Positions 1-64,000 of a DNA stretch of 64,000 nt are shown here, one piece after another. The notes below the pieces were generated by a model that made no database searches, was not told the DNA's origin, and saw only the letters and a list, made by a program, of their open reading frames with translations. Origin of the DNA: Flavobacteriales bacterium (GTDB taxonomy: Bacteria > Bacteroidota > Bacteroidia > Flavobacteriales_D > Cryomorphaceae); the NCBI GenBank assembly GCA_022448105.1, contig JAKVAV010000005.1, positions 173,387 to 237,386 on the forward strand, written 5' to 3'. The translations under genes were made by a program, and so were the position numbers. Every line of letters begins with the position of its first letter. Position 1 is the first letter of the stretch.

Positions 1-1140
1 CCAATAGCTTCCTATACCTATTCAAGTCCTGGAGAATATACGGTGACACTAGAAGCTTCCTCTTCTGATAATTGCCCAGTCATTGTATCAGAGCAATTTA
101 GTGTTCAGTCACTTCTCGCGCCTGAAATCGTAGAGCAGGGCATTTTTTGCTTTGACAATAATAGTATCAACTTTACTGCTGGAGGAAGCTTTACCAACTC
201 TGCTAGTTTTTCTTGGACCTTTCTAGATGGTGATCCAGCTACCTCATCGGCCCAAAATCCTGTCGATATCAATTTCACAGCTCCAGGCGAAAAGTTAATT
301 ACCTTATCGGTGGCCGAAAATGGATGTGAGCTGATAAGTCAGACGACTATTGATCTTCATCCAAACCCATTGGCATCCTTTCAGGCTTTTCCCACAGGTG
401 GCTGCGTGCCCCTTACAGTAGGATTTATAAATGAATCGGTTACTGCAAGCTCACTTAGAGCCTTTTATTGGGAATTTGGCGATGGAACTTTTTCAAATTC
501 TATTAATCCTTCTCATGAGTATAATACGCCAGGTACCTACACAGTCTCTCTCAGGTTAGAGAATTTGGATGGTTGTGAAGAGACAAGTGATCTTGTCTTA
601 ACTGATTTAATAACAGTTACTCCAACACCGAGAGCTAGTTTCGATATTTTGCCAACTACCATATCCGTACTCGATCCTCAGCTCGAAGTAATCAACTTGA
701 GCGAAGGAAGTAACTCTTGCACCTTTTTTTTGGATGGCGAAGTGTTTAATGATTGCGATTTCATTCACACATTGCAAAACCTAGAGCCTCAAACAATCAA
801 ATTGGTGATCGAAAATGAATTTGGTTGCAGTGACGAGGAAGAAGCGGACATTTTTTTGACTGATCACCTCATATTCATTCCAAACGCCTTCTCACCTGAT
901 GGTGATGGCATAAATGATATTTTTCGACCAGTAATGACTGGGGTGGTGGATTTTAAAATGTGGATTTTTGACAGGTGGGGAAGCGAGATTTTCTTTACCG
1001 AGGATCCTAAAGGGTGGTCGGGAGAAGGTGTGAGCAAAGATTATTATCTCCAAAATCAACAGTACAACTACAAGGTATTAATAACCGATTACGGTAATAC
1101 AAATTTTGAATACTTAGGATCCGTAAAATTGATTCGTTAA
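1..1140 (+). CDS. PKD-domain surface protein with T9SS type B (gliding motility-associated) C-terminal domain, 5' partial
   Basis: The reading frame is open from the first base of the window, so this is the C-terminal part of a longer protein. It reads YTYSSPGEYTVTLEA at the very start, a PKD-type strand motif. A clear PKD core, FYWEFGDGTFSNSINP, lies near nt 463-510. The last ~85 residues begin IPNAFSPDGDGINDIF and contain the IFDRWG motif, the hallmark of the CHU_C / type B sorting domain of type IX secretion. The protein is therefore inferred to be exported across the outer membrane and to act as a cell-surface adhesin or matrix protein. Its ligand cannot be told. The next gene starts 4 nt after its stop, suggesting one transcript. 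Length and N-terminal domains are unknown because the start is outside the window. Confidence 0.9.
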   Translation, partial: PIASYTYSSPGEYTVTLEASSSDNCPVIVSEQFSVQSLLAPEIVEQGIFCFDNNSINFTAGGSFTNSASFSWTFLDGDPATSSAQNPVDINFTAPGEKLITLSVAENGCELISQTTIDLHPNPLASFQAFPTGGCVPLTVGFINESVTASSLRAFYWEFGDGTFSNSINPSHEYNTPGTYTVSLRLENLDGCEETSDLVLTDLITVTPTPRASFDILPTTISVLDPQLEVINLSEGSNSCTFFLDGEVFNDCDFIHTLQNLEPQTIKLVIENEFGCSDEEEADIFLTDHLIFIPNAFSPDGDGINDIFRPVMTGVVDFKMWIFDRWGSEIFFTEDPKGWSGEGVSKDYYLQNQQYNYKVLITDYGNTNFEYLGSVKLIR

Positions 1141-1144
1141 ACTT

Positions 1145-1876
1145 ATGAAGAAAACTCTCTATGTCCTTTTGATTCTATTTTCAGTCGGGGTGATAATATT
1201 TTTTTTGATCGATGAATCGATGCCGGAAGGGAAGTCTGGGCCAGATGCTGAGGCCTTGGCTGAGCGTATGCTTGTTGCTATCAATGTTGAAGCATGGGAG
1301 CAGATTCCCTTCATTTCTTGGAGCTTCAGAGATGCGCATCATTATGTCTGGGATAAGCAGAATCATTTGGTTTTAGTAAAGTGGGAGGATTATGAGGCGG
1401 TAATTGATCTTAATTTAATAAAGGGGAAAGCCACTAGATCGGGAAAAGCACTAGAAGGAGCTGAGCGAGAAGAAGCAGTTCTAAATGCTTGGGCATTCTT
1501 TTGCAATGATAGCTTCTGGTTGAATGCTCCTGCTAAGGCGTTTGATGATGGGGCCACCAGAAAAATTGTGGTAGACGAAAATGGCAGCGATCAACTACTA
1601 ATTCAATATGAGTCTGGGGGAGTCACTCCAGGAGATGCCTACCTGTGGCAGCTGGATGAAAATTATTTGCCAGTCTCTTATAAAATGTGGGTATCAATTA
1701 TTCCGTTTGGAGGAGTAAAGTCTACTTGGTCAGACTGGAAGGAGTTTGACGGGGCAATGATTTCTACTTCTCACAATCTTGGGCCTCTAGAAATTGCTGT
1801 GAGAGATATTAAAACCGGCACTTCTCTTCAAGATTTTGGTCTTGCCCCAAATCTATTTGACCTTAGCTTTCAATAG
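1145..1876 (+). CDS. conserved hypothetical protein with N-terminal membrane anchor
   Basis: A 243-residue protein of no family I recognise. Residues about 3-22 (TLYVLLILFSVGVIIFFLI) form one hydrophobic segment, read as a signal anchor or uncleaved signal sequence, with no lipobox cysteine. The rest is soluble, acidic and rich in aromatic residues, with alternating strand-like segments that suggest a mostly beta domain facing the periplasm. The ATG is 4 nt after the stop of the upstream T9SS type B protein, so the two are probably cotranscribed. It overlaps the 3' end of the convergent acetyltransferase gene by 14 nt. No function is assigned. Confidence 0.75.
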   Translation: MKKTLYVLLILFSVGVIIFFLIDESMPEGKSGPDAEALAERMLVAINVEAWEQIPFISWSFRDAHHYVWDKQNHLVLVKWEDYEAVIDLNLIKGKATRSGKALEGAEREEAVLNAWAFFCNDSFWLNAPAKAFDDGATRKIVVDENGSDQLLIQYESGGVTPGDAYLWQLDENYLPVSYKMWVSIIPFGGVKSTWSDWKEFDGAMISTSHNLGPLEIAVRDIKTGTSLQDFGLAPNLFDLSFQ

Positions 1877-2339
1877 TTAGCCTCATGTCAATGTGATCAA
1901 TTCCGTCCCAGAGATACACGTCACTTATTTGCTCAAATCCCAGCTCTGAATAGAATTTCTTTAAGTACAGTTGAGCTGCAATTTTTATGGTTTTAGCAAA
2001 AGCCACACCCTCACAATAGTCGATGGCAACTTGCATGAGCTCTTTGCCAATTTTGAATCTTCTGAATTTTTCTTTTACCACTACGCGGCCTATACTCCAC
2101 TCCGAATAAATCGTATTCTCAGGAGCTATTCTGGCTGTAGCAATGATTTCACCTTCACTATTCTTACCAATAACATGAAGGCACACCGGATCCATGCCAT
2201 CAATTTCTGAGTAAGGGCAATTTTGTTCGACTACAAAAATGTCCAACCTTACTTTGAGTAGATCGTGCAATTCAATGAGCGATAAATCATTAAAATTTTT
2301 GGTTTCCCATTTAATAGTGGGTTTTTGTTCTAGGGCCAT
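1863..2339 (-). CDS. GNAT-family N-acetyltransferase, ElaA type
   Basis: 158 residues. The N-terminal half contains LLKVRLDIFVVEQNCPYSEIDG, which matches the ElaA family signature (R-x-x-VFVVEQ-x-CPY-x-DxDG). The acetyl-CoA site lies around IGRVVVKEKFRRFKIGKELM, corresponding to the Q/RxxGxG/A pyrophosphate loop of GNAT enzymes. The length is typical for ElaA (about 150). It should be a cytosolic acyltransferase; the substrate of ElaA proteins is not established. It is convergent with the preceding gene (14-nt overlap) and divergent from the YedK-like gene with a very short intergenic gap, so the two probably share a promoter region. Confidence 0.85.
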   Translation of the reverse strand: MALEQKPTIKWETKNFNDLSLIELHDLLKVRLDIFVVEQNCPYSEIDGMDPVCLHVIGKNSEGEIIATARIAPENTIYSEWSIGRVVVKEKFRRFKIGKELMQVAIDYCEGVAFAKTIKIAAQLYLKKFYSELGFEQISDVYLWDGIDHIDMRLTIES

Positions 2340-2368
2340 TCTCAGTACTTTCGGTGAAAGAGCAAATT

Positions 2369-3160
2369 ATGTGTGGTCGATACGTTGTAATTTCAAAGGT
2401 GACTGATATAGAAAAAAGGTTTAATGCAAAGGCTTTAGAACCCTTATTGCCCAACTTCAATCTTGGCCCCGGAAATCGAGGTCTTGTGATCACCAATGAC
2501 CAGCCTAAAGTACTTCAGTTTTTTCAATTTGGAATGACTCCTTTTTGGGCAAAAAAGAAAATGTATTTGTTCAACGCTAGGGCCGAAGGAGATCAAAACA
2601 AAGAGAATGATCCAAATTACAAGGGAGCTAAAGGAATTATCTTTAAACCAGCCTTCCGGAAGTCGATAAGAAGTAAAAGGTGCCTTGTAATTGCCGATTG
2701 TTTTATTGAAGGCACCAGCCGTGAAAAGTTGAGTAAACCATTTCTGGTTCATCTCTCAAAAGAAGAAAGACCATTTGCTTTTGCTGGTGTTTGGGATGAA
2801 TGGGTGGACAAATCTACTGGAGAAATAATACGATCCTATTCAATAATTACAACTACAGCAACTCCATTGCTTCAAAAGCTTCCACACCATAGATCACCAG
2901 TAATTTTGAGTCAAAATGACGAAACTAAATGGCTCGACTCCAACGCTGATCTTATCGAAATTACTGCATTGTTAAAGCCGTATGATGGATATATGAATGC
3001 CTACCCTATAAGCCCTGCTATCAAAAACCCAAATAACAATAGCAGATCGCTGATAGAACCCCAGGGAAGCAGTATGATCGCAGATAATGGGGTCATCGTC
3101 GAACAAAATATTGTCTTGGGAGGCATGGGGTCTTCAAGATCTCGCTCGCGAGGTAGGTAG
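2369..3160 (+). CDS. SOS response-associated peptidase / HMCES-YedK abasic-site DNA-protein crosslinking protein
   Basis: The catalytic residue of this family is Cys2, exposed when Met1 is removed, so the start must be the ATG at 2369 (MCGRYVV). An in-frame GTG at 2354 would bury the cysteine and is rejected. From that start the protein is 263 residues with the expected active site: Cys2, Asn69 in NARAE, Glu114 in the CLVIADCFIEG segment (usually CLIPADGFYEW) and His173 in HHRSPVIL. Family knowledge: these proteins form a thiazolidine crosslink with abasic sites in single-stranded DNA and shield them from strand breakage. The Lys/Arg-rich tail (SRSRSRGR) may help DNA binding; that is inference. 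It acts in the cytosol. Confidence 0.92.
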   Translation: MCGRYVVISKVTDIEKRFNAKALEPLLPNFNLGPGNRGLVITNDQPKVLQFFQFGMTPFWAKKKMYLFNARAEGDQNKENDPNYKGAKGIIFKPAFRKSIRSKRCLVIADCFIEGTSREKLSKPFLVHLSKEERPFAFAGVWDEWVDKSTGEIIRSYSIITTTATPLLQKLPHHRSPVILSQNDETKWLDSNADLIEITALLKPYDGYMNAYPISPAIKNPNNNSRSLIEPQGSSMIADNGVIVEQNIVLGGMGSSRSRSRGR

Positions 3161-3274
3161 CGCCTAAATGAATGCCTTATTTTCTCAAAGTTTAATGACC
3201 TTATCCTAGCCAAAGGTGGTCGAGCTTTATCGGAGTACATCATGACTCCGCCCCACCCAATAAGCAAGTAGTGT

Positions 3275-6200
3275 TTAAAATAAGGTGCCCTGGATATTCT
3301 CTTCCTCGGTATTTAGTACTGGTGTCCATTCCATGCTTGGCACATAAACTACATAGCCTTCACCAGTCTTGTCTTCAACTTGTGTAATGGCCTTTAAATA
3401 CTTCTTCACTTGCTGAATATGACTCTTCTCCTTTCGTCCAGTTTTAAAATCAATTACTTTGAAGGTTGATTTTGTTTTGAAAACGACGTCTGGTCTCATG
3501 ACATCCCCATCGGATTGTAATGGTCGTTCGGAGAGCTTGGCAGCTGTTTCAAGTAGACTTAAGTACTTTTCATCGCTGTAGAGCGCTTCAAACCATTTTA
3601 ACACTTCAATATAGGATTCGTCAGATACTCCACCATTAATCCTACATCTATCAAGTTGAACCTTTGCCTCTTCAAGGCTAAACGTTTTTGAGGCAATATC
3701 GTGAAATAGAATACCTGTATCTCGGTTAGAAGAAACTCCTTCATGACTGATTTTGAACCTTTCTTGAATGGGGATGATTTGAGCAGATCCCACTTTTAAG
3801 TTGGATTCTTTAGTTTGCTTCTGGCTAGGTTTCTCCAGAGGTCTTGCTCTTCCGCCTAAGCATATGCTAGACTGAATTCCCTCTTCTGAGTGATGTAATT
3901 TCTGTAGAGTGGTATCAAGTATTTTTATTTCCTCATTTGCTATTCTGTCGTAAGCTTGGTTGACGACTTGTCCCGTCTCATCTTTGGAACCAATGCAATG
4001 AAAGAGGTAGAGACGCTCAGAAGGCCTGGTCAAGGCCACGTAGATCAGGTTTAAATTGTCAAAACTTATTTCCAAGAGATACTTTTCATACTCACTACTA
4101 TAACCTATATCGATCAGTGATTTTGTCATAGGCATTGGCATATATGAGAATGGGATATTCTCACCAGAGTTCAAAGGGATCCACTTGATCTCGGTTTTAT
4201 TAAGTTTCCAATTGAGGTTTGGAATGATGACTACCGGGAATTGAAGCCCTTTTGATTTGTGAATTGTCATGATCTTCACCTGATTCTCAGACACCCCGGA
4301 TTTTGCCTCTGGTTTTAAACTTAGACTGTCCCACCAATCAATGACCTCAGTTGCTGAAGAGGAATAACCTCTCTCTAGAATGCAATTGAGAAAGGACTGA
4401 ATGAACACATCATTCCTGATGGGGATTGGTACAAATCTATTGAGCACCTCATAGCAAATTTCTATCGCACTGAACCGTCGCAGTTGATCAAGTGAGAACT
4501 CTTTATCGATTGATTTGAGAAAGTGAGTAAAATTTAAATCCCCATTATTTTTCCCTTGTTTCCAAAATTCTTCTGGATGAAACGGAAGGTTTTGAAGACG
4601 ACAAATTTCTCGCATTACCCTTACCTGAGAAGGAGGTAAATTTGCATCTGCGGATAACCTGAGGAATTCGAGAAGCATCACTACAGTAGAATTCATGTCG
4701 AGCCCAAAGCTGTCTCTGGTCGTAAATGGTATTTCCGCTTTTGTTAGAGCCTCGATAATTGCGTTTACCTCCTTGCCTTTTTTCCTTACCAGTATGGCCA
4801 TGTCCCCAAAAGAGTATCCGTCGGCTATTGCTTCTTGAATGGAGTCAATTGTTTGATTAGAAATCAAAACGGGTCGGGCATTTTTTTCCAACTGGGTCCA
4901 TTTTACATAGCCTCCAACCTTGTGATCAGGAAATTTTTGTTTCGAGCTCGCTCCCTCATATTCTTTTCTAAAAATAGTGTTGGAGACAGTTAAAGAGTCC
5001 TTAAGAAGCTCAATGAGGCCATTGTTGAAGTTAACGATGGTGGGTAAACTTCTATAATTTGTATCCAAATGAACTATCCTTGAATTTTCTCGGAGTGAAA
5101 TCCTGTCCGTTGGCGAAATTGAAGAGTCAGTATGGTCTAATTCGGGTAAATGGATTAACTGCTCAGCTTTTCCTCCGCGCCATCTGTAAATGCTTTGTTT
5201 GGCGTCACCAACAACCATATTTAGCTGTCCCTCCGACAGAGAATCCGTTATAAATGGAGTGATGTTTTTCCATTGAAGCTCGCTGGTATCCTGAAATTCA
5301 TCAATGAGAATATGTTTAAAGCGATTCCCAAACTTTTCGTAAATATAAGCTACGGGTTCGCCATGCATTGATTTGGAAATAATGCGATTAAATTCAGAGA
5401 TCATGACCACATTTCGCTCTTTGGCTAGTTCCTTCAGGCTTTTGGAAAGGTCGGCCAACACCGCTAATAAATGAATTTGAGACAGTAGTTTCTTGGCGCT
5501 CATGTATTTTGAAAAGGGACCTTCAAAGAGCTCTTCTGATCTATGATAGAGATCCAGAAGTTCTCCATGTTTCAGGTCTAGACTGTCTTTAACCTCTCGC
5601 TTTGCGGAGCCCACATACCAGGATTCCTCTACAACAGGAAGCAATTTGCCGTGCAGGGGTTTATATTCTCCTTTGAATTCGCTCAATCGCTTAAAATAAC
5701 CGAAATACCCACTGCTTTTCTGCTTCAGATCATCGGCTGAAACATTTAATTCCAGAAAAATAGATAGAACACTCGAGCCGATTTTTTGAACACTCTTTTC
5801 AAAATTTGAAATAATAGGGAAAAGTGATTTTTTGGTTTTTTCGAATTCCTCCGGCTCTACCTCCATGATTGATTCGATTGGCTTAATCGCTGTTTCAGAG
5901 GTAAGGAGTGGCCTTAACTTAATGAGCTGTTGGGAGATGTTTGTCTTTTTATTCTCCTCAAGCGATTGCTCTAAATAACCTAACAAATGCTTCGTAATGT
6001 GAGCGTCTGATCCAACTTTTTCGAGTAGCATATCTACGGCTTCAGAGAAGAAATTCGCTTCTTCTAACTCCACTTCAAAATCAGATTTAATATTCAAGTC
6101 CCTGCTGAATGAACTGATGAGTTTATGATTAAAGCTATCAATGGTGCTAATACCTATTTCGTCATAATCTCGTAGAGCAATCTCTAGTACCTTTTTGGCT

Positions 6201-6502
6201 CTCAGCTTTAGCTCTAGAGCTGATATTTTCACCTGAGAAAGTAGTTGCTTGACCTCAAAATTTTGAAGGTGTGCTGGGATGCTTATATCGATATCTTTAA
6301 TCAAGCTGAGTATCGAGAGAAACCTTTGCTTCAGTTCGTTCGCAGCTTTATTGGTGAAGGTGATTGCTAGAATTTTTTTGAATTCGTGCGGATTCGAACT
6401 GGATAGACTAAGTTGTAGATAGTCTCCGATTAAGGCAGTCGTTTTACCTGACCCTGCCGATGATTTGTAAATGTGAAAACTCTTTTTTTCGCTCAAAGCC
6501 AA
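3275..6502 (-). CDS. UvrD/RecB-family helicase-nuclease (AddA-like)
   Basis: A 1075-residue superfamily 1A helicase. Motif I (Walker A) is GSGKTT at residues 17-22; motif II is DEFQDTS at 401-407; motif III-like GDAKQSIYRWRGG is at 432-444. The superfamily motif TIHKSKGLQFPVVI and the terminal helicase motif VALTRPSERLYL follow. The C-terminus carries a RecB-type PD-(D/E)XK nuclease: RPDVVF with Asp1005 and VIDFKTG with Asp1018/Lys1020. This is the layout of AddA, which unwinds and resects double-strand breaks for recombination together with an AddB partner. No AddB gene is adjacent here. The gene is divergent from the MbnP-like gene with 77 nt between starts. Confidence 0.9.
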   Translation of the reverse strand: MALSEKKSFHIYKSSAGSGKTTALIGDYLQLSLSSSNPHEFKKILAITFTNKAANELKQRFLSILSLIKDIDISIPAHLQNFEVKQLLSQVKISALELKLRAKKVLEIALRDYDEIGISTIDSFNHKLISSFSRDLNIKSDFEVELEEANFFSEAVDMLLEKVGSDAHITKHLLGYLEQSLEENKKTNISQQLIKLRPLLTSETAIKPIESIMEVEPEEFEKTKKSLFPIISNFEKSVQKIGSSVLSIFLELNVSADDLKQKSSGYFGYFKRLSEFKGEYKPLHGKLLPVVEESWYVGSAKREVKDSLDLKHGELLDLYHRSEELFEGPFSKYMSAKKLLSQIHLLAVLADLSKSLKELAKERNVVMISEFNRIISKSMHGEPVAYIYEKFGNRFKHILIDEFQDTSELQWKNITPFITDSLSEGQLNMVVGDAKQSIYRWRGGKAEQLIHLPELDHTDSSISPTDRISLRENSRIVHLDTNYRSLPTIVNFNNGLIELLKDSLTVSNTIFRKEYEGASSKQKFPDHKVGGYVKWTQLEKNARPVLISNQTIDSIQEAIADGYSFGDMAILVRKKGKEVNAIIEALTKAEIPFTTRDSFGLDMNSTVVMLLEFLRLSADANLPPSQVRVMREICRLQNLPFHPEEFWKQGKNNGDLNFTHFLKSIDKEFSLDQLRRFSAIEICYEVLNRFVPIPIRNDVFIQSFLNCILERGYSSSATEVIDWWDSLSLKPEAKSGVSENQVKIMTIHKSKGLQFPVVIIPNLNWKLNKTEIKWIPLNSGENIPFSYMPMPMTKSLIDIGYSSEYEKYLLEISFDNLNLIYVALTRPSERLYLFHCIGSKDETGQVVNQAYDRIANEEIKILDTTLQKLHHSEEGIQSSICLGGRARPLEKPSQKQTKESNLKVGSAQIIPIQERFKISHEGVSSNRDTGILFHDIASKTFSLEEAKVQLDRCRINGGVSDESYIEVLKWFEALYSDEKYLSLLETAAKLSERPLQSDGDVMRPDVVFKTKSTFKVIDFKTGRKEKSHIQQVKKYLKAITQVEDKTGEGYVVYVPSMEWTPVLNTEEENIQGTLF

Positions 6503-6538
6503 ATTTTACACCCCTCTTTAGAGCAGGGAAATTTAGGC

Positions 6539-6546
6539 TATTTTTG
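6539..6546 (+). promoter_or_regulatory. Bacteroidota-type -7 promoter element (TAnnTTTG) for the mbnP-like gene
   Basis: TATTTTTG matches the Bacteroidota sigma-A -7 consensus TAnnTTTG exactly and lies 33 nt before the ATG at 6580. I see no convincing -33 TTG at the usual spacing, so the assignment rests on the -7 box and its position in a divergent intergenic region. Confidence 0.5.
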
Positions 6547-6579
6547 TATAGCATCTGTGACCTTACCAATCCTTAGAAC

Positions 6580-7338
6580 ATGAAAAGTATTTTTTCATTC
6601 ATCGTCATCGTTCTTTTATTCGTTAGTTGTGGCGATGAAGAAGAGTCTACACCTGAATCTAAGGTATTTATGACTTTTAACCCGAGAGGAGGAGGGGAGG
6701 TCCTGCAGTTAGGTCAAACTCATACGAATGCAATGGATTATCCTTACTCTGTTTCGTTGATGAAGTTTTTTCTTTCGAAAATCGAACTTGTAAAAGATGA
6801 CGGTTCAGCTATTGAGCTTTCTGATATTGAAATAATTGATATGTCAGAGAACAAAAGGTCTCTCGAGTTCACTGTTCCAAATGGAAGCTACGTTGGCGTG
6901 AGGTATGATTTGGGAGTGCCTGCAGATATGAATGGGGTGGATGACCAAGATTTTTCCACTGCTCAATATCCTGCCGGTCACCCCCTAAATGAGCAAACGA
7001 CTCAAATGTACTGGCAACTTTCAGCGGGTTATAAATTCTTTTCCTTTGAAGGAAGATACGATACTCAGCCTAATACGGACGTCTTACCTAATTCGTTCAT
7101 CTTCCATACCGGGCATGATGTTCTCTATCGAGAAGTGGGTTTTTTCTCCAAAGACATGGACTTGAGTTCAGGAGGGAATGGACTCTTCGAATTTGCAGTA
7201 GACGTTGATAGTATTTTCGTGACCAGTGGTGATGTCATAGATTTGGCTGTTTTTGACAGCTTCCATGGTTCGTTGGATCTCATAGATCAAGGAGAGAAGA
7301 TTGCCAACAACATGGCGCGATCATTTGTGCTGAAATGA
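6580..7338 (+). CDS. MbnP-family copper-associated lipoprotein
   Basis: 252 residues. The signal peptide ends in a lipobox (LFVSC, Cys17), so the mature protein should be a periplasm-facing or surface lipoprotein. The core contains LMKFFLSKIELV, VRYDLGVPADMNG and the diagnostic MYWQLSAGYKFFSFEG segment, which match the MbnP domain. Family knowledge: MbnP proteins bind copper, and in characterised members a tryptophan is oxidised to kynurenine by the partner MbnH, creating or tuning the copper site. The next gene encodes just such a partner and overlaps by 4 nt (ATGA), implying translational coupling. The role in copper handling is inferred from this pairing; no methanobactin genes are visible. 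Confidence 0.85.
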   Translation: MKSIFSFIVIVLLFVSCGDEEESTPESKVFMTFNPRGGGEVLQLGQTHTNAMDYPYSVSLMKFFLSKIELVKDDGSAIELSDIEIIDMSENKRSLEFTVPNGSYVGVRYDLGVPADMNGVDDQDFSTAQYPAGHPLNEQTTQMYWQLSAGYKFFSFEGRYDTQPNTDVLPNSFIFHTGHDVLYREVGFFSKDMDLSSGGNGLFEFAVDVDSIFVTSGDVIDLAVFDSFHGSLDLIDQGEKIANNMARSFVLK

Positions 7339-8489
7339 TAAGAATCTGGGGGACATACCAAATGTCGACTCGGTTTGCCATTTTGGTTGTTGCTATGAGT
7401 CTTACCTGGGCGGCATGTTCAAAAGAAAACAACGATTCAAACCGCCTAGCACCCTCGAGTGGCAAAGTCCTATGTGATAGTGATCAGGAGACAGGGACGC
7501 CTTATCAACTAGAAAAACCATTTTACTTTCCAGAACCTGCAATACCAGCAGATAACCCACTTACTGAAGAAGGAATTCAATTAGGTAAGTATCTTTTTTG
7601 GGATAAACGACTTTCTCGGAATAACACAATTAGCTGTGGATCATGCCATTTTCCCTCTGCTACTTTCAGTGACGATAAGAGAAAAAGTCTGGGCCTATAC
7701 GGTGGTCAAACCCGTCGTAATAGCATGGCCTTAGTCAATCTGGCTTGGAATACTAGTTTTTTTTGGGATGGGAAGGCTCGCACTCTAGAAGAGCAATTGC
7801 TTGAGCCAATTGAAGATCCAATCGAAATGGATCATTCATGGAGAGAAGTCGTCGAAATTGTGGGAACAGATGTTCAGTACCAGAAAATGTTCAGTGATGC
7901 GTTTGGTAGTCCATGTGTTGACTCCGTCAGAATAACCTATGCCATGGCTCAATTTATTCGCACCATGATTTCGGCAAACAGTCCATTTGACAGATCTTTT
8001 TATGGATCAGAGATGCTGACTCAGAGTGAGCAAAGAGGGTTGGAACTTTTTCTCGCTGAAGGAGGTGATCCAAACGTATTTCCTGGGGGGCAAAGAGGTG
8101 GCGATTGTTTCCATTGTCACGGTGGAAGTCTTACTCTATTTACCGATCAAAGTTTTCACAATAATGGACTCGACAGTATTTTCACTGATCTCGGTAGAGC
8201 AGAAGTTAATGGAAGTCCTCTATCAGAGGGTCAATTTAAAACGCCTACACTCCGAAACATTGCGCTTTCGGCTCCTTATATGCACGATGGTCGTTTTGCC
8301 ACCCTGAGGGAAGTTATTGAGCACTACAACTCTGGAGGACACATATCACTCACTCTAGATCCACTAATGAAATTTCAAGGTGTAGGCTTAGGACTTTCTG
8401 ATCAAGATATTGACGATTTGATTGCTTTCTTGGAAAGCTTAACTGACGAAGAGTTTGTCAATAATCCTGATTTTCAGGATCCTCACTAG
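7335..8489 (+). CDS. di-heme cytochrome c peroxidase / MauG-family protein (MbnH-like)
   Basis: 384 residues from the ATG at 7335. A second in-frame ATG at 7362 gives a cleaner lipoprotein signal (MSTRFAILVVAMSLTWAAC) and may be the real start. Two c-type heme motifs are present, CGSCH at 101-105 and CFHCH at 258-262. The family segments NTSFFWDGKARTLEEQLLEP and PYMHDGRFATLREVI are also present. The layout is that of bacterial di-heme peroxidases and MauG. The ATGA overlap with the MbnP-like gene argues for the MbnH branch, whose role is oxidising a Trp of MbnP to kynurenine, rather than simple peroxide removal. Location is the periplasm, probably membrane-anchored by the lipidated Cys. Confidence 0.9.
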   Translation: MIRIWGTYQMSTRFAILVVAMSLTWAACSKENNDSNRLAPSSGKVLCDSDQETGTPYQLEKPFYFPEPAIPADNPLTEEGIQLGKYLFWDKRLSRNNTISCGSCHFPSATFSDDKRKSLGLYGGQTRRNSMALVNLAWNTSFFWDGKARTLEEQLLEPIEDPIEMDHSWREVVEIVGTDVQYQKMFSDAFGSPCVDSVRITYAMAQFIRTMISANSPFDRSFYGSEMLTQSEQRGLELFLAEGGDPNVFPGGQRGGDCFHCHGGSLTLFTDQSFHNNGLDSIFTDLGRAEVNGSPLSEGQFKTPTLRNIALSAPYMHDGRFATLREVIEHYNSGGHISLTLDPLMKFQGVGLGLSDQDIDDLIAFLESLTDEEFVNNPDFQDPH

Positions 8490-8574
8490 CGGGATTCAAA
8501 TCTCCCTGATTTCGGTCTTTGTCGCCCGGTTGAATTAAACAAACCTTTCTGTAAATTCTCCGTAAACGCGGAGT

Positions 8575-11500
8575 ATGAGGATAGCACGAATCATATTTTC
8601 AGCCATTCTCCCCTTGTTTTTGCTTTCAGCTACTGAAATTAAGGCTCAGTGCGAGCTGTTTGATTTCTTTGGTAATGCTTCGGCTACACCTTATTGGTAC
8701 AGTTGTAACGGAAACAATTTCAGTCTAAATTTGCAGTCTCCAAATAATATTGGTGCTTGGGAAATCGATTGGGGAGATGGTTCTGGTATTCAAAGCGGTG
8801 CTAGTCTTGTTCCTCCAGATTTTATTACGCACACGTACACATCCACGGTTGATACCTTCCTGCTGACGTTCACGGAAATCGGAACGGGATGCACGGTTAA
8901 TGGGGTAGTAGTGATGGAAGAAGCAAGTAATGCTTCCATCCAGGTACCTGTTGGCGGGCTGACTCAAGCTTGTGCGCCACAGACAATGGAATTCATTAAT
9001 TCCAGTACAAATACTTCAGAAACGACAGTATTCACCTGGGATTTTGGTGATGGATCTCCCATTGAAACTTACGATTACACCAACTTAGGTCAAGTGGTTT
9101 CCCATACCTACCTACCGGGTACGGTAGATTGTGAAACGGTAGTAACACTCACGGCCGAAAATTATTGCAACACCGTGCAGGGTGGTCCGAGTACCGCAAC
9201 TTTTAACCCGATTCGAATTTGGGACATTGATGACGCAGGAATTACTCCTTCTGCTAGTGTGCTCTGTTGGCCGGATAATGAGTTTACTTTCAATAACACG
9301 ACTGACCGAAACTGTTTATTTCAAGGTAACATCTTCCAGCGCTATGAGTACTGGAATTTTGGTGATTACTGGGGTTTAGGATATGACTCCATCGTTGATT
9401 GGACCCCTTGGCCACCGACATTTCCTCAAACAATAGAATATCCGGCAATAGGTACTTACGAAGTGACACTTCTTGACAGTAATCTTTGCGGGATTGACGC
9501 TGTGACTATTCAAGTCGAAATTGTAGCTCCGCCAACAGCCGCAGCTGCTGCGAGTGCAACCACTATTTGTCAAGGCGAAACGATCACCTTTAGCAATAAT
9601 TCTACGGGAGGAGCGACAAACTATCAATGGGACTTTGACGACGGTACACCTCCTGTAATTACTGGAGCGGCTACCATTGATCACGTCTTCAATACTGCTG
9701 GAACTTTTGATATTGAATTAATTGCTGCCGTGGGCGGCACGGGGAGCAATTGTGCAGATACGGTTTATGTTCCAATTATTGTATTGCCAGCTCCTGTTGC
9801 GGTTATTGATCTTGATAATATTGAAGCCTGCGATTTGTTGAGCATAAACTTTACCGATGCATCCACCGGAGCCATAAATGATTGGCAGTGGGATTTTGGA
9901 AACTCCAATACGCATAATGGTCAGTTTCCACCACAGCAGGATTATAATTTGCCAGGTGCTTATAATGTAGTTCTCACTGTATCCTCTGCAAATGGATGCT
10001 CTAATTCCGATACGGAGATTGTTACCGTCCATGAGTCGCCAGTTTCTGATTTTCTAGTTCAGAATGTCTGTGTCGGAACTGAAGGTAACTTTCTAGATTT
10101 ATCTACTACTCAAACTAGTGATCCGATTATTTCATGGTCTTGGGATTTTGGAGATGCGAGCGGTGCTGTTGATCAAAATCCCACTCACGAGTATCCTGGA
10201 GCAGGTACTTACACAGTTGAGCTTGAAGTAGCTACTGTTTTTTGCACGTCAACTTCCACGCAGAATGTAGTTGTGGAGCCTGCACCAAGTGCGTCTTTTA
10301 CCCATGCTGTAGTTTCCGGTTGTTCACCATTAGAAGTAGCCTTTACAAATACCACATCTGGGGCGGATTCCTACTCATGGATCTTTGGTGGTGGAGGTGG
10401 AAGTGGAGATGAAAGTCCGGCGAATGTCTTCAATAATTTTGGAGATGCTGATTCGGTTTATCAGGTTACTATGGTCGCACAGAATGCTTTTGGATGTCGT
10501 GATACAGCTATAAGCTCTATCACGGTGCATCCGAATGCGATTGCACAGTTTCAATCCTTTTATACACCGGGGTGTGATCCAGATTCTGCGATATTTTTGA
10601 ATACATCTATCAATGCTGATAATTTTGAATGGAACTTTGGAGATGGGACAATATCTACCGATGAGAATCCAACCCACGATTTTCAGAATACGGGTCAAAT
10701 AATAGAGCAATTTGACATAGAGCTCGTAGCCTTCACTGCAAACGGATGCAACGATACGACTTCGAGTACCATTTCTGTTTTTCCTCAACCAGACTTTAAT
10801 TTTGTGCTACCTGTAGACACTGGTTGTAGTCCTTTTACAGTGCAGTTTCCTGCTGTGGCTGGCGCCATAAATAATCAATGGACTTTTGGAGATGGAACCA
10901 TCAGTACCGCACCTAATCCGTCACATTCTTACGGGAATAATACTCTCGCTCCAATCACGTATGAAGTAGAACTTGTAGCTACTTCGCCATTTGGTTGTAA
11001 CGATACTTCTTATGCTGAGGTAATCGTAAATCCAAATCCTGTTTCACAGTTTTCAGTAGATCAAACGTCGGGTTGTAGCCCCCTTACTGTAAGGTTTACC
11101 AATGAAAGTATACTGGCAGACTCTGTAGTTTGGAGTTATGGAGATGGTACAACATCTGATACGTCTTCCTTCATCCACAGCCATACTTTTAACAACACAA
11201 CAAATCAGACCATTTCATACACCGTAGAACTGATGGCATACACGGCCGAAGGCTGTAGCGAGACCTTTACACGAAATATTGAAGTACATCCATTAGTGGA
11301 GGCCGCTTTTTCCCATCCCGTAGAAGAGTGTTCACCGCAATCGTTCGTATTTGAAAACGAAAGTGTAAACGCCTCTTTCTATCAGTGGGATTTAGGAAAC
11401 GGAGTGGTAAGTGTGGCAGAAAATCCGCTTGGTGGTTATCAATTGAATGGCTTTGAGCCAGATACATTTGGTATCCAGCTTGTGGCTACCTCAATGTTTG

Positions 11501-13617
11501 GATGTGAAGACACTGCGAGGAGCGAACTTATCCTTCATCCCAAGCCTACGGCCTCAATTATTCCGAGTGGAGTAGCAGGGTGCTCGCCTTACACAGTAAA
11601 CTTTCAGAACAATAGTTCGATTGCCACATCATATCAATGGAACTACGGCGATGGCGATACTTCTGATACACTTAACTTAGTTCACGAACACGAATTTGTA
11701 TCCACATCTACAGCTCCCCAGGACTTTGAAGTTTCACTTATTGCCTCTACTGATTTTGGTTGCGCCGATACAAGTTTAATAGGGATTACGGTTTACCCTG
11801 AAGTGATTGCGCAATTTGCTCCAGAAACCGAAGGTTGTTCTCCTCTATCGGTAGATTTTGTGAATACATCTTTTGGAGGAGCCACATACAATTGGTCTTT
11901 TGGTGATGGAAATGAGGCGTTTATCCCAAATCCGTCCAATACTTTTGTGAACGTTCTCGACACCGTGAGAGATTTTACTGTCACTATGGTGGCTCAGTCC
12001 GGTTTTGGTTGCACCGATACAACTATCGGCAACATTAAAGTTTTCCCGCTTCCCGAAGTCAGTATAGCTCTGAACAATGTAGAAGGATGTTTCCCAGCAG
12101 ATTTTGAGTTTGCTAATTACACTGAAGGTGCTGAAACCTACTTCTGGCAATACGGTGATGGAAATGAGTCTGATAGTTCGGATTCTCTTCATACGCATAC
12201 GTATGTAAACTCTACCACAGAATTGGAGACAAAGACCGTTACTCTTATCGCAACTACAGAGTACGGATGCCAAGATCAAGAATCGATTGAAGTAGAGGTC
12301 ATTCCTGAAATTGAGGCTGATGTCGTCTTCCCAGAAGGTGGATGTTCACCTTATACAGCAGAGTTTGAGAACAATACGATTGGTGCTTTCAGTTACTTAT
12401 GGCAGTTTGGAGATGGAAACTTTTCCCAAGAGGAAGAGCCAACTTATACTTACGAGAACTTCAATTCAGAAGACTCAACATATACAGTACTTTTTATAGC
12501 GCAATCTTTATACGGATGTGCCGATACACTTGAATATATACTTCCTGTTTTAGGATTGCCCGAAGCGCAATTTATCGCTACTCCTGCAGTTCAGCAATTT
12601 CCGAATGCAACTATCGATTTGGTGAATTTGAGTTTTGCGAATGATGGTGCGAATTATGTCTGGGCTTGGGGTAATGGGGTTATCGATTCTGCCACTGATC
12701 CTAATGAAATAATGGGGTATACGTATGGAACTTGGGGAGAGTATACGATAGTATTGAGTGTTGGAAATGATGTATGTAATGATACTGCTTTTCAGCAGAT
12801 AACAATAGAACCACCGCTTCCAATCGCATCTTTTGAGGGAGAAGGTACTGGCTGTGAACCGCTGGTTGTGGAGTTTACCAATACTTCGACATATGGTGTG
12901 GAATTTCTGTGGGATTTCGGTGATGGCGTGATTAGTGACGAGCAGAATCCGACTCATTTTTACACAGATCCTGGCACATATAATGTCTCTTTGACTGTCA
13001 CTGGTCCGGGTGGAGACATAGATACGGAGATAAAACCTAGCCTAATTACAGTACACCCGAGGGCGGAGGCTTTTTTCACCGTAAATCCCCCGGTGATTAC
13101 TGTTCCAGATCAAGTTTTCTTTTTGAACTTGTCCATAGATGCGGATTCGTACTTCTGGGATTTTGGAGATGGAAATACATCTATAGAGTTCTCACCTTAT
13201 AATTTCTATGAGACGACCGGTTGGCATCCGGTTACTCTAGTAGCAGATACTGAATTTGGATGCAAAGATACTTTCAGTCTTGACCAAGCGGTGAGAGGTG
13301 ATGTTGAAACTAGGATAGCATTTCCAAATGCGTTTACTCCTAATAATGCAGGTCCTAATGGTGGATTATGGACTGTTGACGACCTATTTAATAACGATAT
13401 CTTCTTTCCTCAATACAAAGGAGTAGAAGACTTTGAGATGCAAATTTTTAATAAATGGGGCGAATTACTTTTTGAGTCAAAAGAGGTTAGACGCGGTTGG
13501 GATGGATACTATAAAGGGGAGATGTGCCAGCAGGATGTATACGTCTGGAGAGTAAAGGTGACTTTTGCAGATGGGGGAGAATTAATTGATTCAGGCGATG
13601 TAACACTATTGAGATGA
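8575..13617 (+). CDS. giant PKD-repeat adhesin-like protein with T9SS type B C-terminal domain
   Basis: 1680 residues. A signal peptide (about residues 1-24, ending EIKAQ) is followed by roughly 18 tandem PKD-like units, each centred on variants of W-x-FGDG (for example YQWDFDDGTPP, FEWNFGDGTIS, YNWSFGDGNEA, FLWDFGDGVIS). Most units also repeat a GCSPL/GCDP strand and an x-FGC-x-DT strand. The last ~95 residues (FPNAFTPNN, IFNKWGELLF, GWDGYYKG, DVYVWRV) form the CHU_C type B sorting domain. It is inferred to be a long flexible surface adhesin exported by T9SS. The two downstream genes are coupled: the next starts inside its stop (ATGA) and the third is PorP/SprF. This matches the known dependence of type B substrates such as SprB on a SprF partner. 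Confidence 0.93.
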   Translation: MRIARIIFSAILPLFLLSATEIKAQCELFDFFGNASATPYWYSCNGNNFSLNLQSPNNIGAWEIDWGDGSGIQSGASLVPPDFITHTYTSTVDTFLLTFTEIGTGCTVNGVVVMEEASNASIQVPVGGLTQACAPQTMEFINSSTNTSETTVFTWDFGDGSPIETYDYTNLGQVVSHTYLPGTVDCETVVTLTAENYCNTVQGGPSTATFNPIRIWDIDDAGITPSASVLCWPDNEFTFNNTTDRNCLFQGNIFQRYEYWNFGDYWGLGYDSIVDWTPWPPTFPQTIEYPAIGTYEVTLLDSNLCGIDAVTIQVEIVAPPTAAAAASATTICQGETITFSNNSTGGATNYQWDFDDGTPPVITGAATIDHVFNTAGTFDIELIAAVGGTGSNCADTVYVPIIVLPAPVAVIDLDNIEACDLLSINFTDASTGAINDWQWDFGNSNTHNGQFPPQQDYNLPGAYNVVLTVSSANGCSNSDTEIVTVHESPVSDFLVQNVCVGTEGNFLDLSTTQTSDPIISWSWDFGDASGAVDQNPTHEYPGAGTYTVELEVATVFCTSTSTQNVVVEPAPSASFTHAVVSGCSPLEVAFTNTTSGADSYSWIFGGGGGSGDESPANVFNNFGDADSVYQVTMVAQNAFGCRDTAISSITVHPNAIAQFQSFYTPGCDPDSAIFLNTSINADNFEWNFGDGTISTDENPTHDFQNTGQIIEQFDIELVAFTANGCNDTTSSTISVFPQPDFNFVLPVDTGCSPFTVQFPAVAGAINNQWTFGDGTISTAPNPSHSYGNNTLAPITYEVELVATSPFGCNDTSYAEVIVNPNPVSQFSVDQTSGCSPLTVRFTNESILADSVVWSYGDGTTSDTSSFIHSHTFNNTTNQTISYTVELMAYTAEGCSETFTRNIEVHPLVEAAFSHPVEECSPQSFVFENESVNASFYQWDLGNGVVSVAENPLGGYQLNGFEPDTFGIQLVATSMFGCEDTARSELILHPKPTASIIPSGVAGCSPYTVNFQNNSSIATSYQWNYGDGDTSDTLNLVHEHEFVSTSTAPQDFEVSLIASTDFGCADTSLIGITVYPEVIAQFAPETEGCSPLSVDFVNTSFGGATYNWSFGDGNEAFIPNPSNTFVNVLDTVRDFTVTMVAQSGFGCTDTTIGNIKVFPLPEVSIALNNVEGCFPADFEFANYTEGAETYFWQYGDGNESDSSDSLHTHTYVNSTTELETKTVTLIATTEYGCQDQESIEVEVIPEIEADVVFPEGGCSPYTAEFENNTIGAFSYLWQFGDGNFSQEEEPTYTYENFNSEDSTYTVLFIAQSLYGCADTLEYILPVLGLPEAQFIATPAVQQFPNATIDLVNLSFANDGANYVWAWGNGVIDSATDPNEIMGYTYGTWGEYTIVLSVGNDVCNDTAFQQITIEPPLPIASFEGEGTGCEPLVVEFTNTSTYGVEFLWDFGDGVISDEQNPTHFYTDPGTYNVSLTVTGPGGDIDTEIKPSLITVHPRAEAFFTVNPPVITVPDQVFFLNLSIDADSYFWDFGDGNTSIEFSPYNFYETTGWHPVTLVADTEFGCKDTFSLDQAVRGDVETRIAFPNAFTPNNAGPNGGLWTVDDLFNNDIFFPQYKGVEDFEMQIFNKWGELLFESKEVRRGWDGYYKGEMCQQDVYVWRVKVTFADGGELIDSGDVTLLR

Positions 13618-15170
13618 AAAAATTGAATTTAAAACTTATTCTAGTTCTATTGGGAACGATGTTGGTTAATATGGCTATAGGGCAGAAGATGGGTAGATAC
13701 CATAAAAACCTACTCTATGAGGCTGACATTTATTTTACTCAAGGTGACTATTATTACGCCGCTGAGCTTTACACTCAAGTATCGAAAGTGGCCCCAGAAG
13801 ATCCCGAAATTTTGGGTAAAATAGGGATATGCTATTTCCATTTGCCTCCATATAAAAGCGAATCAAAAAGATTTCTAGAATTAGCCGTAGATAAGGATTA
13901 TACGGAAGCAAAGTTCTTCCTCGCAAAAGATAGAATTGCGGAATATAAGTTTTACGATGCTTTAAATTTATTGAGTGATTATGAAAGTGATTCCGAGCGC
14001 CTCAAATCAGCATCTGAAATAGAGCACTTAAAAAAATCGGCTGAGAGAGCGATTCATATGGTGCAAACACCATTGTCTGTTACCATTAGAAATTTGGGCG
14101 AAACGGTCAATTCAAAGTATCACGATTATGCGCCCATTTGGGATTCTGCTCACAATACAATGTACTTTACTTCTCGTAGGAAATTGAATGCATTAAGTGA
14201 GAAGGATATTTCAGAGCAGTTTGATGAAAATATCTTTGTTCTCGATTTAGCTTCTGCAAGCAAAAAAGTTGAAGCTGCCCCCTCACCCCTAAATACTGAA
14301 AGAAATGACGCTGCAGTTGCCTCGTCACCCAACGGTGAAGAATTGATTATTTACCGGAGTAGTAAAGATGGATATTCTGGCGATCTTTACATAACAAGTC
14401 TGGATCACTACCAGTGGTCAAACCCAGAAAAACTCACTCAGACAATTAATAGCAAGCATCAGGAAGCCAGTGCTTGCTTTGATGGGGCCAACGATCAAAT
14501 TCTTTATTTCTCTAGCGATCGAGAAGGTGGTTTCGGAGGAAAAGACATTTATGTGGTAAGGAAGTTGCAGAACGGCAAGTGGGGGAAGCCGCAAAATCTT
14601 GGAGAGGAAATTAATACCCCGTATAACGAGGATGCTCCTTTCGTAGATGTTAATGGGGATTTGTATTTCGCTTCACAAGGCCATCAAACTATGGGGGGAT
14701 ATGACATTTTTGTGTCAAGAAATCTCCCAAATGGAAGGTCCAAAGCTCAGAATATTGGTTATCCTATCAACACTCCTGGAGATGATATATTCTTCACAAT
14801 AAATGAAGATGGAACAAAGGCTTACTTCTCCTCCGAAAGAATTGGAGGATTTGGCTTGCAGGATATTTATGAGATTGATTTTGACGAAACGAGTACGATC
14901 ATACTTAAAGGGCAGTTAGCCACCGAACAAAGCCTTCCTCCCAATGCATTGATTACCCTGCTAAATGAAGATAGTGGAATTGTTGAAGGCTTATTTCAAA
15001 CTAGAGGTGAAAAAGGCGAATTTGTTCTGGCGCTAAACACAAACAAAAAGTATACGATGCTTATTGAAGCTGCCGGATATAATCCAGTGGAAAAGCCACT
15101 CTTCTTTGGAGCTGAACTTGATGGTCTCAAGGAAGTCGAAGAGCTAGTGACGCTATCTAGAAATAAATAA
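13614..15170 (+). CDS. TPR plus PD40 (beta-propeller) periplasmic protein of the adhesin/SprF operon
   Basis: 518 residues. Signal peptide 1-23 (ending MAIGQ). Residues ~30-130 carry TPR-like helices (YFTQGDYYYAAELYTQVSK, then LGKIGICYFHLPP). Residues ~145-425 hold PD40/WD40-like repeats (DYAPIWDSAHNTMYFTSRR, ILYFSSDREGGFGGKDIYVV, AYFSSERIGGFGLQDIYEID). A carboxypeptidase-regulatory-like beta domain ends the protein. This is the architecture of PorE-like proteins but without the C-terminal OmpA peptidoglycan-binding domain those usually have. It overlaps the upstream adhesin gene by 4 nt and touches the PorP/SprF start, so it probably works with both, in assembly or anchoring of the secreted adhesin. 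That role is inferred from context. Confidence 0.85.
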   Translation: MKKLNLKLILVLLGTMLVNMAIGQKMGRYHKNLLYEADIYFTQGDYYYAAELYTQVSKVAPEDPEILGKIGICYFHLPPYKSESKRFLELAVDKDYTEAKFFLAKDRIAEYKFYDALNLLSDYESDSERLKSASEIEHLKKSAERAIHMVQTPLSVTIRNLGETVNSKYHDYAPIWDSAHNTMYFTSRRKLNALSEKDISEQFDENIFVLDLASASKKVEAAPSPLNTERNDAAVASSPNGEELIIYRSSKDGYSGDLYITSLDHYQWSNPEKLTQTINSKHQEASACFDGANDQILYFSSDREGGFGGKDIYVVRKLQNGKWGKPQNLGEEINTPYNEDAPFVDVNGDLYFASQGHQTMGGYDIFVSRNLPNGRSKAQNIGYPINTPGDDIFFTINEDGTKAYFSSERIGGFGLQDIYEIDFDETSTIILKGQLATEQSLPPNALITLLNEDSGIVEGLFQTRGEKGEFVLALNTNKKYTMLIEAAGYNPVEKPLFFGAELDGLKEVEELVTLSRNK

Positions 15171-16190
15171 GTGAAACTCTTTCGCTACATATCGATCTGT
15201 GGGTTGCTCGTTTTCATGGCCTTGCAATTGAAATCGCAAGATCAACAATACACGCAATTCTATACAGCGCCAATGTTGTTGAACCCTGCATTTGCAGGAA
15301 CATCAATTCAAAGCCGTGTGGCTATGAATTATAGAAATCAATGGCCGCAATTGCCTCGTGCATTTGTTTCCTATAATTTTTCATTTGACCACTTTTTTGC
15401 AGATGTGAAAAGTGGAGTTGCCCTTAATGTTTCCCACGACCGAGCAGGAACAGGTGCTCTTAGTTCTACAAGTGTATCCCTGCACTACGCCTATGAGTTT
15501 AATCTAACGCGTCAGGTCAGCATAAGGCCAGCGGTAACTATTGGTTACGGGAGTGATTTTCTGGATATTGATAGGCTCACGTTTGGTGACCAATTGGCTC
15601 GGCAAGAGGATGGAGTAACAACTCTAGATCCTGATAGAGCGCGTTTTCAACAATCTCCTGTCGCCTATCCCGATTTCGGTACTGGTCTTTTGATTTATGC
15701 CGAAAAGTTTTGGTTAGGCGCTTCAGTTTTTCATATCAATGAACCAGTTCAGTCACTCACTGGCGGAGAAAGTGTTCTACCGAGAAGGTTTTCTGCTCAC
15801 GGAGGAGTTCGATTGAAACTTTCTGAAGTTGGTGCGTTTTCCAAGAGGCAATTCATCGTTCCGGCCTTTAATTATCAAAGGCAAGGTCTTTTTGACCAGC
15901 TCGATCTAGGGTTTTACTATGAGTATGATCCTATTATACTGGGTCTTTGGTATCGAGGACTTCCAGGATTAAAACAAAATGCGAATAGCTCAATAAATCA
16001 GGATGCACTAGCCGTGTTGGTGGGGTATGAAATCAACAATATGAAGATCGGCTACAGTTATGATCTTACCATTTCTTCGCTAACTCCAAATAGTGGAGGA
16101 GCACATGAGCTGTCTATCATCATGGAATTTGCCAGCAAAAAAAGTAAGAAGAAGAACAAAAGAAGGGTTATGCCCTGTGCTAAGTTCTGA
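15171..16190 (+). CDS. PorP/SprF family type IX secretion-associated outer membrane protein
   Basis: 339 residues starting at a GTG directly after the TAA of the previous gene. The GTG is supported because it gives a complete signal peptide (about 1-22, ending LQLKSQ) followed by the family signature QQYTQFYTAPMLLNPAFAG. The remainder alternates beta strands typical of a 14-strand-type outer membrane barrel (SVSLHYAYEFNL, FGTGLLIYAEKFWLGASVFH, LDLGFYYEYDPIILGLWY). The tail is Lys-rich. Family knowledge: SprF-type proteins are needed for secretion or attachment of specific type B-domain substrates. The coupled 1680-residue adhesin is the obvious client. It is the last gene of the operon. Confidence 0.93.
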   Translation: MKLFRYISICGLLVFMALQLKSQDQQYTQFYTAPMLLNPAFAGTSIQSRVAMNYRNQWPQLPRAFVSYNFSFDHFFADVKSGVALNVSHDRAGTGALSSTSVSLHYAYEFNLTRQVSIRPAVTIGYGSDFLDIDRLTFGDQLARQEDGVTTLDPDRARFQQSPVAYPDFGTGLLIYAEKFWLGASVFHINEPVQSLTGGESVLPRRFSAHGGVRLKLSEVGAFSKRQFIVPAFNYQRQGLFDQLDLGFYYEYDPIILGLWYRGLPGLKQNANSSINQDALAVLVGYEINNMKIGYSYDLTISSLTPNSGGAHELSIIMEFASKKSKKKNKRRVMPCAKF

Positions 16191-16268
16191 TGTTTAAATT
16201 ACGTTCTTCGGGCATAAAAGGCCATTCAGCGCGATAATTCCTATATTCGTCGAGACTAATTCCTACGC

Positions 16269-16844
16269 ATGCATCTCTCGAAAGAAGCTCTAGAATTCTT
16301 TTATTCTGAGGCTGAATCTTCTTACCAAAAAATGACAAATGATGACCAACTAGAGGTTATCGTTCATTACGCGGGAGATTTAAATTTTGGCTTTGCAAGC
16401 GCACTTACTCACCGCATAGAAAGGCTGATTGAAGAAAAAATCGATGACCGCAGAGCTCGAAAAAGATTTTTTACCGTTTTCATTGAAGCAATTCAAAACA
16501 TACGCCTTCACGGAGGCATGGACAATAATGAACATGTTCATAGCGTCGTCACCGTCTATAAGAGTGCATTGAAGCTTTGTGCTCAATTTTCAAATATAAT
16601 TGCCTCATCCACTGCTCAAGACCTCTCTAGACGGTATGATGAGATTAACTCCATGGATCAGATCGCACTTAAAGAAAGATACATGGAAGTGATGATGAAT
16701 GGAGTAAGAAGCGAGAAAGGGGGGGCAGGCCTTGGGATCATCACTATGGTGTTGCGTTCAAAGAATCCAAGCTGCTATGATATCAAGAGCTTGACCCATG
16801 AATACGATATATTCTCACATACAGTTTGCATAGATTTGAATTGA
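16269..16844 (+). CDS. SiaB-family protein kinase (GHKL-fold, DUF6272)
   Basis: 191 residues. The central helix FFTVFIEAIQNIRLHGG corresponds to the N-box of GHKL ATPases (E-x-x-x-N-x-x-x-H). The C-terminal EKGGAGLGIITMVLRS is the G-box. The family includes SiaB, an anti-sigma-like serine kinase of the SiaABCD signalling module that controls aggregation and biofilm. No SiaA, SiaC (STAS-like) or SiaD gene is next to it. It sits 78 nt after the PorP/SprF gene on the same strand, which is suggestive for surface regulation but not proof of a link. It acts in the cytosol. Confidence 0.82.
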   Translation: MHLSKEALEFFYSEAESSYQKMTNDDQLEVIVHYAGDLNFGFASALTHRIERLIEEKIDDRRARKRFFTVFIEAIQNIRLHGGMDNNEHVHSVVTVYKSALKLCAQFSNIIASSTAQDLSRRYDEINSMDQIALKERYMEVMMNGVRSEKGGAGLGIITMVLRSKNPSCYDIKSLTHEYDIFSHTVCIDLN

Positions 16845-17165
16845 ATGGCTTGAAGGTAGATTTGTGATCTTAATTGGAGTTTTCAAAACTGTAGCGATAT
16901 GGGATTACTTTCCATTTCTTAAAATACATTCAATAGCGAGATGGTTTGGCTCCCCTAAAAGGTTAAGACAAATCGGAGTCTTTTTATTCCTCGGGTTTCC
17001 ATGCAAAATGGACTGTGCTGTGATTGACGAGGTTGGTAAATCTTAACTCTTGCAGGAAGAGATTTTTGAAGGATTTCGTCACTCAGCGAAATCGAATATA
17101 AGGTTTTCAGAAGCTCGTATTTTTGAAGATCAATACCATAAAACGAGGAACTGAATTTTTAGACC
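16845..17165. other. intergenic region without a supported gene
   Basis: About 320 nt between the SiaB-like and NRDE genes. A 60-codon frame at 16864-17046 has no family signature and no start context, so I do not call it. The only clear signal is the promoter box listed separately at 17118-17125. No terminator hairpin is evident. Confidence 0.6.
17118..17125 (+). promoter_or_regulatory. Bacteroidota-type -7 element for the NRDE gene
   Basis: TATTTTTG matches TAnnTTTG exactly and lies 40 nt before the ATG at 17166. No good -33 TTG was found at standard spacing. Confidence 0.45.
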
Positions 17166-17855
17166 ATGTGCACAGTGACTTATGTTCCATCACAGATGGG
17201 ATCAATTATCACCGCAAATCGCGACGAAGCGCCTATTAGAAATGCTGAAGGCTTGGTTCCTCATTTTAATGCCTCAGAGGAGAAGTTTTTGATTGCCAAG
17301 GAGCCTTTGCATGGTGGAACGAATCTGGCAGCAGGGGTAAACCTTGTGGCGGTCTTAATTAACGGAGCTTTCGTGGCGCATGAGAGAAAAATGAGCTACC
17401 GTAAGAGCCGGGGAATCGTCCTTTTAGAGAGTTTAAATTTTGACTCACTCACCTCGTTTCAAAAGGAAGATTTATACGGTGTTGAGCCTTTTACTTTGCT
17501 TCATTTTGGAAGTTCTATTGAAGAATTGAGGTGGGACGAGTATCAAATTCATTACCGCGAAATAAATGTAAACGAACCCTTTATTGTAGCGAGTGCAAAA
17601 CTCTATACACCCCAGGTTCTCGCTAAGAGGCAGAACTGGTTCAAGGAGGTTATTAACAATTCAAACGCAACATCAGAGGACCTTTTGAATTTTCACCTGA
17701 GAGGGGGAGATGGTGATCCAGAAAACGACATGGTGATGAACCGAAACGACCTTGTGAGGACTGTATCGGTTTCCCAGATTGATGCCGGATGTGCTGAAAA
17801 GAAAATTAAGCACTTCGATCTTCTGAGAGAAAAGAAAGCTGAGTTTACCCTATAG
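17166..17855 (+). CDS. NRDE family protein (TANGO2-like)
   Basis: 229 residues. It opens MCTVTYVPS and continues ITANRDEAPIR, which is the N-terminal signature (Cys2 and the NRDE tetrapeptide) naming the family. Cys2 directly after the initiator Met resembles an N-terminal nucleophile hydrolase arrangement and supports this start. Other conserved pieces are GGTNLAAGVN (usually GGTWLGV) near residue 57. The biochemical role of bacterial members is not settled; TANGO2 homologues have been linked to heme or lipid handling. Its 3' end overlaps that of methionine aminopeptidase on the opposite strand by 11 nt. Confidence 0.88.
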   Translation: MCTVTYVPSQMGSIITANRDEAPIRNAEGLVPHFNASEEKFLIAKEPLHGGTNLAAGVNLVAVLINGAFVAHERKMSYRKSRGIVLLESLNFDSLTSFQKEDLYGVEPFTLLHFGSSIEELRWDEYQIHYREINVNEPFIVASAKLYTPQVLAKRQNWFKEVINNSNATSEDLLNFHLRGGDGDPENDMVMNRNDLVRTVSVSQIDAGCAEKKIKHFDLLREKKAEFTL

Positions 17856-18669
17856 TTGCTATCGATTCTAAAGACATTCTCATCGGATTGGCTCCTTTCT
17901 TTTCTAGAGCATCCTCCACGTAATCGAAAGTGGAAAGAATGTCAGGAGATCCTTCTACTATGGCAATATCGTGTTCAAAATGAGCAGAATACTTTCGATC
18001 TGCTGATATAATAGTCCAGTCGTCATCTAACATGAGAATGTCTTTTGTTCCTAAATTGATCATCGGCTCAACTGCCAAGACCATCCCATTTGTTATTTTC
18101 TTCCCTCTTCCCCTCTTTCCGTAGTTCGGGACTTGAGGATCTTCGTGCATTGATTTACCAAGCCCGTGCCCTACCAACTCTCTCACTACACCATATCCTT
18201 GATTTTCAGCGTGTGTCTGAATGGCAAAACCTAGGTCTCCTATGCGTTTACCGACCCTCATTTGATCAATTCCTAGATAGAGAGACTCTTTTGTTACCCT
18301 CAATAAATTTTCAGCTTCCGCTGAGATATCACCAACTGCAAAGGTGTACGCGTGGTCGCCATAGTAGTCATTCTTTATCGCTCCGCAATCCACGGAGATG
18401 ATATCGCCTTCTTCAAGAGATTTACTGCTAGGAATACCGTGAACCACTGCTTCATTTACTGAGATGCAGAGAGTATTGGGAAATCCTCCAAAACCTAAAA
18501 AACCTGGAACGGCTCCTTGATCCTTGATATATTCAAAGGCCAACTTGTCCAATTCCAGTGGTGTAACACCGGGCTCCACTTTTTCTGCAATCAAGCCTAG
18601 CGTTCTAGAAACAATCTGGGCACTAATGCGCATCAATTCTATCTCTTCTGAATTCTTTAAGTGAACCAT
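17845..18669 (-). CDS. map: type I methionine aminopeptidase
   Basis: 274 residues; removes the initiator Met from nascent proteins in the cytosol. All five metal ligands of the family are visible: Asp94 (ISVDCG), Asp105 (YGDHAYTF), His168 (VGHGLGKSMHE), Glu201 (AVEPMI) and Glu232 (HFEHDIAI). The substrate His77 lies in AVVHGIP. The length is close to the usual 250-275 for type I enzymes. The start overlaps the end of the upstream HAD phosphatase gene by 13 nt, so the two are likely translated from one mRNA. The gene is relevant to neighbours whose catalytic Cys2 requires Met removal, though that is a general housekeeping link. Confidence 0.95.
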   Translation of the reverse strand: MVHLKNSEEIELMRISAQIVSRTLGLIAEKVEPGVTPLELDKLAFEYIKDQGAVPGFLGFGGFPNTLCISVNEAVVHGIPSSKSLEEGDIISVDCGAIKNDYYGDHAYTFAVGDISAEAENLLRVTKESLYLGIDQMRVGKRIGDLGFAIQTHAENQGYGVVRELVGHGLGKSMHEDPQVPNYGKRGRGKKITNGMVLAVEPMINLGTKDILMLDDDWTIISADRKYSAHFEHDIAIVEGSPDILSTFDYVEDALEKKGANPMRMSLESIATIG

Positions 18670-19118
18670 GTTTTGAACTTTGATTTAAGCCCTCCACTTT
18701 TTTTTTGGTGATTGTGGTGAGCTTCAGCATTTTTTAATTGATGATTGAATTCTCCGTCTTCGGGATGTAGCATTTGATAAATTATTCCCCATCCCAAAAA
18801 TCCACCAACATTCCTGTCGTCTATAAAAAGATCGGCGTCAATTTTACGGCTGATTTCTTCATTCATCACTTCCTCGGGGTAGCTGGAGTTTATGGAGTAA
18901 AATTTTATTCCTTTTGACTCACAATATTCCACTGCCTCCTCCAGTCTTCTCCCACTGCGATAAGTCCACAATATGAGTTTGTGCCCCTTTTCCTGAAGTG
19001 CTTTGAGTGTGTCAAAAGCAAATAGCATTTCTTCTCCAATCTCAGGATATTTATGCTCTACAATTGTGCCGTCAAAATCTATCGCAATCTTTAGCGAATC
19101 TTCTGATATCATTGCCAT
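18657..19118 (-). CDS. HAD-superfamily phosphatase, BT0820 type
   Basis: 153 residues. HAD motif I is IAIDFDGTIVEH with Asp14 (nucleophile) and Asp16. Motif II is the Thr in LILWTYRSGRRLEEA, and motif IV is DADLFIDDRNVGG. The pattern and short length match the BT0820 family of Bacteroidota cap-less HAD phosphatases, whose substrate is not known. It is cytosolic and precedes map with a 13-nt overlap. Two Met codons (1 and 3) are both possible starts. The region upstream to the divergent methyltransferase gene is about 120 nt. Confidence 0.87.
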   Translation of the reverse strand: MAMISEDSLKIAIDFDGTIVEHKYPEIGEEMLFAFDTLKALQEKGHKLILWTYRSGRRLEEAVEYCESKGIKFYSINSSYPEEVMNEEISRKIDADLFIDDRNVGGFLGWGIIYQMLHPEDGEFNHQLKNAEAHHNHQKKSGGLKSKFKTWFT

Positions 19119-19237
19119 TTGCTCGCAAAATTAATCAAATAATTAGGGGGCTTTTTAACGATAAAATCCTCAAGGATAAACAAAATGCAATTTTGAACGA
19201 TATATTTACATTGACACACAAGCGAGTAGATTAGATT

Positions 19238-19918
19238 ATGTTGAAGAAAGAGCCTGTAAGAGTTGTCCTTGAGTCCCTTGCCCACCCACTGTATAAGCTC
19301 TACTCAGGTTCTCTTCGAAATTGGGAGTACTTCGATATGAAGCTTGGCGTTCATCCAGGAATTTTTCATCCGGGATGGTTCGTTACCTCAGTTATGTTAC
19401 TCGAAACAATCGAGGCAATGAATGTTAAGGGTAAAACTGTTCTTGAAATGGGCTGCGGAGCAGGGGCATTGGCTTGTAGAGCGGCGCAGCTAGGAGCGGA
19501 GAGTTTTGCGAGTGACATTACGAATTCTGCTTGCAAGAACACTGAAGAAAATGCTCTGAAAAATGGGTTGGATGTGCGTGTCATTCAGAGCGACCTGTTT
19601 GATCAGATGGAGCAAAGCTTTCAGTTTGATTTCATTTTCGTAAATCCACCATTTATTCCGAGATATCCCGAAAGTGAAGATGATTTTGCGTTCTGCTGTG
19701 GAGAAGGTTATGAATATTACATCTCTCTATTTGACAAGTTGAAGTACCACTTGAGTGAAGGTGGTGAATTGGTCATGGCGCTCGCCAAAAGTTGCGATAT
19801 AAAAAAGATTCTGGAAATAGCTGATTTAGAGGGTGCGGAATTTCAGAGATTGTCTTCAAAGAGAAAATGGTCTGAGACGAACTATCTCTACAAATTCAAC
19901 ATTAATTCCCCAGAATAA
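19238..19918 (+). CDS. class I SAM-dependent methyltransferase, HemK/N6-type motif
   Basis: 226 residues. SAM-binding motif I is VLEMGCGAGALACRAAQLGA near residue 68, followed by the acidic strand SFASDITNSACKNTEENA. The catalytic motif is FVNPPFIP near residue 135, the NPPY/F type seen in HemK/PrmC release-factor and other N-methyltransferases. The N-terminal 60 residues are unlike PrmC, and FHPGWFVTSVMLLE occupies the place of the usual P-RxDTE segment. The substrate is therefore unknown; amino-nitrogen methylation is inferred from the NPPF motif. Its 3' end overlaps the end of the opposite-strand OmpA gene by 17 nt. Confidence 0.82.
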   Translation: MLKKEPVRVVLESLAHPLYKLYSGSLRNWEYFDMKLGVHPGIFHPGWFVTSVMLLETIEAMNVKGKTVLEMGCGAGALACRAAQLGAESFASDITNSACKNTEENALKNGLDVRVIQSDLFDQMEQSFQFDFIFVNPPFIPRYPESEDDFAFCCGEGYEYYISLFDKLKYHLSEGGELVMALAKSCDIKKILEIADLEGAEFQRLSSKRKWSETNYLYKFNINSPE

Positions 19919-21107
19919 TAAACTCGACTCGGCGATTAATGGCTCGACCTTCTTCTGTTGTATTCGTTGTTAGAGGTTTTTCAGAACCGTAGCCGGCATA
20001 AGACACCCTTGTTTGGTTTACGTTTTCTTCGATTAAGTAATCCACCACGCTTTTTGCTCGCTCTTGGCTGAGTATCTTATTGTAGCTAATGCCGCCAATG
20101 TTGTCTGTGTGGCCTCCAATTTCTATTCTCAAAAACGGATAGTCTGTCATGATATCCACTAGTTTATCTAACTCCTGCTTTGATTGAGGTAAAAGCTCTG
20201 CTTTATCAAATTCAAAGAAGATATTCTCAAGAGTAATTCTGTCGCCTACCTTGTAATCTATGCTATCAAGCTTGATTTCTTTTGTGGATACCAATTCTGC
20301 TTTCTTTAGAATTCGCTTTGGAGTCGGAGGAATACTTCTTTTTGGACTCGGGCTTATTTCTTCTTCGGGCTTAGCTCGTCTGACCTCTACATCATCGATG
20401 TAATAATAAGCGCCGCCTTCACCCTCATCAAATTTGTGGATTTCCGTTCGGTTATCATGGTAAAAATTCCCGATAAGTAGGTACTTAGATTCTACATCTA
20501 CCTCGAAAACTCCAGAGATTTTTTGCCAAGCATTCCACCTGGATTTGATGATCCTATTTGTGTTGATACAAGGAGTCAAAAAAAGTGGCATTCTATCTCG
20601 CGTAACAATGGCCGTGTCACTGAAGTACATGCCGATATTATTGGATGCATATCTACTCTTTACCGCTCGACTTACGTGGAATTCGGCATAATATCTTTCT
20701 CCGGGTACCAGAGTAGAATCAAGTTTAATGCTAAGGTACTCATGCCAAAAGGTTTCCGTGCCTCCCTTGCCATAGGTTTTCAAACCAGCCATATTATCTC
20801 CATTTCTTGGGCTTTGTTTTCCTCCACTGTGTTTGTAGGGGTTTGACCAACAAGATTTTTTTACTCTGAGGCTGAATAGGTCTGGAGTAGTTTCTGTTGG
20901 TGAATCCCAAGCGATGATATCCTCCATGTAGTTTCTGCCATTTTGGTTCCACTTGCAGTACTCTCTTTTGGTCTCTTCAAACCCAGGATTGCTTACATAG
21001 TTATAGTAACCTTCATCATTTTCAATAAGCTCCTTGAGTAACTGCGACTTTACAGGAAGGAAGGTCCAAAGGAAAATTATTGATACAAGATATTTTACTC
21101 TAATCAT
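19902..21107 (-). CDS. OmpA-family outer membrane protein with N-terminal beta-sandwich domain
   Basis: 401 residues with a signal peptide (1-22, ending LPVKSQ). Residues ~35-255 resemble a carbohydrate-binding-like beta-sandwich common in Bacteroidota OmpA proteins (FSLRVKKSCWSNPY, YYIDDVEVRRAKP). The C-terminal ~110 residues are an OmpA domain: LENIFFEFDKAELLPQSK, then IEIGGHTDNIGG and ERAKSVVDYLIEENV, ending RRVEFIIL. The peptidoglycan-contact Asp and Arg positions are intact. It probably tethers the outer membrane to peptidoglycan. A second OmpA gene, divergent from this one, begins the polysaccharide locus. Confidence 0.9.
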   Translation of the reverse strand: MIRVKYLVSIIFLWTFLPVKSQLLKELIENDEGYYNYVSNPGFEETKREYCKWNQNGRNYMEDIIAWDSPTETTPDLFSLRVKKSCWSNPYKHSGGKQSPRNGDNMAGLKTYGKGGTETFWHEYLSIKLDSTLVPGERYYAEFHVSRAVKSRYASNNIGMYFSDTAIVTRDRMPLFLTPCINTNRIIKSRWNAWQKISGVFEVDVESKYLLIGNFYHDNRTEIHKFDEGEGGAYYYIDDVEVRRAKPEEEISPSPKRSIPPTPKRILKKAELVSTKEIKLDSIDYKVGDRITLENIFFEFDKAELLPQSKQELDKLVDIMTDYPFLRIEIGGHTDNIGGISYNKILSQERAKSVVDYLIEENVNQTRVSYAGYGSEKPLTTNTTEEGRAINRRVEFIILGN

Positions 21108-21256
21108 AAGTGTAAGTTTTCCACATAGTCATCGGAGGGGCAAGGTGTAAAACTACCGATAAGCTAGAGTGGAAGAGGATTTATGGAAATTATCTTTCTT
21201 CAACGACCTGTGGATAATGACGTTGCCAATTTTGCATCCTACCTATAGAGTGCGGC

Positions 21257-21264
21257 TATCTTTG
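21257..21264 (+). promoter_or_regulatory. Bacteroidota-type -7 element before the OmpA-wza operon
   Basis: TATCTTTG fits TAnnTTTG; a TTG at 21232-21234 lies 22 nt upstream, slightly long for a -33 box. The ATG at 21289 is 25 nt downstream. A GTG frame opening at 21169 would begin upstream of this promoter, which supports 21289 as the true start. Confidence 0.5.
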
Positions 21265-21288
21265 TTTGTGCATTTGCACTCCCTTTAT

Positions 21289-22407
21289 ATGCTGAGAAAA
21301 GAACTATTTCTGCTTTTCTTCTTGATGATCAATTTCTTCCTCCAGGCACAGGATGAGGGCCCTTCTCCAATGTCTTGCCTTAACGCGCAAGAAGTGGTTT
21401 TCCCCCTCTCAGTAAATGATTTTTCAGCGAGCGAAGTGCTGCTGAATGATGTTAAACTCAATGCTCTTTATTATCTCTACGAAGACAGATATACATTCTG
21501 GTATAAGTTCATCGCCACTGAAGACGGAACAATAAATTTCTCAGTAAGTCCATCCAATTCAGACGATAGGTACAGGTCAATATTATTCGATTACGGAGGA
21601 AACGATTTTTGTGATAAGCTCGTTAACCAAAATCTACAGCCCAAAAGAGTGAAGAGAACTCCCGTTTTCAGCAAGAGCGGAGAAATTCTATACAAGAACA
21701 CTATCGAAGCTGCCAAAGGCGACACTTTTTACATATCCGTACTTAGCTTAAACGCAGAGGATTGTGGTCACTTCCTTTATATGGAGTGGGGTGATGAGAA
21801 GTTTTCCTTTCACGCTATTCATAGACCCTGTTACAACTTTACCAGACTGGAGCAGCCAGAGTTCTCCACGGCTAAAGAGGTTGTGGAAGATGTCACTCTA
21901 CAATTGAGTTTTGGAGATACGGTTCCACCCGAGCCCGAAACAGAGCTGGGTTTTGGAGCACTAGAAACCATTGAGGTGCAAAGCGAATTCGAAGATCTAA
22001 TCACCGTGGGAGACCGATTAATTCTTAATCAAGTTTACTTCTACAATAATACATTTGCCTTTAAGCCAGGCGCCCAGGAAGAGATGGATCAGTTGGTACA
22101 ATTCTTAGAAATGAACCCAACAGTTGAAGTGGAGATTCAGGGTCATACAGCAAACAATACCGAGGAGATTCGTCCTGATCCAAACTTTAAAGGTCAAGGT
22201 AAAGAGTGGAATTTTAAAGGCTCAGCATTAAAGCTAAGCGAGTATAGAGCAGATGCTGTCATGGCTTATTTAATTGAAAAAGGCGTTTCGAAAAAACGAT
22301 TAGTATCCAAAGGTTATGGGGATTCAAAAAAGAGAGTTCCCAATGCATCCACTTTTGAAGAATTCGAAAAAAATATGCGCGTCGAGGCGGTAGTAACCAA
22401 GCAATGA
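21289..22407 (+). CDS. OmpA-family lipid/peptidoglycan-linking protein heading the polysaccharide export operon
   Basis: 372 residues from the ATG at 21289, which begins a good signal peptide (MLRKELFLLFFLMINFFLQAQ). An in-frame GTG 120 nt upstream would add an implausible extension. Residues ~30-190 form a beta-rich domain (YTFWYKFIATEDGTINFSVS). The C-terminal ~125 residues are a divergent OmpA domain (LNQVYFYNNTFAFKPGAQEE, VEIQGHTANN, YRADAVMAYLIEKGV, LVSKGYGDSKKRVPN), with an insertion between the GHT motif and the following helix. It overlaps the start of the Wza-like gene by 4 nt (ATGA), so expression is coupled to capsule export. A role anchoring the export machinery to peptidoglycan is inference. 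Confidence 0.85.
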   Translation: MLRKELFLLFFLMINFFLQAQDEGPSPMSCLNAQEVVFPLSVNDFSASEVLLNDVKLNALYYLYEDRYTFWYKFIATEDGTINFSVSPSNSDDRYRSILFDYGGNDFCDKLVNQNLQPKRVKRTPVFSKSGEILYKNTIEAAKGDTFYISVLSLNAEDCGHFLYMEWGDEKFSFHAIHRPCYNFTRLEQPEFSTAKEVVEDVTLQLSFGDTVPPEPETELGFGALETIEVQSEFEDLITVGDRLILNQVYFYNNTFAFKPGAQEEMDQLVQFLEMNPTVEVEIQGHTANNTEEIRPDPNFKGQGKEWNFKGSALKLSEYRADAVMAYLIEKGVSKKRLVSKGYGDSKKRVPNASTFEEFEKNMRVEAVVTKQ

Positions 22408-23153
22408 AATATCTCTTCTATTTTTTCACCCTTCTTTTGCTCGTCTCTTGTGTTTCTCACAAACAAGTCACCTATTTTAATGATATCAAAGACTTGCAAA
22501 CTGGCCAATTAAATATTCCCAATGCGCCGAAGCCAATTCTCAAGCCTGGTGATATCGTTGAAATACAAATTTCCAGCGCTAGCCTGGAAACTAACCCTTA
22601 CTTTGAGAAGGATCAAAGCTCAGTGGATGATGGATTTGGGGGAAATATGTACCAAATCAATGCCGAAGGTCTGATATATCTTCCTTTGGTCGGAGAAGTA
22701 GAAATTGCAGGGAAAACGAAGGAAGAGGCCCGTCGGATAATTGAAGTAAATTTATTGGACTACGTCCAAAAACCTACTGTTAATCTCAGACAGTCCGATT
22801 ATAAAATCACCATACTCGGTGAAGTAAATGCCCCCGGCGTATATGAGATTCCGACAGGGGAGGCTACTGTTTTGGAGGCGCTTGGTTATGCGGGAGACCT
22901 CACCTTATTTGGGCAAAGAGAGAATGTTTTAGTCATTCACGATGATGGCGTAGAGAAGAGTTTTCATCGACTCAATCTCAATGAATCCAGTGTCTTGGAG
23001 AGTGAGCAGTTTTACCTGCAGAACAACGATGTGATTTACGTTCAACCTAGCAAGGGCTTTACTTCAAAGGACGACAATATCTATCGCATCCTTCCATTGG
23101 TTATTAGTTCTCTTACCTTTCTAGCCGTTGTGGTAAGTCTCAATCAATCATAG
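22404..23153 (+). CDS. polysaccharide export outer membrane lipoprotein (Wza/PES family)
   Basis: 249 residues. The lipoprotein signal ends at Cys16 (LLLVSC). The PES domain follows (LKPGDIVEIQISS, then EGLIYLPLVGEVEIAGKTKEEA), then a SLBB domain (ITILGEVNAPGVYEIPTGEATVLEALGYAGD). The protein is shorter than enteric Wza (about 380), as is usual in Bacteroidota, and ends with a hydrophobic segment (LPLVISSLTFLAVVVSL) that may be a membrane anchor. It would form the outer membrane or periplasmic conduit for the polysaccharide and work with the autokinase encoded 2 nt downstream. Confidence 0.93.
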   Translation: MKYLFYFFTLLLLVSCVSHKQVTYFNDIKDLQTGQLNIPNAPKPILKPGDIVEIQISSASLETNPYFEKDQSSVDDGFGGNMYQINAEGLIYLPLVGEVEIAGKTKEEARRIIEVNLLDYVQKPTVNLRQSDYKITILGEVNAPGVYEIPTGEATVLEALGYAGDLTLFGQRENVLVIHDDGVEKSFHRLNLNESSVLESEQFYLQNNDVIYVQPSKGFTSKDDNIYRILPLVISSLTFLAVVVSLNQS

Positions 23154-23155
23154 AA

Positions 23156-25564
23156 ATGGCGACTGAGAATTTAAACAGACCAGAGAGAGCTGAACGTGAT
23201 TTTGACTTGAAATCACTCTTTTTCCGATATTTAAAATACTGGTTTTGGTTTCCGCTTAGTTTGGTATTGGCCCTTGCAGTTGCCAAATATTACAACTGGT
23301 ATAAGAATCCTATTTATGCGGTAACAGCTAAGCTGCTCGTGAAGGATGAAAATGTAGCTAAGGATCAGTTTTTAAAGCAGCTTGATGTTGAGTCTCCCTC
23401 TAAAAATCTCGAGAACGAGATTGAGATTCTCCGATCTCATAGTCTGTTGGCAAAGACATTGAATGAACTTGAATTTGATGTATCATATTACTTGATCGGT
23501 GATTTGAAAGTGTCGGAGGCGTATAAAGACAGTCCGTTTATCGTTGATGCATCTTCTCTAAACTTCGCTGCATACGGGCACTTTTTCGAAGTATTTATAG
23601 TCGATTCCTCTTCTTTCGAATTTTCATATTCGCAAGGAGAAGAAGAGGTCACGAAGAAACAAAAATTTGGTGAAGCTTTTGATTTTGAGCTTGGTAGAAT
23701 AAAGGTTGATAAACGCGAGAACTTTTCTAACCAAGATCTTCAAAATCCGAATTACGATAAGAGAAATTATCGCATTCTATTTAATACGATTTCCTCGAAT
23801 CAAAATAGGTATCTCTCAAAACTATCGGTGGCACTTGCTAGATCGCAGAGCACCATTCTCCAGCTATATCTAGAAGACGAAGTTCCTCAAAAAGGTCTGG
23901 ACTTTTTGAATGCATTGATAAAAGTGTACTTGGAAAATGATGTCGATTTGAAGAATAAGGCAGCATCTAGAACTGCTGAATTTCTGGATGATCAGCTCGA
24001 AGGGATAACAGACGACCTCGAAAATATTGAAGTCAACCGCGAGAAATACAAGGCTTCGAAAGGGATTATTGACCTCAAGTCAGAATCCCAAATAGTCCTT
24101 GAGAGCATCAAAGAGTTAGATTCAAAGGGCGCTATTAATACCACTAAACTCGGTCTCATTCGTCAGCTACGCGATTATGTGACGGAGAATGTCGACATGA
24201 GAGACTTAGCTCCTGCTGCTCTCGATATTACCGACCCACTCCTTGTAAAGTTGATAAATAAATTAAGTGAGCTCCAGAGCCAGCGCGAGTACATCATAAA
24301 TAATGCGACCGTTAACGATCCTCGATTATTTTCTTTAAACGCTGAAATTGAGCTGACAAGATCTTCGCTTCTTGAGAACATTAAGAATATTGAAAAAGGC
24401 CTGGTTCAGCAGCAATCAGAAATCGAAGAGTCTCAGAATTCCTTTAGAAATAGGATTCAACGCATACCCACAACCGAAAGGGAGCTACTCGAAATCGAGA
24501 GAAAATTTAGAATTCAAGAAAGCCTTTATCTCTTCCTTCTCGAAAAAAGAGCGGAATTGGCTATATCTCTGGCTGCGACAGAGAGCGATACAAGGGTGGT
24601 TGACGCTGCTAGAGTTATCCCTGGCCCCATTTCGCCAGTCCCCCAAAGGGCATATTCAATAGCGGTTTTGCTGGGGATTTTTGTACCCCTTCTCATCATA
24701 TTTTTCATCGAAAATCTAAATGATAAAGTCACCGACATCGCAACTTTGAAAAGGCTTACTAATATTCCTGTTGTCGGGATGGTGAGGTTCAATGAGTATA
24801 ATTCACCGCTGGTGGTGCTGGAAAAGCCTCGTTCGAGTATTTCGGAGGAGTATCGTAGCATTCGAACCAATCTTAATTTTTTCGATTCTGACGGTAGTGC
24901 CGAAGTTGTCATGGTTACTTCTTCTATTGGAACTGAGGGAAAAACCTTTACAGCAATGAATCTTGCTTCGATAATGGCAGCAGCAGGTTCAAAAGTTGTC
25001 CTTATCGGACTCGACCTTCGCAAACCGCGTATTGTTGAGGATTTTCAAATTGATAATAGCACAGGCTGTAGTAATTACTTGAGCGGTCATGCACAGCTTG
25101 ACGATATACTTATACCGTCTGGATACACCGACAATCTCTTTATAGCACCCTCTGGTCCTCCGCCGCCAAACCCATCCGAGTTGATCAACTCTGATCGAAT
25201 GCCACGGCTGATAAAAGAGTTAAGCCAGCGCTTTGATAAAATCGTCATCGATACGCCTCCCGTTGGGCTCGTTTCTGACGGGCTCCAAATAACCGAATAT
25301 GCCAACACAACGATTTTTGTGGTAAGAGAAGGGGTGACTCGCAAAGCACACTTAATTCAGGCCAATGAGATGTTTGAAAAGGAAAGATTGATGCATCCTG
25401 CTATCGTTTTTAATGCTGTACAGCGAAAAAATAAATCGTACGCTTATGGAGGGGCATACGGTTACGGCTATGGTTACGGCTACCAAACCGATTACGGAAA
25501 CTATTTCGACGAGAAAAAAGACGCTAATAAGTCAAAGTGGAATCCATTCAAGAATAATGCTTGA
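23156..25564 (+). CDS. polysaccharide co-polymerase / tyrosine autokinase (Wzc family)
   Basis: 802 residues. It has an N-terminal cytosolic segment, a transmembrane helix near 28-46 (FWFPLSLVLALAVAKYY) and a Wzz-like periplasmic domain with coiled-coil segments (~250-480). A second transmembrane helix lies near 500-520 (AYSIAVLLGIFVPLLIIFFI), followed by a cytosolic BY-kinase domain. Walker A is IGTEGKTFTAMNLA near 590, Walker A' is VVLIGLDLRKPRI and Walker B is KIVIDTPPVGLVSD. The C-terminus has a Tyr/Gly run (SYAYGGAYGYGYGYGYQTDY) that is the autophosphorylation cluster. Cycling of that cluster controls chain length and export in homologues. It is placed between Wza and the flippase, as expected. 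Confidence 0.95.
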   Translation: MATENLNRPERAERDFDLKSLFFRYLKYWFWFPLSLVLALAVAKYYNWYKNPIYAVTAKLLVKDENVAKDQFLKQLDVESPSKNLENEIEILRSHSLLAKTLNELEFDVSYYLIGDLKVSEAYKDSPFIVDASSLNFAAYGHFFEVFIVDSSSFEFSYSQGEEEVTKKQKFGEAFDFELGRIKVDKRENFSNQDLQNPNYDKRNYRILFNTISSNQNRYLSKLSVALARSQSTILQLYLEDEVPQKGLDFLNALIKVYLENDVDLKNKAASRTAEFLDDQLEGITDDLENIEVNREKYKASKGIIDLKSESQIVLESIKELDSKGAINTTKLGLIRQLRDYVTENVDMRDLAPAALDITDPLLVKLINKLSELQSQREYIINNATVNDPRLFSLNAEIELTRSSLLENIKNIEKGLVQQQSEIEESQNSFRNRIQRIPTTERELLEIERKFRIQESLYLFLLEKRAELAISLAATESDTRVVDAARVIPGPISPVPQRAYSIAVLLGIFVPLLIIFFIENLNDKVTDIATLKRLTNIPVVGMVRFNEYNSPLVVLEKPRSSISEEYRSIRTNLNFFDSDGSAEVVMVTSSIGTEGKTFTAMNLASIMAAAGSKVVLIGLDLRKPRIVEDFQIDNSTGCSNYLSGHAQLDDILIPSGYTDNLFIAPSGPPPPNPSELINSDRMPRLIKELSQRFDKIVIDTPPVGLVSDGLQITEYANTTIFVVREGVTRKAHLIQANEMFEKERLMHPAIVFNAVQRKNKSYAYGGAYGYGYGYGYQTDYGNYFDEKKDANKSKWNPFKNNA

Positions 25565-26915
25565 TGAACTCATCGCGAGGTTTAGTTCTTCCTCTGATCA
25601 AAGAGGAAAAAGGGTGCTCCAGAATATTCTGTGGTCCACCGGATTGAAAGCTGTAAATGCCTCTATCAGCTTCATCATTATCCCACTTTATCTGACACTA
25701 TTAACGGAAATTGCATTTGGAATTTGGTTAACGGTCAGTACGGTACTACAATGGTTCAATTTTTTTGACCTTGGAATAGGCAATGGACTGAGAAATAAAT
25801 TGGCTGAGGCTCTAGCAAAAGAAGATGAAACACTCGGAAAAACCTATGTGAGTACCACATACGCTCTGGTAACCATGATAGCCTTGGGAATGTTGCTGGC
25901 TTTTTTTGTTGCCGACTCCTTTCTTGAGTGGTCAACGATATTTGAAGCTTCCGAAAATTTGAGTGGTCAAGTGAATGCTATGGTCACCGTTTTGTTTTGC
26001 CTTTTTATTCCTCAGTTCGTTGCGCAACTCATTAAGATGATCGTGACGGCAGACCAACGGCCAGCACTTGCGAATTTGATGAACACATCCGTAAATGTGC
26101 TTCAGCTGTCTGCGGTATACATATTGGGAGAATTTGGTATGGGGACATTGGTGAATCTCGCTTGGATGATAGCTGGTGTCAATTTAATTGTCCCACTCAT
26201 TGCGAGCATCTATTTGTTTACGACCAGATATTCGGGTTTAACCCCATCTATCAAATCCATCGATTTTCAGTATTCAAAGGATCTACTCGGATTGGGGGCA
26301 ACGTTTTTCATACTGCAAGGTGCCGCTTTGGTAGTTTTCATGACTGATAATTTCATCATTACCAAGGTTCTTGGCCCTGAAGAGGTGCCTGCTTACAATA
26401 TTTCGTACCGTTACTTTAACTTGGCACTGGTGTTTTTTGGCTTGGTCACCACTCCATTTTGGTCAGCCTTTACTGACGCGTACGTAAAGAAAGATTTTGG
26501 ATGGATCAATGTTATGCTCAAGCGATTACTCCTTCTCTGGCTTGCCATGGCTCTAGGGGTGTTGCTTTTGATTTTTCTGGCGCCAATGATCTATCATATA
26601 TGGATTGGTGACGAGGTTGAAATTCCATCAGTTCTAAATTGGGCCATGGGTTTTTGGGTTGTACTTTCAGCTTTGCTGAGCATTTTTGGTACTTTTCTGA
26701 GCGGAGTAGGTAAGTTAAAAGTATCGCTTTTTCATGCAGTTTTTGTGATGGTTGTAAACATTCCTTTATCGATTTGGTTGGCCCAGTTTTCAATACTTGG
26801 AAGTGCTGGGGTCATACTGGCCAGTGCTCTGGGCGCCTCAGTGAGACTGTTTTTTCAGCCTTATCAGACCTACCTTATTCTGAAAGGAAAGGCTTCCGGA
26901 ATTTGGGATCTCTAA
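25557..26915 (+). CDS. oligosaccharide flippase (Wzx-like)
   Basis: 452 residues from the ATG at 25557, overlapping the kinase stop by 8 nt. The frame is open further upstream, but that extension is antiparallel to no known domain and codes the kinase in another frame, so I use 25557. About 12-14 hydrophobic helices are visible (for example AVNASISFIIIPLYLTLLTEI, TYALVTMIALGMLLAFFV, NIPLSIWLAQFSILGSAGVILA). This fits the MOP-exporter/polysaccharide biosynthesis family. It should flip lipid-linked repeat units from the cytosolic to the periplasmic face. Its 3' end overlaps the antisense sulfotransferase gene by 4 nt. Confidence 0.88.
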   Translation: MLDELIARFSSSSDQRGKRVLQNILWSTGLKAVNASISFIIIPLYLTLLTEIAFGIWLTVSTVLQWFNFFDLGIGNGLRNKLAEALAKEDETLGKTYVSTTYALVTMIALGMLLAFFVADSFLEWSTIFEASENLSGQVNAMVTVLFCLFIPQFVAQLIKMIVTADQRPALANLMNTSVNVLQLSAVYILGEFGMGTLVNLAWMIAGVNLIVPLIASIYLFTTRYSGLTPSIKSIDFQYSKDLLGLGATFFILQGAALVVFMTDNFIITKVLGPEEVPAYNISYRYFNLALVFFGLVTTPFWSAFTDAYVKKDFGWINVMLKRLLLLWLAMALGVLLLIFLAPMIYHIWIGDEVEIPSVLNWAMGFWVVLSALLSIFGTFLSGVGKLKVSLFHAVFVMVVNIPLSIWLAQFSILGSAGVILASALGASVRLFFQPYQTYLILKGKASGIWDL

Positions 26916-27841
26916 CCGTTTGGTAGATAGTTTTTGGCGAAGGTTAAAGAATTCCTCAATTCGGGAAGTCGATTCATTAATCGTTCATTATCCGCCGCGA
27001 AGTGTTCCTTTATCTTATTCCGAAGAGCAGGTGCAAAGCGAAATTTCTCCAATCCCCCAATTCTATGCTCAATAGTTTGGACATTTTTCTTAAAAATCCT
27101 CCTCCCTGTGGCTGTTCTGTCAAAAAAACCCTTAAGACTATTGGCCTTTCTCAAGAATTCGATTTGCCTTGAACTAAGGCTGCTATTAGCAGAGCGATGA
27201 AAATCAATATTTCTATCTAGTTTAATCTTCATCTGTTCGCAAAATGAGGAGATGAAGGCCTCAGGCTCATTCTTGAAATCTTCGTACAAGAAAAGGTTCA
27301 GCTTCTCAAAATGATGCGAATAAAGTTGAATAAGAGGGGTGTAGAAGTATTGCTCCGTTTGTTCCACTGCCTTGAAAGTCCTGTAGAAAGGACTTTTAAT
27401 AGTCGATTCTTCGTCCGCAAATCGGATAAATTCTTCGGGCCTTGTCGTATGACCAGAATATACTCCAATCGAGTATAGTGATTCCAGCAAATCAGCCTGA
27501 TTTCTCAAAAAAAGCACAATCTCGCCGTCAGGAAAAATTTCTTTTAATCGAAGAGCGATTTGTGTTCTGTTTGAAGAGTTGAGGTAGAGCGATTGACCTA
27601 CAAACAACTCATTGGAAAATACATAATTTCTGCCTGCGGAAAGGTTCAGAAGATCAAATACTTCATCCTTGTGATAAAGACTTTCGTCTTGATAAAGTAT
27701 ACGCTGAAAGGGCTGACTGTACTGGGTAGTTTCAACACCGACAAATTCGAATTTAGAAATGTGAGGGAACACTTCGTTCTGAAAAAAAGTGCTTGCCGTA
27801 CGCGGCATCCCAATATGAAGAAGTCGGCGATTCACAGTCAA
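26912..27841 (-). CDS. sulfotransferase-family protein inside the polysaccharide locus
   Basis: 309 residues. The N-terminus LLHIGMPRTASTFFQNEVFP is the 5'-phosphosulfate-binding loop (GxxRTAST) of PAPS-dependent sulfotransferases. EIVLFLRNQADLLESLYS near 108 corresponds to the 3'-phosphate-binding strand with Arg and Ser. The start is a TTG at 27841 or a GTG six bases later; there is no ATG upstream of the loop. It would transfer sulfate from PAPS to a sugar hydroxyl in the cytosol, giving a sulfated surface glycan. It is the only minus-strand gene in this part of the locus. No PAPS-synthesis genes (cysD/N/C) are visible in the window. The assignment to polysaccharide rather than small-molecule sulfation is inferred from location. 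Confidence 0.82.
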   Translation of the reverse strand: MTVNRRLLHIGMPRTASTFFQNEVFPHISKFEFVGVETTQYSQPFQRILYQDESLYHKDEVFDLLNLSAGRNYVFSNELFVGQSLYLNSSNRTQIALRLKEIFPDGEIVLFLRNQADLLESLYSIGVYSGHTTRPEEFIRFADEESTIKSPFYRTFKAVEQTEQYFYTPLIQLYSHHFEKLNLFLYEDFKNEPEAFISSFCEQMKIKLDRNIDFHRSANSSLSSRQIEFLRKANSLKGFFDRTATGRRIFKKNVQTIEHRIGGLEKFRFAPALRNKIKEHFAADNERLMNRLPELRNSLTFAKNYLPNG

Positions 27842-27881
27842 ATCTAATCATTTCACAGACTCGATAATGTATATTTGAACC

Positions 27882-28598
27882 ATGAGGAATATCTCCCTTG
27901 TCCTTACCGCAACGATAAAGCCCAACGTAGAGTTTGTAGCTCGAAATGATGTTCAGCAGCGGCTGTCAGATTATCTGAAATGTGCGAAGTTTTATCTGGA
28001 GAATACCGATTATAAGCTGATTTTTGTCGAAAATTCGGGATATGACCTTGATTCATCTTCTGGCTTTCATGCAGTGCTAAAGAATGACCGTTTTGTTTGG
28101 AAGCGTGTTGATCCCAATCCCGACCTCACCAAAGGAAAAGGATTTCAGGAGTTTTTTATGCTCGACACAGTTGTGAGGCAGGAAATCCTAGGGGACTATT
28201 TCGTAAAGGTTACCGGACGTTACTTAGTAAGAAATGTGAATTCAATTGTCGCTAAAATGAATACCTGCATGCACATAGATCTGCATCAGAAAATGAAAGT
28301 CGCAATTACCGGATTTTTTGGCGTAGAAACAGCCTTTTACCGAGATCACTTTTATGGAAAATATGCAGATGCCAATGATAATCAAGGAAGATTCATTGAG
28401 CATGTAGTTTATGATACTATAATCCAAAAGAACCTTATTCAATCTGTAAGCCTTCTCCCCGAAAATGTATTGTGCGAGGGAGTCTCAGGGAGTCATGGAA
28501 ATTCGATGGCAAGGAATCCGTACAAAATGAAATTGCGATCAGTCGAGCGCTCCATCAACCGCGCTCTTGGTATCAAGAAATTTTTGATTGAATACTGA
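27882..28598 (+). CDS. putative glycosyltransferase, GT-A-like, unassigned family
   Basis: 238 residues. I do not recognise a named family. The N-terminal strand ISLVLTATIKPN, the strand YKLIFVENSGYDLD, the motif TKGKGFQEFFMLD and YFVKVTGRYLVRNV resemble nucleotide-sugar-binding GT-A proteins of LPS/capsule loci (KGKGxxE and K-x-TGRY). There is no clear DxD motif in the expected position. It starts 41 nt after the divergent sulfotransferase and its stop overlaps the next start by one base. It is therefore inferred to add a sugar in the repeat-unit pathway. Confidence 0.6.
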   Translation: MRNISLVLTATIKPNVEFVARNDVQQRLSDYLKCAKFYLENTDYKLIFVENSGYDLDSSSGFHAVLKNDRFVWKRVDPNPDLTKGKGFQEFFMLDTVVRQEILGDYFVKVTGRYLVRNVNSIVAKMNTCMHIDLHQKMKVAITGFFGVETAFYRDHFYGKYADANDNQGRFIEHVVYDTIIQKNLIQSVSLLPENVLCEGVSGSHGNSMARNPYKMKLRSVERSINRALGIKKFLIEY

Positions 28599-29725
28599 TG
28601 AGATGGGTCACCTTTTTTCCAAAGTTTGAAAGAGTACATCTCACGAAAGACGTCGGACTTATCCCCTATTATGTTGGTCTAGCAGGTCATGACTCAATGC
28701 TCCTCGGTCGATCAAATCATGACTTGGAGAATCCAGAAGAGGTCAGTGGCCTGAAGATTGAAAAACTTCCTGAGCTGGGCTCTAAATATTTCTTGGATAG
28801 AGCTTTTTTGAATTGGCTGGAAATAAATGCGAAGCAGATTGATGTCTTGCACTTATTTCATCTAGCTCGAGATACGATCCTTTATGGCCGGTATTTCAAA
28901 AAGTGGAATCCGAGAGGAAAGCTATATCTCAAAATGGATGCATACAATGATCATCTTATCGAGAGAAAGCAATATTCTAAAAATCCTCTAAAGAATTTCT
29001 ACTTGAATCAGGTTCAAAAAGGCTTTTTCAAGTCTCTCCATTACGCGTCTGTTGAGAATCGCCAAGGAGTCGAGCTTGTCTCCGCCACTTATCCCGAATT
29101 AAAAGAGAAAATGGGATATCTACCGAATGGTGTAAACGATCAATTTTTGAAAGATTCTTTTGACCAAAAACATGTTGAAGGCAAGATCATTCTATCTGTT
29201 GGTCGTCTGGGTAGCTCCGATAAGAATTATGAATTATTTTTAACAGCACTGCCCAAATTGTCTAAGCTCGATTGCCGTTTTGTGCTTGTCGGTCCTATTT
29301 CTGATGAGTTTCAAAAACGGATTGATAGTGTTTTTAAACTCCACCCAGAAGCAAAAGAAAAGATCATTTTTACGGGTTCCATTTCGGATCGTACTAAACT
29401 CTATGAACTTTACGCAAAGTCGAGTGTGTTCTTTCTGCCTTCGAGATTTGAGTCATTTGGAATAGCCTTTACCGAAGCCCTCTATTTTGGGGCTTGTTTG
29501 GTAGGCCATTCGGGCATGTATGCTTATGATGATATCTCCTCGAAAGGAAAATATGGAATCTTGTATGAGGACAATCATTCTGATTCATTGGTCAAAGCAA
29601 TAGAATTGGCTCTCATCAAGTCGGATGAAGATGGCTTTCGTGAAGAGGCAAAAGCTCACGCAAGAAATAACTTCGTTTGGAGTAAGCTAACCAAGGAATT
29701 ATTAACTAAACTTGGGTATGCCTGA
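28598..29725 (+). CDS. GT4-family glycosyltransferase
   Basis: 375 residues with the GT-B fold layout. The C-terminal Rossmann half begins KIILSVGRLGSSDKNYELFL and carries the donor-binding E-x7-E motif in SRFESFGIAFTEALYFG. The N-terminal half is divergent (MRWVTFFPKFERVHLTKD). It would be a retaining transferase using a nucleotide sugar in the cytosol; acceptor and donor are unknown. It overlaps the gene before by one base and the GT2 after by 8 nt, so it lies within a tightly packed operon. Confidence 0.9.
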   Translation: MRWVTFFPKFERVHLTKDVGLIPYYVGLAGHDSMLLGRSNHDLENPEEVSGLKIEKLPELGSKYFLDRAFLNWLEINAKQIDVLHLFHLARDTILYGRYFKKWNPRGKLYLKMDAYNDHLIERKQYSKNPLKNFYLNQVQKGFFKSLHYASVENRQGVELVSATYPELKEKMGYLPNGVNDQFLKDSFDQKHVEGKIILSVGRLGSSDKNYELFLTALPKLSKLDCRFVLVGPISDEFQKRIDSVFKLHPEAKEKIIFTGSISDRTKLYELYAKSSVFFLPSRFESFGIAFTEALYFGACLVGHSGMYAYDDISSKGKYGILYEDNHSDSLVKAIELALIKSDEDGFREEAKAHARNNFVWSKLTKELLTKLGYA

Positions 29726-30518
29726 TCGCCCCTTTCTCTCCGTAATTACCGTTTCTTATAATTCTGCTAAAACCATAGGCAGGACTTTGCAGTCTCTTTC
29801 AGATCAAACGGATAAGGATTTTGAATCAATCGTGATCGACGGTGAGAGTGTTGATTCCACCCTTTCCATTGTTCGGTCTTTCCAAGATTCTATTTTAATA
29901 TCGGAAGCTGACTCAGGGATTTACGATGCCATGAATAAGGGAATTGCCAAAGCTCGAGGTAAATATGTTGCATTTCTGAACAGCGACGACAGTTACTTGT
30001 CTGAAACAGTTGAGAAAGTAAAGGCATTTGCTCTTAAGACGAATGCCCAAATTATTTATGGAAATATACAAAAGGAGAGGGCGCTGGGTAATGAAGTGCT
30101 GACTCGTGTTGAAACCCCAAATTTGGAGTTAATGCCCAAAACTATGGGTGTTTTCCATCCATCTACTTTCGTGAAAAGGGGGCTTTTTAAAACCCTTGGA
30201 ATTTACGATCAACGATTTAAGCAAGCTGCCGATTATCAATGGTTTTTAAGAGCGTATTTAAATAAAGTGGAGTTCCGTTATTTGGATGAAGTCCTTGTCA
30301 AATTTAGTTTAGGTGGAGTGAGCAATAATTCCTGTGAAACATATCGAGAGGCAGCCATTATTCAAAAAGAGCTAAACACCGGGCATCACAAAGAAATGGA
30401 ACATCTTCATCAGGTTTGTTTATCAAAACAGAAAAGAGGTGAGCTAATCTTGAAAATAGCTAGTTGGCCATTGGTCAGAAAGATTTACCGAAGAAAGATA
30501 AGAAAGAGATGGTCATGA
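29718..30518 (+). CDS. GT2-family glycosyltransferase
   Basis: 266 residues from the ATG at 29718 (MPDRPFLSVITVSYNS); a TTG two codons earlier is a less likely start. The GT-A signature is complete: SVITVSYNSAKTIGRTLQSL, then IDGESVDST, EADSGIYDAMNKGIAKARGKY and the metal-binding FLNSDDSY. The residues following (IIYGNIQ, HPSTFVKRGLF) are typical of WcaA/WcaE-like capsule transferases. It should be a cytosolic inverting transferase. It overlaps both neighbours. Confidence 0.92.
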   Translation: MPDRPFLSVITVSYNSAKTIGRTLQSLSDQTDKDFESIVIDGESVDSTLSIVRSFQDSILISEADSGIYDAMNKGIAKARGKYVAFLNSDDSYLSETVEKVKAFALKTNAQIIYGNIQKERALGNEVLTRVETPNLELMPKTMGVFHPSTFVKRGLFKTLGIYDQRFKQAADYQWFLRAYLNKVEFRYLDEVLVKFSLGGVSNNSCETYREAAIIQKELNTGHHKEMEHLHQVCLSKQKRGELILKIASWPLVRKIYRRKIRKRWS

Positions 30519-31075
30519 CAACGATTTTTAATCTCCTGTTGGTGCTAAAGTACAGATGGAACGGACTTCTTGTTAAGCTCTTTCTTAAAGCTCTAGGTTG
30601 CCGGGTTGGTCGAGGTCTCAAATGCCTCAAGCTCCCCTCTTTTAAAGATATTCCAATAAGAAACATTGTCATTGGTGATCATGTGTCCCTCGGTCAAGGA
30701 GTGATTTTCGAAATTGCCCATTCTGGTTCTCTTCAGATTGGTGATAGGTGCACTCTTGGCGATTATACACGTTATTCGACGAATAATGAAATCACGATAG
30801 GAGAAGCGGTGGCGATTGCGGAACAAGTGAGCATAAGAGGAAGTTTTCACCATACAAATAGAGATCAGAGAATTATCGATCAGGGAGATCAGGGAGAACC
30901 AATTCTGATTGGCGATGATGTTCTGCTTGGTTCTCAAGTGATTGTGCTCATGGGTTCAGTCATATCTGAGGGAGTAGTAATTGGTGCAAAATCTTTGGTG
31001 CGCAAAACCGATAAACTCCATCCTTATGGTATTTTTGCGGGCTCTCCGTTGAAGTACATTCGCGACCGTAAATGA
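30515..31075 (+). CDS. hexapeptide-repeat (left-handed beta-helix) acyltransferase
   Basis: 186 residues from the ATG at 30515, which forms an ATGA overlap with the GT2 stop; an ATG at 30509 is also possible. The imperfect hexapeptide repeats run through IRNIVIGDHVSLGQGVIFEI, LQIGDRCTLGDYT, ITIGEAVAIAEQVSIRG and ILIGDDVLLGSQVIVLMGSV. The catalytic His is in the HHTNRDQ loop, and the end VFAGSPLKYI-type motif is present as GIFAGSPLKYIRD. This is the WcaF/Wzb-type O-acetyltransferase layout. It probably O-acetylates a sugar of the repeat unit. Confidence 0.88.
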   Translation: MTTIFNLLLVLKYRWNGLLVKLFLKALGCRVGRGLKCLKLPSFKDIPIRNIVIGDHVSLGQGVIFEIAHSGSLQIGDRCTLGDYTRYSTNNEITIGEAVAIAEQVSIRGSFHHTNRDQRIIDQGDQGEPILIGDDVLLGSQVIVLMGSVISEGVVIGAKSLVRKTDKLHPYGIFAGSPLKYIRDRK

Positions 31076-31794
31076 AAACAAACGAAGTAAAAGCCTTTTT
31101 TGAGCGCACGGACGTTTATCTTACTTATAACTATAATCTGCGCATTCGCGCCGAGACTATAGGTGCTTTTATTGGTGACGAAAGATTCGACTCCGTCCTC
31201 GATATGCCTTGCGGTACTGGAGATATTTCGGCACCTTTTATCAGTAGTTTCGGCCACCTTACCATGATGGACTTTAGCGAAAATATGATTGCTACTGCGA
31301 GAACTCGAATAGATAATGATCATGCAAACAAAGTTGATTTTGTAAACGCTGATTTTTATGGTCATGACTTTATGAGGAAGCATTTTGATCTAGTCATGAA
31401 TATTGGCATCTTAGCGCATATCGAAGATCCAATGAGGTTTCTTGATGAGACAATGAGTCTCGTCAAGCCGGGGGGTAAGTTGATCCTTCAGAATACCGAT
31501 AGCGACCATTGGTTTGCCAAGCTCATTCACACATATCTCGGTTTTAGGCGACTTGTTGGAAAGGATAAATACAAGCTTAATAAAGTTCGTGAACGAGATG
31601 TACTGAATAAGATAACCTCTAATGGGTTTTACCTTCAGCAGTCCTTTCGGTACAATCAATCTTTCCTCGGATTTTCCAGACTTTTCAGCAATGACCTCAA
31701 GTACAAGCTGACAAGAAAGTATTTTGGTTTTGCTGCTACACCCAAAAATCAGAGGCGCGGGAGTGATGTGACTTATTTATTCGTCAAGCGGTAA
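31072..31794 (+). CDS. class I SAM-dependent methyltransferase of the polysaccharide operon
   Basis: 240 residues. Motif I is VLDMPCGTGDISAPF near residue 43, followed by MMDFSENMIATARTRI (motif II) and LVMNIGILAHIEDPMRFLDE (motif IV) then LVKPGGKLILQNTD. Such enzymes in sugar loci usually methylate a sugar hydroxyl or a terminal residue; the substrate here is unknown. It overlaps the acyltransferase stop by 4 nt (ATGA). It is the last gene before the toxin-antitoxin pair, with a 41-nt gap. Confidence 0.88.
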   Translation: MKTNEVKAFFERTDVYLTYNYNLRIRAETIGAFIGDERFDSVLDMPCGTGDISAPFISSFGHLTMMDFSENMIATARTRIDNDHANKVDFVNADFYGHDFMRKHFDLVMNIGILAHIEDPMRFLDETMSLVKPGGKLILQNTDSDHWFAKLIHTYLGFRRLVGKDKYKLNKVRERDVLNKITSNGFYLQQSFRYNQSFLGFSRLFSNDLKYKLTRKYFGFAATPKNQRRGSDVTYLFVKR

Positions 31795-31835
31795 ATGTAT
31801 TCTGTATTTTTATTTCATATTCAAATGCTGTAAAT

Positions 31836-32078
31836 ATGAAGACCATCACAAGCTCTCTTCTTAAAGATTTATCTGCTCTTCTTTCAGAGAAATCAAAAGC
31901 CTCTTCGGCCCCTAAAAACAAGCTGATTGAAAAACCGATCAGACTTTATTTGGAGCAATTGAATAAAGTTGAGTATTTTAAATCGTACCGGAAAATGAGC
32001 GATAATGCTGATGTTCTCAAAATTGCAAAAGAAGGTTTGACTGATTGCTTCAAACGTCTTGATGGTGAATCAAGGTGA
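31836..32078 (+). CDS. putative antitoxin paired with MazF/PemK toxin
   Basis: 80 residues, basic (MKTITSSLLKDLSALLSEK, then KNKLIEKPIRLYLEQLNKV). The helical segment KNKLIEKPIRLYLEQLNKVE looks like the ribbon-helix-helix DNA-binding region of CopG/MazE-type antitoxins, although no strict signature is present. The main evidence is the 17-nt overlap with a clear PemK/MazF toxin gene downstream, the normal antitoxin-first order. It is expected to neutralise the toxin and repress its own promoter. A near-consensus -7 box (TATTTTTA) lies about 20 nt upstream. It is the first accessory interruption in the polysaccharide operon. Confidence 0.75.
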   Translation: MKTITSSLLKDLSALLSEKSKASSAPKNKLIEKPIRLYLEQLNKVEYFKSYRKMSDNADVLKIAKEGLTDCFKRLDGESR

Positions 32079-32397
32079 GATTTGGCAAGCGAGATTGAGT
32101 CCCGTCCAAGGAAGAGAACAAGATGGGGCAAGACCAGTATTGATTATTAGCGGAAGCCTCTTAAACGTAAAAAATGAAATTGTGATCGTTTGTCCCTTAA
32201 CATCAAAATTGAAGAGATATCACGAGAACCTCAGATTGGAACATAGTATACAGAATGGATTTGACAAGACATCAGAAGTGCTCACACGGCAGATACACAC
32301 TATTTCAAAAACTCTACTTTGCAAAAAGGTCGGTTCTGTTCCAATCGTTAATGTGAAAAAAGTTCACAAAACTTTGAATGAAACACTCGTTTACTAG
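32062..32397 (+). CDS. type II toxin, PemK/MazF family endoribonuclease
   Basis: 111 residues from the ATG at 32062 (MVNQGEIWQARLSPVQG). The MazF-fold signature is clear: GEIWQARLSPVQGREQDGA, RPVLIISGSLLN (RPVLVV-type), IVIVCPLTSKLKR and the C-terminal TRQIHTISKTLL. The length matches the family (about 110). It cleaves single-stranded mRNA at short sequence motifs in homologues; this one's specificity is unknown. It overlaps the antitoxin by 17 nt, and the following glycosyltransferase starts immediately after its stop. The module is therefore embedded in, and possibly cotranscribed with, the polysaccharide genes. Confidence 0.93.
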   Translation: MVNQGEIWQARLSPVQGREQDGARPVLIISGSLLNVKNEIVIVCPLTSKLKRYHENLRLEHSIQNGFDKTSEVLTRQIHTISKTLLCKKVGSVPIVNVKKVHKTLNETLVY

Positions 32398-33510
32398 TTG
32401 AAGATCCTCCTCATCCCCGAAAACTTTCCGAATGATGAAAATCCGGTTGCGGGTATTTTCATGAAGGATTACTTAAAGGCTATGACCTTATTTTCTGATG
32501 TGACAATGCTCAATTCGAACCCGTGGTATCGAGGGGTTTATGAAGAGGTGGAAGGAGTAAAATCTTACGATCTTCACTTCTTTTCTAAAAAATGGAGATT
32601 TCCTTTCAATATACTAGCCTATTCATGGTGGGAGAGACAGAGCTTTCGTTTTGCTCAGAAGTTTCCCCAACCAGATTTAATTCACCTGCATGGAGCTGCT
32701 CAGAGAGGACACTGGGCTTTAAAGCTTGCCAGGTTTTGGAATGTCCCAATAGTCATTACCGAGCATACCGGCCCGTGGTCAGCTATTTCCTCAAGGTCAA
32801 CTCTCTTGGGTAGAGTCAAAAAAATATTGGAGCGGGCTGATCTTGTTATGCCTGTGAGTCATCATTTGAGCAGTGAGATTCAGGAGAGTGGAATTTACCC
32901 GTCTCGAATTGATGTAATTGGAAATCCTGTCGATACAGAGTTTTTTGCTTTGCGAGAAGAGCCATTAAACCAGAAAAGAATTCTCTTTTTGGGAAGACTC
33001 GATCCTTTTAAAGGCGGACTAAGGACTTTGAAAGCATTTTCGCGGATAGCCAGTGATTTTCCAGACTATAAATTGACTATCGCGGGTAGAGGTGCTGATT
33101 CAGAAGGGATTGATAAATTTATTTCGAGTGCCGAGTTAGAAAATAAGGTCCATTTTATCCCAAAACAGCTTTCTCGCGAGCAAATGCGAGATCTTTTTTA
33201 CGATCATTCTTTTTTGGTCTTTCCAAGCGAATTTGAAAGTTTTGGATTGGTGGCTGCAGAAGCTATGTCTACAGGGCTACCAGTTTTAATTACCAATAGG
33301 ACGGGGCCAAGAGATTATTCTAACAATATTAATTCAGTTCAGATTGATCCAAATGAGATCGAAAAAGGGTTAAGGTCAATTCTTGAGAGCGAGCAGCAGT
33401 TTGATCCTTTAAAAATCCGTCAATCTATTTTGAACACATTCGGTACTCATGCTTTTTCGGAAAAACTCAATCAGGCATACCGTTCAATCCGGTGCGAATT
33501 TTCCAAATAA
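32398..33510 (+). CDS. GT4-family glycosyltransferase
   Basis: 370 residues starting at TTG directly after the toxin stop. The TTG is accepted because the opening KILLIPENFPNDENPVAGIF is the normal N-terminus of this GT4 subgroup and no ATG is available before it. The C-terminal donor domain has ILFLGRLDPFKGGLRTLKAF and the E-x7-E motif in SEFESFGLVAAEAMSTG. It is a cytosolic GT-B enzyme of unknown donor and acceptor. Its direct abutment to the toxin gene suggests the toxin-antitoxin pair inserted without breaking the operon. Confidence 0.9.
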   Translation: MKILLIPENFPNDENPVAGIFMKDYLKAMTLFSDVTMLNSNPWYRGVYEEVEGVKSYDLHFFSKKWRFPFNILAYSWWERQSFRFAQKFPQPDLIHLHGAAQRGHWALKLARFWNVPIVITEHTGPWSAISSRSTLLGRVKKILERADLVMPVSHHLSSEIQESGIYPSRIDVIGNPVDTEFFALREEPLNQKRILFLGRLDPFKGGLRTLKAFSRIASDFPDYKLTIAGRGADSEGIDKFISSAELENKVHFIPKQLSREQMRDLFYDHSFLVFPSEFESFGLVAAEAMSTGLPVLITNRTGPRDYSNNINSVQIDPNEIEKGLRSILESEQQFDPLKIRQSILNTFGTHAFSEKLNQAYRSIRCEFSK

Positions 33511-33875
33511 AGAACATCCTCTTTGGGATGATCACCCACAATAAGGCAATCAGTTTTATACCTTACTTCTTGATCAAATTGATCTTATACCAATATTCGA
33601 AAAGCGCAAAAATTGCCTTTCGAATTCCTTGAATTTTACTCTACTTTTTATCAAGAAAAAGTGGAAAAGCAATCATTCAACTCAGAGCAGGCTGCGCAGA
33701 ACTGAAATAGACCAGCTGGTCAATCCAGATTCGCTTCAAAAGTGTTCTAAGCGTTCACAGAAAATTAACGAGTAGAGCACAGTGGTAAAAAGTAATCCTA
33801 AAGAGAGGGGGGGGAGGCTACCAATATCTTAGTCACCAACCTCCGTGGAGGATCAATTTCAATTATACTTGCATT
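33511..33875. other. 365-nt non-coding gap inside the polysaccharide locus
   Basis: This is the largest break between the GT4 gene and the first asparagine synthase. No reading frame of interest is seen. It has a short hairpin CATCC/GGATG near 33516-33530, an eight-G run near 33808, and CCTCCGTGGAGG (33840-33851) just before the start codon. The first CCTCC can also pair with GGAGG near 33813, so mutually exclusive hairpins are possible. TATACTTG (33859-33866) is a one-mismatch -7 box very close to the ATG at 33876. It is probably an internal promoter region. Confidence 0.45.
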
Positions 33876-35765
33876 ATGTGCGGCATCTTCGGTGTATGGA
33901 ATTATCAAGGAGTGAATGGTCATACTCTTCGCAAGGTATCTACCATCCTGCGTCATCGAGGACCTGATGATGAAGGCTTTTTGCTGATCAATGATGGAGT
34001 CGCTTCAGAATACAGCGGAGAAGATACATCGGTCAAGAACCTTGAACCACTTCCAGAATCCATTCCTGCCCCTTTTTCTATCCTCCACCGACGATTATCT
34101 ATTCTTGATTTATCAGCAGCTGGGCATCAGCCAATGAGGTTGCCCAATAGAGGAATCTATATTTCCTTCAACGGTGAGATTTATAACTACGAAGAACTTA
34201 GGGACCAGCATGATTTGGAGACCTTTACTGGTACCGACACAGAGGTAGTTCTCCTGCTTTACGCTAAATTGGGTGAAGAAGCCTTCTCTATGTTTCGAGG
34301 AATGTGGGCCATGTCAATACTTGATCTAGAAAAGGGAAAGCTCATTCTTTCGAGAGATCGTTTTGGTATAAAGCCCTTGTATTACACAGATAAATTCGCT
34401 TCGTTGGCATTTTCAAGCGAGATAAAACCTTTGCTGGCTCTTCCCAGAATTAAGCCTCAATGGGAACGAGAAAAATTGGTTCAATTTCTGGTTTACGGTG
34501 TGACCAGCGATCCTTGTGAGACCTTTTTCAGTGGTATATCCGCAGTAAAACCTGGATGCTATTTAACTTTTGATCTAGAAACTCTTCGTAAGGAAGAACA
34601 TGTTTTTTATGATTTAAGAAGCAGAGCCGACGAAGCTGAGTTTGCCGAAGATAGCTTCGAATTGCGTTTTGAAGGGAGCATTAAGGAACATTTGATTTCA
34701 GACCTAGAAGTCGGTTCATGTCTCAGTGGCGGACTCGATTCCAGCACGATTGTTGCGACCGCCTATCCTTTCGTGAAGCAGTCTTTTACTTGTTCTTTCC
34801 CCAATTCTCCTATCGATGAAACAGGTTTTGCCAAGCAGCTCACTTCTGCTCGTTCCGATCTGCAGCAACACTTCACCTCACCTTCCAGTCAGGATTATTT
34901 CGAGGCTTTTGACGAAATCATAAGATCTCAAGAACGACCCATTGGTTCGGCCTCCGTTTTTGCTCAATACTCAGTGATGAAGTTGGCAAAAGAGAACGGT
35001 GTCACTGTTCTTTTAGATGGTCAGGGTGCGGATGAAGTTTTTGGCGGTTATTATCCTTTTGCGGGAGCATACTTGCTTTCTTTATTGAAGTCGGGAAACT
35101 TTTCTCGTTTCACAAAGGAGATGAAATTGCTAAAGCAAAACTTCAATCCGAAGATGGAGATGGCTATGATGCGGTCGCTTTTTTACAGTTTACCCAAAGG
35201 GATGAGGCTCCTAGCGAGGAAGAAGAATAGACTGGGTTTTGATTTGCTTTCTAGACATTACAAAAAGATTGCCCGGGGATTGTCAGTCCCCGAAAGAGGT
35301 TCTTCTGATTTTAAAGAATTAGCTATCAAAAGTGTCGGGTTTGGGCTTCTCGAACTTCTGCATTACGAAGACAGAAACTCCATGAGGTTTAGCATCGAAA
35401 GTCGAGTTCCGTTTTTGGATCATCGACTGGTAGAGTGGGCGCTTTCTCAGTCTCCGGAGACACTGCTCAACAAGGGTTGGACGAAGAATCCAATTCGTGA
35501 ATTGCTTGATAAAAAGGGGTTGAAAGATCTCGCTTGGCGTAAAGATAAGTTGGGTTTTGTTGTACCTCAAAAAGCTTGGAGAGATGAGCTTTTCCCAGAG
35601 CTTAAAGAAAAGTGGAAGAACTTGGAATTGGATGAGGTTTTTGATCAGCAAGCCATGCTTGATTTACTCGAAAATCCTGTTAGCTCGAGCTCGGCTCAAT
35701 CGGAGTTTTGGAGAGTCTACGGACTGCTACGTTGGCTTGAGTTGTTTAAAGTAGAGCTCATATGA
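33876..35765 (+). CDS. asparagine synthase (glutamine-hydrolysing), class II amidotransferase, copy 1
   Basis: 629 residues. The N-terminal Ntn glutaminase begins MCGIFGVWN with catalytic Cys2. It continues with RGPDDEG and SFNGEIYNYEELR and the glutaminase Arg in RRLSILDLS. The C-terminal ATP-pyrophosphatase domain has SGGLDSST near residue 283 and DGQGADEVFGGYYPF. Family knowledge: asnB-type enzymes amidate aspartate, but in O-antigen and capsule loci relatives amidate uronic acids or other carboxylates. A second copy lies 5 kb downstream, so a sugar-amidation role is likely by context. It overlaps the next GT4 by 4 nt. Confidence 0.9.
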   Translation: MCGIFGVWNYQGVNGHTLRKVSTILRHRGPDDEGFLLINDGVASEYSGEDTSVKNLEPLPESIPAPFSILHRRLSILDLSAAGHQPMRLPNRGIYISFNGEIYNYEELRDQHDLETFTGTDTEVVLLLYAKLGEEAFSMFRGMWAMSILDLEKGKLILSRDRFGIKPLYYTDKFASLAFSSEIKPLLALPRIKPQWEREKLVQFLVYGVTSDPCETFFSGISAVKPGCYLTFDLETLRKEEHVFYDLRSRADEAEFAEDSFELRFEGSIKEHLISDLEVGSCLSGGLDSSTIVATAYPFVKQSFTCSFPNSPIDETGFAKQLTSARSDLQQHFTSPSSQDYFEAFDEIIRSQERPIGSASVFAQYSVMKLAKENGVTVLLDGQGADEVFGGYYPFAGAYLLSLLKSGNFSRFTKEMKLLKQNFNPKMEMAMMRSLFYSLPKGMRLLARKKNRLGFDLLSRHYKKIARGLSVPERGSSDFKELAIKSVGFGLLELLHYEDRNSMRFSIESRVPFLDHRLVEWALSQSPETLLNKGWTKNPIRELLDKKGLKDLAWRKDKLGFVVPQKAWRDELFPELKEKWKNLELDEVFDQQAMLDLLENPVSSSSAQSEFWRVYGLLRWLELFKVELI

Positions 35766-36871
35766 GAATTACCATAGTTTGTGGTCACTTCATTCCCGCC
35801 ATGGGATATATTGAGGTTCATTTAGCAAGAGAATTTACCGAGCTTGGACATGAAGTGTCGGTGGTCACGAGCGATTCAATTCCTTCATACGTTCAGCATC
35901 TACACTCATCTTTTGGAGAGCCATTGAAAGGTGTCAACGTCATCCGTCTCAAGCCAATTTTTACCCTTGGTCAAATTGTTTTCGCCAATGGTGTTAATGA
36001 GGCAGTATCTAGGACAAAACCGGATCGAGTAATTGTTATCGGACTTGGAAAGAGGTTTCCAAAACCAACTTTCAACCTAGATTATAAAACAACCGTTCTC
36101 TTTGGTGATAACGCCGCAAGTTATGGTACTTCTGCCTCCCTCAAAACCAGGCTCCTGTTTGAGCTTTTTAAAAGAAAGACTTATCAAACGGCCATCAAAA
36201 ATGCAGATCGACTTGTAGCTTATACCCCCGAAAGCTTCGAAGCGGTGGGAAAAATCTTGGGAAGCAAATGGTCAAAAGAGCTTGCAAAACAGAAGGACTA
36301 TATCAGTCTTGGATTCAATCCCTCCGAGTTCTTTTTTGACCCAAATCTGCGAGAGAGAAAACGCCAATCTCTTGGCTACACTGAGGAAGATCATGTTGTA
36401 ATTACTGCTACTCGTATTCGTTCCGAAAAGAGATTAGAAAGTGTTGTTTCATCTTTTGAAAGAGCTCCTGTTAGTGTGAAGTGGTTGCTGCTCGGATCCG
36501 CTCAAGACGAATATGCAGAGCAATTAACCGCAAAGTTGAAATATTCTCTGGGAGAGGAGCGATTCAAAATGCTTCCTCATCAAAAGCGGGAAGATCTCAA
36601 TGCATTCTACAACGCTGCAGATACCGCTCTTTTTACGACTCCGGCCATTTCAATCATAGAAGCAATGGGGGCTGGGCTACCGGTTTTTATTCACAGAATG
36701 AAAAGTCTTTCACACCTGATTTCCAACCCAAGTCAAGGGGTGTTTTACGATGATCCGTCAAGAATTGCCTTGCAGCTTAAACTATTTGAAAACCGAGAAT
36801 CACTTGCTTCTTTGAATAGACATAAGCTTTCCTGGAAAAGGCAAGCGGAAATCTTGCTTCACAAGACTTAG
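35762..36871 (+). CDS. GT4-like glycosyltransferase
   Basis: 369 residues. GT-B fold: the N-terminus MRITIVCGHFIPAMGYIEVHL has the glycine-rich acceptor loop replaced by AMGY. The C-terminal half has VITATRIRSEKRLESVVSSF, WLLLGSAQDEYAEQL and the donor motif AISIIEAMGAGLPVF, in which the first Glu of E-x7-E is not obvious. It is tied to the upstream asparagine synthase by an ATGA overlap. It lacks a recognisable substrate signature and is followed by a 132-nt gap to the polymerase. Confidence 0.85.
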   Translation: MRITIVCGHFIPAMGYIEVHLAREFTELGHEVSVVTSDSIPSYVQHLHSSFGEPLKGVNVIRLKPIFTLGQIVFANGVNEAVSRTKPDRVIVIGLGKRFPKPTFNLDYKTTVLFGDNAASYGTSASLKTRLLFELFKRKTYQTAIKNADRLVAYTPESFEAVGKILGSKWSKELAKQKDYISLGFNPSEFFFDPNLRERKRQSLGYTEEDHVVITATRIRSEKRLESVVSSFERAPVSVKWLLLGSAQDEYAEQLTAKLKYSLGEERFKMLPHQKREDLNAFYNAADTALFTTPAISIIEAMGAGLPVFIHRMKSLSHLISNPSQGVFYDDPSRIALQLKLFENRESLASLNRHKLSWKRQAEILLHKT

Positions 36872-37003
36872 AACCTGTTCGGAAGTCGTTGATAATTGAA
36901 TGCTTCGAGAAGCCATATTCTGGACGATGTTCAATTATTTTGTAAATGCCGTCCCTAGGCTTTGGATAAGAAGTATTCCTCCTTAAACGACACGTATTCA
37001 AGA

Positions 37004-38275
37004 ATGACTTTTAGCGAATGGAAAGAATGGCTCGGAGAGCTGCCTTGGTTACTTAAGTGGTTTCCTCTACTCGTGGTTTTTCGTCCAATTGTAGATAGTC
37101 TCTATTTTCTCAAGGAGGTTAGCCCGCTTCTTTCACCACCTTACCTCGTGGGGATATTGACCCCAATTCTCGCTATTTCTGCGCTCGCCAGATATTATTA
37201 CCCGCATTTGGGGAAAGTCGATAAAGCTTTTACTTTTTGGTCAGTATTGGTTTTACTCAATTGTTTTTTCATTCTCCTCTACGATCCCCTATCCATGCTT
37301 TCGCTAGAGTTTTTACTCAAGCTGTCACTACCTGTTTATCTCTTCTTTTTCTTGAGAATCCTCATCAAAGATTTGAGAGACCTTCATGGTGTTTTGCAGT
37401 CATTTCTCTACTCGGCCTTGTTTATAGCGGCCATACTTATTTTCGAGGTCCTGGTTAATCCCATTGCGATTCAAGAAAGCCGAGGATTACAAAGAATTCA
37501 AGGTACTTTTGGCGACGTAGTAAGCTACGGCATGTACATCGTCTTTGCGCTTTCTGCCTCCACTTATTTTTACTTTTCCAGAAATCATATTGCAACTCAG
37601 TCAAAACGACTCATCCTAATCGGAGCAGTGGGCTCCATAGGGATTTTGGGATTGGTCAATATTCACCATACGGCGACCTACACGGTTTTCTTGTTGATTA
37701 TTGCGCTCTTTCTGCTCTTCAATTTCCGTAAAGGAAGTCCCGCTCTAGGTTTTGGGATAATTCTTCTCGCTGGGCTTGGCTTATCTTATTTCGGTAGCGG
37801 CCTTATCGAGGAGAAAATTTCTCCGCTCATTGAAACCGATATTGAGGTCTACTCGGGAGAGGCAGATACAGATAGATTATTGCACGGTCGTGTAGGGAGG
37901 TGGCGATTAATGCTCAATGACTTCTCTTCCGAAATAGTGCCGGTACAGTTTTTTGGCTACCCCTTGAAGTTCGACTACGTTTTTCAGTTTATCGGAATTG
38001 GATCACACAACGACTTCGTTCGGATTCTTTTCGCGACAGGAATTTTTGGACTCGTTCTTTATCTCAGACTTCTCGTGGTCGTTTTTCGACAGAATGTGCT
38101 CCTCGGTGCGGCTCAGAGATATTTGCTTTACGCTACATTTACTAGTTTGCTCTTTTACAGCATTAGTGTTACCCCGACAATTTATGCTCCTTTTATGTAT
38201 TTTACCCTTTCTGTTTTCGCATTTTCGGCTCTGCCCAAATCATCACAATTGAAATGGAAAAACCAAGAGTATTGA
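37004..38275 (+). CDS. O-antigen ligase/polymerase-like membrane protein (Wzy-like)
   Basis: 423 residues from the ATG at 37004 (MTFSEWKEWLG); a TTG at 36962 could add 14 residues. About ten to twelve transmembrane helices are visible (SPPYLVGILTPILAISALA, FWSVLVLLNCFFILLYD, LGFGIILLAGLGLSYFGS, ATGIFGLVLYLRLLVVVF). A large periplasmic loop near residues 270-330 contains HGRVGRWRLMLNDF and, next to it, GIGSHNDFVRILFATGIFG, which resembles the Wzy_C/O-antigen ligase motif (H-N-x-hydrophobic). It would polymerise repeat units in the periplasm. It overlaps the next GT4 by 22 nt. Confidence 0.82.
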   Translation: MTFSEWKEWLGELPWLLKWFPLLVVFRPIVDSLYFLKEVSPLLSPPYLVGILTPILAISALARYYYPHLGKVDKAFTFWSVLVLLNCFFILLYDPLSMLSLEFLLKLSLPVYLFFFLRILIKDLRDLHGVLQSFLYSALFIAAILIFEVLVNPIAIQESRGLQRIQGTFGDVVSYGMYIVFALSASTYFYFSRNHIATQSKRLILIGAVGSIGILGLVNIHHTATYTVFLLIIALFLLFNFRKGSPALGFGIILLAGLGLSYFGSGLIEEKISPLIETDIEVYSGEADTDRLLHGRVGRWRLMLNDFSSEIVPVQFFGYPLKFDYVFQFIGIGSHNDFVRILFATGIFGLVLYLRLLVVVFRQNVLLGAAQRYLLYATFTSLLFYSISVTPTIYAPFMYFTLSVFAFSALPKSSQLKWKNQEY

Positions 38276-39357
38276 TACTAGGGAAGCTGCCTCCACCATT
38301 GATGGGGCCAGCTATAGCTACACGAGTCATCCTAGATTCTGACCTTAACCTGGACTTTGAGCTACACCACTTTGATACCAGAATCAATACTGATGTGGCA
38401 GATATGGGCAGGTTTAAGTGGAGCAAAATCAAAACCATCCGTGCTCTCTATGCCTCTTTCGAAAAAACAATGATCGCGAAAAAGCCTGAGCTGGTTTTGA
38501 TTCCTATTGGTCAGACGACTGCAGGGTTTATGAAAGATGTTCCCTTCATAAAATCAGCTTCAAAAGCAGGAGCTAAGGTCATTGTTCAGCTTCGAGGTAG
38601 CGAATTCAGGACATGGTTTGACGGGTTGGATGGTATCAGAAAAAGTATGGTTCGATCGGCTCTTTCGAGGGTTGAAGGTGTGATAGTACTAGGAGATAAC
38701 CTGCGGCATCTTTTTGAAGGCCTCGTACCTAAGGAGAAAATTTTTGTTGTTTCTAACGGAGCAGATTATCGTTTCCCCGAAAGAAAGAATAAAACGCTTC
38801 GACTCTTATATCTGGCTAATTACCTTCCGGGAAAAGGAATAAAAGAACTGCTTCAAGCTTTGATAATATTGAGTGATAAAGCAGAGGTTGACTTTGAGTT
38901 TCACGCTTATGGTAGCTGGGATAGCGATGAATATAAAGAGGAGTGTTTCACACTTGTCAGTGGTAAACCTAATCTCCTACTGAATGGAAGTGTTTCTGGA
39001 GAAGAGAAATGGCAAGCCTTGGCTGATGCCGATGTTTTCATTTTTGCTCCCAATGCTCCAGAAGGGCATCCCTGGAGTTTGGTCGAAGCCTCTGCGGCAG
39101 GTTTGCCCATTGTGAGCACTGATCGAGGAGCCATTCGGCAGAATGTGATTGACGGTTTGAACGGTTTCCTTTTGGAAAATCCTGATCCTCAAAAACTAGC
39201 TAATAGAATCCAAATGATGATCTCAGATGGTTCTCTTAGGCTAAAAATGGCTGAGGCTTCTAGAAATCTTTACGAGAAGAATTTTACTGCCAAAGCGATG
39301 AGCGATCAACTGCGAAAGGTGTTCCAAAAAGTACTTGCCGTAGAATGTGTGGAATAG
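38254..39357 (+). CDS. GT4-family glycosyltransferase
   Basis: 367 residues. It opens KPRVLILGKLPPPLMGPAIA, the glycine/proline-rich acceptor loop common in GT4. The C-terminal domain reads LRLLYLANYLPGKGIKELLQ and carries the donor motif APEGHPWSLVEASAAGLPIV, followed by STDRGAIRQNVIDGLNGFLL. It overlaps the polymerase by 22 nt and the second asparagine synthase by 13 nt, so all three are coupled. The sugar transferred is unknown. Confidence 0.91.
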   Translation: MEKPRVLILGKLPPPLMGPAIATRVILDSDLNLDFELHHFDTRINTDVADMGRFKWSKIKTIRALYASFEKTMIAKKPELVLIPIGQTTAGFMKDVPFIKSASKAGAKVIVQLRGSEFRTWFDGLDGIRKSMVRSALSRVEGVIVLGDNLRHLFEGLVPKEKIFVVSNGADYRFPERKNKTLRLLYLANYLPGKGIKELLQALIILSDKAEVDFEFHAYGSWDSDEYKEECFTLVSGKPNLLLNGSVSGEEKWQALADADVFIFAPNAPEGHPWSLVEASAAGLPIVSTDRGAIRQNVIDGLNGFLLENPDPQKLANRIQMMISDGSLRLKMAEASRNLYEKNFTAKAMSDQLRKVFQKVLAVECVE

Positions 39358-41186
39358 TTGGATTCATTAGTAAAGACCTCTCGAAGCTGCGATTGAAAGA
39401 GTCGTTGGATTCACTTCATCATAGAGGTCCAGATTTTGGCAATTCTTTTCAAGAGTGGGTTGGTAATCGATGCCTCTTTTTTGGTCATCGTCGGCTCTCG
39501 ATTATCGATCTTTCCGACGATGGCAATCAGCCGATGCATGAGGATTCGCATAGCATCATTTTCAATGGAGAGGTATATAATTTTCAAGAGCTCAAGGAGT
39601 CCTTCTTAAGCCATGAAGAGTTCCACTCCAAGTCAGATACCGAAGTTGTCCTCAAGCTCTACCATAAGTTTGGATTGGACTTCGTGAAGTACTTAAAAGG
39701 CGATTTCGCCATCGCGATTTTTGATAGGAAAATTGGCAAGCTGTTCTTAGTCAGGGACCGCTTAGGCGTAAAGCCACTTTACCTGTACGAATCTGGCGAT
39801 GATTTTGCCTTTGCCAGTGAAATCAAGGCCTTCAAAGAAGCTGGTCTAAAACTTACAATTCGTCCAGATGGACTCGGAAAATTCCTCGTCTACAAATACA
39901 GCCCTGGACAGTATACATTGTATCGCGAAGTACGCCGATTGTCCCCAGCGACAACCCTGGAAATTGATCTTCATTCAGGAAAGCAAGAAGAATCGAAATA
40001 TTGGAACCTCCGCGATGGCTGCGATCCGTTTAGAGGGAGTTTTGATGATGCCAAGTTTGAACTTCGTGAAAGACTTGGCGCTGCCATTAAATCTCGTTTA
40101 ATTGCTGATGTTCCCATCGCCAATTATCTCTCTGGAGGATTAGATTCTTCAATTATCGCCTTTCACTTAAGAGGAGAGGAATTCACTCATTATTGTGCCA
40201 TAAAAAATGAAGAGGATTTGCGAGCTGAAGGAACCACTTCTGATGGAGCATTTGCTAAACAATTGGCTGATGATTGGGGGCTGAATCTGGAGACTATTCC
40301 TATCGGATTAGATCAACTTACACCTGAATTGATTCAGCGTTCCATTCAGGCTTGTGATGATTTGATCGCCGATGGTTCCATCATTCCTGCGATGCTCATC
40401 GCGGAGCGGGCTGCTCAAAAGCATCGAGTGGTTCTGAGCGGTATGGGCGCCGATGAGCTCTTCCTCGGTTACAATGGTCACTTCTTGCTCAAGCTCACTC
40501 AAATGGCCAGTGCAGTTCCTGGTTTTAAGGGAATAGCATCACCTCTACTGCAAAAAGTTAAGGCTGGCAAAGGACCTTTCAAAGCGTATCGTCGGTACCT
40601 TCAGAAATGGGGAAATAACATAGGCAAGGACTATCAAGCGGCTCGATTTAGTGTGGTTGGAGATGTCGATTCCGCCATTGGTTTGCTAAAGAATAAACCA
40701 GAATTAGATCAAATTTTTCCATCATTCGGAGCCGATGATTTTGACAGTCTCTTTGATTTTGAGATGGAGAACTTTCTGGTGAAGAATCTTCATTACCTTG
40801 ATGGCTCCTCCATGGCATTTGGTCTTGAAAGTCGAGTACCCTATCTCGACCATGAGTTCGTTTCCTTCGCCGCCAGTCTTCCTGTTGAGTTTAAATTGGA
40901 CAATCAACTTCGTTCTAAGAAAATTCTAAAGGCCGCGTACGAAGACGTCCTTCCAAAAAGCATCACCAAAAGACGCAAAGCTGGTTTCGGAATGCCGCTC
41001 AGATCTCTTTTATCAAAAAAGAAGGTCTTAAACGAGCTCCTTGATTATGAGGCTCTTGAAGCTACAGGTCAGATCGATATGGACAAGCTGAGGGATTTGG
41101 AAGAAGCGCATATCAGCGGAAAGCAAGACCAGTCCGCGTTGATTTATGCTCTGATAGTATACGGCCAAACGTTAAGCGAAAAGTGA
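39345..41186 (+). CDS. asparagine synthase (glutamine-hydrolysing), class II amidotransferase, copy 2
   Basis: 613 residues. The glutaminase domain starts MCGIVGFISKD with Cys2 and has HHRGPDFGN, RRLSIIDLSDDGNQPM and IIFNGEVYNFQELK. The synthetase domain has SGGLDSSI near residue 263 and LSGMGADELFLGYNG. It ends with the usual SRVPYLDHEFVSFAASLPVEF. It differs from copy 1 over most of its length, so the two are not a recent duplication. The overlap with the GT4 before it and the position next to the polymerase suggest amidation of a sugar acid in the same repeat unit, rather than free asparagine synthesis. The next gene is 286 nt away. Confidence 0.9.
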   Translation: MCGIVGFISKDLSKLRLKESLDSLHHRGPDFGNSFQEWVGNRCLFFGHRRLSIIDLSDDGNQPMHEDSHSIIFNGEVYNFQELKESFLSHEEFHSKSDTEVVLKLYHKFGLDFVKYLKGDFAIAIFDRKIGKLFLVRDRLGVKPLYLYESGDDFAFASEIKAFKEAGLKLTIRPDGLGKFLVYKYSPGQYTLYREVRRLSPATTLEIDLHSGKQEESKYWNLRDGCDPFRGSFDDAKFELRERLGAAIKSRLIADVPIANYLSGGLDSSIIAFHLRGEEFTHYCAIKNEEDLRAEGTTSDGAFAKQLADDWGLNLETIPIGLDQLTPELIQRSIQACDDLIADGSIIPAMLIAERAAQKHRVVLSGMGADELFLGYNGHFLLKLTQMASAVPGFKGIASPLLQKVKAGKGPFKAYRRYLQKWGNNIGKDYQAARFSVVGDVDSAIGLLKNKPELDQIFPSFGADDFDSLFDFEMENFLVKNLHYLDGSSMAFGLESRVPYLDHEFVSFAASLPVEFKLDNQLRSKKILKAAYEDVLPKSITKRRKAGFGMPLRSLLSKKKVLNELLDYEALEATGQIDMDKLRDLEEAHISGKQDQSALIYALIVYGQTLSEK

Positions 41187-41390
41187 TTTAACGATGGTCA
41201 CCACTCTTAGGATTTTTTGCTTTTTATTCTGTTTGGACCTCATATAATCTCCTCATGAAAAATTGATGTTCTCGAAGTCTTTACCCCATTTTATTGGAAT
41301 AGCATAACTCTACATGATGGAAGTGGTGCTGTTTCTTCTGTACATTGCGAATTGGTTATTAACCACAAAGTATTATGAACTGCTTTGCTT

Positions 41391-41419
41391 TTGACAGCTT
41401 CAGCATTTGCGATTATCTA
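41391..41419 (+). promoter_or_regulatory. possible sigma70-like promoter before the DUF4019 gene
   Basis: TTGACA at 41391-41396 is a perfect enterobacterial -35 hexamer. TATCTA at 41414-41419 follows after 17 nt but matches the -10 hexamer poorly. No TAnnTTTG box is seen upstream of this gene. I give it as a weak candidate. Confidence 0.3.
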
Positions 41420-41460
41420 TATCCTTCGATCTCTGATATAGCAATAGAATTTCGATTCTT

Positions 41461-41466
41461 AAAGGA
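41461..41466 (+). promoter_or_regulatory. canonical Shine-Dalgarno site before the DUF4019 gene
   Basis: AAGGAG lies 6 nt before the ATG at 41473. Almost every other start in the window lacks a Shine-Dalgarno sequence, as is normal in Bacteroidota, so this site is unusual and fixes the start. Confidence 0.6.
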
Positions 41467-41472
41467 GTTGCT

Positions 41473-42204
41473 ATGAAATCTTTTTTAAAATATTTAATTG
41501 TCTTGTCAACCTTGGTCATAGGGTGCCAGTCTGGGACCATTGAGATGAGAGAGCTAGTTGTCGTAGATTATTTTGACGATAGTTCGAATAATATTCAACT
41601 TGCCAAAAACCTATGCTATTACGATTTTTTATATGTCGATCCGCCGCCTTATGAAATTGCACGACTTCTGAAAAATGGCTACATCAAGTTTGATTATGTC
41701 GTCCAAGAAAGAAATCGCGTAAAAATTGTTATTTACTATAGCCAAGTTGAGGAATTTTTAAAAAGCGAAGTCATTAATTTTTTTCGTGCAGAGATGGCCG
41801 TAAAACTCGAGAAACATCTCGAACACAAAGAATTTCTTGAAAAAGCAAAAAGAACTTCAAGTGAGTTGGTAACTTCTTTAGATGAGAAAAGATATCAAGT
41901 AATGTGGGAGAGTTCTTCCAGCATAATGCGATCCGCGATAAACGAGACAGAATACTTAAATGCGATAAAGGCGAGAGAAGACCTTTTAGCGGTGGGTGGG
42001 GAACGTCAATTTTTACATGCAAATTATTATGAAACCCTTCCTGATGTTGATGCCGAAGAGGGTTGTGTAGTAGTTTTCAATTTTTCACAGGCTCCAGAAA
42101 ATTTTGAACAGTTTGTTCTGATTAACGAGAATGAACAGCCTAAACTGGTTCGTTATGACTACTATTTGAATGCTAACCAGTGGCAGAAGAGTTCTCGCCT
42201 ATGA
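41473..42204 (+). CDS. lipoprotein with DUF4019-like C-terminal domain
   Basis: 243 residues. The lipoprotein signal ends at Cys18 (LVIGCQSG). Residues ~95-240 resemble the DUF4019 domain: a long helix, then AKRTSSELVTSLDEKRYQVM, AINETEYLNAIKAREDL and QFLHANYYETLP, ending in a strand rich in charged residues. DUF4019 proteins are mostly proteobacterial and of unknown function. The gene stands alone between the polysaccharide operon and the nucleotidyltransferase module and has an unusually strong ribosome-binding site, so transfer from another lineage is possible. No role in glycan synthesis is evident. Confidence 0.65.
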   Translation: MKSFLKYLIVLSTLVIGCQSGTIEMRELVVVDYFDDSSNNIQLAKNLCYYDFLYVDPPPYEIARLLKNGYIKFDYVVQERNRVKIVIYYSQVEEFLKSEVINFFRAEMAVKLEKHLEHKEFLEKAKRTSSELVTSLDEKRYQVMWESSSSIMRSAINETEYLNAIKAREDLLAVGGERQFLHANYYETLPDVDAEEGCVVVFNFSQAPENFEQFVLINENEQPKLVRYDYYLNANQWQKSSRL

Positions 42205-42390
42205 GGCTGGATAATCATGCTGTGGAGCATCACTTGTTAGCCGCCGCAGAGGGTATGCCACCCTGCGCTCGCTCGGCTTAGATTTACGCCTTGATAGTCT
42301 AAGGTGTAGTTGAATGGATATTTGTTTTTCTATATTTTTCATTACTCGTAATGGTTGTGCTCAAGCTTTTCAAAAATCGAGGAAATCAGT
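42205..42390. other. non-coding, structured intergenic DNA
   Basis: The stretch between the DUF4019 gene and the small antisense ORF contains two hairpins (listed as a repeat) and then AT-rich sequence without a supported gene. Confidence 0.5.
42217..42281. repeat. tandem hairpins / imperfect inverted repeat
   Basis: ATGCT-GTGG-AGCAT (42217-42230) forms a small perfect hairpin. The next element has outer arms TTAGCCG (42238-42244) and CGGCTTA (42274-42280) and inner arms CGCAgaGGGT / ACCCTGCG (42245-42267). There is no U-tract, so it is not an ordinary terminator. It is locally more GC-rich than its surroundings. Confidence 0.5.
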
Positions 42391-42534
42391 TTAGTTCCAT
42401 CGAAAGACTCTAGTAGCTGCTATTCGTTTTTTGCATTCCAATTCTTGCTCCACTATTATTCTTTCAATTCTCGAGACCAGTTTGCCGCTAAATCTACCCG
42501 CTCTTGACGCCTCACTCTCAAGTGATTTGATCAT
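42391..42534 (-). CDS. small basic ORF, possible gene or gene remnant (47 aa)
   Basis: On the minus strand an ATG at 42534 opens 47 codons ending with TAA at 42391. The product (MIKSLESEASRAGRFSGK, then LVSRIERIIVEQELECKK) is predicted to be one long amphipathic, basic helix. The frame continues upstream of the ATG for about 15 further codons without a stop, so it could also be the 3' remnant of a longer gene. It is divergent from the nucleotidyltransferase module that starts 60 nt away, and no known gene covers this DNA. I do not recognise a family. Confidence 0.35.
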   Translation of the reverse strand: MIKSLESEASRAGRFSGKLVSRIERIIVEQELECKKRIAATRVFRWN

Positions 42535-42593
42535 GTTTTCTTGATAAGTGATGATCTTCAGAGACTTTTTTGGGATATACCTAACTTTACCCT

Positions 42594-42779
42594 ATGCGAG
42601 TATCCTTCGGAAGCAAAGCTGAGCATAAGCAAAAAAAGCAAGAGGAGTTTTTGGCTCTTTCCCCAGCAGAGCGATTTTACCTCTTTTTAAAACTCAGTAG
42701 AAGGATTGCTGAGTTTCCTACCTCTAAAGATGTATCGAGGAAGTCGTCAAACTTTGTGATAACAGCCAGAGACGTTTGA
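42594..42779 (+). CDS. small protein upstream of and coupled to a nucleotidyltransferase
   Basis: 61 residues, basic at both ends (MRVSFGSKAEHKQKKQEEFL, then LSPAERFYLFLKLSRRIAEF). The LSPAERF...LKLSRRI segment is typical of short helical proteins found directly upstream of DUF6036-type nucleotidyltransferases in Bacteroidota. Its stop overlaps the TTG start of the next gene (TTGA), which argues for coupling and therefore that it is real. Such pairs look like toxin-antitoxin modules; which partner would be the toxin cannot be told here. Confidence 0.6.
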   Translation: MRVSFGSKAEHKQKKQEEFLALSPAERFYLFLKLSRRIAEFPTSKDVSRKSSNFVITARDV

Positions 42780-43255
42780 GAGAGTGGGACGATGATATCG
42801 ACTTATTCATTCGGTTATGCCATGAGCATGATGTAAAGATGATTTTAGTAGGAGGCGGTGCGGTAAATTTTCACGGTTATCAGAGGCATTCATCGGATGT
42901 GGATTTTTGGATCAAAACAGATTGGCATAATCTGGATAGACTTATTGGGGTATTTCGGGAAATGGATCTCGATATTTCGACCTTCCCTGAAGCGGTTATG
43001 AATCAAGAGCAAAACGTCTCGGTCAAATTTTCTCCACTCGGCTTAGACCTTGAGTTGATTACCAAATTTGAAATCGGAAAATCATTTGATGAAGCGTATG
43101 CCGATGCTGTGATTGCGGAAATCAAAAGAATACCAGTCCGTCGCTGGCGCGTTCTGAGCTTCTCAGATTTAATTTTGAGTAAGGAAAAAGCAGCCAGACC
43201 AAAAGATTTACTCGACATTGAAGAATTGAAGAGATTAAAATCTGACACAGACTAA
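42776..43255 (+). CDS. nucleotidyltransferase (DUF6036 / MNT-like)
   Basis: 159 residues starting at a TTG that overlaps the previous stop. The first helix REWDDDIDLFIRLCHEHDVK precedes the active-site segment ILVGGGAVNFHGYQRHSSDV. This segment ends in DVDFW, so the GG-x-A-(x)n-DxD nucleotidyltransferase motif is complete. An internal ATG before ILVGGG would delete the conserved first helix, so the TTG is preferred. The C-terminal VLSFSDLILSKEKAARPKDLLDIEEL is also family-typical. Homologues occur as orphan or toxin-antitoxin-like enzymes that may nucleotidylate RNA or proteins. The target is unknown. Confidence 0.8.
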   Translation: MREWDDDIDLFIRLCHEHDVKMILVGGGAVNFHGYQRHSSDVDFWIKTDWHNLDRLIGVFREMDLDISTFPEAVMNQEQNVSVKFSPLGLDLELITKFEIGKSFDEAYADAVIAEIKRIPVRRWRVLSFSDLILSKEKAARPKDLLDIEELKRLKSDTD

Positions 43256-43423
43256 ATTCAAGTCAGGTATTCTTCAACCAAGTCAAATTTTCGCTTTTTT
43301 TTAATTGAATTTCCAGATTCGAAATCTAGTGCTGTTTGCCTAAAACTTGTGGATAAGATGCGTCACATTTCTTTCAATGAGGAAAAGGAACAACTTAATT
43401 TTACCAACCCTTAAAAGATTGAT

Positions 43424-45592
43424 TTGGACCAACTCCTTCAAAGCCTCAAGAAAGGCGATATGGAAATCGCTAGCCTTCCTAATCCTACTCCAAAAAAAGG
43501 AGAAGTTCTAGTAAGAACCGCTTACTCTGCGATCAGCACGGGGACCGAAGGGAAGACCGTGAGCGACGCTCGAAAAGGCTATGTAGCCAAAGCTAAAGCA
43601 AGAAAGGAAGAAGTAGCCAAAGTGGTCAAAGCCGCTCAGACCTATGGTGTTGCCGAGACTTACAAAATGGTGATGAACAAGCTTGAATCGCTTCAGCCAT
43701 TGGGATATTCCTTGTCAGGGGAAGTAGTTCAAGTGGGAGAGGGTGTTTCAGAATTTGTAGTTGGTGACAAAGTAGCTTGCGGTGGGGCTTCAGCTGCTCA
43801 TGCTGAGCTGGTCACTATTCCGAAGAATCTTTGTGTAAAACTTTCTTCAGAAACAGATCTCCAACAAGCCGCCTTCACCACCATCGGAGCCATAGCCATG
43901 CAGGGCATCCGCAGAGCTGATCTCAAGCTTGGAGAGAATTGTGTCGTCATTGGTTTAGGATTGATCGGGCAACTGACATTGCGCTTGCTGAAGGCAGCAG
44001 GAGTAAAAACTTTTGGTGTAGATCTTAAGCAGGAGCTTATCGATTTAGCAATTCAATCTGGTGCTGATGATGCCTCATTACGATCGGATGAACTCATCGA
44101 AGAGAGAATAAAACAATTCACCCAAGGAAATGGTGTGGATGCTGTCATCATTACTGCTGGAACTTCCTCAACCGATCCGGTAGAATTCGCAGGGCAGATT
44201 TGTCGAACTCACGGAAAGGTCGTTATCGTGGGTGCTGTTCCTACCGGCTTTAGCCGAAAGCAGTATTATCGAAAGGAGCTTGAGCTATTGATGAGCACCT
44301 CATACGGTCCTGGGCGATACGATGCAAATTACGAGGAGAAAGGACTCGATTATCCTATCGGGCAAGTTCGTTGGACGGAAAATCGCAATATGCAGGCCTT
44401 TGCTCATTTGTTAGGGTCAGGTCAACTCGATATTGCTGATTTGATTTCGCATGAATTCCCATTTGAGGACGCCAAGCCAGCTTTTGACTTGATAGTCGAT
44501 AATGAGGTTTCAAAAATGGGTGTAGTATTGAGGTACGATACATCAAAGGACCACTTCACTTCAAAGACCTCAGCGCTCCGTTCGGTGCTGCTTAAGTCAG
44601 ATGCCATTTCATTCATAGGTGCTGGCTCCTTCGCGGGCAACTTCCTTCTCCCAAATTTGAAAGACAAAATCTCCTTTTCAGCTGTAGCGACCAGCAGATC
44701 TCATTCGGCTGAGAATGCCAAAAGGAAGTTTGGATTTGGTCAGGCTTTCGCCAATGCCGAAGGCTTGCTCAAAAAGGATGCTGCTGGTGCCGTGGCAATA
44801 GCAACTAGACACGACACTCACGCTAAGCTTGCAACGGCTGCATTGCAAAATGGTAAAAGAGTATTCGTTGAGAAGCCTCTTTGCTTATATCCCTCTGAGA
44901 TTTCTGAAATCAAGTCAGAGATTGATAGGGATCCTAAAGTGGATCTCATGGTCGGCTTCAACAGAAGATTTGCTCCGTCAGTGACCGCTTTAAAAGCGAA
45001 ACTTGTTGACAACTTGCCAAAAGTGATTTTCTACAGAATCAACGCTGGAAAGCAGCCCGACGATCATTGGATTCACGATCCTGAAGTTGGCGGTGGAAGA
45101 TTGCTTGGAGAGGCCTGTCACTTCGTGGATTTATGCTATTTTTTGGCTGGAGCTAAAGTCATACACGTTTCGGTAGCACCCATGATCGGCGAACCACAGA
45201 ACTTCGATTCGTTCACGGCAAACCTTTCTTTTTCAAACGGCTCGGTGGCAAGTATCGTTTATCTGAGTAACGGAAACAAGAGTCTGCCGAAAGAGTATAT
45301 CGAAGTCTCAACCGGTGGTTTCTCTGCATCCATTGACGACTTCAAGAAGCTTTCCTTCTTTGGGAAAACAACATCAGAGAAGAAGTTTCCAAAACAAGAT
45401 AAAGGACACCAAAAGGAAATGGAGCTTGTTGCAGAATCTTTAAATTCAGGCAAGCCTTTTCCGATTAGTATCGATGATGTTTTCCATTCCACTTGGGTGA
45501 CTTTTGCGATGCTTGAGTCTGCCAAAAGAAACGGAGAGCAAATCAGAATATCAGAATTTCAGAACGAATGGACTTCTCCGAAAGAGAGCTGA
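43424..45592 (+). CDS. bi-domain oxidoreductase (Zn-alcohol-dehydrogenase-like plus Gfo/Idh/MocA)
   Basis: 722 residues starting at TTG (MDQLLQSLKKGDMEIASLPN), the usual N-terminus of this family. Residues 1-350 are a medium-chain dehydrogenase (VLVRTAYSAISTGTEGK, GVGEFVVGDKVACGG-like, and the Rossmann GLGLIGQLTLRLLKAAGV). Residues ~395-720 are a Gfo/Idh/MocA NAD-binding domain (FIGAGSFAGNFLLPNL, FVEKPLCLYPSEI, VGFNRRF). Such fusions are widespread in surface-polysaccharide loci and are thought to modify a nucleotide sugar; the reaction is not established. It overlaps the toroid gene by 25 nt and begins the last block of the locus. Confidence 0.9.
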   Translation: MDQLLQSLKKGDMEIASLPNPTPKKGEVLVRTAYSAISTGTEGKTVSDARKGYVAKAKARKEEVAKVVKAAQTYGVAETYKMVMNKLESLQPLGYSLSGEVVQVGEGVSEFVVGDKVACGGASAAHAELVTIPKNLCVKLSSETDLQQAAFTTIGAIAMQGIRRADLKLGENCVVIGLGLIGQLTLRLLKAAGVKTFGVDLKQELIDLAIQSGADDASLRSDELIEERIKQFTQGNGVDAVIITAGTSSTDPVEFAGQICRTHGKVVIVGAVPTGFSRKQYYRKELELLMSTSYGPGRYDANYEEKGLDYPIGQVRWTENRNMQAFAHLLGSGQLDIADLISHEFPFEDAKPAFDLIVDNEVSKMGVVLRYDTSKDHFTSKTSALRSVLLKSDAISFIGAGSFAGNFLLPNLKDKISFSAVATSRSHSAENAKRKFGFGQAFANAEGLLKKDAAGAVAIATRHDTHAKLATAALQNGKRVFVEKPLCLYPSEISEIKSEIDRDPKVDLMVGFNRRFAPSVTALKAKLVDNLPKVIFYRINAGKQPDDHWIHDPEVGGGRLLGEACHFVDLCYFLAGAKVIHVSVAPMIGEPQNFDSFTANLSFSNGSVASIVYLSNGNKSLPKEYIEVSTGGFSASIDDFKKLSFFGKTTSEKKFPKQDKGHQKEMELVAESLNSGKPFPISIDDVFHSTWVTFAMLESAKRNGEQIRISEFQNEWTSPKES

Positions 45593-46791
45593 TTCAAATT
45601 AAGCGAGCTTATCACGAGCTTGATAAATATTGTACTAAAAGTCAATACAAGGGTTACGATCCTTATGACATTCTGCTGAGTCCATTTCCCTTTAAAAAAT
45701 TAGGGAAATGGCCGCCAATTCTGGCCATACAGCTCTTCAAGAGAAATCCGATTAACCTTCGCAAAATCTTCGCCGTTCCAAAGCAGTGGAACCCAAAAGG
45801 ATTGGGGCTTTTTCTAAGATCTTACAGTCTCATGCCGAAGAGCGAAGAGAATCAAAAGCGGTGTGAGTGGCTCTTTGAGAAACTTCTAGAACTTCAAACT
45901 CCAGATTATCCAGGCATGTGCTGGGGATATCCTTTTCCGTGGGCCAGTCCAGAGAAGTATCTTCCAGAATGGTCACCTACTTCGGTGGTGAGTGGATTTA
46001 TTACTCAAGGTTTGGATGCATACTATCGCCAATATGGGGATGAAAGAGCGCTCGATGCGATGGAAAAGGTTTGTCAGTTTTTTTCAGAATCGCTGCATCA
46101 CACTATTGAGGATGATTTCTATGCGATCAGCTACAGTACGGTAAAACCAGATTTCTGCTACAATGCCTCATTGCTAGCGGCTCAGACCTACGCGATGTGT
46201 TTTGCTCATCGAGGTCAACCCACTTTTGCAGACATAGCTAAGAGATGTTTGGAAACGGTAATTTCCCGTCAAAAGAGCGACGGGAGCTGGAACTACAGTG
46301 AAAACTTAGAAACGGGAAAGCAACGAGTGCAAATTGACTTTCATCAAGGCTTCGTGATTGACTCGATTTTGTCCATCGCTACTTCACTCAATTATTTTCC
46401 CGCAGCCGTAGAAAAAGCTCTCCAATCTGGAATGGAGTTTTACCGAGACCAGCAGTTTACTTCGCAAGGGAGAGCGCTTTGGCGACTTCCGGGCAACTTT
46501 CCGGCTGACATTCATCATCAGGCCCAAGGAATCATAACTAGCACGAAATATTTTAGTTATTCAGGCAGCAGAAGAGCAGAAGACTTAGCAAAATCAGTAT
46601 TAAATTATACTCTCAAAAATTTTCGTGACAAGTCGGGTTATTTCTATTACAGAAAACACAAGAATGTGACCGACCGAACGAGCTATATGCGCTGGGGAAA
46701 TGCATGGATGCATCTAGCAATGAGTGAGGTTTTGAACGCCAAGAAATTGGAGGGGAAGCCTGAATTAGAACAAAAAATTTCCATTCGTTGA
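45568..46791 (+). CDS. alpha/alpha-toroid (six-hairpin glycosidase-like) protein of the polysaccharide locus
   Basis: 407 residues. Repeating helical hairpins with aromatic, polar turn motifs are seen: MCWGYPFPWASPEKYLPEWS, TSVVSGFITQGLDAYYRQYG, KSDGSWNYSENLETGKQRVQ, IDFHQGFVIDSILSI and RTSYMRWGNAWMHLAMSE. This suggests an alpha/alpha barrel as in terpenoid cyclases and glycoside hydrolases. Homologues near sugar loci are often mislabelled delta-aminolevulinic acid dehydratase. No signal peptide is present, so it acts in the cytosol. It overlaps the oxidoreductase before it by 25 nt and the DUF354 gene after it by 4 nt. The catalytic role is unknown. Confidence 0.7.
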   Translation: MDFSERELIQIKRAYHELDKYCTKSQYKGYDPYDILLSPFPFKKLGKWPPILAIQLFKRNPINLRKIFAVPKQWNPKGLGLFLRSYSLMPKSEENQKRCEWLFEKLLELQTPDYPGMCWGYPFPWASPEKYLPEWSPTSVVSGFITQGLDAYYRQYGDERALDAMEKVCQFFSESLHHTIEDDFYAISYSTVKPDFCYNASLLAAQTYAMCFAHRGQPTFADIAKRCLETVISRQKSDGSWNYSENLETGKQRVQIDFHQGFVIDSILSIATSLNYFPAAVEKALQSGMEFYRDQQFTSQGRALWRLPGNFPADIHHQAQGIITSTKYFSYSGSRRAEDLAKSVLNYTLKNFRDKSGYFYYRKHKNVTDRTSYMRWGNAWMHLAMSEVLNAKKLEGKPELEQKISIR

Positions 46792-47843
46792 AGCGGCTCC
46801 TCTTTTACATGGGCCATCCTGCCCACTATCACAACCTGAAAAACTGCATCAGAATTCTTCAAGACCGTGGAGATGAAGTGCTGGTGGTGGCTCGGGGTAA
46901 AGATGTACTTTTTGATCTAATAGATTGTGAAGATTGGAATGTTGTGAAATGGCCTGCTCGATCTGTCAAGGGAGGAAAGTTTTCGCTTGCATTGAATATT
47001 CTGAAGCGCGAGTCTAAACTCTTAGCTTTAGCTAGAAAATTCCGACCGCATTTGATGGCTGGTACTGATTTGGGTATCACCCATGTTGGCAGACTTTTGG
47101 GAATCCCTTCTATTATCATAAATGAGGATGATAGCAAAGCAATACCACTTCTAGCAAGGCTCGCTTTTCCCCACGCAACAGCGATCCTCGCGCCCAATTG
47201 TTGCGATCAGTCACCTGCTAATCATAAGAAAATAGGGTACGAAGGCTATCATGAATTGGCCTACTTGCATCCAAATTATTTTCAACCTGATAAGACTATG
47301 TTGCCTGAAAGAATGCAGTCAGCTGAGCGCTACTTCATCATCCGGTTTGCGAGCCTTCACGCTCATCACGATGAGGGTCGCAGTGGAATTGATGATGAGT
47401 TAGCAAGTCAACTCTTAGAAATTTTGACACCACACGGCGAAGTGTTTATCACCTCAGAACGCACACTTAGTTTGGGTTTGGAGTCGTATAGGCTTCCTGT
47501 TCATCCTGCTGTAATCCATCATGCAATGGCTTTTGCCGATCTGTATATTGGTGACTCTCAAACGATGGCGGCTGAAGCCGCTGTGCTGGGAGTACCGTCT
47601 ATTCGCTTTAATGATTTTGTTGGAGAATTGGCCTACTTGGATGAGTTGGAATATAAATACCAATTGACTAAAGGCATTCGTACTTCTCAATCTGACGATC
47701 TTTTGAAGATTGTCTCAGAGTGGTCGAGGGACTCTTCGTTGAAAACTCATTTTGCCAAAAAGAGAGAGGTGCTACTGGAAGCCACAATTGACGTGAGCTC
47801 TCGATGGATTGAAGTTTTTGATCAGCTCGCAGGAACCCACTAA
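46788..47843 (+). CDS. DUF354 family GT-B-fold protein
   Basis: 351 residues starting at a TTG that overlaps the previous stop (TTGA). The opening KRLLFYMGHPAHYHNLKNCI matches DUF354 (I-x-GHPAH-x-H). The tail has HHAMAFADLYIGDSQTMAAE and AAVLGVPSIRFNDF, the nucleotide-sugar end of a GT-B fold as in UDP-GlcNAc epimerase and MurG-like enzymes. Glycosyltransferase or epimerase activity is plausible; I cannot choose. It travels with the bi-domain oxidoreductase and the toroid gene. Confidence 0.87.
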   Translation: MKRLLFYMGHPAHYHNLKNCIRILQDRGDEVLVVARGKDVLFDLIDCEDWNVVKWPARSVKGGKFSLALNILKRESKLLALARKFRPHLMAGTDLGITHVGRLLGIPSIIINEDDSKAIPLLARLAFPHATAILAPNCCDQSPANHKKIGYEGYHELAYLHPNYFQPDKTMLPERMQSAERYFIIRFASLHAHHDEGRSGIDDELASQLLEILTPHGEVFITSERTLSLGLESYRLPVHPAVIHHAMAFADLYIGDSQTMAAEAAVLGVPSIRFNDFVGELAYLDELEYKYQLTKGIRTSQSDDLLKIVSEWSRDSSLKTHFAKKREVLLEATIDVSSRWIEVFDQLAGTH

Positions 47844-47928
47844 TCTCTGTTAAAAAGTATTTGGCCAAATTTAAGTAACTGGCTTCTGTCCCATTACCTT
47901 CGAAAAGAATCAACTACAGATCCCCCTT

Positions 47929-48981
47929 ATGCTGGAAGTTGCAGATACTAAGAAAGTTGTTGAAGGAGTAGCGGGTAGCCGTTTATTAAATTTCATCGCT
48001 CCGTTACTAGAGAATAGGAATGGAAAAACTGAGGTCGTTAAGGTAACTGAACACTTTAACGTGGAGAGACATCAAGACCGCAGCCTAGACTCATTTCTAA
48101 ACCTTCACCGAGTAAATGATATTCAAGGAATCAATAGGTTCTTTAGACTGGTAAATGATAAACTAAAAGTAGAAGGCCACTTTGTAGGCTGCGTTGAGAC
48201 CCTAGAGCAGAGAAGAAGTAGGCTTTTTGAAAAGTTTCCCCCATTAGTTAACCTTGCATACTACGGAGTAGATTTTGTGTTTAAGAGAATCTTCCCAAAG
48301 TTCAGATTTACCAAGAAAGTTTATTTCACGCTTACTGGTGGTCGCAATAGAGCTCTATCAAAGTCGGAAGTGTTAGGACGCCTCGTATACTGTGGTTTTG
48401 ATATTGAAGAGGCTGAGGAAATAGACGGCAAACTTTACTTTAAAGTACGAAAGATTTCGGAACCACTCGCAGAAGCCGAACCAAGCACCGGGCTCCTTTT
48501 GAGAATCAAAAGAATCGGATATCGAGGTGAGCCAATTACAGTGTATAAGTTTCGCACAATGCATCCTTACGCTCAATATATACAAGCTTATGTTTTTGAG
48601 CAGAACGACCTCCAGAATGGAGGGAAGTTTGCGAACGACTTTAGAATCACCAAGTGGGGTCGATGGATGAGAAAGTTTTGGATCGACGAAATCCCGATGC
48701 TTTATAATATCCTGAGAGGTGATTTGAAGCTCGTAGGCGTAAGACCATTGAGTGAGCATTATTTAAGTCTGTATTCGGCAGAGCATAAGGTGTTGCGCGT
48801 AAAAGGCAAACCGGGTTTGATACCTCCGTTTTACGCTGATATGCCCAGTACTCTCGATGAGATCATGGAGTCGGAGTCTCGATACATGAATGCTTACTTC
48901 CAAGATCCTTTTTCGACCGACCTCAATGTTTGCCTCAGGGCTGTTTCCAATATCCTATTGAAAAAGGCGCGTAGCCACTGA
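47929..48981 (+). CDS. phosphoglycosyl transferase (sugar transferase) with methyltransferase-like N-terminal half
   Basis: 350 residues. The C-terminal ~160 residues carry the bacterial sugar-transferase signature of initiating enzymes: GEPITVYKFRTMHPYA, WGRWMRKFWIDEIPMLYNIL (containing the catalytic Asp-Glu pair), RGDLKLVGVRPLSEHY and KGKPGLIPPF. The usual N-terminal re-entrant membrane helix is missing. In its place are ~190 residues with DRSLDSFLNLHRVNDIQGIN, KVEGHFVGCVETLEQRRSRL and SEVLGRLVYCGFDIEEAEEI, which look like a degenerate SAM-methyltransferase-type domain. It would start repeat-unit assembly on undecaprenyl phosphate. The membrane attachment mode is unclear. Wzi-like protein follows 2 nt later. 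Confidence 0.85.
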   Translation: MLEVADTKKVVEGVAGSRLLNFIAPLLENRNGKTEVVKVTEHFNVERHQDRSLDSFLNLHRVNDIQGINRFFRLVNDKLKVEGHFVGCVETLEQRRSRLFEKFPPLVNLAYYGVDFVFKRIFPKFRFTKKVYFTLTGGRNRALSKSEVLGRLVYCGFDIEEAEEIDGKLYFKVRKISEPLAEAEPSTGLLLRIKRIGYRGEPITVYKFRTMHPYAQYIQAYVFEQNDLQNGGKFANDFRITKWGRWMRKFWIDEIPMLYNILRGDLKLVGVRPLSEHYLSLYSAEHKVLRVKGKPGLIPPFYADMPSTLDEIMESESRYMNAYFQDPFSTDLNVCLRAVSNILLKKARSH

Positions 48982-48982
48982 C

Positions 48983-50581
48983 GTGAGAAAAATCATATGG
49001 CTCCTTTCTCTACTTTCTTTTCAGTGTCTTTCTGGCCAGACTATTTATGAGCCAAATGGTAATTCAGTGTATCGGTATATTGATGAAATGGCCGCAGCCG
49101 GCTATATTTCGGTCAATACCTTTGCTAGGCCTTTCTCCAGAAAGCAAATTGCAAATTGGCTAGTCGAAGTAGATTCTGCTCGCAGTGAACTCACAACTCG
49201 ACAGGCCAATCAGCTCGATTTTTTTTTAAGAGATTACGGCAAAGAGCTTTGGGTTGGAAAGGATTGGGATAGAAGGATGGATCTGTTCTTTTACAGTGAT
49301 TCTGTATTCGAATTAACCGTTAATCCAATTATTGGAGGTTCCGTCACACTGAATGAAAACGGTTCCCGCGTTTGGAGGAGAATTGGAGGAGAATTTTTTG
49401 CTTCTGCCAATGGGTTTGGGTTCTACGGTTCTTTGAGAGATAACAATGTCACCGAAGTTTTATCCACTCCTCAGTATCTTACTATAAAACAGGGAGAAAA
49501 CTTCAAGTCTATTTCAGAGGAAAATAGAAGTGATTTTAACGAAGCGATTGGCGGGATTTCCTACCAGTGGAATTGGGGCGATGTTGCCCTAATGAAGGAT
49601 AGACTCATTTGGGGAAATGCGGTAAGGCATGCCAATATTTTTTCAGGGAAAGCACCTTCATATGCAATGCTCAACTATCGACTTTATCCAGTTGAATGGT
49701 TAGAGTTTCAGTACATCCATGGTTGGCTGGTTTCCGAAGAGCTTGACAGTGCCAGGACTTATCTCTCTCCAAATGGGAATCGACGGATCTATATGAATAA
49801 AAATATTGCTGCCAACTATTTGACCATTAAGTCAAAGTGGAAGGTTGATTTCACTTTTGGGAACTCCATTATCTACAGCGATAATGGAATTAATCCGGTA
49901 TACTTCATTCCATTTATGTTTTTTAAATCTGTTGATCATACCTACTCAGGAACTGGTAGCAATGAACTCGGACAAAACGCTCAGCTTTTCGTGGATATCA
50001 GTGCAAGAGTAATCAAGAACGTACATCTCTATGCATCACTTTTCGTTGATGAAGTGAGTCTCAGCAATTTTTGGGATAGCGACCAGCAAACCAATATCAT
50101 GAGCTTGAAATTGGGTGGGACTTGGTTTAATGCTCTGTCTGACCTTCACTTAAGTGCAGAGTATACTAGAACTCACCCTTGGACTTATCGCCACCAAATT
50201 GAATCGACCACTTTTGCTTCGAATCAGTACAATTTGGGTCATTATCTCGGGGAGAATGCGGATGAATTTTATGGATCAATTGAGTACGTTCCACTTAAGA
50301 ACTTGAGGCTTAAAGCTGGAGCATGGTACGCCAGAAAAGGTGAGCCCCATATTTATCAGATCATCAATGGAAATGCTAATGTTACTGGCCTTCAATTCAT
50401 GGAGAAGGTAGATTGGAGTCAGCTAGGATTTAACTTTAGTGCTCAGTGGGAAGTACTAAATGGCGCTGTGGTTTTTCTTGAACTTTTGTACCAAAATTCG
50501 GAAGGCAACGAAGTTTACACTCCTGAGTTTTTAAGTGGAGAAATCATCTCTGCCGAAGGGGGATTCAGAATAGGATTATAA
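48983..50581 (+). CDS. capsule assembly Wzi-family outer membrane protein
   Basis: 532 residues starting at GTG 2 nt after the upstream stop. Signal peptide 1-19 (IIWLLSLLSFQCLSGQ). The N-terminal helical region (YRYIDEMAAAGYISVNTFAR, then PFSRKQIANWLVEVDSARSE) and the following long series of amphipathic strands (FFASANGFGFYGSLRDN, LSAEYTRTHPWTYRHQ, LRLKAGAWYARKGE) match the Wzi family. Wzi binds exported polysaccharide at the cell surface. It is the last gene of the locus, as expected for the outer-membrane end of the pathway. Confidence 0.82.
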   Translation: MRKIIWLLSLLSFQCLSGQTIYEPNGNSVYRYIDEMAAAGYISVNTFARPFSRKQIANWLVEVDSARSELTTRQANQLDFFLRDYGKELWVGKDWDRRMDLFFYSDSVFELTVNPIIGGSVTLNENGSRVWRRIGGEFFASANGFGFYGSLRDNNVTEVLSTPQYLTIKQGENFKSISEENRSDFNEAIGGISYQWNWGDVALMKDRLIWGNAVRHANIFSGKAPSYAMLNYRLYPVEWLEFQYIHGWLVSEELDSARTYLSPNGNRRIYMNKNIAANYLTIKSKWKVDFTFGNSIIYSDNGINPVYFIPFMFFKSVDHTYSGTGSNELGQNAQLFVDISARVIKNVHLYASLFVDEVSLSNFWDSDQQTNIMSLKLGGTWFNALSDLHLSAEYTRTHPWTYRHQIESTTFASNQYNLGHYLGENADEFYGSIEYVPLKNLRLKAGAWYARKGEPHIYQIINGNANVTGLQFMEKVDWSQLGFNFSAQWEVLNGAVVFLELLYQNSEGNEVYTPEFLSGEIISAEGGFRIGL

Positions 50582-50590
50582 AACAGACTA

Positions 50591-51772
50591 TTACTTCGGA
50601 GAAGTTGGGGATATTCCAGGTTGTTGAGCAGGAGGAGTTCCTTCTCCGCCGTCAAGCAGATATTGCATTTCAAAAAGCTTCAGCTGCAGCTCAAACATCT
50701 TCATTTTGATATCATTAAGTTGCTCGTCAGATTGGTCTGGAGTTATTGGATTAGATTGTCTGGACTCTAAAGGGGCAGGAAGCGCCACATCATTCGGCTG
50801 AACGTCTTCCTTTTTTGAACCGAAAAGACTCCACTTTTTGTCTTTTGGTTCTTTCTTTGGTTTCTTTTTCTTTTTTGGATAGTCCTCTTTGTAGCGATTA
50901 AAATTATACCGAAGTCCAACACCCCAATAGGAGTATTTGTCATTTGCAGAAAATTCGCGATCCCAAGAGTCCAATCTATCGGTCATCAAATTGTTGAGCA
51001 CATAACTCAGCGTCAGGTCAGTCTTGTGGTTGACTCGATAACCTGCAGTAAACCCGATTGGAATGTTTAATGCTGTCGCTGGAGAATCTTTGCCCTCGAG
51101 CACGTATCTCTGAGTTGGGGGATTATCGTCAACTACGGTATATCCTACAAAATCTCTTATTTCTCCTTGCTGTGTTCCAACTGGTCTCCAAGTTGAGATA
51201 GCTCTAAAGAAAGTCAGTCCAATTCCTACTTCAGCGTTCAAATAAAACTTGTAAGAATCAAGGTCACTACTTCCGAAAAGTTGATTGAGGACATCAAAGC
51301 TCGCTTTAAGATTCACTGTTGAATACTCTGACTCAAAGTCGAGAGGTAGGCTTTCTTTTCCGATAAGCCTGCCCCCGCCAAGTGTACCTTTTTCGAAATC
51401 TAATTTGGCCCCAATTCCGATGTCGAATTTTTTCTCGGCATAAACTCTCCAACCAAATTGATAGTAGTTTCCGAAGTCTTCAAATGGGGCAAAGATGTCA
51501 TAATCAGCCAGACTTCCGTGAAAAAGAGCTAAACCTCCGCTTACACCTATTGAGAAGCCATTAAATAACTTGATCATTTGTTCATCTTCCTCAGCATCAA
51601 GGAGTAGGGATTTCTTTTTCTGTTGTATGCGATAAGCAACTACCCAAGGGTCGCTATTTCCTAACCCTTCTCCGACAACAATAAATGGGAGGAAGAGCGT
51701 GATTAAGAGGAGAGACTTTTTCACAGTTTCAAAACTGGGGTTTTTGATTGAATCTACAATGGGAATCTTCAT
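50591..51772 (-). CDS. hypothetical outer membrane beta-barrel protein with Lys-rich linker
   Basis: 393 residues of no named family. An N-terminal hydrophobic segment (LLLITLFLPFIVVGEGLG) is preceded by an unusual ~18-residue cytosolic-type start. Residues ~70-290 alternate strands (GFSIGVSGGLALFHGS, GWRVYAEKKFDIGIGAKLDF, DLTLSYVLNNLMTDRL, YSYWGVGLRYNFNRYK) like an 8-12-strand barrel. Then a Lys/Pro-rich stretch (KKKKKPKKEPKDKK) leads to a C-terminal coiled coil (NDIKMKMFELQLKLFEMQYL). The next gene is divergent with a ~92-nt spacer, and its product is also an envelope protein. Confidence 0.7.
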   Translation of the reverse strand: MKIPIVDSIKNPSFETVKKSLLLITLFLPFIVVGEGLGNSDPWVVAYRIQQKKKSLLLDAEEDEQMIKLFNGFSIGVSGGLALFHGSLADYDIFAPFEDFGNYYQFGWRVYAEKKFDIGIGAKLDFEKGTLGGGRLIGKESLPLDFESEYSTVNLKASFDVLNQLFGSSDLDSYKFYLNAEVGIGLTFFRAISTWRPVGTQQGEIRDFVGYTVVDDNPPTQRYVLEGKDSPATALNIPIGFTAGYRVNHKTDLTLSYVLNNLMTDRLDSWDREFSANDKYSYWGVGLRYNFNRYKEDYPKKKKKPKKEPKDKKWSLFGSKKEDVQPNDVALPAPLESRQSNPITPDQSDEQLNDIKMKMFELQLKLFEMQYLLDGGEGTPPAQQPGISPTSPK

Positions 51773-51864
51773 GAATTGTTACACAATCTATGTTGATAAC
51801 CGTGCTGAATTCTAAGTGGATAGTTCTATTTTAGGCCCTAAACTTGTAAAATAAACTAGTTTTG

Positions 51865-53001
51865 ATGAAAGCCTTCGTTTTGATCCTGTTTTTTGGATTT
51901 TCTGCATTTCTGCTGAACGGGCAAGATTTGATCGAAAGAAATTATTTTAGTAACGCAAAGGCAAAGAATGCAGCAATAGCAGCTGCAAGGTATGCAGAAG
52001 AGGGTTATTACTACACTAAGTTTACTACCTTTCTAAGTTCTGTAGACAGCTCTAGAATTTTTGCAGATACTGCGCTTTTTTTTATGAAGCGCTCTTTAAT
52101 GCTCACCGACACCTCGCTATTCCATGCGCCGAAAACGAATTTACGGGCATTAAACCTCCTTTATGAAGGGAAAGGAAAATTACTCATGGCAGATTCGGTA
52201 ATGAGGGAGTTCTATCCAATGGTCGATATTTCTTCGCATCATTATTTTGGAAATGAGACCTCGCTTCACTTGAGTAATGCAGTAATGGACATATTTAATG
52301 CTTCACTTCTGCTAAAATCTCAGCCTCCTAAGGAAATACCAAAGATTGAGAAATACGAAGTGTTGCCATTTGAAGATGAATTGGTTCGGCTTGAAGCCGA
52401 CGAGGCTTCTTTTCAGCAGGCCGCAAATAGCTACGAGGAGGAAATTGCGCTGTACGAAGAAATGTATAAAGAGCTGAAAAGCCAAGCAAAGAAGTCTAAC
52501 AAAAAGCATATTACGTCTTCCATAAAGGAATCCATTGAGCAGGTAAAAATTCAAATTGATAAGTCTGTTTCAGACCTTGAAGACGCATCGTTTAGAATAC
52601 AAGAGATTCGCGAATTGCTGGCGAGTAAGTACTTAGAAGATGTTGCTGATGCAGAGCAACCGGAGCACCTGTCCCAGTTTGCAAAAGCGAAGGATGGGGA
52701 TGTGATTATGGACGAGGAAGTTCCTGAAGGTTTGGTGTATAAAGTTCAACTAGGATATTTTCCTGAAGATGTCGACAAGAATAATTTTGAAGGGCTTTTT
52801 CCAGTGAGCGGCGAAACTGTAAAAGACGGATTGGTGCGTTTTTATGCAGGCTTGTTTTTTAGTTATGAAAAAGCGAGAGAAGGGAACGCTTACATCCAGG
52901 AAAATGCAATTCCTGGCTCCTTTGTTGTTCCATTTTACAATGGTGAAAAAATTAGTATGAGTCGCGCTGTCGAGATCGAAAGGGCACGCGGCAGGGAATG
53001 A
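51865..53001 (+). CDS. secreted hypothetical protein with coiled coil and SPOR-like C-terminus
   Basis: 378 residues from the ATG at 51865 (MKAFVLILFFGFSAFLLNGQ signal peptide). Residues ~25-150 are helical, residues ~170-260 are a predicted coiled coil (FQQAANSYEEEIALYEEMYK, SIKESIEQVKIQIDKSV). The last ~90 (GLVYKVQLGYFPEDVDKNNF, VRFYAGLFFSYEKAREGNAY) resemble the strand-helix-strand pattern of SPOR peptidoglycan-binding domains found in many Bacteroidota envelope proteins. It may sit at septal or denuded peptidoglycan; this is inference. Its 3' end meets the ppk1 gene tail to tail. Confidence 0.7.
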   Translation: MKAFVLILFFGFSAFLLNGQDLIERNYFSNAKAKNAAIAAARYAEEGYYYTKFTTFLSSVDSSRIFADTALFFMKRSLMLTDTSLFHAPKTNLRALNLLYEGKGKLLMADSVMREFYPMVDISSHHYFGNETSLHLSNAVMDIFNASLLLKSQPPKEIPKIEKYEVLPFEDELVRLEADEASFQQAANSYEEEIALYEEMYKELKSQAKKSNKKHITSSIKESIEQVKIQIDKSVSDLEDASFRIQEIRELLASKYLEDVADAEQPEHLSQFAKAKDGDVIMDEEVPEGLVYKVQLGYFPEDVDKNNFEGLFPVSGETVKDGLVRFYAGLFFSYEKAREGNAYIQENAIPGSFVVPFYNGEKISMSRAVEIERARGRE

Positions 53002-55104
53002 TTAAGCCGATTCGAATTTCTTCTTGATTTCCGTCTGCTGTTTTTTGATAAGCTTGTATATGTCCATTTGGGCTCTTACTTTAGGCTGACCCTCTTCACG
53101 AGCTACATATTCGTTTGGTTGATTCTTTTCTACAATCCTAGCTTTTACGTTATCCTGCCATTGCAGCTCCATAAAATCCCGAATTTCTTTTCGAACGATT
53201 TCATCATAAATGGCCACGCTTACCTCTACTCGGAAGTCGAGGTTTCTCTCCATCCAATCAGCTGAACTGATAAAAATTTCTTCTTTTCCATTGTTTGCGA
53301 AAATGAACACTCTTGAATGCTCCAAATAGCGACCGATTATGCTGTGTATCTCAATGTTTTCGCTTAGGCCTTTTATTCCAGGCATAAGGGAGCAGATACC
53401 TCTCACTAGAAGCCTGATTTTAACTCCTGCCATGCTGGCCTGATAGAGTTTGCGAATCAACGTTTCGTCAACCAAGCTGTTCATTTTAATAAAAGCATAG
53501 GCCTCCTTACCTTCTTTGGCATTCTTAATCTCACGATTAAGCTTCATTATGTAATTTCTTCTCATCGCAGCAGGAGCAACGAGGAGGTGCTTAAACCTGA
53601 AATTTAAATACGGTTTCTCGATGAACGCAAATACCTTGTCCACTTCTTCGCAAATCTCTTGGTGGGTGGTGAACAGCGCAATATCGCTGTATATCTTTGA
53701 AGTACTTTCATTGAAGTTTCCAGTGGAAATGACCGCTTGTTGATTTTCTTTTCCTTTAATGACCTGTGTAACTACCGCTAGCTTACAATGAATCTTCATG
53801 TCCTGAATACCGAAAATGACCTTTACTCCCGCATCTTGGAGAACTTTACTCCATTCGAGGTTGGCCTCTTCGTCAAATCGGGCTTTCAGCTCTACTACTG
53901 CAGTAACCTGCTTTCCGTTTTTGGCAGCACTTACCAATGCATTGATCACCCGCGACCTTTTTGCTACCCGATAGAGCGATACTTTAATTTCTTTGACCTT
54001 CGGATGAATGGCTGCTTCACGCAAAAAATGAACAAAACCTCTAAAATGCTGGTAAGGGTAATGAAGAATGATATCGTTTTTGTCGACAGCTGATAGAATG
54101 CTTCCTTCCTTTTGCATTAAGTAGTGGTCGCTTCCATTTATTTTTTCCCATTCCAGTTCGGAGCTTCCCACATTCGGAAACTTCATAAAATCCTTGGAAT
54201 TATGGTAACGTCCTCCTGGAATGATATTGTCATCCTCGTCCACACCAAGTTCGTCACATAGATACCTCAGTAAATCCATTGGCATATCTGAATCATATAT
54301 AAAACGAACTGGCTGCCCTTTGGTGCGACGCTTCACGCCCTTTTTCATTTTCTCGTAAAAACCTTGAGATACATCGTCATCCAGATCCAGTTCGGCATCA
54401 CGAGTAAATTTTATAGTGTAAGCTTCTAAAGATCGGTATTCGAAAATTCCGAAAATATCGTTGAGGTTGAATCGGATTACATCATCCAAAAACATGATGA
54501 ACTTTTTGCCATTGGCTTCGGGTAAAACTACAAAGCGAGGAGTGAGATCTGAAGGAACTTCTATTAAAGCATATTGCTTTGAAGTACCCGGCTTATTCTT
54601 CTTGGGTGTGGTCATTTTTACTGCCAAGAAGATCGACTTGTCTCTGAGGTAAGGGAACTCATCCAAGTTTTTCAGCATGATGGGTACAAGAAGCGGCGAT
54701 ACCTTAGCTCTGTAGTAATTTTCTACAAATCCTTCTTGTTCTTGGTTGAGTTCGTTCTCCTTTACGATTTCAATGTTGTGGGTTTTGAGCTCATCGAGGA
54801 TCTTGCGATAAATTACAGCAAACTGCTCTTTTTGCCGAACCACTTCATCTTGAATTTCTTCCAGCACTTGTGCAGCTGTCTTGTCTCCAATAAGTTCTTT
54901 CTTTTTGCTGATGGACTCGATACGTTTTATTGTTGCCACGCGCACTCGGAAGAATTCATCTAGATTGTTGGAGAATATCCCTAAAAACCTGAGCCGCTCT
55001 ATGAGCGGAACAGAATCGTCTTGCGATTCTTGAAGTACTCGATGATTAAATGATAACCAACTCAACTCACGATTGATCGTTCGGTTTTTAAGACTAATTG
55101 ACAT
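53002..55104 (-). CDS. ppk1: polyphosphate kinase 1
   Basis: 700 residues; makes inorganic polyphosphate from ATP in the cytosol or at the membrane. The N-terminal domain starts NRTINRELSWLSFNHRVLQE and continues RLRFLGIFSNNLDEFFRVRV. The catalytic His is His439 in QDMKIHCKLAVV. The TGNFNESTSKIYSDIALFT phosphate-binding segment follows. The length matches the family (about 690). It is the third gene of a minus-strand set with a glycerophosphodiesterase (10 nt apart) and a response regulator, which suggests a shared phosphate-related control. Confidence 0.96.
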   Translation of the reverse strand: MSISLKNRTINRELSWLSFNHRVLQESQDDSVPLIERLRFLGIFSNNLDEFFRVRVATIKRIESISKKKELIGDKTAAQVLEEIQDEVVRQKEQFAVIYRKILDELKTHNIEIVKENELNQEQEGFVENYYRAKVSPLLVPIMLKNLDEFPYLRDKSIFLAVKMTTPKKNKPGTSKQYALIEVPSDLTPRFVVLPEANGKKFIMFLDDVIRFNLNDIFGIFEYRSLEAYTIKFTRDAELDLDDDVSQGFYEKMKKGVKRRTKGQPVRFIYDSDMPMDLLRYLCDELGVDEDDNIIPGGRYHNSKDFMKFPNVGSSELEWEKINGSDHYLMQKEGSILSAVDKNDIILHYPYQHFRGFVHFLREAAIHPKVKEIKVSLYRVAKRSRVINALVSAAKNGKQVTAVVELKARFDEEANLEWSKVLQDAGVKVIFGIQDMKIHCKLAVVTQVIKGKENQQAVISTGNFNESTSKIYSDIALFTTHQEICEEVDKVFAFIEKPYLNFRFKHLLVAPAAMRRNYIMKLNREIKNAKEGKEAYAFIKMNSLVDETLIRKLYQASMAGVKIRLLVRGICSLMPGIKGLSENIEIHSIIGRYLEHSRVFIFANNGKEEIFISSADWMERNLDFRVEVSVAIYDEIVRKEIRDFMELQWQDNVKARIVEKNQPNEYVAREEGQPKVRAQMDIYKLIKKQQTEIKKKFESA

Positions 55105-55114
55105 TCGTTAAAAT

Positions 55115-56035
55115 TTACTTTCTATTCAGGACTCGATCTGGATAATCGGTAATGATTCCATCAACCCCTAATTCTATCAGACTTTCCATCTCAGAAGTTT
55201 CATTTATCGTCCAGGGAATGATAGCCATACTTTTTTCACGAGCATACGAAATGAGCTCTTCATCGACTAGAGTATAGTCAGGACTATAAATGTCGGGAGT
55301 AAATCCCAATGATTCCAAGTTCTCCTCAGGAGGATCATCGTTTTCGATCAAAAGCGCAAGCTTAATGTGTGGATACTTTTGTTTTGCGACTTGTAAAGTT
55401 CTTACATCAAAGCTTTGAATAATAGCTCTTTGAGTTATTCCTTCCTCTTGAATCACTTCAGCGAGAAGGTCTACGAATTCCTCTGGTTCTGGATGAAGTA
55501 AATTATCACCCTCCTGCTTGGTTTTTGTTTCAATATTATAAAATGGGAGTTCGCGAGAGGTTTGTCCTGAATGCTTTTCGGCCATTTGAATTACTTCACT
55601 GAGAAGAGGCTTGGTGACTTTCATCTTTTCTTGTTCCGGAAACCTGGAATGACTTCTAAGGCCTACATCGTAATTTTGAGTTTCCTCAAACGTCATTTGA
55701 TAAATAAGATGCGACCTTTCATTTTTCAATTCAATTGGTTCGCCCTCTGGATCTAGAGCAATTTCGTGAGAAAACCACGGTTCATGGGAAAGAAGTACCT
55801 TTTTATCCTTAGTAATGACTACGTCCATCTCAAGTGTTTGAACTCCCAAATCCAACGCTTTTTTGAAGGCGGGAATGGTGTTTTCTGGTAAGAGCCCTCT
55901 GCAACCTCGATGTCCTTGGTAATCGATTGGCTTTTGTGGAGTAGATTCTTCTTCTTTAGATCTTGACGGTTCGCTATTGTGGCAGGAAGAAATCAGAAGA
56001 GTAAGGGCTAAGAGATAAAAATTATTTTTAGTCAT
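55115..56035 (-). CDS. glycerophosphodiester phosphodiesterase lipoprotein
   Basis: 306 residues with a lipoprotein signal ending at Cys18 (LLISSC), so it works in the periplasm or at the surface. The GDPD catalytic residues are visible: His42 in GHRGCRGLLPENT, Glu69 and Asp71 in LEMDVVIT, and the general base His84 in LLSHEPWF. It should release glycerol-3-phosphate and an alcohol from glycerophosphodiesters, supplying phosphorus or carbon. It overlaps the response regulator gene by 4 nt and is 10 nt from ppk1, so the three probably form one operon. Confidence 0.93.
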   Translation of the reverse strand: MTKNNFYLLALTLLISSCHNSEPSRSKEEESTPQKPIDYQGHRGCRGLLPENTIPAFKKALDLGVQTLEMDVVITKDKKVLLSHEPWFSHEIALDPEGEPIELKNERSHLIYQMTFEETQNYDVGLRSHSRFPEQEKMKVTKPLLSEVIQMAEKHSGQTSRELPFYNIETKTKQEGDNLLHPEPEEFVDLLAEVIQEEGITQRAIIQSFDVRTLQVAKQKYPHIKLALLIENDDPPEENLESLGFTPDIYSPDYTLVDEELISYAREKSMAIIPWTINETSEMESLIELGVDGIITDYPDRVLNRK

Positions 56036-56430
56036 TCAAGGTATGCATTTTGCGCGCCATCGCTTGTTAAAAGCAGTTTTATTCTTCTAACCAACTCATT
56101 CATTCGAACAGGCTTAGCAATGTAATCATTAGCGCCTGCTTTCATGGCTATTTGATAGGCTTCGGGGACTCCTTTACAAGTAAGCATAATAATAGGGATA
56201 TCTTGCGTCGTAAATTGGTTTTTCAGCATTTTGCATACTTCAATGCCGTCTGGATCTGGCATCATCCAGTCACTAATAACTAAGCTGGGCTTAGTCTCTG
56301 AGATGTATTTTAAAGCTTTCGTGCTGTCGGTAAAGACCTGTACTTCCATTCCTTCTTTTTCTAGATTGTATTGAATCAATTCTAGGATATCACTTACATC
56401 GTCAATTGCAACGACCTTAATCTTATTCAT
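56032..56430 (-). CDS. single-domain response regulator (CheY-like receiver)
   Basis: 132 residues and only a receiver domain. The acidic pocket is Asp10/Asp11 (IDDVSD), the phosphoacceptor is Asp54 (VISDWMMPDPDG), the switch Thr84 lies in IMLTCKG and Lys106 in IAKPVRM. There is no output domain, so it must act through protein interaction or phosphotransfer. No histidine kinase is adjacent. It heads the minus-strand operon with the glycerophosphodiesterase and ppk1. Confidence 0.92.
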   Translation of the reverse strand: MNKIKVVAIDDVSDILELIQYNLEKEGMEVQVFTDSTKALKYISETKPSLVISDWMMPDPDGIEVCKMLKNQFTTQDIPIIMLTCKGVPEAYQIAMKAGANDYIAKPVRMNELVRRIKLLLTSDGAQNAYLE

Positions 56431-56631
56431 TCTAATCGTTTGTACACCGGTAAAACTACAATAGGCGATGAAGTTGCGGCCAATTTCATCATTAATAAAT
56501 TGTGTCCAGTTTATTATGAATGTGTTCTCATTCTCTTAGATACCACATAGAATTAGCTATGGATTTTGAGCTTCTACATATGAATCCTGCCATTAGGTGG
56601 TAGCTCACCGCCGATTGGATCACAGAAATTT

Positions 56632-56639
56632 TATATTTG
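56632..56639 (+). promoter_or_regulatory. Bacteroidota-type -7 element before the 128-aa hypothetical
   Basis: TATATTTG matches TAnnTTTG and lies 14 nt before the ATG at 56654. This would give a very short leader and makes the longer GTG-started frame at 56597 unlikely, because it would start upstream of the promoter. Confidence 0.5.
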
Positions 56640-56653
56640 TCAAAACTGACCCA

Positions 56654-57040
56654 ATGGCAAAAACCACAATTTCCAAGGAAAGAGAGCGTATGCTAAAGAG
56701 CGCGATAGCCTATCTTAGGATAAAAGGTTATCACGAGATTAAGGCTCCTTTCAAGGAATTTCCAGCGCCACAGTCCGTTTTCAGAAAAGCCAGTGAAGCA
56801 GGTTTTGTGCCAGACATGATTGCTGAAAAGGACTTTGGAACCTTCATTTTTGAATGTCTCGATGAAGAGTCTCTAGAGAACTGGGATGAACGACTCCCAA
56901 AATGGAAGCTCTTTGATGAATACACGGATAGAAAGATGGGTAAACTCTACTTTATTGCCTACAGTGATGAAGCAGACACAGTTACAGAGCGCCTCAAAGA
57001 GCTAGATATGAATGCCAAAATTTTGAGAATCAAAAGGTAG
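56654..57040 (+). CDS. conserved hypothetical protein, possibly PD-(D/E)XK-like
   Basis: 128 residues from the ATG at 56654 (MAKTTISKERERML). The pattern LRIKGYHEIKAPF, VPDMIAEKDFGTFIFECLDE, GKLYFIAYSDEAD and the basic tail LRIKR resemble small restriction-endonuclease-fold proteins, with an Asp and a downstream E-x-x-x. The classical E-x-K is not met, so this is a fold guess only. There is no signal peptide. It stands alone between the response regulator operon and a TPR-like gene. Confidence 0.6.
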   Translation: MAKTTISKERERMLKSAIAYLRIKGYHEIKAPFKEFPAPQSVFRKASEAGFVPDMIAEKDFGTFIFECLDEESLENWDERLPKWKLFDEYTDRKMGKLYFIAYSDEADTVTERLKELDMNAKILRIKR

Positions 57041-57127
57041 TAAGAGTCAAACGATCTCCTCGAAATTGGCGCCAATTCATTCGAGATCACTGCAAAAAAG
57101 CATCTTCTTTGTATTCTGGCCTGAATC

Positions 57128-57158
57128 TTGCCAAACGGTCCTCTAACACTTACATTTG
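57128..57158 (+). promoter_or_regulatory. well-formed Bacteroidota promoter before the TPR-like secreted gene
   Basis: A -33 TTG (57128-57130) and a -7 TACATTTG (57151-57158) are separated by 20 nt, which is within the Bacteroidota range. The ATG follows at 57179, so the 5' leader would be short. Confidence 0.6.
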
Positions 57159-57178
57159 ATAACTGATTAATTACTGAT

Positions 57179-57931
57179 ATGAAGACTTTAAAGAAATTCA
57201 GTTGGATGTTTTCAGCATTGCTAGTGGCTATGCTTTTGTCCACTTCAACCTTCGCCCAGGAAGACGATAAATATGGAGAGGACATGAAAGAGATTCTCTT
57301 TATGGTAATCGATGGGAACTATGAAAAGGCAGTTGGTAAGGCTGAGAAATACATGGAGAAAGAAGATACAAGAAGAGATCCTCGTCCTTACATGTACGCT
57401 TCAATGGCCTACTTTGAGATTTCCAAGAATGATGAGATGGCTGAGGATTACCCGCGTGCTTTTCGAGATGCGATCAAGTATGGTGGCAAGGCTCGCCGAT
57501 ATGATAAAGAAAACAAGTATATGCCAGAGTTTGACCGCTACCTAGCAGAACTCAAGGCTGAAGTAATGCAGGAGGCAAAGTACCACTTCGATACCGAAAA
57601 CTGGAGAAAGAGCGCCACATTTGCCAAGAATGTTCAAAGACTCGACCCGAATGATCTCAGTGCTATCTTGCTAAAAGCAACTGCCGAATGGAGAGGAAAA
57701 AACGTTTACCAAGCAGAAACTACGATTGGGGAAGCGAAAACAGCACTCGAAAACTTCACCGCTTCGAGCGTTAGTTCTGAGGGGAAGCCAGCCTATCGAT
57801 TTGCCCTGATGGAGTTTGCCGAGCTCATGAAAGAAGAAGGGAGAAAAGTGGACGCAGCCCCCTTCTTGGATGCGGTAGAACCTGTCTTAGGAGGCGACAA
57901 AGAGTTTGACAATTTTATGGCATCGTACTAG
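57179..57931 (+). CDS. secreted TPR-like conserved hypothetical protein
   Basis: 250 residues with a signal peptide (1-26, ending STFAQ). The body has repeated helical pairs: EILFMVIDGNYEKAVGKAEK, PRPYMYASMAYFEISKNDE, NWRKSATFAKNVQRLDPNDL, PAYRFALMEFAELMKEEGRK. These are consistent with TPR-type repeats. A role in periplasmic protein interaction is inferred; no family name is given. It has its own promoter and a strong terminator directly after its stop, so it is a one-gene transcript. Confidence 0.75.
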   Translation: MKTLKKFSWMFSALLVAMLLSTSTFAQEDDKYGEDMKEILFMVIDGNYEKAVGKAEKYMEKEDTRRDPRPYMYASMAYFEISKNDEMAEDYPRAFRDAIKYGGKARRYDKENKYMPEFDRYLAELKAEVMQEAKYHFDTENWRKSATFAKNVQRLDPNDLSAILLKATAEWRGKNVYQAETTIGEAKTALENFTASSVSSEGKPAYRFALMEFAELMKEEGRKVDAAPFLDAVEPVLGGDKEFDNFMASY

Positions 57932-57953
57932 AAAACATTTGTGTTTTGCATTG

Positions 57954-57985
57954 AAAAGCGAGAGCCGGAAGGCTCTCGCTTTTTT
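57954..57985 (+). terminator. rho-independent terminator of the TPR-like gene
   Basis: AAAGCGAGAGCC-GGAA-GGCTCTCGCTTT forms a 12-bp stem with a tetraloop, followed by a run of six Ts (57980-57985). It begins 22 nt after the stop codon at 57931. The A-run before the stem means it could also stop transcription from the other side. Confidence 0.9.
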
Positions 57986-58046
57986 ATCTGGATTACCTTC
58001 GTTTTTCCCACCTAACCCATGAATTGGATCGAACCCATGCCGTGCT

Positions 58047-58104
58047 GGCGGAAGGAAGGTCTTTAATTCATCCTTCCCGCCTTGAAAGCGCTGCACTGCT
58101 TTCA
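58047..58104. repeat. two adjacent inverted repeats between the TPR-like gene and tmRNA
   Basis: GGCGGAAGGA (58047-58056) pairs with TCCTTCCCGCC (58071-58081) with a one-base bulge. TGAAAGC (58083-58089) pairs with GCTTTCA (58098-58104). No supported coding frame covers them. They sit between two terminators facing each other. Confidence 0.5.
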
Positions 58105-58120
58105 GCGGTACGTCCGAATT

Positions 58121-58154
58121 AAAAACCCCTAAACGCATTCGCATTTAGGGGTTT
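58121..58154 (-). terminator. rho-independent terminator of tmRNA
   Basis: On the minus strand CCCCTAAA (58151-58144, complement) pairs with TTTAGGGG, with a 10-nt loop, and is followed by a T-run (58125-58121). It lies just beyond the tmRNA 3' end at 58163, the expected place. Confidence 0.8.
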
Positions 58155-58162
58155 GATCATCA

Positions 58163-58563
58163 GGTGGAGCCGGAGGGATTCGAACCCTCGTCCAAACATG
58201 GGACTATCAGGCTTTCTACGTGTGTAGTCCAATATTAATTTTCGACAGTGAGCCGGCATCGAACAGCCTACTCAAAGCTTAGACCTAATTCAGTTTCGGA
58301 AATACATCAGGTCACTACATTTCCTAGTCTTAAAGTTTGATACCCTGAGCTCAGCCCATATAAGACAGATAAGCTGAAGGGCACTCGTTCTGGGTTACTG
58401 TACTTCACCCTAGAATTAAGCCTTTAGTCTTAGACTATTAGGCTGCGAGAGCGTAATTGTTTTCGCCATTTATAGGCTTGGAAATTGATTAGTACGAGCA
58501 AACTTCCAACGCTCGACACGCTTACCAAACAACCAACTCATGTTGTCAAAACCAGTCGGCCCC
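58163..58563 (-). ncRNA. ssrA: transfer-messenger RNA (tmRNA, ssrA)
   Basis: The minus strand begins GGGGCCGACTGGTTTTGACA, the normal tmRNA 5' end. It ends with a T-arm (GGGTTCGAATCCC) and CGGCTCC-ACC. The acceptor stem GGGGCCG/CGGCUCC pairs fully with one G-U; the terminal A of CCA is not encoded. The resume frame at 58467-58438 reads GGC GAA AAC AAT TAC GCT CTC GCA GCC TAA, giving the degradation tag GENNYALAA. It rescues stalled ribosomes and tags the nascent protein for proteolysis. About 400 nt is normal. A -7 box on the minus strand at 58663-58656 (TACCTTTG) lies ~93 nt upstream of the mature 5' end and may drive a longer precursor. Confidence 0.97.
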
Positions 58564-58655
58564 ATACGTCAAAGAAAATTCCACTGTAGTATAAATTCAA
58601 TGGATGGTACCCTTTTAACAAAAATCTTCCCAATCTGGGACTATTTAATGTCCGA

Positions 58656-58663
58656 CAAAGGTA
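58656..58663 (-). promoter_or_regulatory. candidate -7 element of the tmRNA gene
   Basis: Read on the minus strand this is TACCTTTG, a perfect TAnnTTTG. It lies about 93 nt upstream of the mature tmRNA 5' end, which would require 5' processing of the precursor. Confidence 0.35.
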
Positions 58664-58686
58664 AATGACTATTTGTCATTATCCTA

Positions 58687-58968
58687 TTACCGTTTCTCGA
58701 TTCGTTCTATTTTGATGGGCCCAAGCTTGATTCTCACTCTTTTTACCTTCTCTTTGGGCTTTGGCGCATCATCGTCAAATTGATCGCTTACTTCGTCTAC
58801 AAGCTTTCTGCCCAGGTAACCCGCAAAAGCAAAAATACCGTCCACTTCTTCTGTGACTTCCTTATCTGGTGTTACTTTGAGTGAATCTGCTGAACTCACC
58901 GCTTGCGCACTTGCGGAAGCGCCAAAACAAAACAGTATACATAGGCTTATAAAGGTTCTTAAAAGCAT
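58687..58968 (-). CDS. small secreted hypothetical protein
   Basis: 93 residues. Signal peptide 1-22 (LLRTFISLCILFCFGASASA). The mature part is short and acidic in the middle (VSDQFDDDAPKPKEK) and basic at the end (VKRVRIKLGPIKIERIEKR). I recognise no family. It is read toward the tmRNA gene on the same strand, with ~120 nt between them that contain the candidate tmRNA promoter. Confidence 0.6.
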   Translation of the reverse strand: MLLRTFISLCILFCFGASASAQAVSSADSLKVTPDKEVTEEVDGIFAFAGYLGRKLVDEVSDQFDDDAPKPKEKVKRVRIKLGPIKIERIEKR

Positions 58969-59106
58969 TGATCGGTACTTTTCAGAAGTCAGACGGTTTA
59001 AGGCCCTAAAAGTTACTCGAAAATATCAAAGTCTTTGGAATTTCTAGGAACTAAATCGCTACGAGTAAGACTATTTCTAATGCTTTTAAGAGCGATGATA
59101 AAAGGC

Positions 59107-59114
59107 TAAATTTG
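59107..59114 (+). promoter_or_regulatory. Bacteroidota-type -7 element before the dehydrogenase gene
   Basis: TAAATTTG matches TAnnTTTG exactly, 22 nt before the ATG at 59137. No convincing -33 TTG at standard spacing. Confidence 0.5.
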
Positions 59115-59136
59115 CCCCTCCAAAAAAAAATCAGCC

Positions 59137-60351
59137 ATGATAAAAATAGGTATCATCAGAGAGGGTAAAACCCCTCCGGACAAGAGAGTTCCTCTCACAC
59201 CTAATCAGTGTAAATCGTTGATGGAACAATACGATGATATTGAAATCTTGGTTGAAACCAGCCCGATCAGAGCTTTTAAAGATCAAGAGTACCTCGATGC
59301 GGGTATAAAAGTAGTGAAAGATGTGAGTGATTGCTCGATACTTTTAGGGGTGAAGGAAGTCCCATTGGAAATGTTGATTCCTAACAAGACTTATTTTTTC
59401 TTCTCTCATACTTACAAGAAACAGCCATACAATCGCGAACTCCTAAATGAGATACTAAAGAAGAATATCAGGCTCATTGATTATGAAGTTTTGACCAAAG
59501 AAAATGGTGCTCGTCTAATTGGTTTTGGCCGATACGCCGGAATAGTGGGTGCCTACAATGCGCTCTTGGCCGCAGGAAAGAAATACGGCTCTTACGAATT
59601 GAAGCCCGCACATGAGTGTGAAGACCGCAAAGAGGTAGAACGAGAAATGTCTAAAATCAGTTTGCCAAAAGGTTATAAAATTGTCATCACTGGGAAGGGC
59701 AGAGTGGCTGGTGGAGCAATGGAAATTTTAGATTATGCTGGCATTGAAAAAGTCTTGCCCGAAGATTTTCTGTTAAAGGAATTTGACCAACCAGTGTATA
59801 CTCAACTGGGAGTTGAACACTACAATGAATCTAAAAACGGAGTGGGCTTCAATAAGGCGGAATTCTATTCCAATCCTGACCGATTTGATTCGAGCTTCCT
59901 TCGGTTCGCTAAGGTGGCAAACATGTACATTTCCTGTCATTACTGGGACGCGAATGCACCATTCATCTTCACTCGAGAAGATGCCAAGCTTCCAGATTTC
60001 AACTTGGACATTGTAGCCGATATTAGCTGCGATATCGACGGGCCAGTGGCGAGTACATTGCGCCCTTCAACCATTGCTGATCCGCTCTACGGTTATGAGG
60101 CATCTACCGAATCGGAAGCTGATTTTATGGCTGATTCAGCAATTGGAGTCATGGCTGTTGACAACCTTCCGTGCGAACTTCCTAAAGATGCATCAGAAGA
60201 CTTCGGTCAGGAACTGATCAAAAATATCCTTCCTGAGCTTCTGCGAAACCCCGATTCATCGGTGATTCGCCGAGCTACACAAACGAACTTAGACGGTGAG
60301 TTGACTCAGGAGTTTTCTTACCTCCAAGATTACGTAGAAGGGAAAGAGTAA
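59137..60351 (+). CDS. NAD(P)-dependent oxidoreductase, alanine/saccharopine dehydrogenase-like
   Basis: 404 residues. The N-terminal domain opens KIGIIREGKTPPDKRVPLTP, the AlaDh/PNT N-terminal motif (R-E-x-x-x-x-E-x-R-V-x-x-T-P). The Rossmann domain around KIVITGKGRVAGGAMEILDY supplies the GxGxxxGG dinucleotide loop. The C-terminus has DIVADISCDIDGPVASTLRP and IADPLYGY, typical of lysine-forming saccharopine dehydrogenase (LYS1) relatives. A cytosolic amino-acid dehydrogenase is likely, but the substrate cannot be fixed from sequence. It stands alone, divergent from the small secreted gene and convergent with the T9SS type A gene. Confidence 0.85.
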   Translation: MIKIGIIREGKTPPDKRVPLTPNQCKSLMEQYDDIEILVETSPIRAFKDQEYLDAGIKVVKDVSDCSILLGVKEVPLEMLIPNKTYFFFSHTYKKQPYNRELLNEILKKNIRLIDYEVLTKENGARLIGFGRYAGIVGAYNALLAAGKKYGSYELKPAHECEDRKEVEREMSKISLPKGYKIVITGKGRVAGGAMEILDYAGIEKVLPEDFLLKEFDQPVYTQLGVEHYNESKNGVGFNKAEFYSNPDRFDSSFLRFAKVANMYISCHYWDANAPFIFTREDAKLPDFNLDIVADISCDIDGPVASTLRPSTIADPLYGYEASTESEADFMADSAIGVMAVDNLPCELPKDASEDFGQELIKNILPELLRNPDSSVIRRATQTNLDGELTQEFSYLQDYVEGKE

Positions 60352-60373
60352 ACGTAGTTAAGTCTAGAAGTCA

Positions 60374-61318
60374 TCAATCCACTCGAATTAATTTCTCAGT
60401 GACAATTCCATGCGAGGTATTTATCATCACGTGGTAATAGCCTGAAGGTAGCTCATCGATGGGATAAGATTGATTTGGCTCAGCCCATTTCTTCATAACT
60501 CGTCCAGTCTGATCAAGAATTTGCAACTGGCCAATTACTGTATTCCCATCTTGTTTGATATGAAAAGTCTTATGGGTTGGATTGGGATACAAAGAAATAG
60601 TCTCATCTAATGGAGTTGCATGCTTTGTATCCAATGTTCCGCCAGATAAGCTCACATCATCTACCAAAAGTGTAGTGCCAGGAGTGCAATTGTTTTCGTT
60701 ACAATTGAGATTGTTTCCTGAAGAGAAATAGATCTTTAAATAAGAAGGCATTTCATCCGACAAGTAGTCGATGGGTAGTGTGAATTCTGCGTAGGTTTCG
60801 CTCTCTTGGGTAATTCGAGCCGAGCTATAGGCGATGGTATCTACATTTTGCCAATCCGATAATGTAGTTGCAACACTCTCGTAATTGAAAAGCACAACTT
60901 CTACAAATGCGGAATCGCTGTTTTCACGTAGGAATTTATAGAAAAAGGATAGATGCTCAGGCCTCTCATTAAACTCAATGGACTGATATAGAGGAAAAAG
61001 CTGCAAGGGGTCACCCAGAAAATAACCTGAAGTACGAGGTGCCTCAACACCCAAAGAATTTTCAAAGGTGCACAGAAAGGTTTCCATTTTTACAGCGTGA
61101 TTTCCTGTATGACTATCTTCGGTTACCTCACCACGATTTATGTAAGGGTCACAAGTTATGCCATCAAATGTCCAGTCTAGAGGCATCCAATTTTCGGGAT
61201 AAGTATAGTCTAATTCAGTAACGATAACATCTTCAAAACCACCGTTGACGACATTTTGAGAAAAGGCGAATCCGGCTGTCAGGAGGGTAAATGCGAAGAT
61301 TAAAACTGTGGATCTCAT
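60374..61318 (-). CDS. T9SS type A sorting domain-containing secreted protein
   Basis: 314 residues. Signal peptide 1-20 (LIFAFTLLTAGFAFSQ). Residues ~22-215 form a beta-sandwich with paired cysteines (NGGFEDVIVTELDYTYPENW, LSFFYKFLRENSDSAFVEVV, LLVDDVSLSGG), like carbohydrate-binding or jelly-roll domains. The last ~75 residues are the type A sorting domain (ISLYPNPTHKTFHI, LQILDQTGRVMKKW, LPSGYYHVMI). It is exported by T9SS and probably attached to the surface. It lies 16 nt downstream of the peptidase gene on the same strand and may be cotranscribed. Confidence 0.9.
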   Translation of the reverse strand: MRSTVLIFAFTLLTAGFAFSQNVVNGGFEDVIVTELDYTYPENWMPLDWTFDGITCDPYINRGEVTEDSHTGNHAVKMETFLCTFENSLGVEAPRTSGYFLGDPLQLFPLYQSIEFNERPEHLSFFYKFLRENSDSAFVEVVLFNYESVATTLSDWQNVDTIAYSSARITQESETYAEFTLPIDYLSDEMPSYLKIYFSSGNNLNCNENNCTPGTTLLVDDVSLSGGTLDTKHATPLDETISLYPNPTHKTFHIKQDGNTVIGQLQILDQTGRVMKKWAEPNQSYPIDELPSGYYHVMINTSHGIVTEKLIRVD

Positions 61319-61334
61319 TTTATTGAAGTTTAAA

Positions 61335-63617
61335 TTATTCTATGACTAAACCTTTTTGATCGACCATTTCACCATCCACAACCAGAGTGATACCATAAAC
61401 TCCGAAACTATATGAGCTGACATCAATTACATTAGAATGTGAATTGGTATCGAGGGTAAAACTATCAGTATGCCCATTGTTGGTGCTCGTTAACATTAAG
61501 TGAGCCTGGAATGCATTTGGTATATCATATTGCACAGTTACACTCGAAGATGCCGGGTTGGGTGAAACACTTACAATTACACCTCTATTCACCCTTACTT
61601 CCACTTTATCATAGTCTTTGAAGCCATCCGATCGTGCAATTACTTCAAGATGGTAATTCTGAGTGTACCCTGGCGAAATGTAGAAGGTACGTCCAGTATG
61701 TAATAAGTCTTTATCAGAGTCATACCAATTAAAAATTGCTGGTTCATTGATTTCACTAGCACTCAATTCAATACTATCATTCATTAATACCTCTGTATCA
61801 GGTCCCGCATTCGCTACAAAAGTTTCCCTTGGAGGAAAAGTGACTATAAATTTTTCTCCACCAAGAAACTGTCCCGTGGCTCTTCTTTGTATTACGTGAT
61901 ATTCAAATTGGTACTTGTCAGATATTTCTCTGGTCAAGAAATTAAAGCTGAGGTTTATCAGGCTACGTTCATTAGAATTGTAAGTCAAATTTCCCAACCG
62001 TGCATTGGCTTTTTTAACAATAAGTTGATTTCTATCTTCTCTGGAAATCTCAATGTTTTGCTCGGAGTATCCGCCATTCGCCCACTTCTGCCATGTCTTG
62101 TCGTCCAGCGTTATTCTCACTTCCGCTGTCTTGGTAATTGGATCTCCAAAAAGATATTGCGGGACTTTAAAATCTAATTTAAAAGTCTCTTGGTTTTGTC
62201 CTGCATTACCCACAGCTATAGTGGCTCCAACTATTTTGTCATCATCCCAGATTCCGCCTACTATTCCCGGTATTACATCTACAACACTCACATTTTTCCA
62301 TGCTATATTGTTGTTATTCCCCACATTATATCCCAAATTCCAATCTTGATTAAAGATTTCGTTGTTCATTGGGTCATTAGAAGCCACAATGCGAGATAAA
62401 AGACAAAAATGCCATGGCTGTTCGTTAATGTCTTCGTAATCTGCAGGATTTGGAGGAAACCATGGAAACTCCATCACATCTTCGTCACCTGCCAAAATGA
62501 TTGGTATGTTTTGAACGCCTATTTGATTTCCCATGAGAGTTGGATCAGTTATGGAACCATCCCAGTACTGAGGCCATGTGAGCGCAGTAGAAGCTTTTGC
62601 CCAATACAGATTTAGCTGTTCGTTTCCGAGGGAAGCTTCGCAGCTTTTGTTTCTCACCCTTACGTAGACATAGACGGGTTCATTGGGTGTGTATTCGGGG
62701 TTTTCATGGACTTGATTTTCTAAACCATCTGCTTGATTTCTCACCCAAATGTCTTCGCTCACGTATAAGAGCTCGGATGCGGTATTGGGCTCTGCTCCAA
62801 AATCCTCTGGTGTATCTTTTGTGTAAAGGTCAACTTCTGAACTGTTTAATGCTTGGGCCGCAAGGACTGCAAGATGGGCGTTTACCCGTCCATGTCCCAT
62901 TTCTAAAGAATGACCTGGATCTGTAGCGTTCCCGTTGTAGTCATAGCCGCCAACCTTTTCAGCGGTATTTTTGAGTATATCGTTTATTTGAGATACTGAA
63001 AGGCAGGGGTTTACCGATTTCATAAGAGCAACTACCCCGGCTACGATGGGTGCCGCAGCCGATGTCCCTCCCATACGTCCAGAGTAGGATAGGTAATTCG
63101 TGCCCTGATTGGGTATCTCTTCACCAATTTCGGGAAGTGGGTCTATTCCTATTGGCAGAGGTCCCGTATATATCTGGTTCCAAGGATTGTCCCCATTTCC
63201 ATTGAGTCTGTCGATGGTCCAAATATTGAAAGATTCTCCAGTAAGCGGAAAGTGGTAAGCCGTATGAGAAGGAGCCACAATGTCAAGTTCTGTATCTGTA
63301 GGGCTGTAATTGGTCTGTGAGTCATTTCTATCGGATGCACCAACGGTGATCAAGCTCAGAATATCAGCATTGGCTGGGAAATTTACTCCGCCTTCTTGTC
63401 CATAAAAATGATGCGCGGTATTTCCAGCAGAAAAAATGACAACTACCCCTTGGTCTATGGCGTCTTCAATAGCTGACACAATGGGTGCCGAAAGATTCGG
63501 GAGATTTATTGAGTTTGTAAAGCCCCAGCTGTTGCTTATAATATTCGCGCCGTTGTCTGTTGCGAATGAGATGGCGTCTGCAAGCATTAGAAAAGAAGTT
63601 TCAGAACTGAACTTCAT
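61335..63617 (-). CDS. S8 serine peptidase, C-terminal fragment with catalytic Ser and T9SS type A domain (frameshifted)
   Basis: 760 residues in this frame. It begins inside a subtilisin domain: ADAISFATDNGANIISNSWG carries the oxyanion-hole Asn and VVIFSAGNTAHH follows. GGTSAAAPIVAGVVALMKS holds the catalytic Ser. The region after residue ~250 is a beta-rich linker with domains resembling those in long T9SS peptidases. The end (SVSPNPASSSVTVQYD, YSFGVYGITLVV) is a type A sorting domain. The catalytic Asp and His are missing here but are encoded directly upstream in another frame, so this is half of one broken gene. The overlap of the two frames is ATGA at 63614-63617. Confidence 0.9.
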   Translation of the reverse strand: MKFSSETSFLMLADAISFATDNGANIISNSWGFTNSINLPNLSAPIVSAIEDAIDQGVVVIFSAGNTAHHFYGQEGGVNFPANADILSLITVGASDRNDSQTNYSPTDTELDIVAPSHTAYHFPLTGESFNIWTIDRLNGNGDNPWNQIYTGPLPIGIDPLPEIGEEIPNQGTNYLSYSGRMGGTSAAAPIVAGVVALMKSVNPCLSVSQINDILKNTAEKVGGYDYNGNATDPGHSLEMGHGRVNAHLAVLAAQALNSSEVDLYTKDTPEDFGAEPNTASELLYVSEDIWVRNQADGLENQVHENPEYTPNEPVYVYVRVRNKSCEASLGNEQLNLYWAKASTALTWPQYWDGSITDPTLMGNQIGVQNIPIILAGDEDVMEFPWFPPNPADYEDINEQPWHFCLLSRIVASNDPMNNEIFNQDWNLGYNVGNNNNIAWKNVSVVDVIPGIVGGIWDDDKIVGATIAVGNAGQNQETFKLDFKVPQYLFGDPITKTAEVRITLDDKTWQKWANGGYSEQNIEISREDRNQLIVKKANARLGNLTYNSNERSLINLSFNFLTREISDKYQFEYHVIQRRATGQFLGGEKFIVTFPPRETFVANAGPDTEVLMNDSIELSASEINEPAIFNWYDSDKDLLHTGRTFYISPGYTQNYHLEVIARSDGFKDYDKVEVRVNRGVIVSVSPNPASSSVTVQYDIPNAFQAHLMLTSTNNGHTDSFTLDTNSHSNVIDVSSYSFGVYGITLVVDGEMVDQKGLVIE

Positions 63618-64000
63618 TTTATAGGCATTATTGTAGAATGAGGAGCCACACCTACAACTCCTTCATTAATGTCTATCTCTGCGGCGATAATCCCTGCGCA
63701 CTTGTTTCCATGATTCTGATCATCAACTGGTGAAGGGTCATTGGTTGGAAGGCCGTCTTCTGTATCAAAATTGCTCCCAGGCAACCTGATTTGTCTAGTA
63801 TTTGGCAGGTCAGGATGATCACTTATAAGGCCATCGTCGATCACCGCTATTACGACATCAGAACTTCCAAAGGTGATGTCCCAGGCTTCTGGCGCATCAA
63901 TGTCTGTATCCACTGTGCCAAATAGGCCATCGTTCACTTCTTGCCCAGTGTTGTGCAAATGCCATTGGTTTCCAAAGTATTCGTCATTTGGGATATAGTC
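63614..64000 (-). CDS. S8 serine peptidase, N-terminal fragment with catalytic Asp and His (frameshifted, 5' partial)
   Basis: Reading on the minus strand the frame is open from the window end. It starts DYIPNDEYFGNQWHLHNTGQ, the normal S8 segment before the catalytic core. VVIAVIDDGLISDHPDL carries the catalytic Asp and DQNHGNKCAGIIAA the His. VVGVAPHSTIMPIK then ends at a TGA (63614-63616). Homologous peptidases continue straight into the segment encoded by the other frame, so a -1 shift or one missing base in the AAAA run before TGA would join them. The signal peptide and true start lie beyond 64000. Confidence 0.85.
   Translation of the reverse strand, partial: DYIPNDEYFGNQWHLHNTGQEVNDGLFGTVDTDIDAPEAWDITFGSSDVVIAVIDDGLISDHPDLPNTRQIRLPGSNFDTEDGLPTNDPSPVDDQNHGNKCAGIIAAEIDINEGVVGVAPHSTIMPIK

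Follow-up and report, generated by a model that had tools for sequence, protein, structure and literature searches.

A single-tryptophan MbnP beside an MbnH-type di-haem gene in a Flavobacteriales bacterium: a possible copper unit independent of methanobactin

Results

The gene pair and the predicted MbnP fold

The window analysed here is a 64,000-nt stretch of contig JAKVAV010000005.1 of a Flavobacteriales bacterium. On its forward strand lie two genes that overlap by ATGA: an MbnP-family lipoprotein of 252 aa (6580-7338; lipobox FVSC, Cys17) and an MbnH-type di-haem lipoprotein of the MauG superfamily with 384 aa (7335-8489). An earlier, sequence-only reading had described an MbnP-domain lipoprotein and a di-haem MauG-like protein at these positions, and this description holds. 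The MbnP open reading frame scores 93.4 bits with Pfam PF20243 (gathering cut-off 27). The overlap is real and is kept in the congener (genome G412), which also backs the ATGA start: ahead of the signal peptide its MbnH offers no alternative Met. The lipobox Cys of both proteins has acidic or polar residues behind it, in the window and in five relatives from the family. Such a run is reminiscent of the signal for surface export in Bacteroidota lipoproteins; surface exposure of MbnP and MbnH is possible.

The stricter NCBIfam equivalog TIGR04052 ('MbnP_like_WxW') is not reached (52.5 bits, cut-off 140), and the WxW motif of this model reads WQL at residues 145-147 of the window MbnP. The same model is also missed by two proteins that do carry WxW, namely the MbnP of the congener (55.8 bits) and a paralogue from the same genome (38.8 bits). 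Since the WxW congener misses the strict models for both proteins of the pair, the shortfall partly reflects the clade.

An AlphaFold2 model of the window MbnP, calculated with 73 relatives, has a pLDDT of 92.9. The predicted fold is closest to 7l6g, the crystallised MbnP of Methylosinus trichosporium (VIA-align 2: Z 17.6 over 199 residues, 2.7 A, 19% identity), while the runner-up reaches a Z of only 7.3. Foldseek returned six matches at E <=0.001, all of them chains of 7l6g. A profile of 24 MbnPs found 7l6g among the PDB sequences at 1.7e-5, with M-x-W-x-W and the later H-G aligned.

The MbnH-type partner

The di-haem protein matches Pfam PF03150 with 178 bits. Of the NCBIfam models that matched, TIGR04039 ('MbnH family') scores highest with 277.3 bits, below its cut-off of 362.85; the MauG model TIGR03791 gives only 192 bits, its cut-off being 443.85. 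The best PDB match is 6e1c ('Di-heme enzyme', E 2.8e-58), which we take to be the MbnH of M. trichosporium. We compared the protein with 265 MbnH-type proteins from loci L068-L287, a set in which some genomes are included twice. Both CxxCH haem sites are on the forward strand: CGSCH at 7635-7649, where Cys and His are found in 263 of the 265 proteins (2 gaps), and CFHCH at 8106-8120 (262 of 265, 3 gaps). The axial-ligand position, Met in classical bacterial cytochrome c peroxidases, is taken by Tyr331 (codon 8325-8327, forward strand); at this position 232 of the 265 proteins have Tyr and 25 have Phe. Tyr is also the axial ligand of MauG.

Since PF03150 spans both classes, one could suppose that the gene encodes an ordinary cytochrome c peroxidase which happens to adjoin an unrelated protein. 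We consider this hardly credible, and rejected it on the axial Tyr and on a tree. Two of the PDB peroxidases have a printed segment that extends to the axial position, and both carry Met there; moreover, TIGR04039 outscores the other NCBIfam models. In a quick IQ-TREE run on 71 rows, of which a non-redundant set of 112 MbnH-type proteins supplied the first 62, the same genome four and the PDB five segments (MauG being absent), a branch with support 100 splits four PDB peroxidases from all other rows, including the window MbnH. The clustering with ordinary peroxidases that would have spoken against the sequence-only reading is thus not seen. The window MbnH and that of the congener group together at 100; for the relation of the window MbnH to 6e1c the tree gives no resolution.

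A peroxidase beside an unrelated protein is also at odds with the conserved pairing. An iterated profile run on 207 loci gave 183 MbnPs that are distinct over residues 100-176. Of the 179 assessable rows, 169 have an MbnH-type gene downstream in the same orientation, where its start had to fall at -400 to +1100 bases and a tandem second MbnP could intervene; contig ends truncate four more rows. The pair therefore behaves as a unit. Eight of the ten rows without a downstream MbnH belong to a class of twelve rows with Thr at position 143. All ten genomes have TIGR04039 matches elsewhere, none of them over the strict cut-off, and at E 0.001 this model also matches in the E. coli and Methanosarcina controls.

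The eight MbnPs of the Thr143 class without an adjacent MbnH are found in L064, L093, L094, L095, L100, L112, L117 and L119. Seven of them (the neighbour survey covered these seven, with L064 left out) adjoin a DUF4625 protein; nearby there is a barrel-like gene in 7/7 and a small Cys protein in 5/7 (both families are described below).

Other loci have MbnH-type genes in tandem behind MbnP, for example L077, L101, L110, L118 and L220. In 15 loci the axial position is Phe in the first copy and Tyr in the second, while both copies have Tyr in 40 loci (some genomes counted twice). The Phe-type copies may have an unusual haem chemistry. The genome under study has in addition a stand-alone di-haem gene of MauG/MbnH type with an axial Tyr (L006, contig C56, 30859-31755); no MbnP was found in the 3.9 kb locus around it.

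The presumed copper site and the missing second Trp

In the MbnP of M. trichosporium the copper site reportedly comprises His, Met, a solvent and kynurenine, the last of these derived from the first Trp of the WxW motif. Kynurenine-assisted copper binding by this protein, with the first WxW Trp oxidised via MbnH, was reportedly described by Manesis in PNAS in 2021. We looked for the corresponding residues in the window MbnP. Met143 (codon 7006-7008) is a presumed Cu(I) ligand, is Met in 148/183 rows and aligns with the Met of 'MAWNW' in 7l6g. Trp145 (7012-7014) is the presumed kynurenine site, is Trp in 175/183 rows and corresponds to the first Trp of the same motif. His176 (7105-7107), the other presumed Cu(I) ligand, is His in 180/183 rows and aligns with the His of 'MVHVG'. 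All these codons are on the forward strand, as is the CTT codon of Leu147 (7018-7020) at the position of the second Trp of WxW, which is Trp in 166/183 MbnPs and TGG in the congener.

The candidate Trp named in the sequence-only reading is thus the right one; Trp145 is in fact the only Trp of the protein. The proposed alignment to characterised MbnPs is borne out for Trp, Met and His, which are conserved relative to 7l6g and in most of the 183 rows, so that the case of a protein without conserved Trp or ligands does not arise, while the absence of the second WxW Trp had been overlooked. Met143, Trp145 and His176 are conserved candidates for the site known from M. trichosporium, and their roles as ligands are what we infer from the alignment. 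Gly112 is present in 182/182 rows that have a residue there. The window MbnP matches seven of the eight columns that are conserved in at least 85% of the rows.

Column counts over the 183 rows were automatic, and the 17 rows without Trp at both columns were read by eye. One of them is the window MbnP. Two (L171 and L200) were counted as lacking Trp145 but do have a Trp, within a WPxM motif that is shifted; three (L082, L083 and L086) have Val at the Trp145 position; two are tandem first copies without the motif and one is a fragment. The remaining eight retain Trp145 and deviate at or around position 147. A contig search with the window MbnP alone gave no match, and one with the alignment gave 80 loci, which we excluded from the motif counts because all of them had been picked by a [YF]WxW pattern.

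The three Val proteins come from genomes of the same class (G088, G381 and G103), and an MbnH-type gene nevertheless follows each of them; in L086 there is a Trp two residues before the Val position. The two motif-less copies (L079:3666-4421 and L081:2111-2884) are the first MbnPs of MbnP-MbnP-MbnH arrays and lack both the Trp and the His of the site.

Three of the 183 rows have one Trp in the domain and one row, the fragment, has none. Besides the window MbnP the single-Trp rows are L095, which has Thr143 and no adjacent MbnH, and L081:2111-2884, the motif-less first copy. The long MbnP ORFs of L068-L287 number 232, and those with a single Trp are the two just named and L272:4009-4794, which reads K-I-G where the window MbnP has H176-x-G. 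The other single-Trp MbnPs found here lack a part of the site, and an MbnH does not always follow them.

The combination of Leu147 with intact Met143, Trp145 and His176 is found in the window row only, among 183. This may point to an impaired or redesigned site: lacking the second Trp as a target neighbour, MbnH would be unable to take Trp145 all the way to kynurenine or would oxidise another residue, such as Tyr144 or Tyr151, and MbnP would bind copper weakly, bind another metal or be drifting. The only other row with these three residues and a non-Trp at position 147 (L185) does have an MbnH, but its WPM motif is built differently, and both WxM rows of the Thr143 class are without an adjacent MbnH. 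Nevertheless, we regard an impaired site as unlikely, given that the other conserved columns are retained, that both haem sites and Tyr331 are in place in an intact pair, and that the overlap and the promoter block (see below) are retained in the congener.

Three further possibilities were considered. A sequencing error at Leu147 is unlikely, as judged from the assembly sequence only: CTT and the TGG of the congener, whose MbnP is 59.9% identical to that of the window and carries WQW, differ at all three bases, and the frame is intact. The His of the GHPL motif is not conserved in the MbnP alignment and was dropped as a copper ligand. No link was found between Leu147 and a co-varying MbnH residue; Ser297 (instead of Asp) is the only MbnH column conserved to at least 90% in which the window MbnH deviates, and it is shared with the WxW congener.

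Divergence of the pair

We compared the identity of the window proteins to four family outgroups with that of the congener's proteins. The window MbnP falls below the congener's by 1.5, 1.7, 10.6 and 6.0 points and the window MbnH by 4.1, 3.1, 3.8 and 3.1 points. The same comparison gives 0.7, 0.1, 1.9 and 1.1 points for the neighbouring helicase and 0, 1.9, 0.2 and 1.4 points for the PKD gene. This is mild evidence that the pair diverges somewhat more than its neighbours in the window lineage, which could mean a relaxed or a changed constraint; it is a point in favour of an impaired or redesigned site. The helicase control slightly lowered our confidence in the explanation that we prefer (see Discussion).

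Promoter and genomic setting

The sequence-only reading had placed a -7 box in front of MbnP. We find the -7-like box TATTTTTG at 6539-6546, within an 18-base block TAGGCTATTTTTGTATAG (6534-6551, forward strand) that is identical in the congener. Taken alone the motif occurs at chance frequency, since the window holds 49 instances against 55 expected. In the roughly 220 bases examined, TAnnTTTG has a match in two of four other family members and none in the other two. On the two sequences that share the block, the -7 box is credible.

Upstream of the pair there is a divergent UvrD/AddA-like helicase gene (3275-6502, reverse strand; Pfam UvrD), and downstream a PKD-repeat protein with a T9SS tail (8575-13617, forward strand; Pfam). 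Both mark a conserved site. The order helicase (divergent), MbnP-MbnH, PKD recurs in the five family loci that are long enough (L069-L073), one of which, L071, has an additional ORF before the PKD gene. The helicase gene adjoins MbnP in many further loci of the order and was found in 25/133 and 34/74 MbnP-bearing loci of two sets, which may share genomes. The recurring gene order suggests that the pair was inherited vertically in this Flavobacteriales lineage. The window MbnP has a match at E <=0.001 in 374/399 genomes of its order, where MbnP was counted alone and pairing left aside, and MbnP matches were found in 101/392 genomes of the phylum. Named relatives were deposited as Flavobacteriales, Cryomorphaceae and Crocinitomicaceae, among others.

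No copper gene adjoins the pair or lies within the helicase-MbnP-MbnH-PKD arrangement. Genes of the copper chaperone SCO1 occur in 6/207 MbnP-bearing loci (4/133 and 2/74), none of them at this type of site. From the lack of a copper gene in this arrangement it could be argued that the pair has a role without copper, such as peroxide handling by MbnH with MbnP as a redox or structural partner, all the more as the same genome has a second locus that could do the copper work. We think this quite improbable: Met143 and His176 are retained, and a Met and a His beside an oxidisable Trp are hard to explain without a soft metal.

The second locus (L068, contig C5) resembles the pair in that MbnP is followed by MbnH-type genes. 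It differs in that its MbnP has an intact WxW and a T9SS C-terminal tail and in that the MbnH-type genes are two.

Across Bacteroidota two unnamed families flank MbnP-MbnH: a small Cys protein (C.NK.KP.L.C.GKC.L.K, with a C-terminal PP) and a barrel-like protein with CDxC. Both are present in 32/133 and 12/74 loci; examples are L168:3925-4293, L112:4234-4614 and L170:4790-5740. For one example of each family there was no Pfam or NCBIfam match over cut-off, and a profile of the small Cys protein, run without a positive control, had no match in the genome under study. The two are candidate parts of a copper uptake cassette.

Methanobactin and related systems

The sequence-only reading had taken the pair to be independent of methanobactin genes. 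This stands, as the 92.7%-complete assembly has no match to TIGR04159 or PF05114; the search covered MbnB-type models only. Such a pair in Bacteroidota is not new. MbnP is routine in the order (see above), and pairs far beyond the methanobactin producers are reported in a 2013 paper (PMC3621798). MbnPH-like genes in copper operons are noted in a 2022 paper (PMC9426467). Among the open-literature matches listed there was no paper on MbnP/MbnH in Bacteroidota; an earlier description may exist. A Bacteroidota pair without methanobactin is therefore of an already known kind, and the new element is the single-Trp variant.

Among the closest characterised systems is the MbnP/MbnH of M. trichosporium OB3b (7l6g, 6e1c). 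The pairs share the predicted MbnP fold, the MxW and HG columns and the gene pairing, and of the PDB entries 6e1c matches the window MbnH best. Unlike its counterpart, the window pair is not accompanied by methanobactin genes, and its MbnP is a lipoprotein with WxL in place of WxW and an identity of 19% over the structural alignment. MauG of methylamine utilisation is likewise a di-haem enzyme of the superfamily that acts on the Trp of a partner protein; however, it makes tryptophan tryptophylquinone from two Trp, and the window MbnH stays below the cut-off of its model.

For CorA and MopE it is established that kynurenine assists in copper binding (PMC3912023). CorA/CorB of Methylomicrobium album and MopE/SACCP of Methylococcus capsulatus resemble the window pair in having a single copper site of this kind and a co-transcribed di-haem partner (same paper), but have two His ligands where the window MbnP presumably has Met and His. 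The sequence-only reading had envisaged a comparison with CorA-type proteins; searched against the PDB, the profile of 24 MbnPs retrieved neither CorA nor MopE with an E of 1 or less. Neither protein is among the fold matches listed for the window MbnP, which tells nothing either way. So far the link is one of mechanism only.

Discussion

Fold, site, pairing and partner class make it most likely that the pair acts like its M. trichosporium counterpart. The explanation to which we lean, with modest confidence, is that MbnH converts Trp145 to kynurenine and that MbnP holds Cu(I), the two proteins forming a methanobactin-independent copper unit. In detail, a two-gene unit, probably inherited vertically in this order of Bacteroidota, would encode a di-haem lipoprotein of MauG/MbnH type that oxidises the single Trp of MbnP. 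The mature, membrane-anchored MbnP would then coordinate a single Cu(I) by Met143 and His176, with the kynurenine alongside, and would scavenge or store copper in the periplasm or at the surface. The absence of the second Trp would be tolerated. For this explanation speak the fold match to 7l6g, the seven of eight columns, the pairing, the axial Tyr331, the placement in the tree, the SCO1 genes in a few MbnP-bearing loci elsewhere and the kynurenine-assisted copper binding of CorA and MopE; against it speak the loss of the Trp at position 147, the strict NCBIfam models that are not reached, the mildly faster divergence and the lack of an adjoining copper gene. Copper handling by the pair is an inference, since the genes directly on either side encode a helicase and a PKD-repeat protein.

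It is a tentative proposal, less secure than the copper unit as such, that the window MbnP works with one Trp: either MbnH forms the kynurenine without a second Trp, which would then be no obligatory relay or cross-link partner, or another residue is oxidised and a new metal site results. On the role of the second WxW Trp we found no statement in the literature searched, which left out the key M. trichosporium MbnP paper.

With a single Trp and an intact MbnH next to it, the window MbnP offers a substrate free of ambiguity, as any Trp oxidation must fall on Trp145, and a fluorescence change or mass shift of the window MbnP would report one residue. The window pair is a clean natural test of how the Trp modification works. 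With MbnP in nearly all sampled genomes of the order and in several gene settings, this chemistry may be far commoner outside the methanotrophs than its name suggests.
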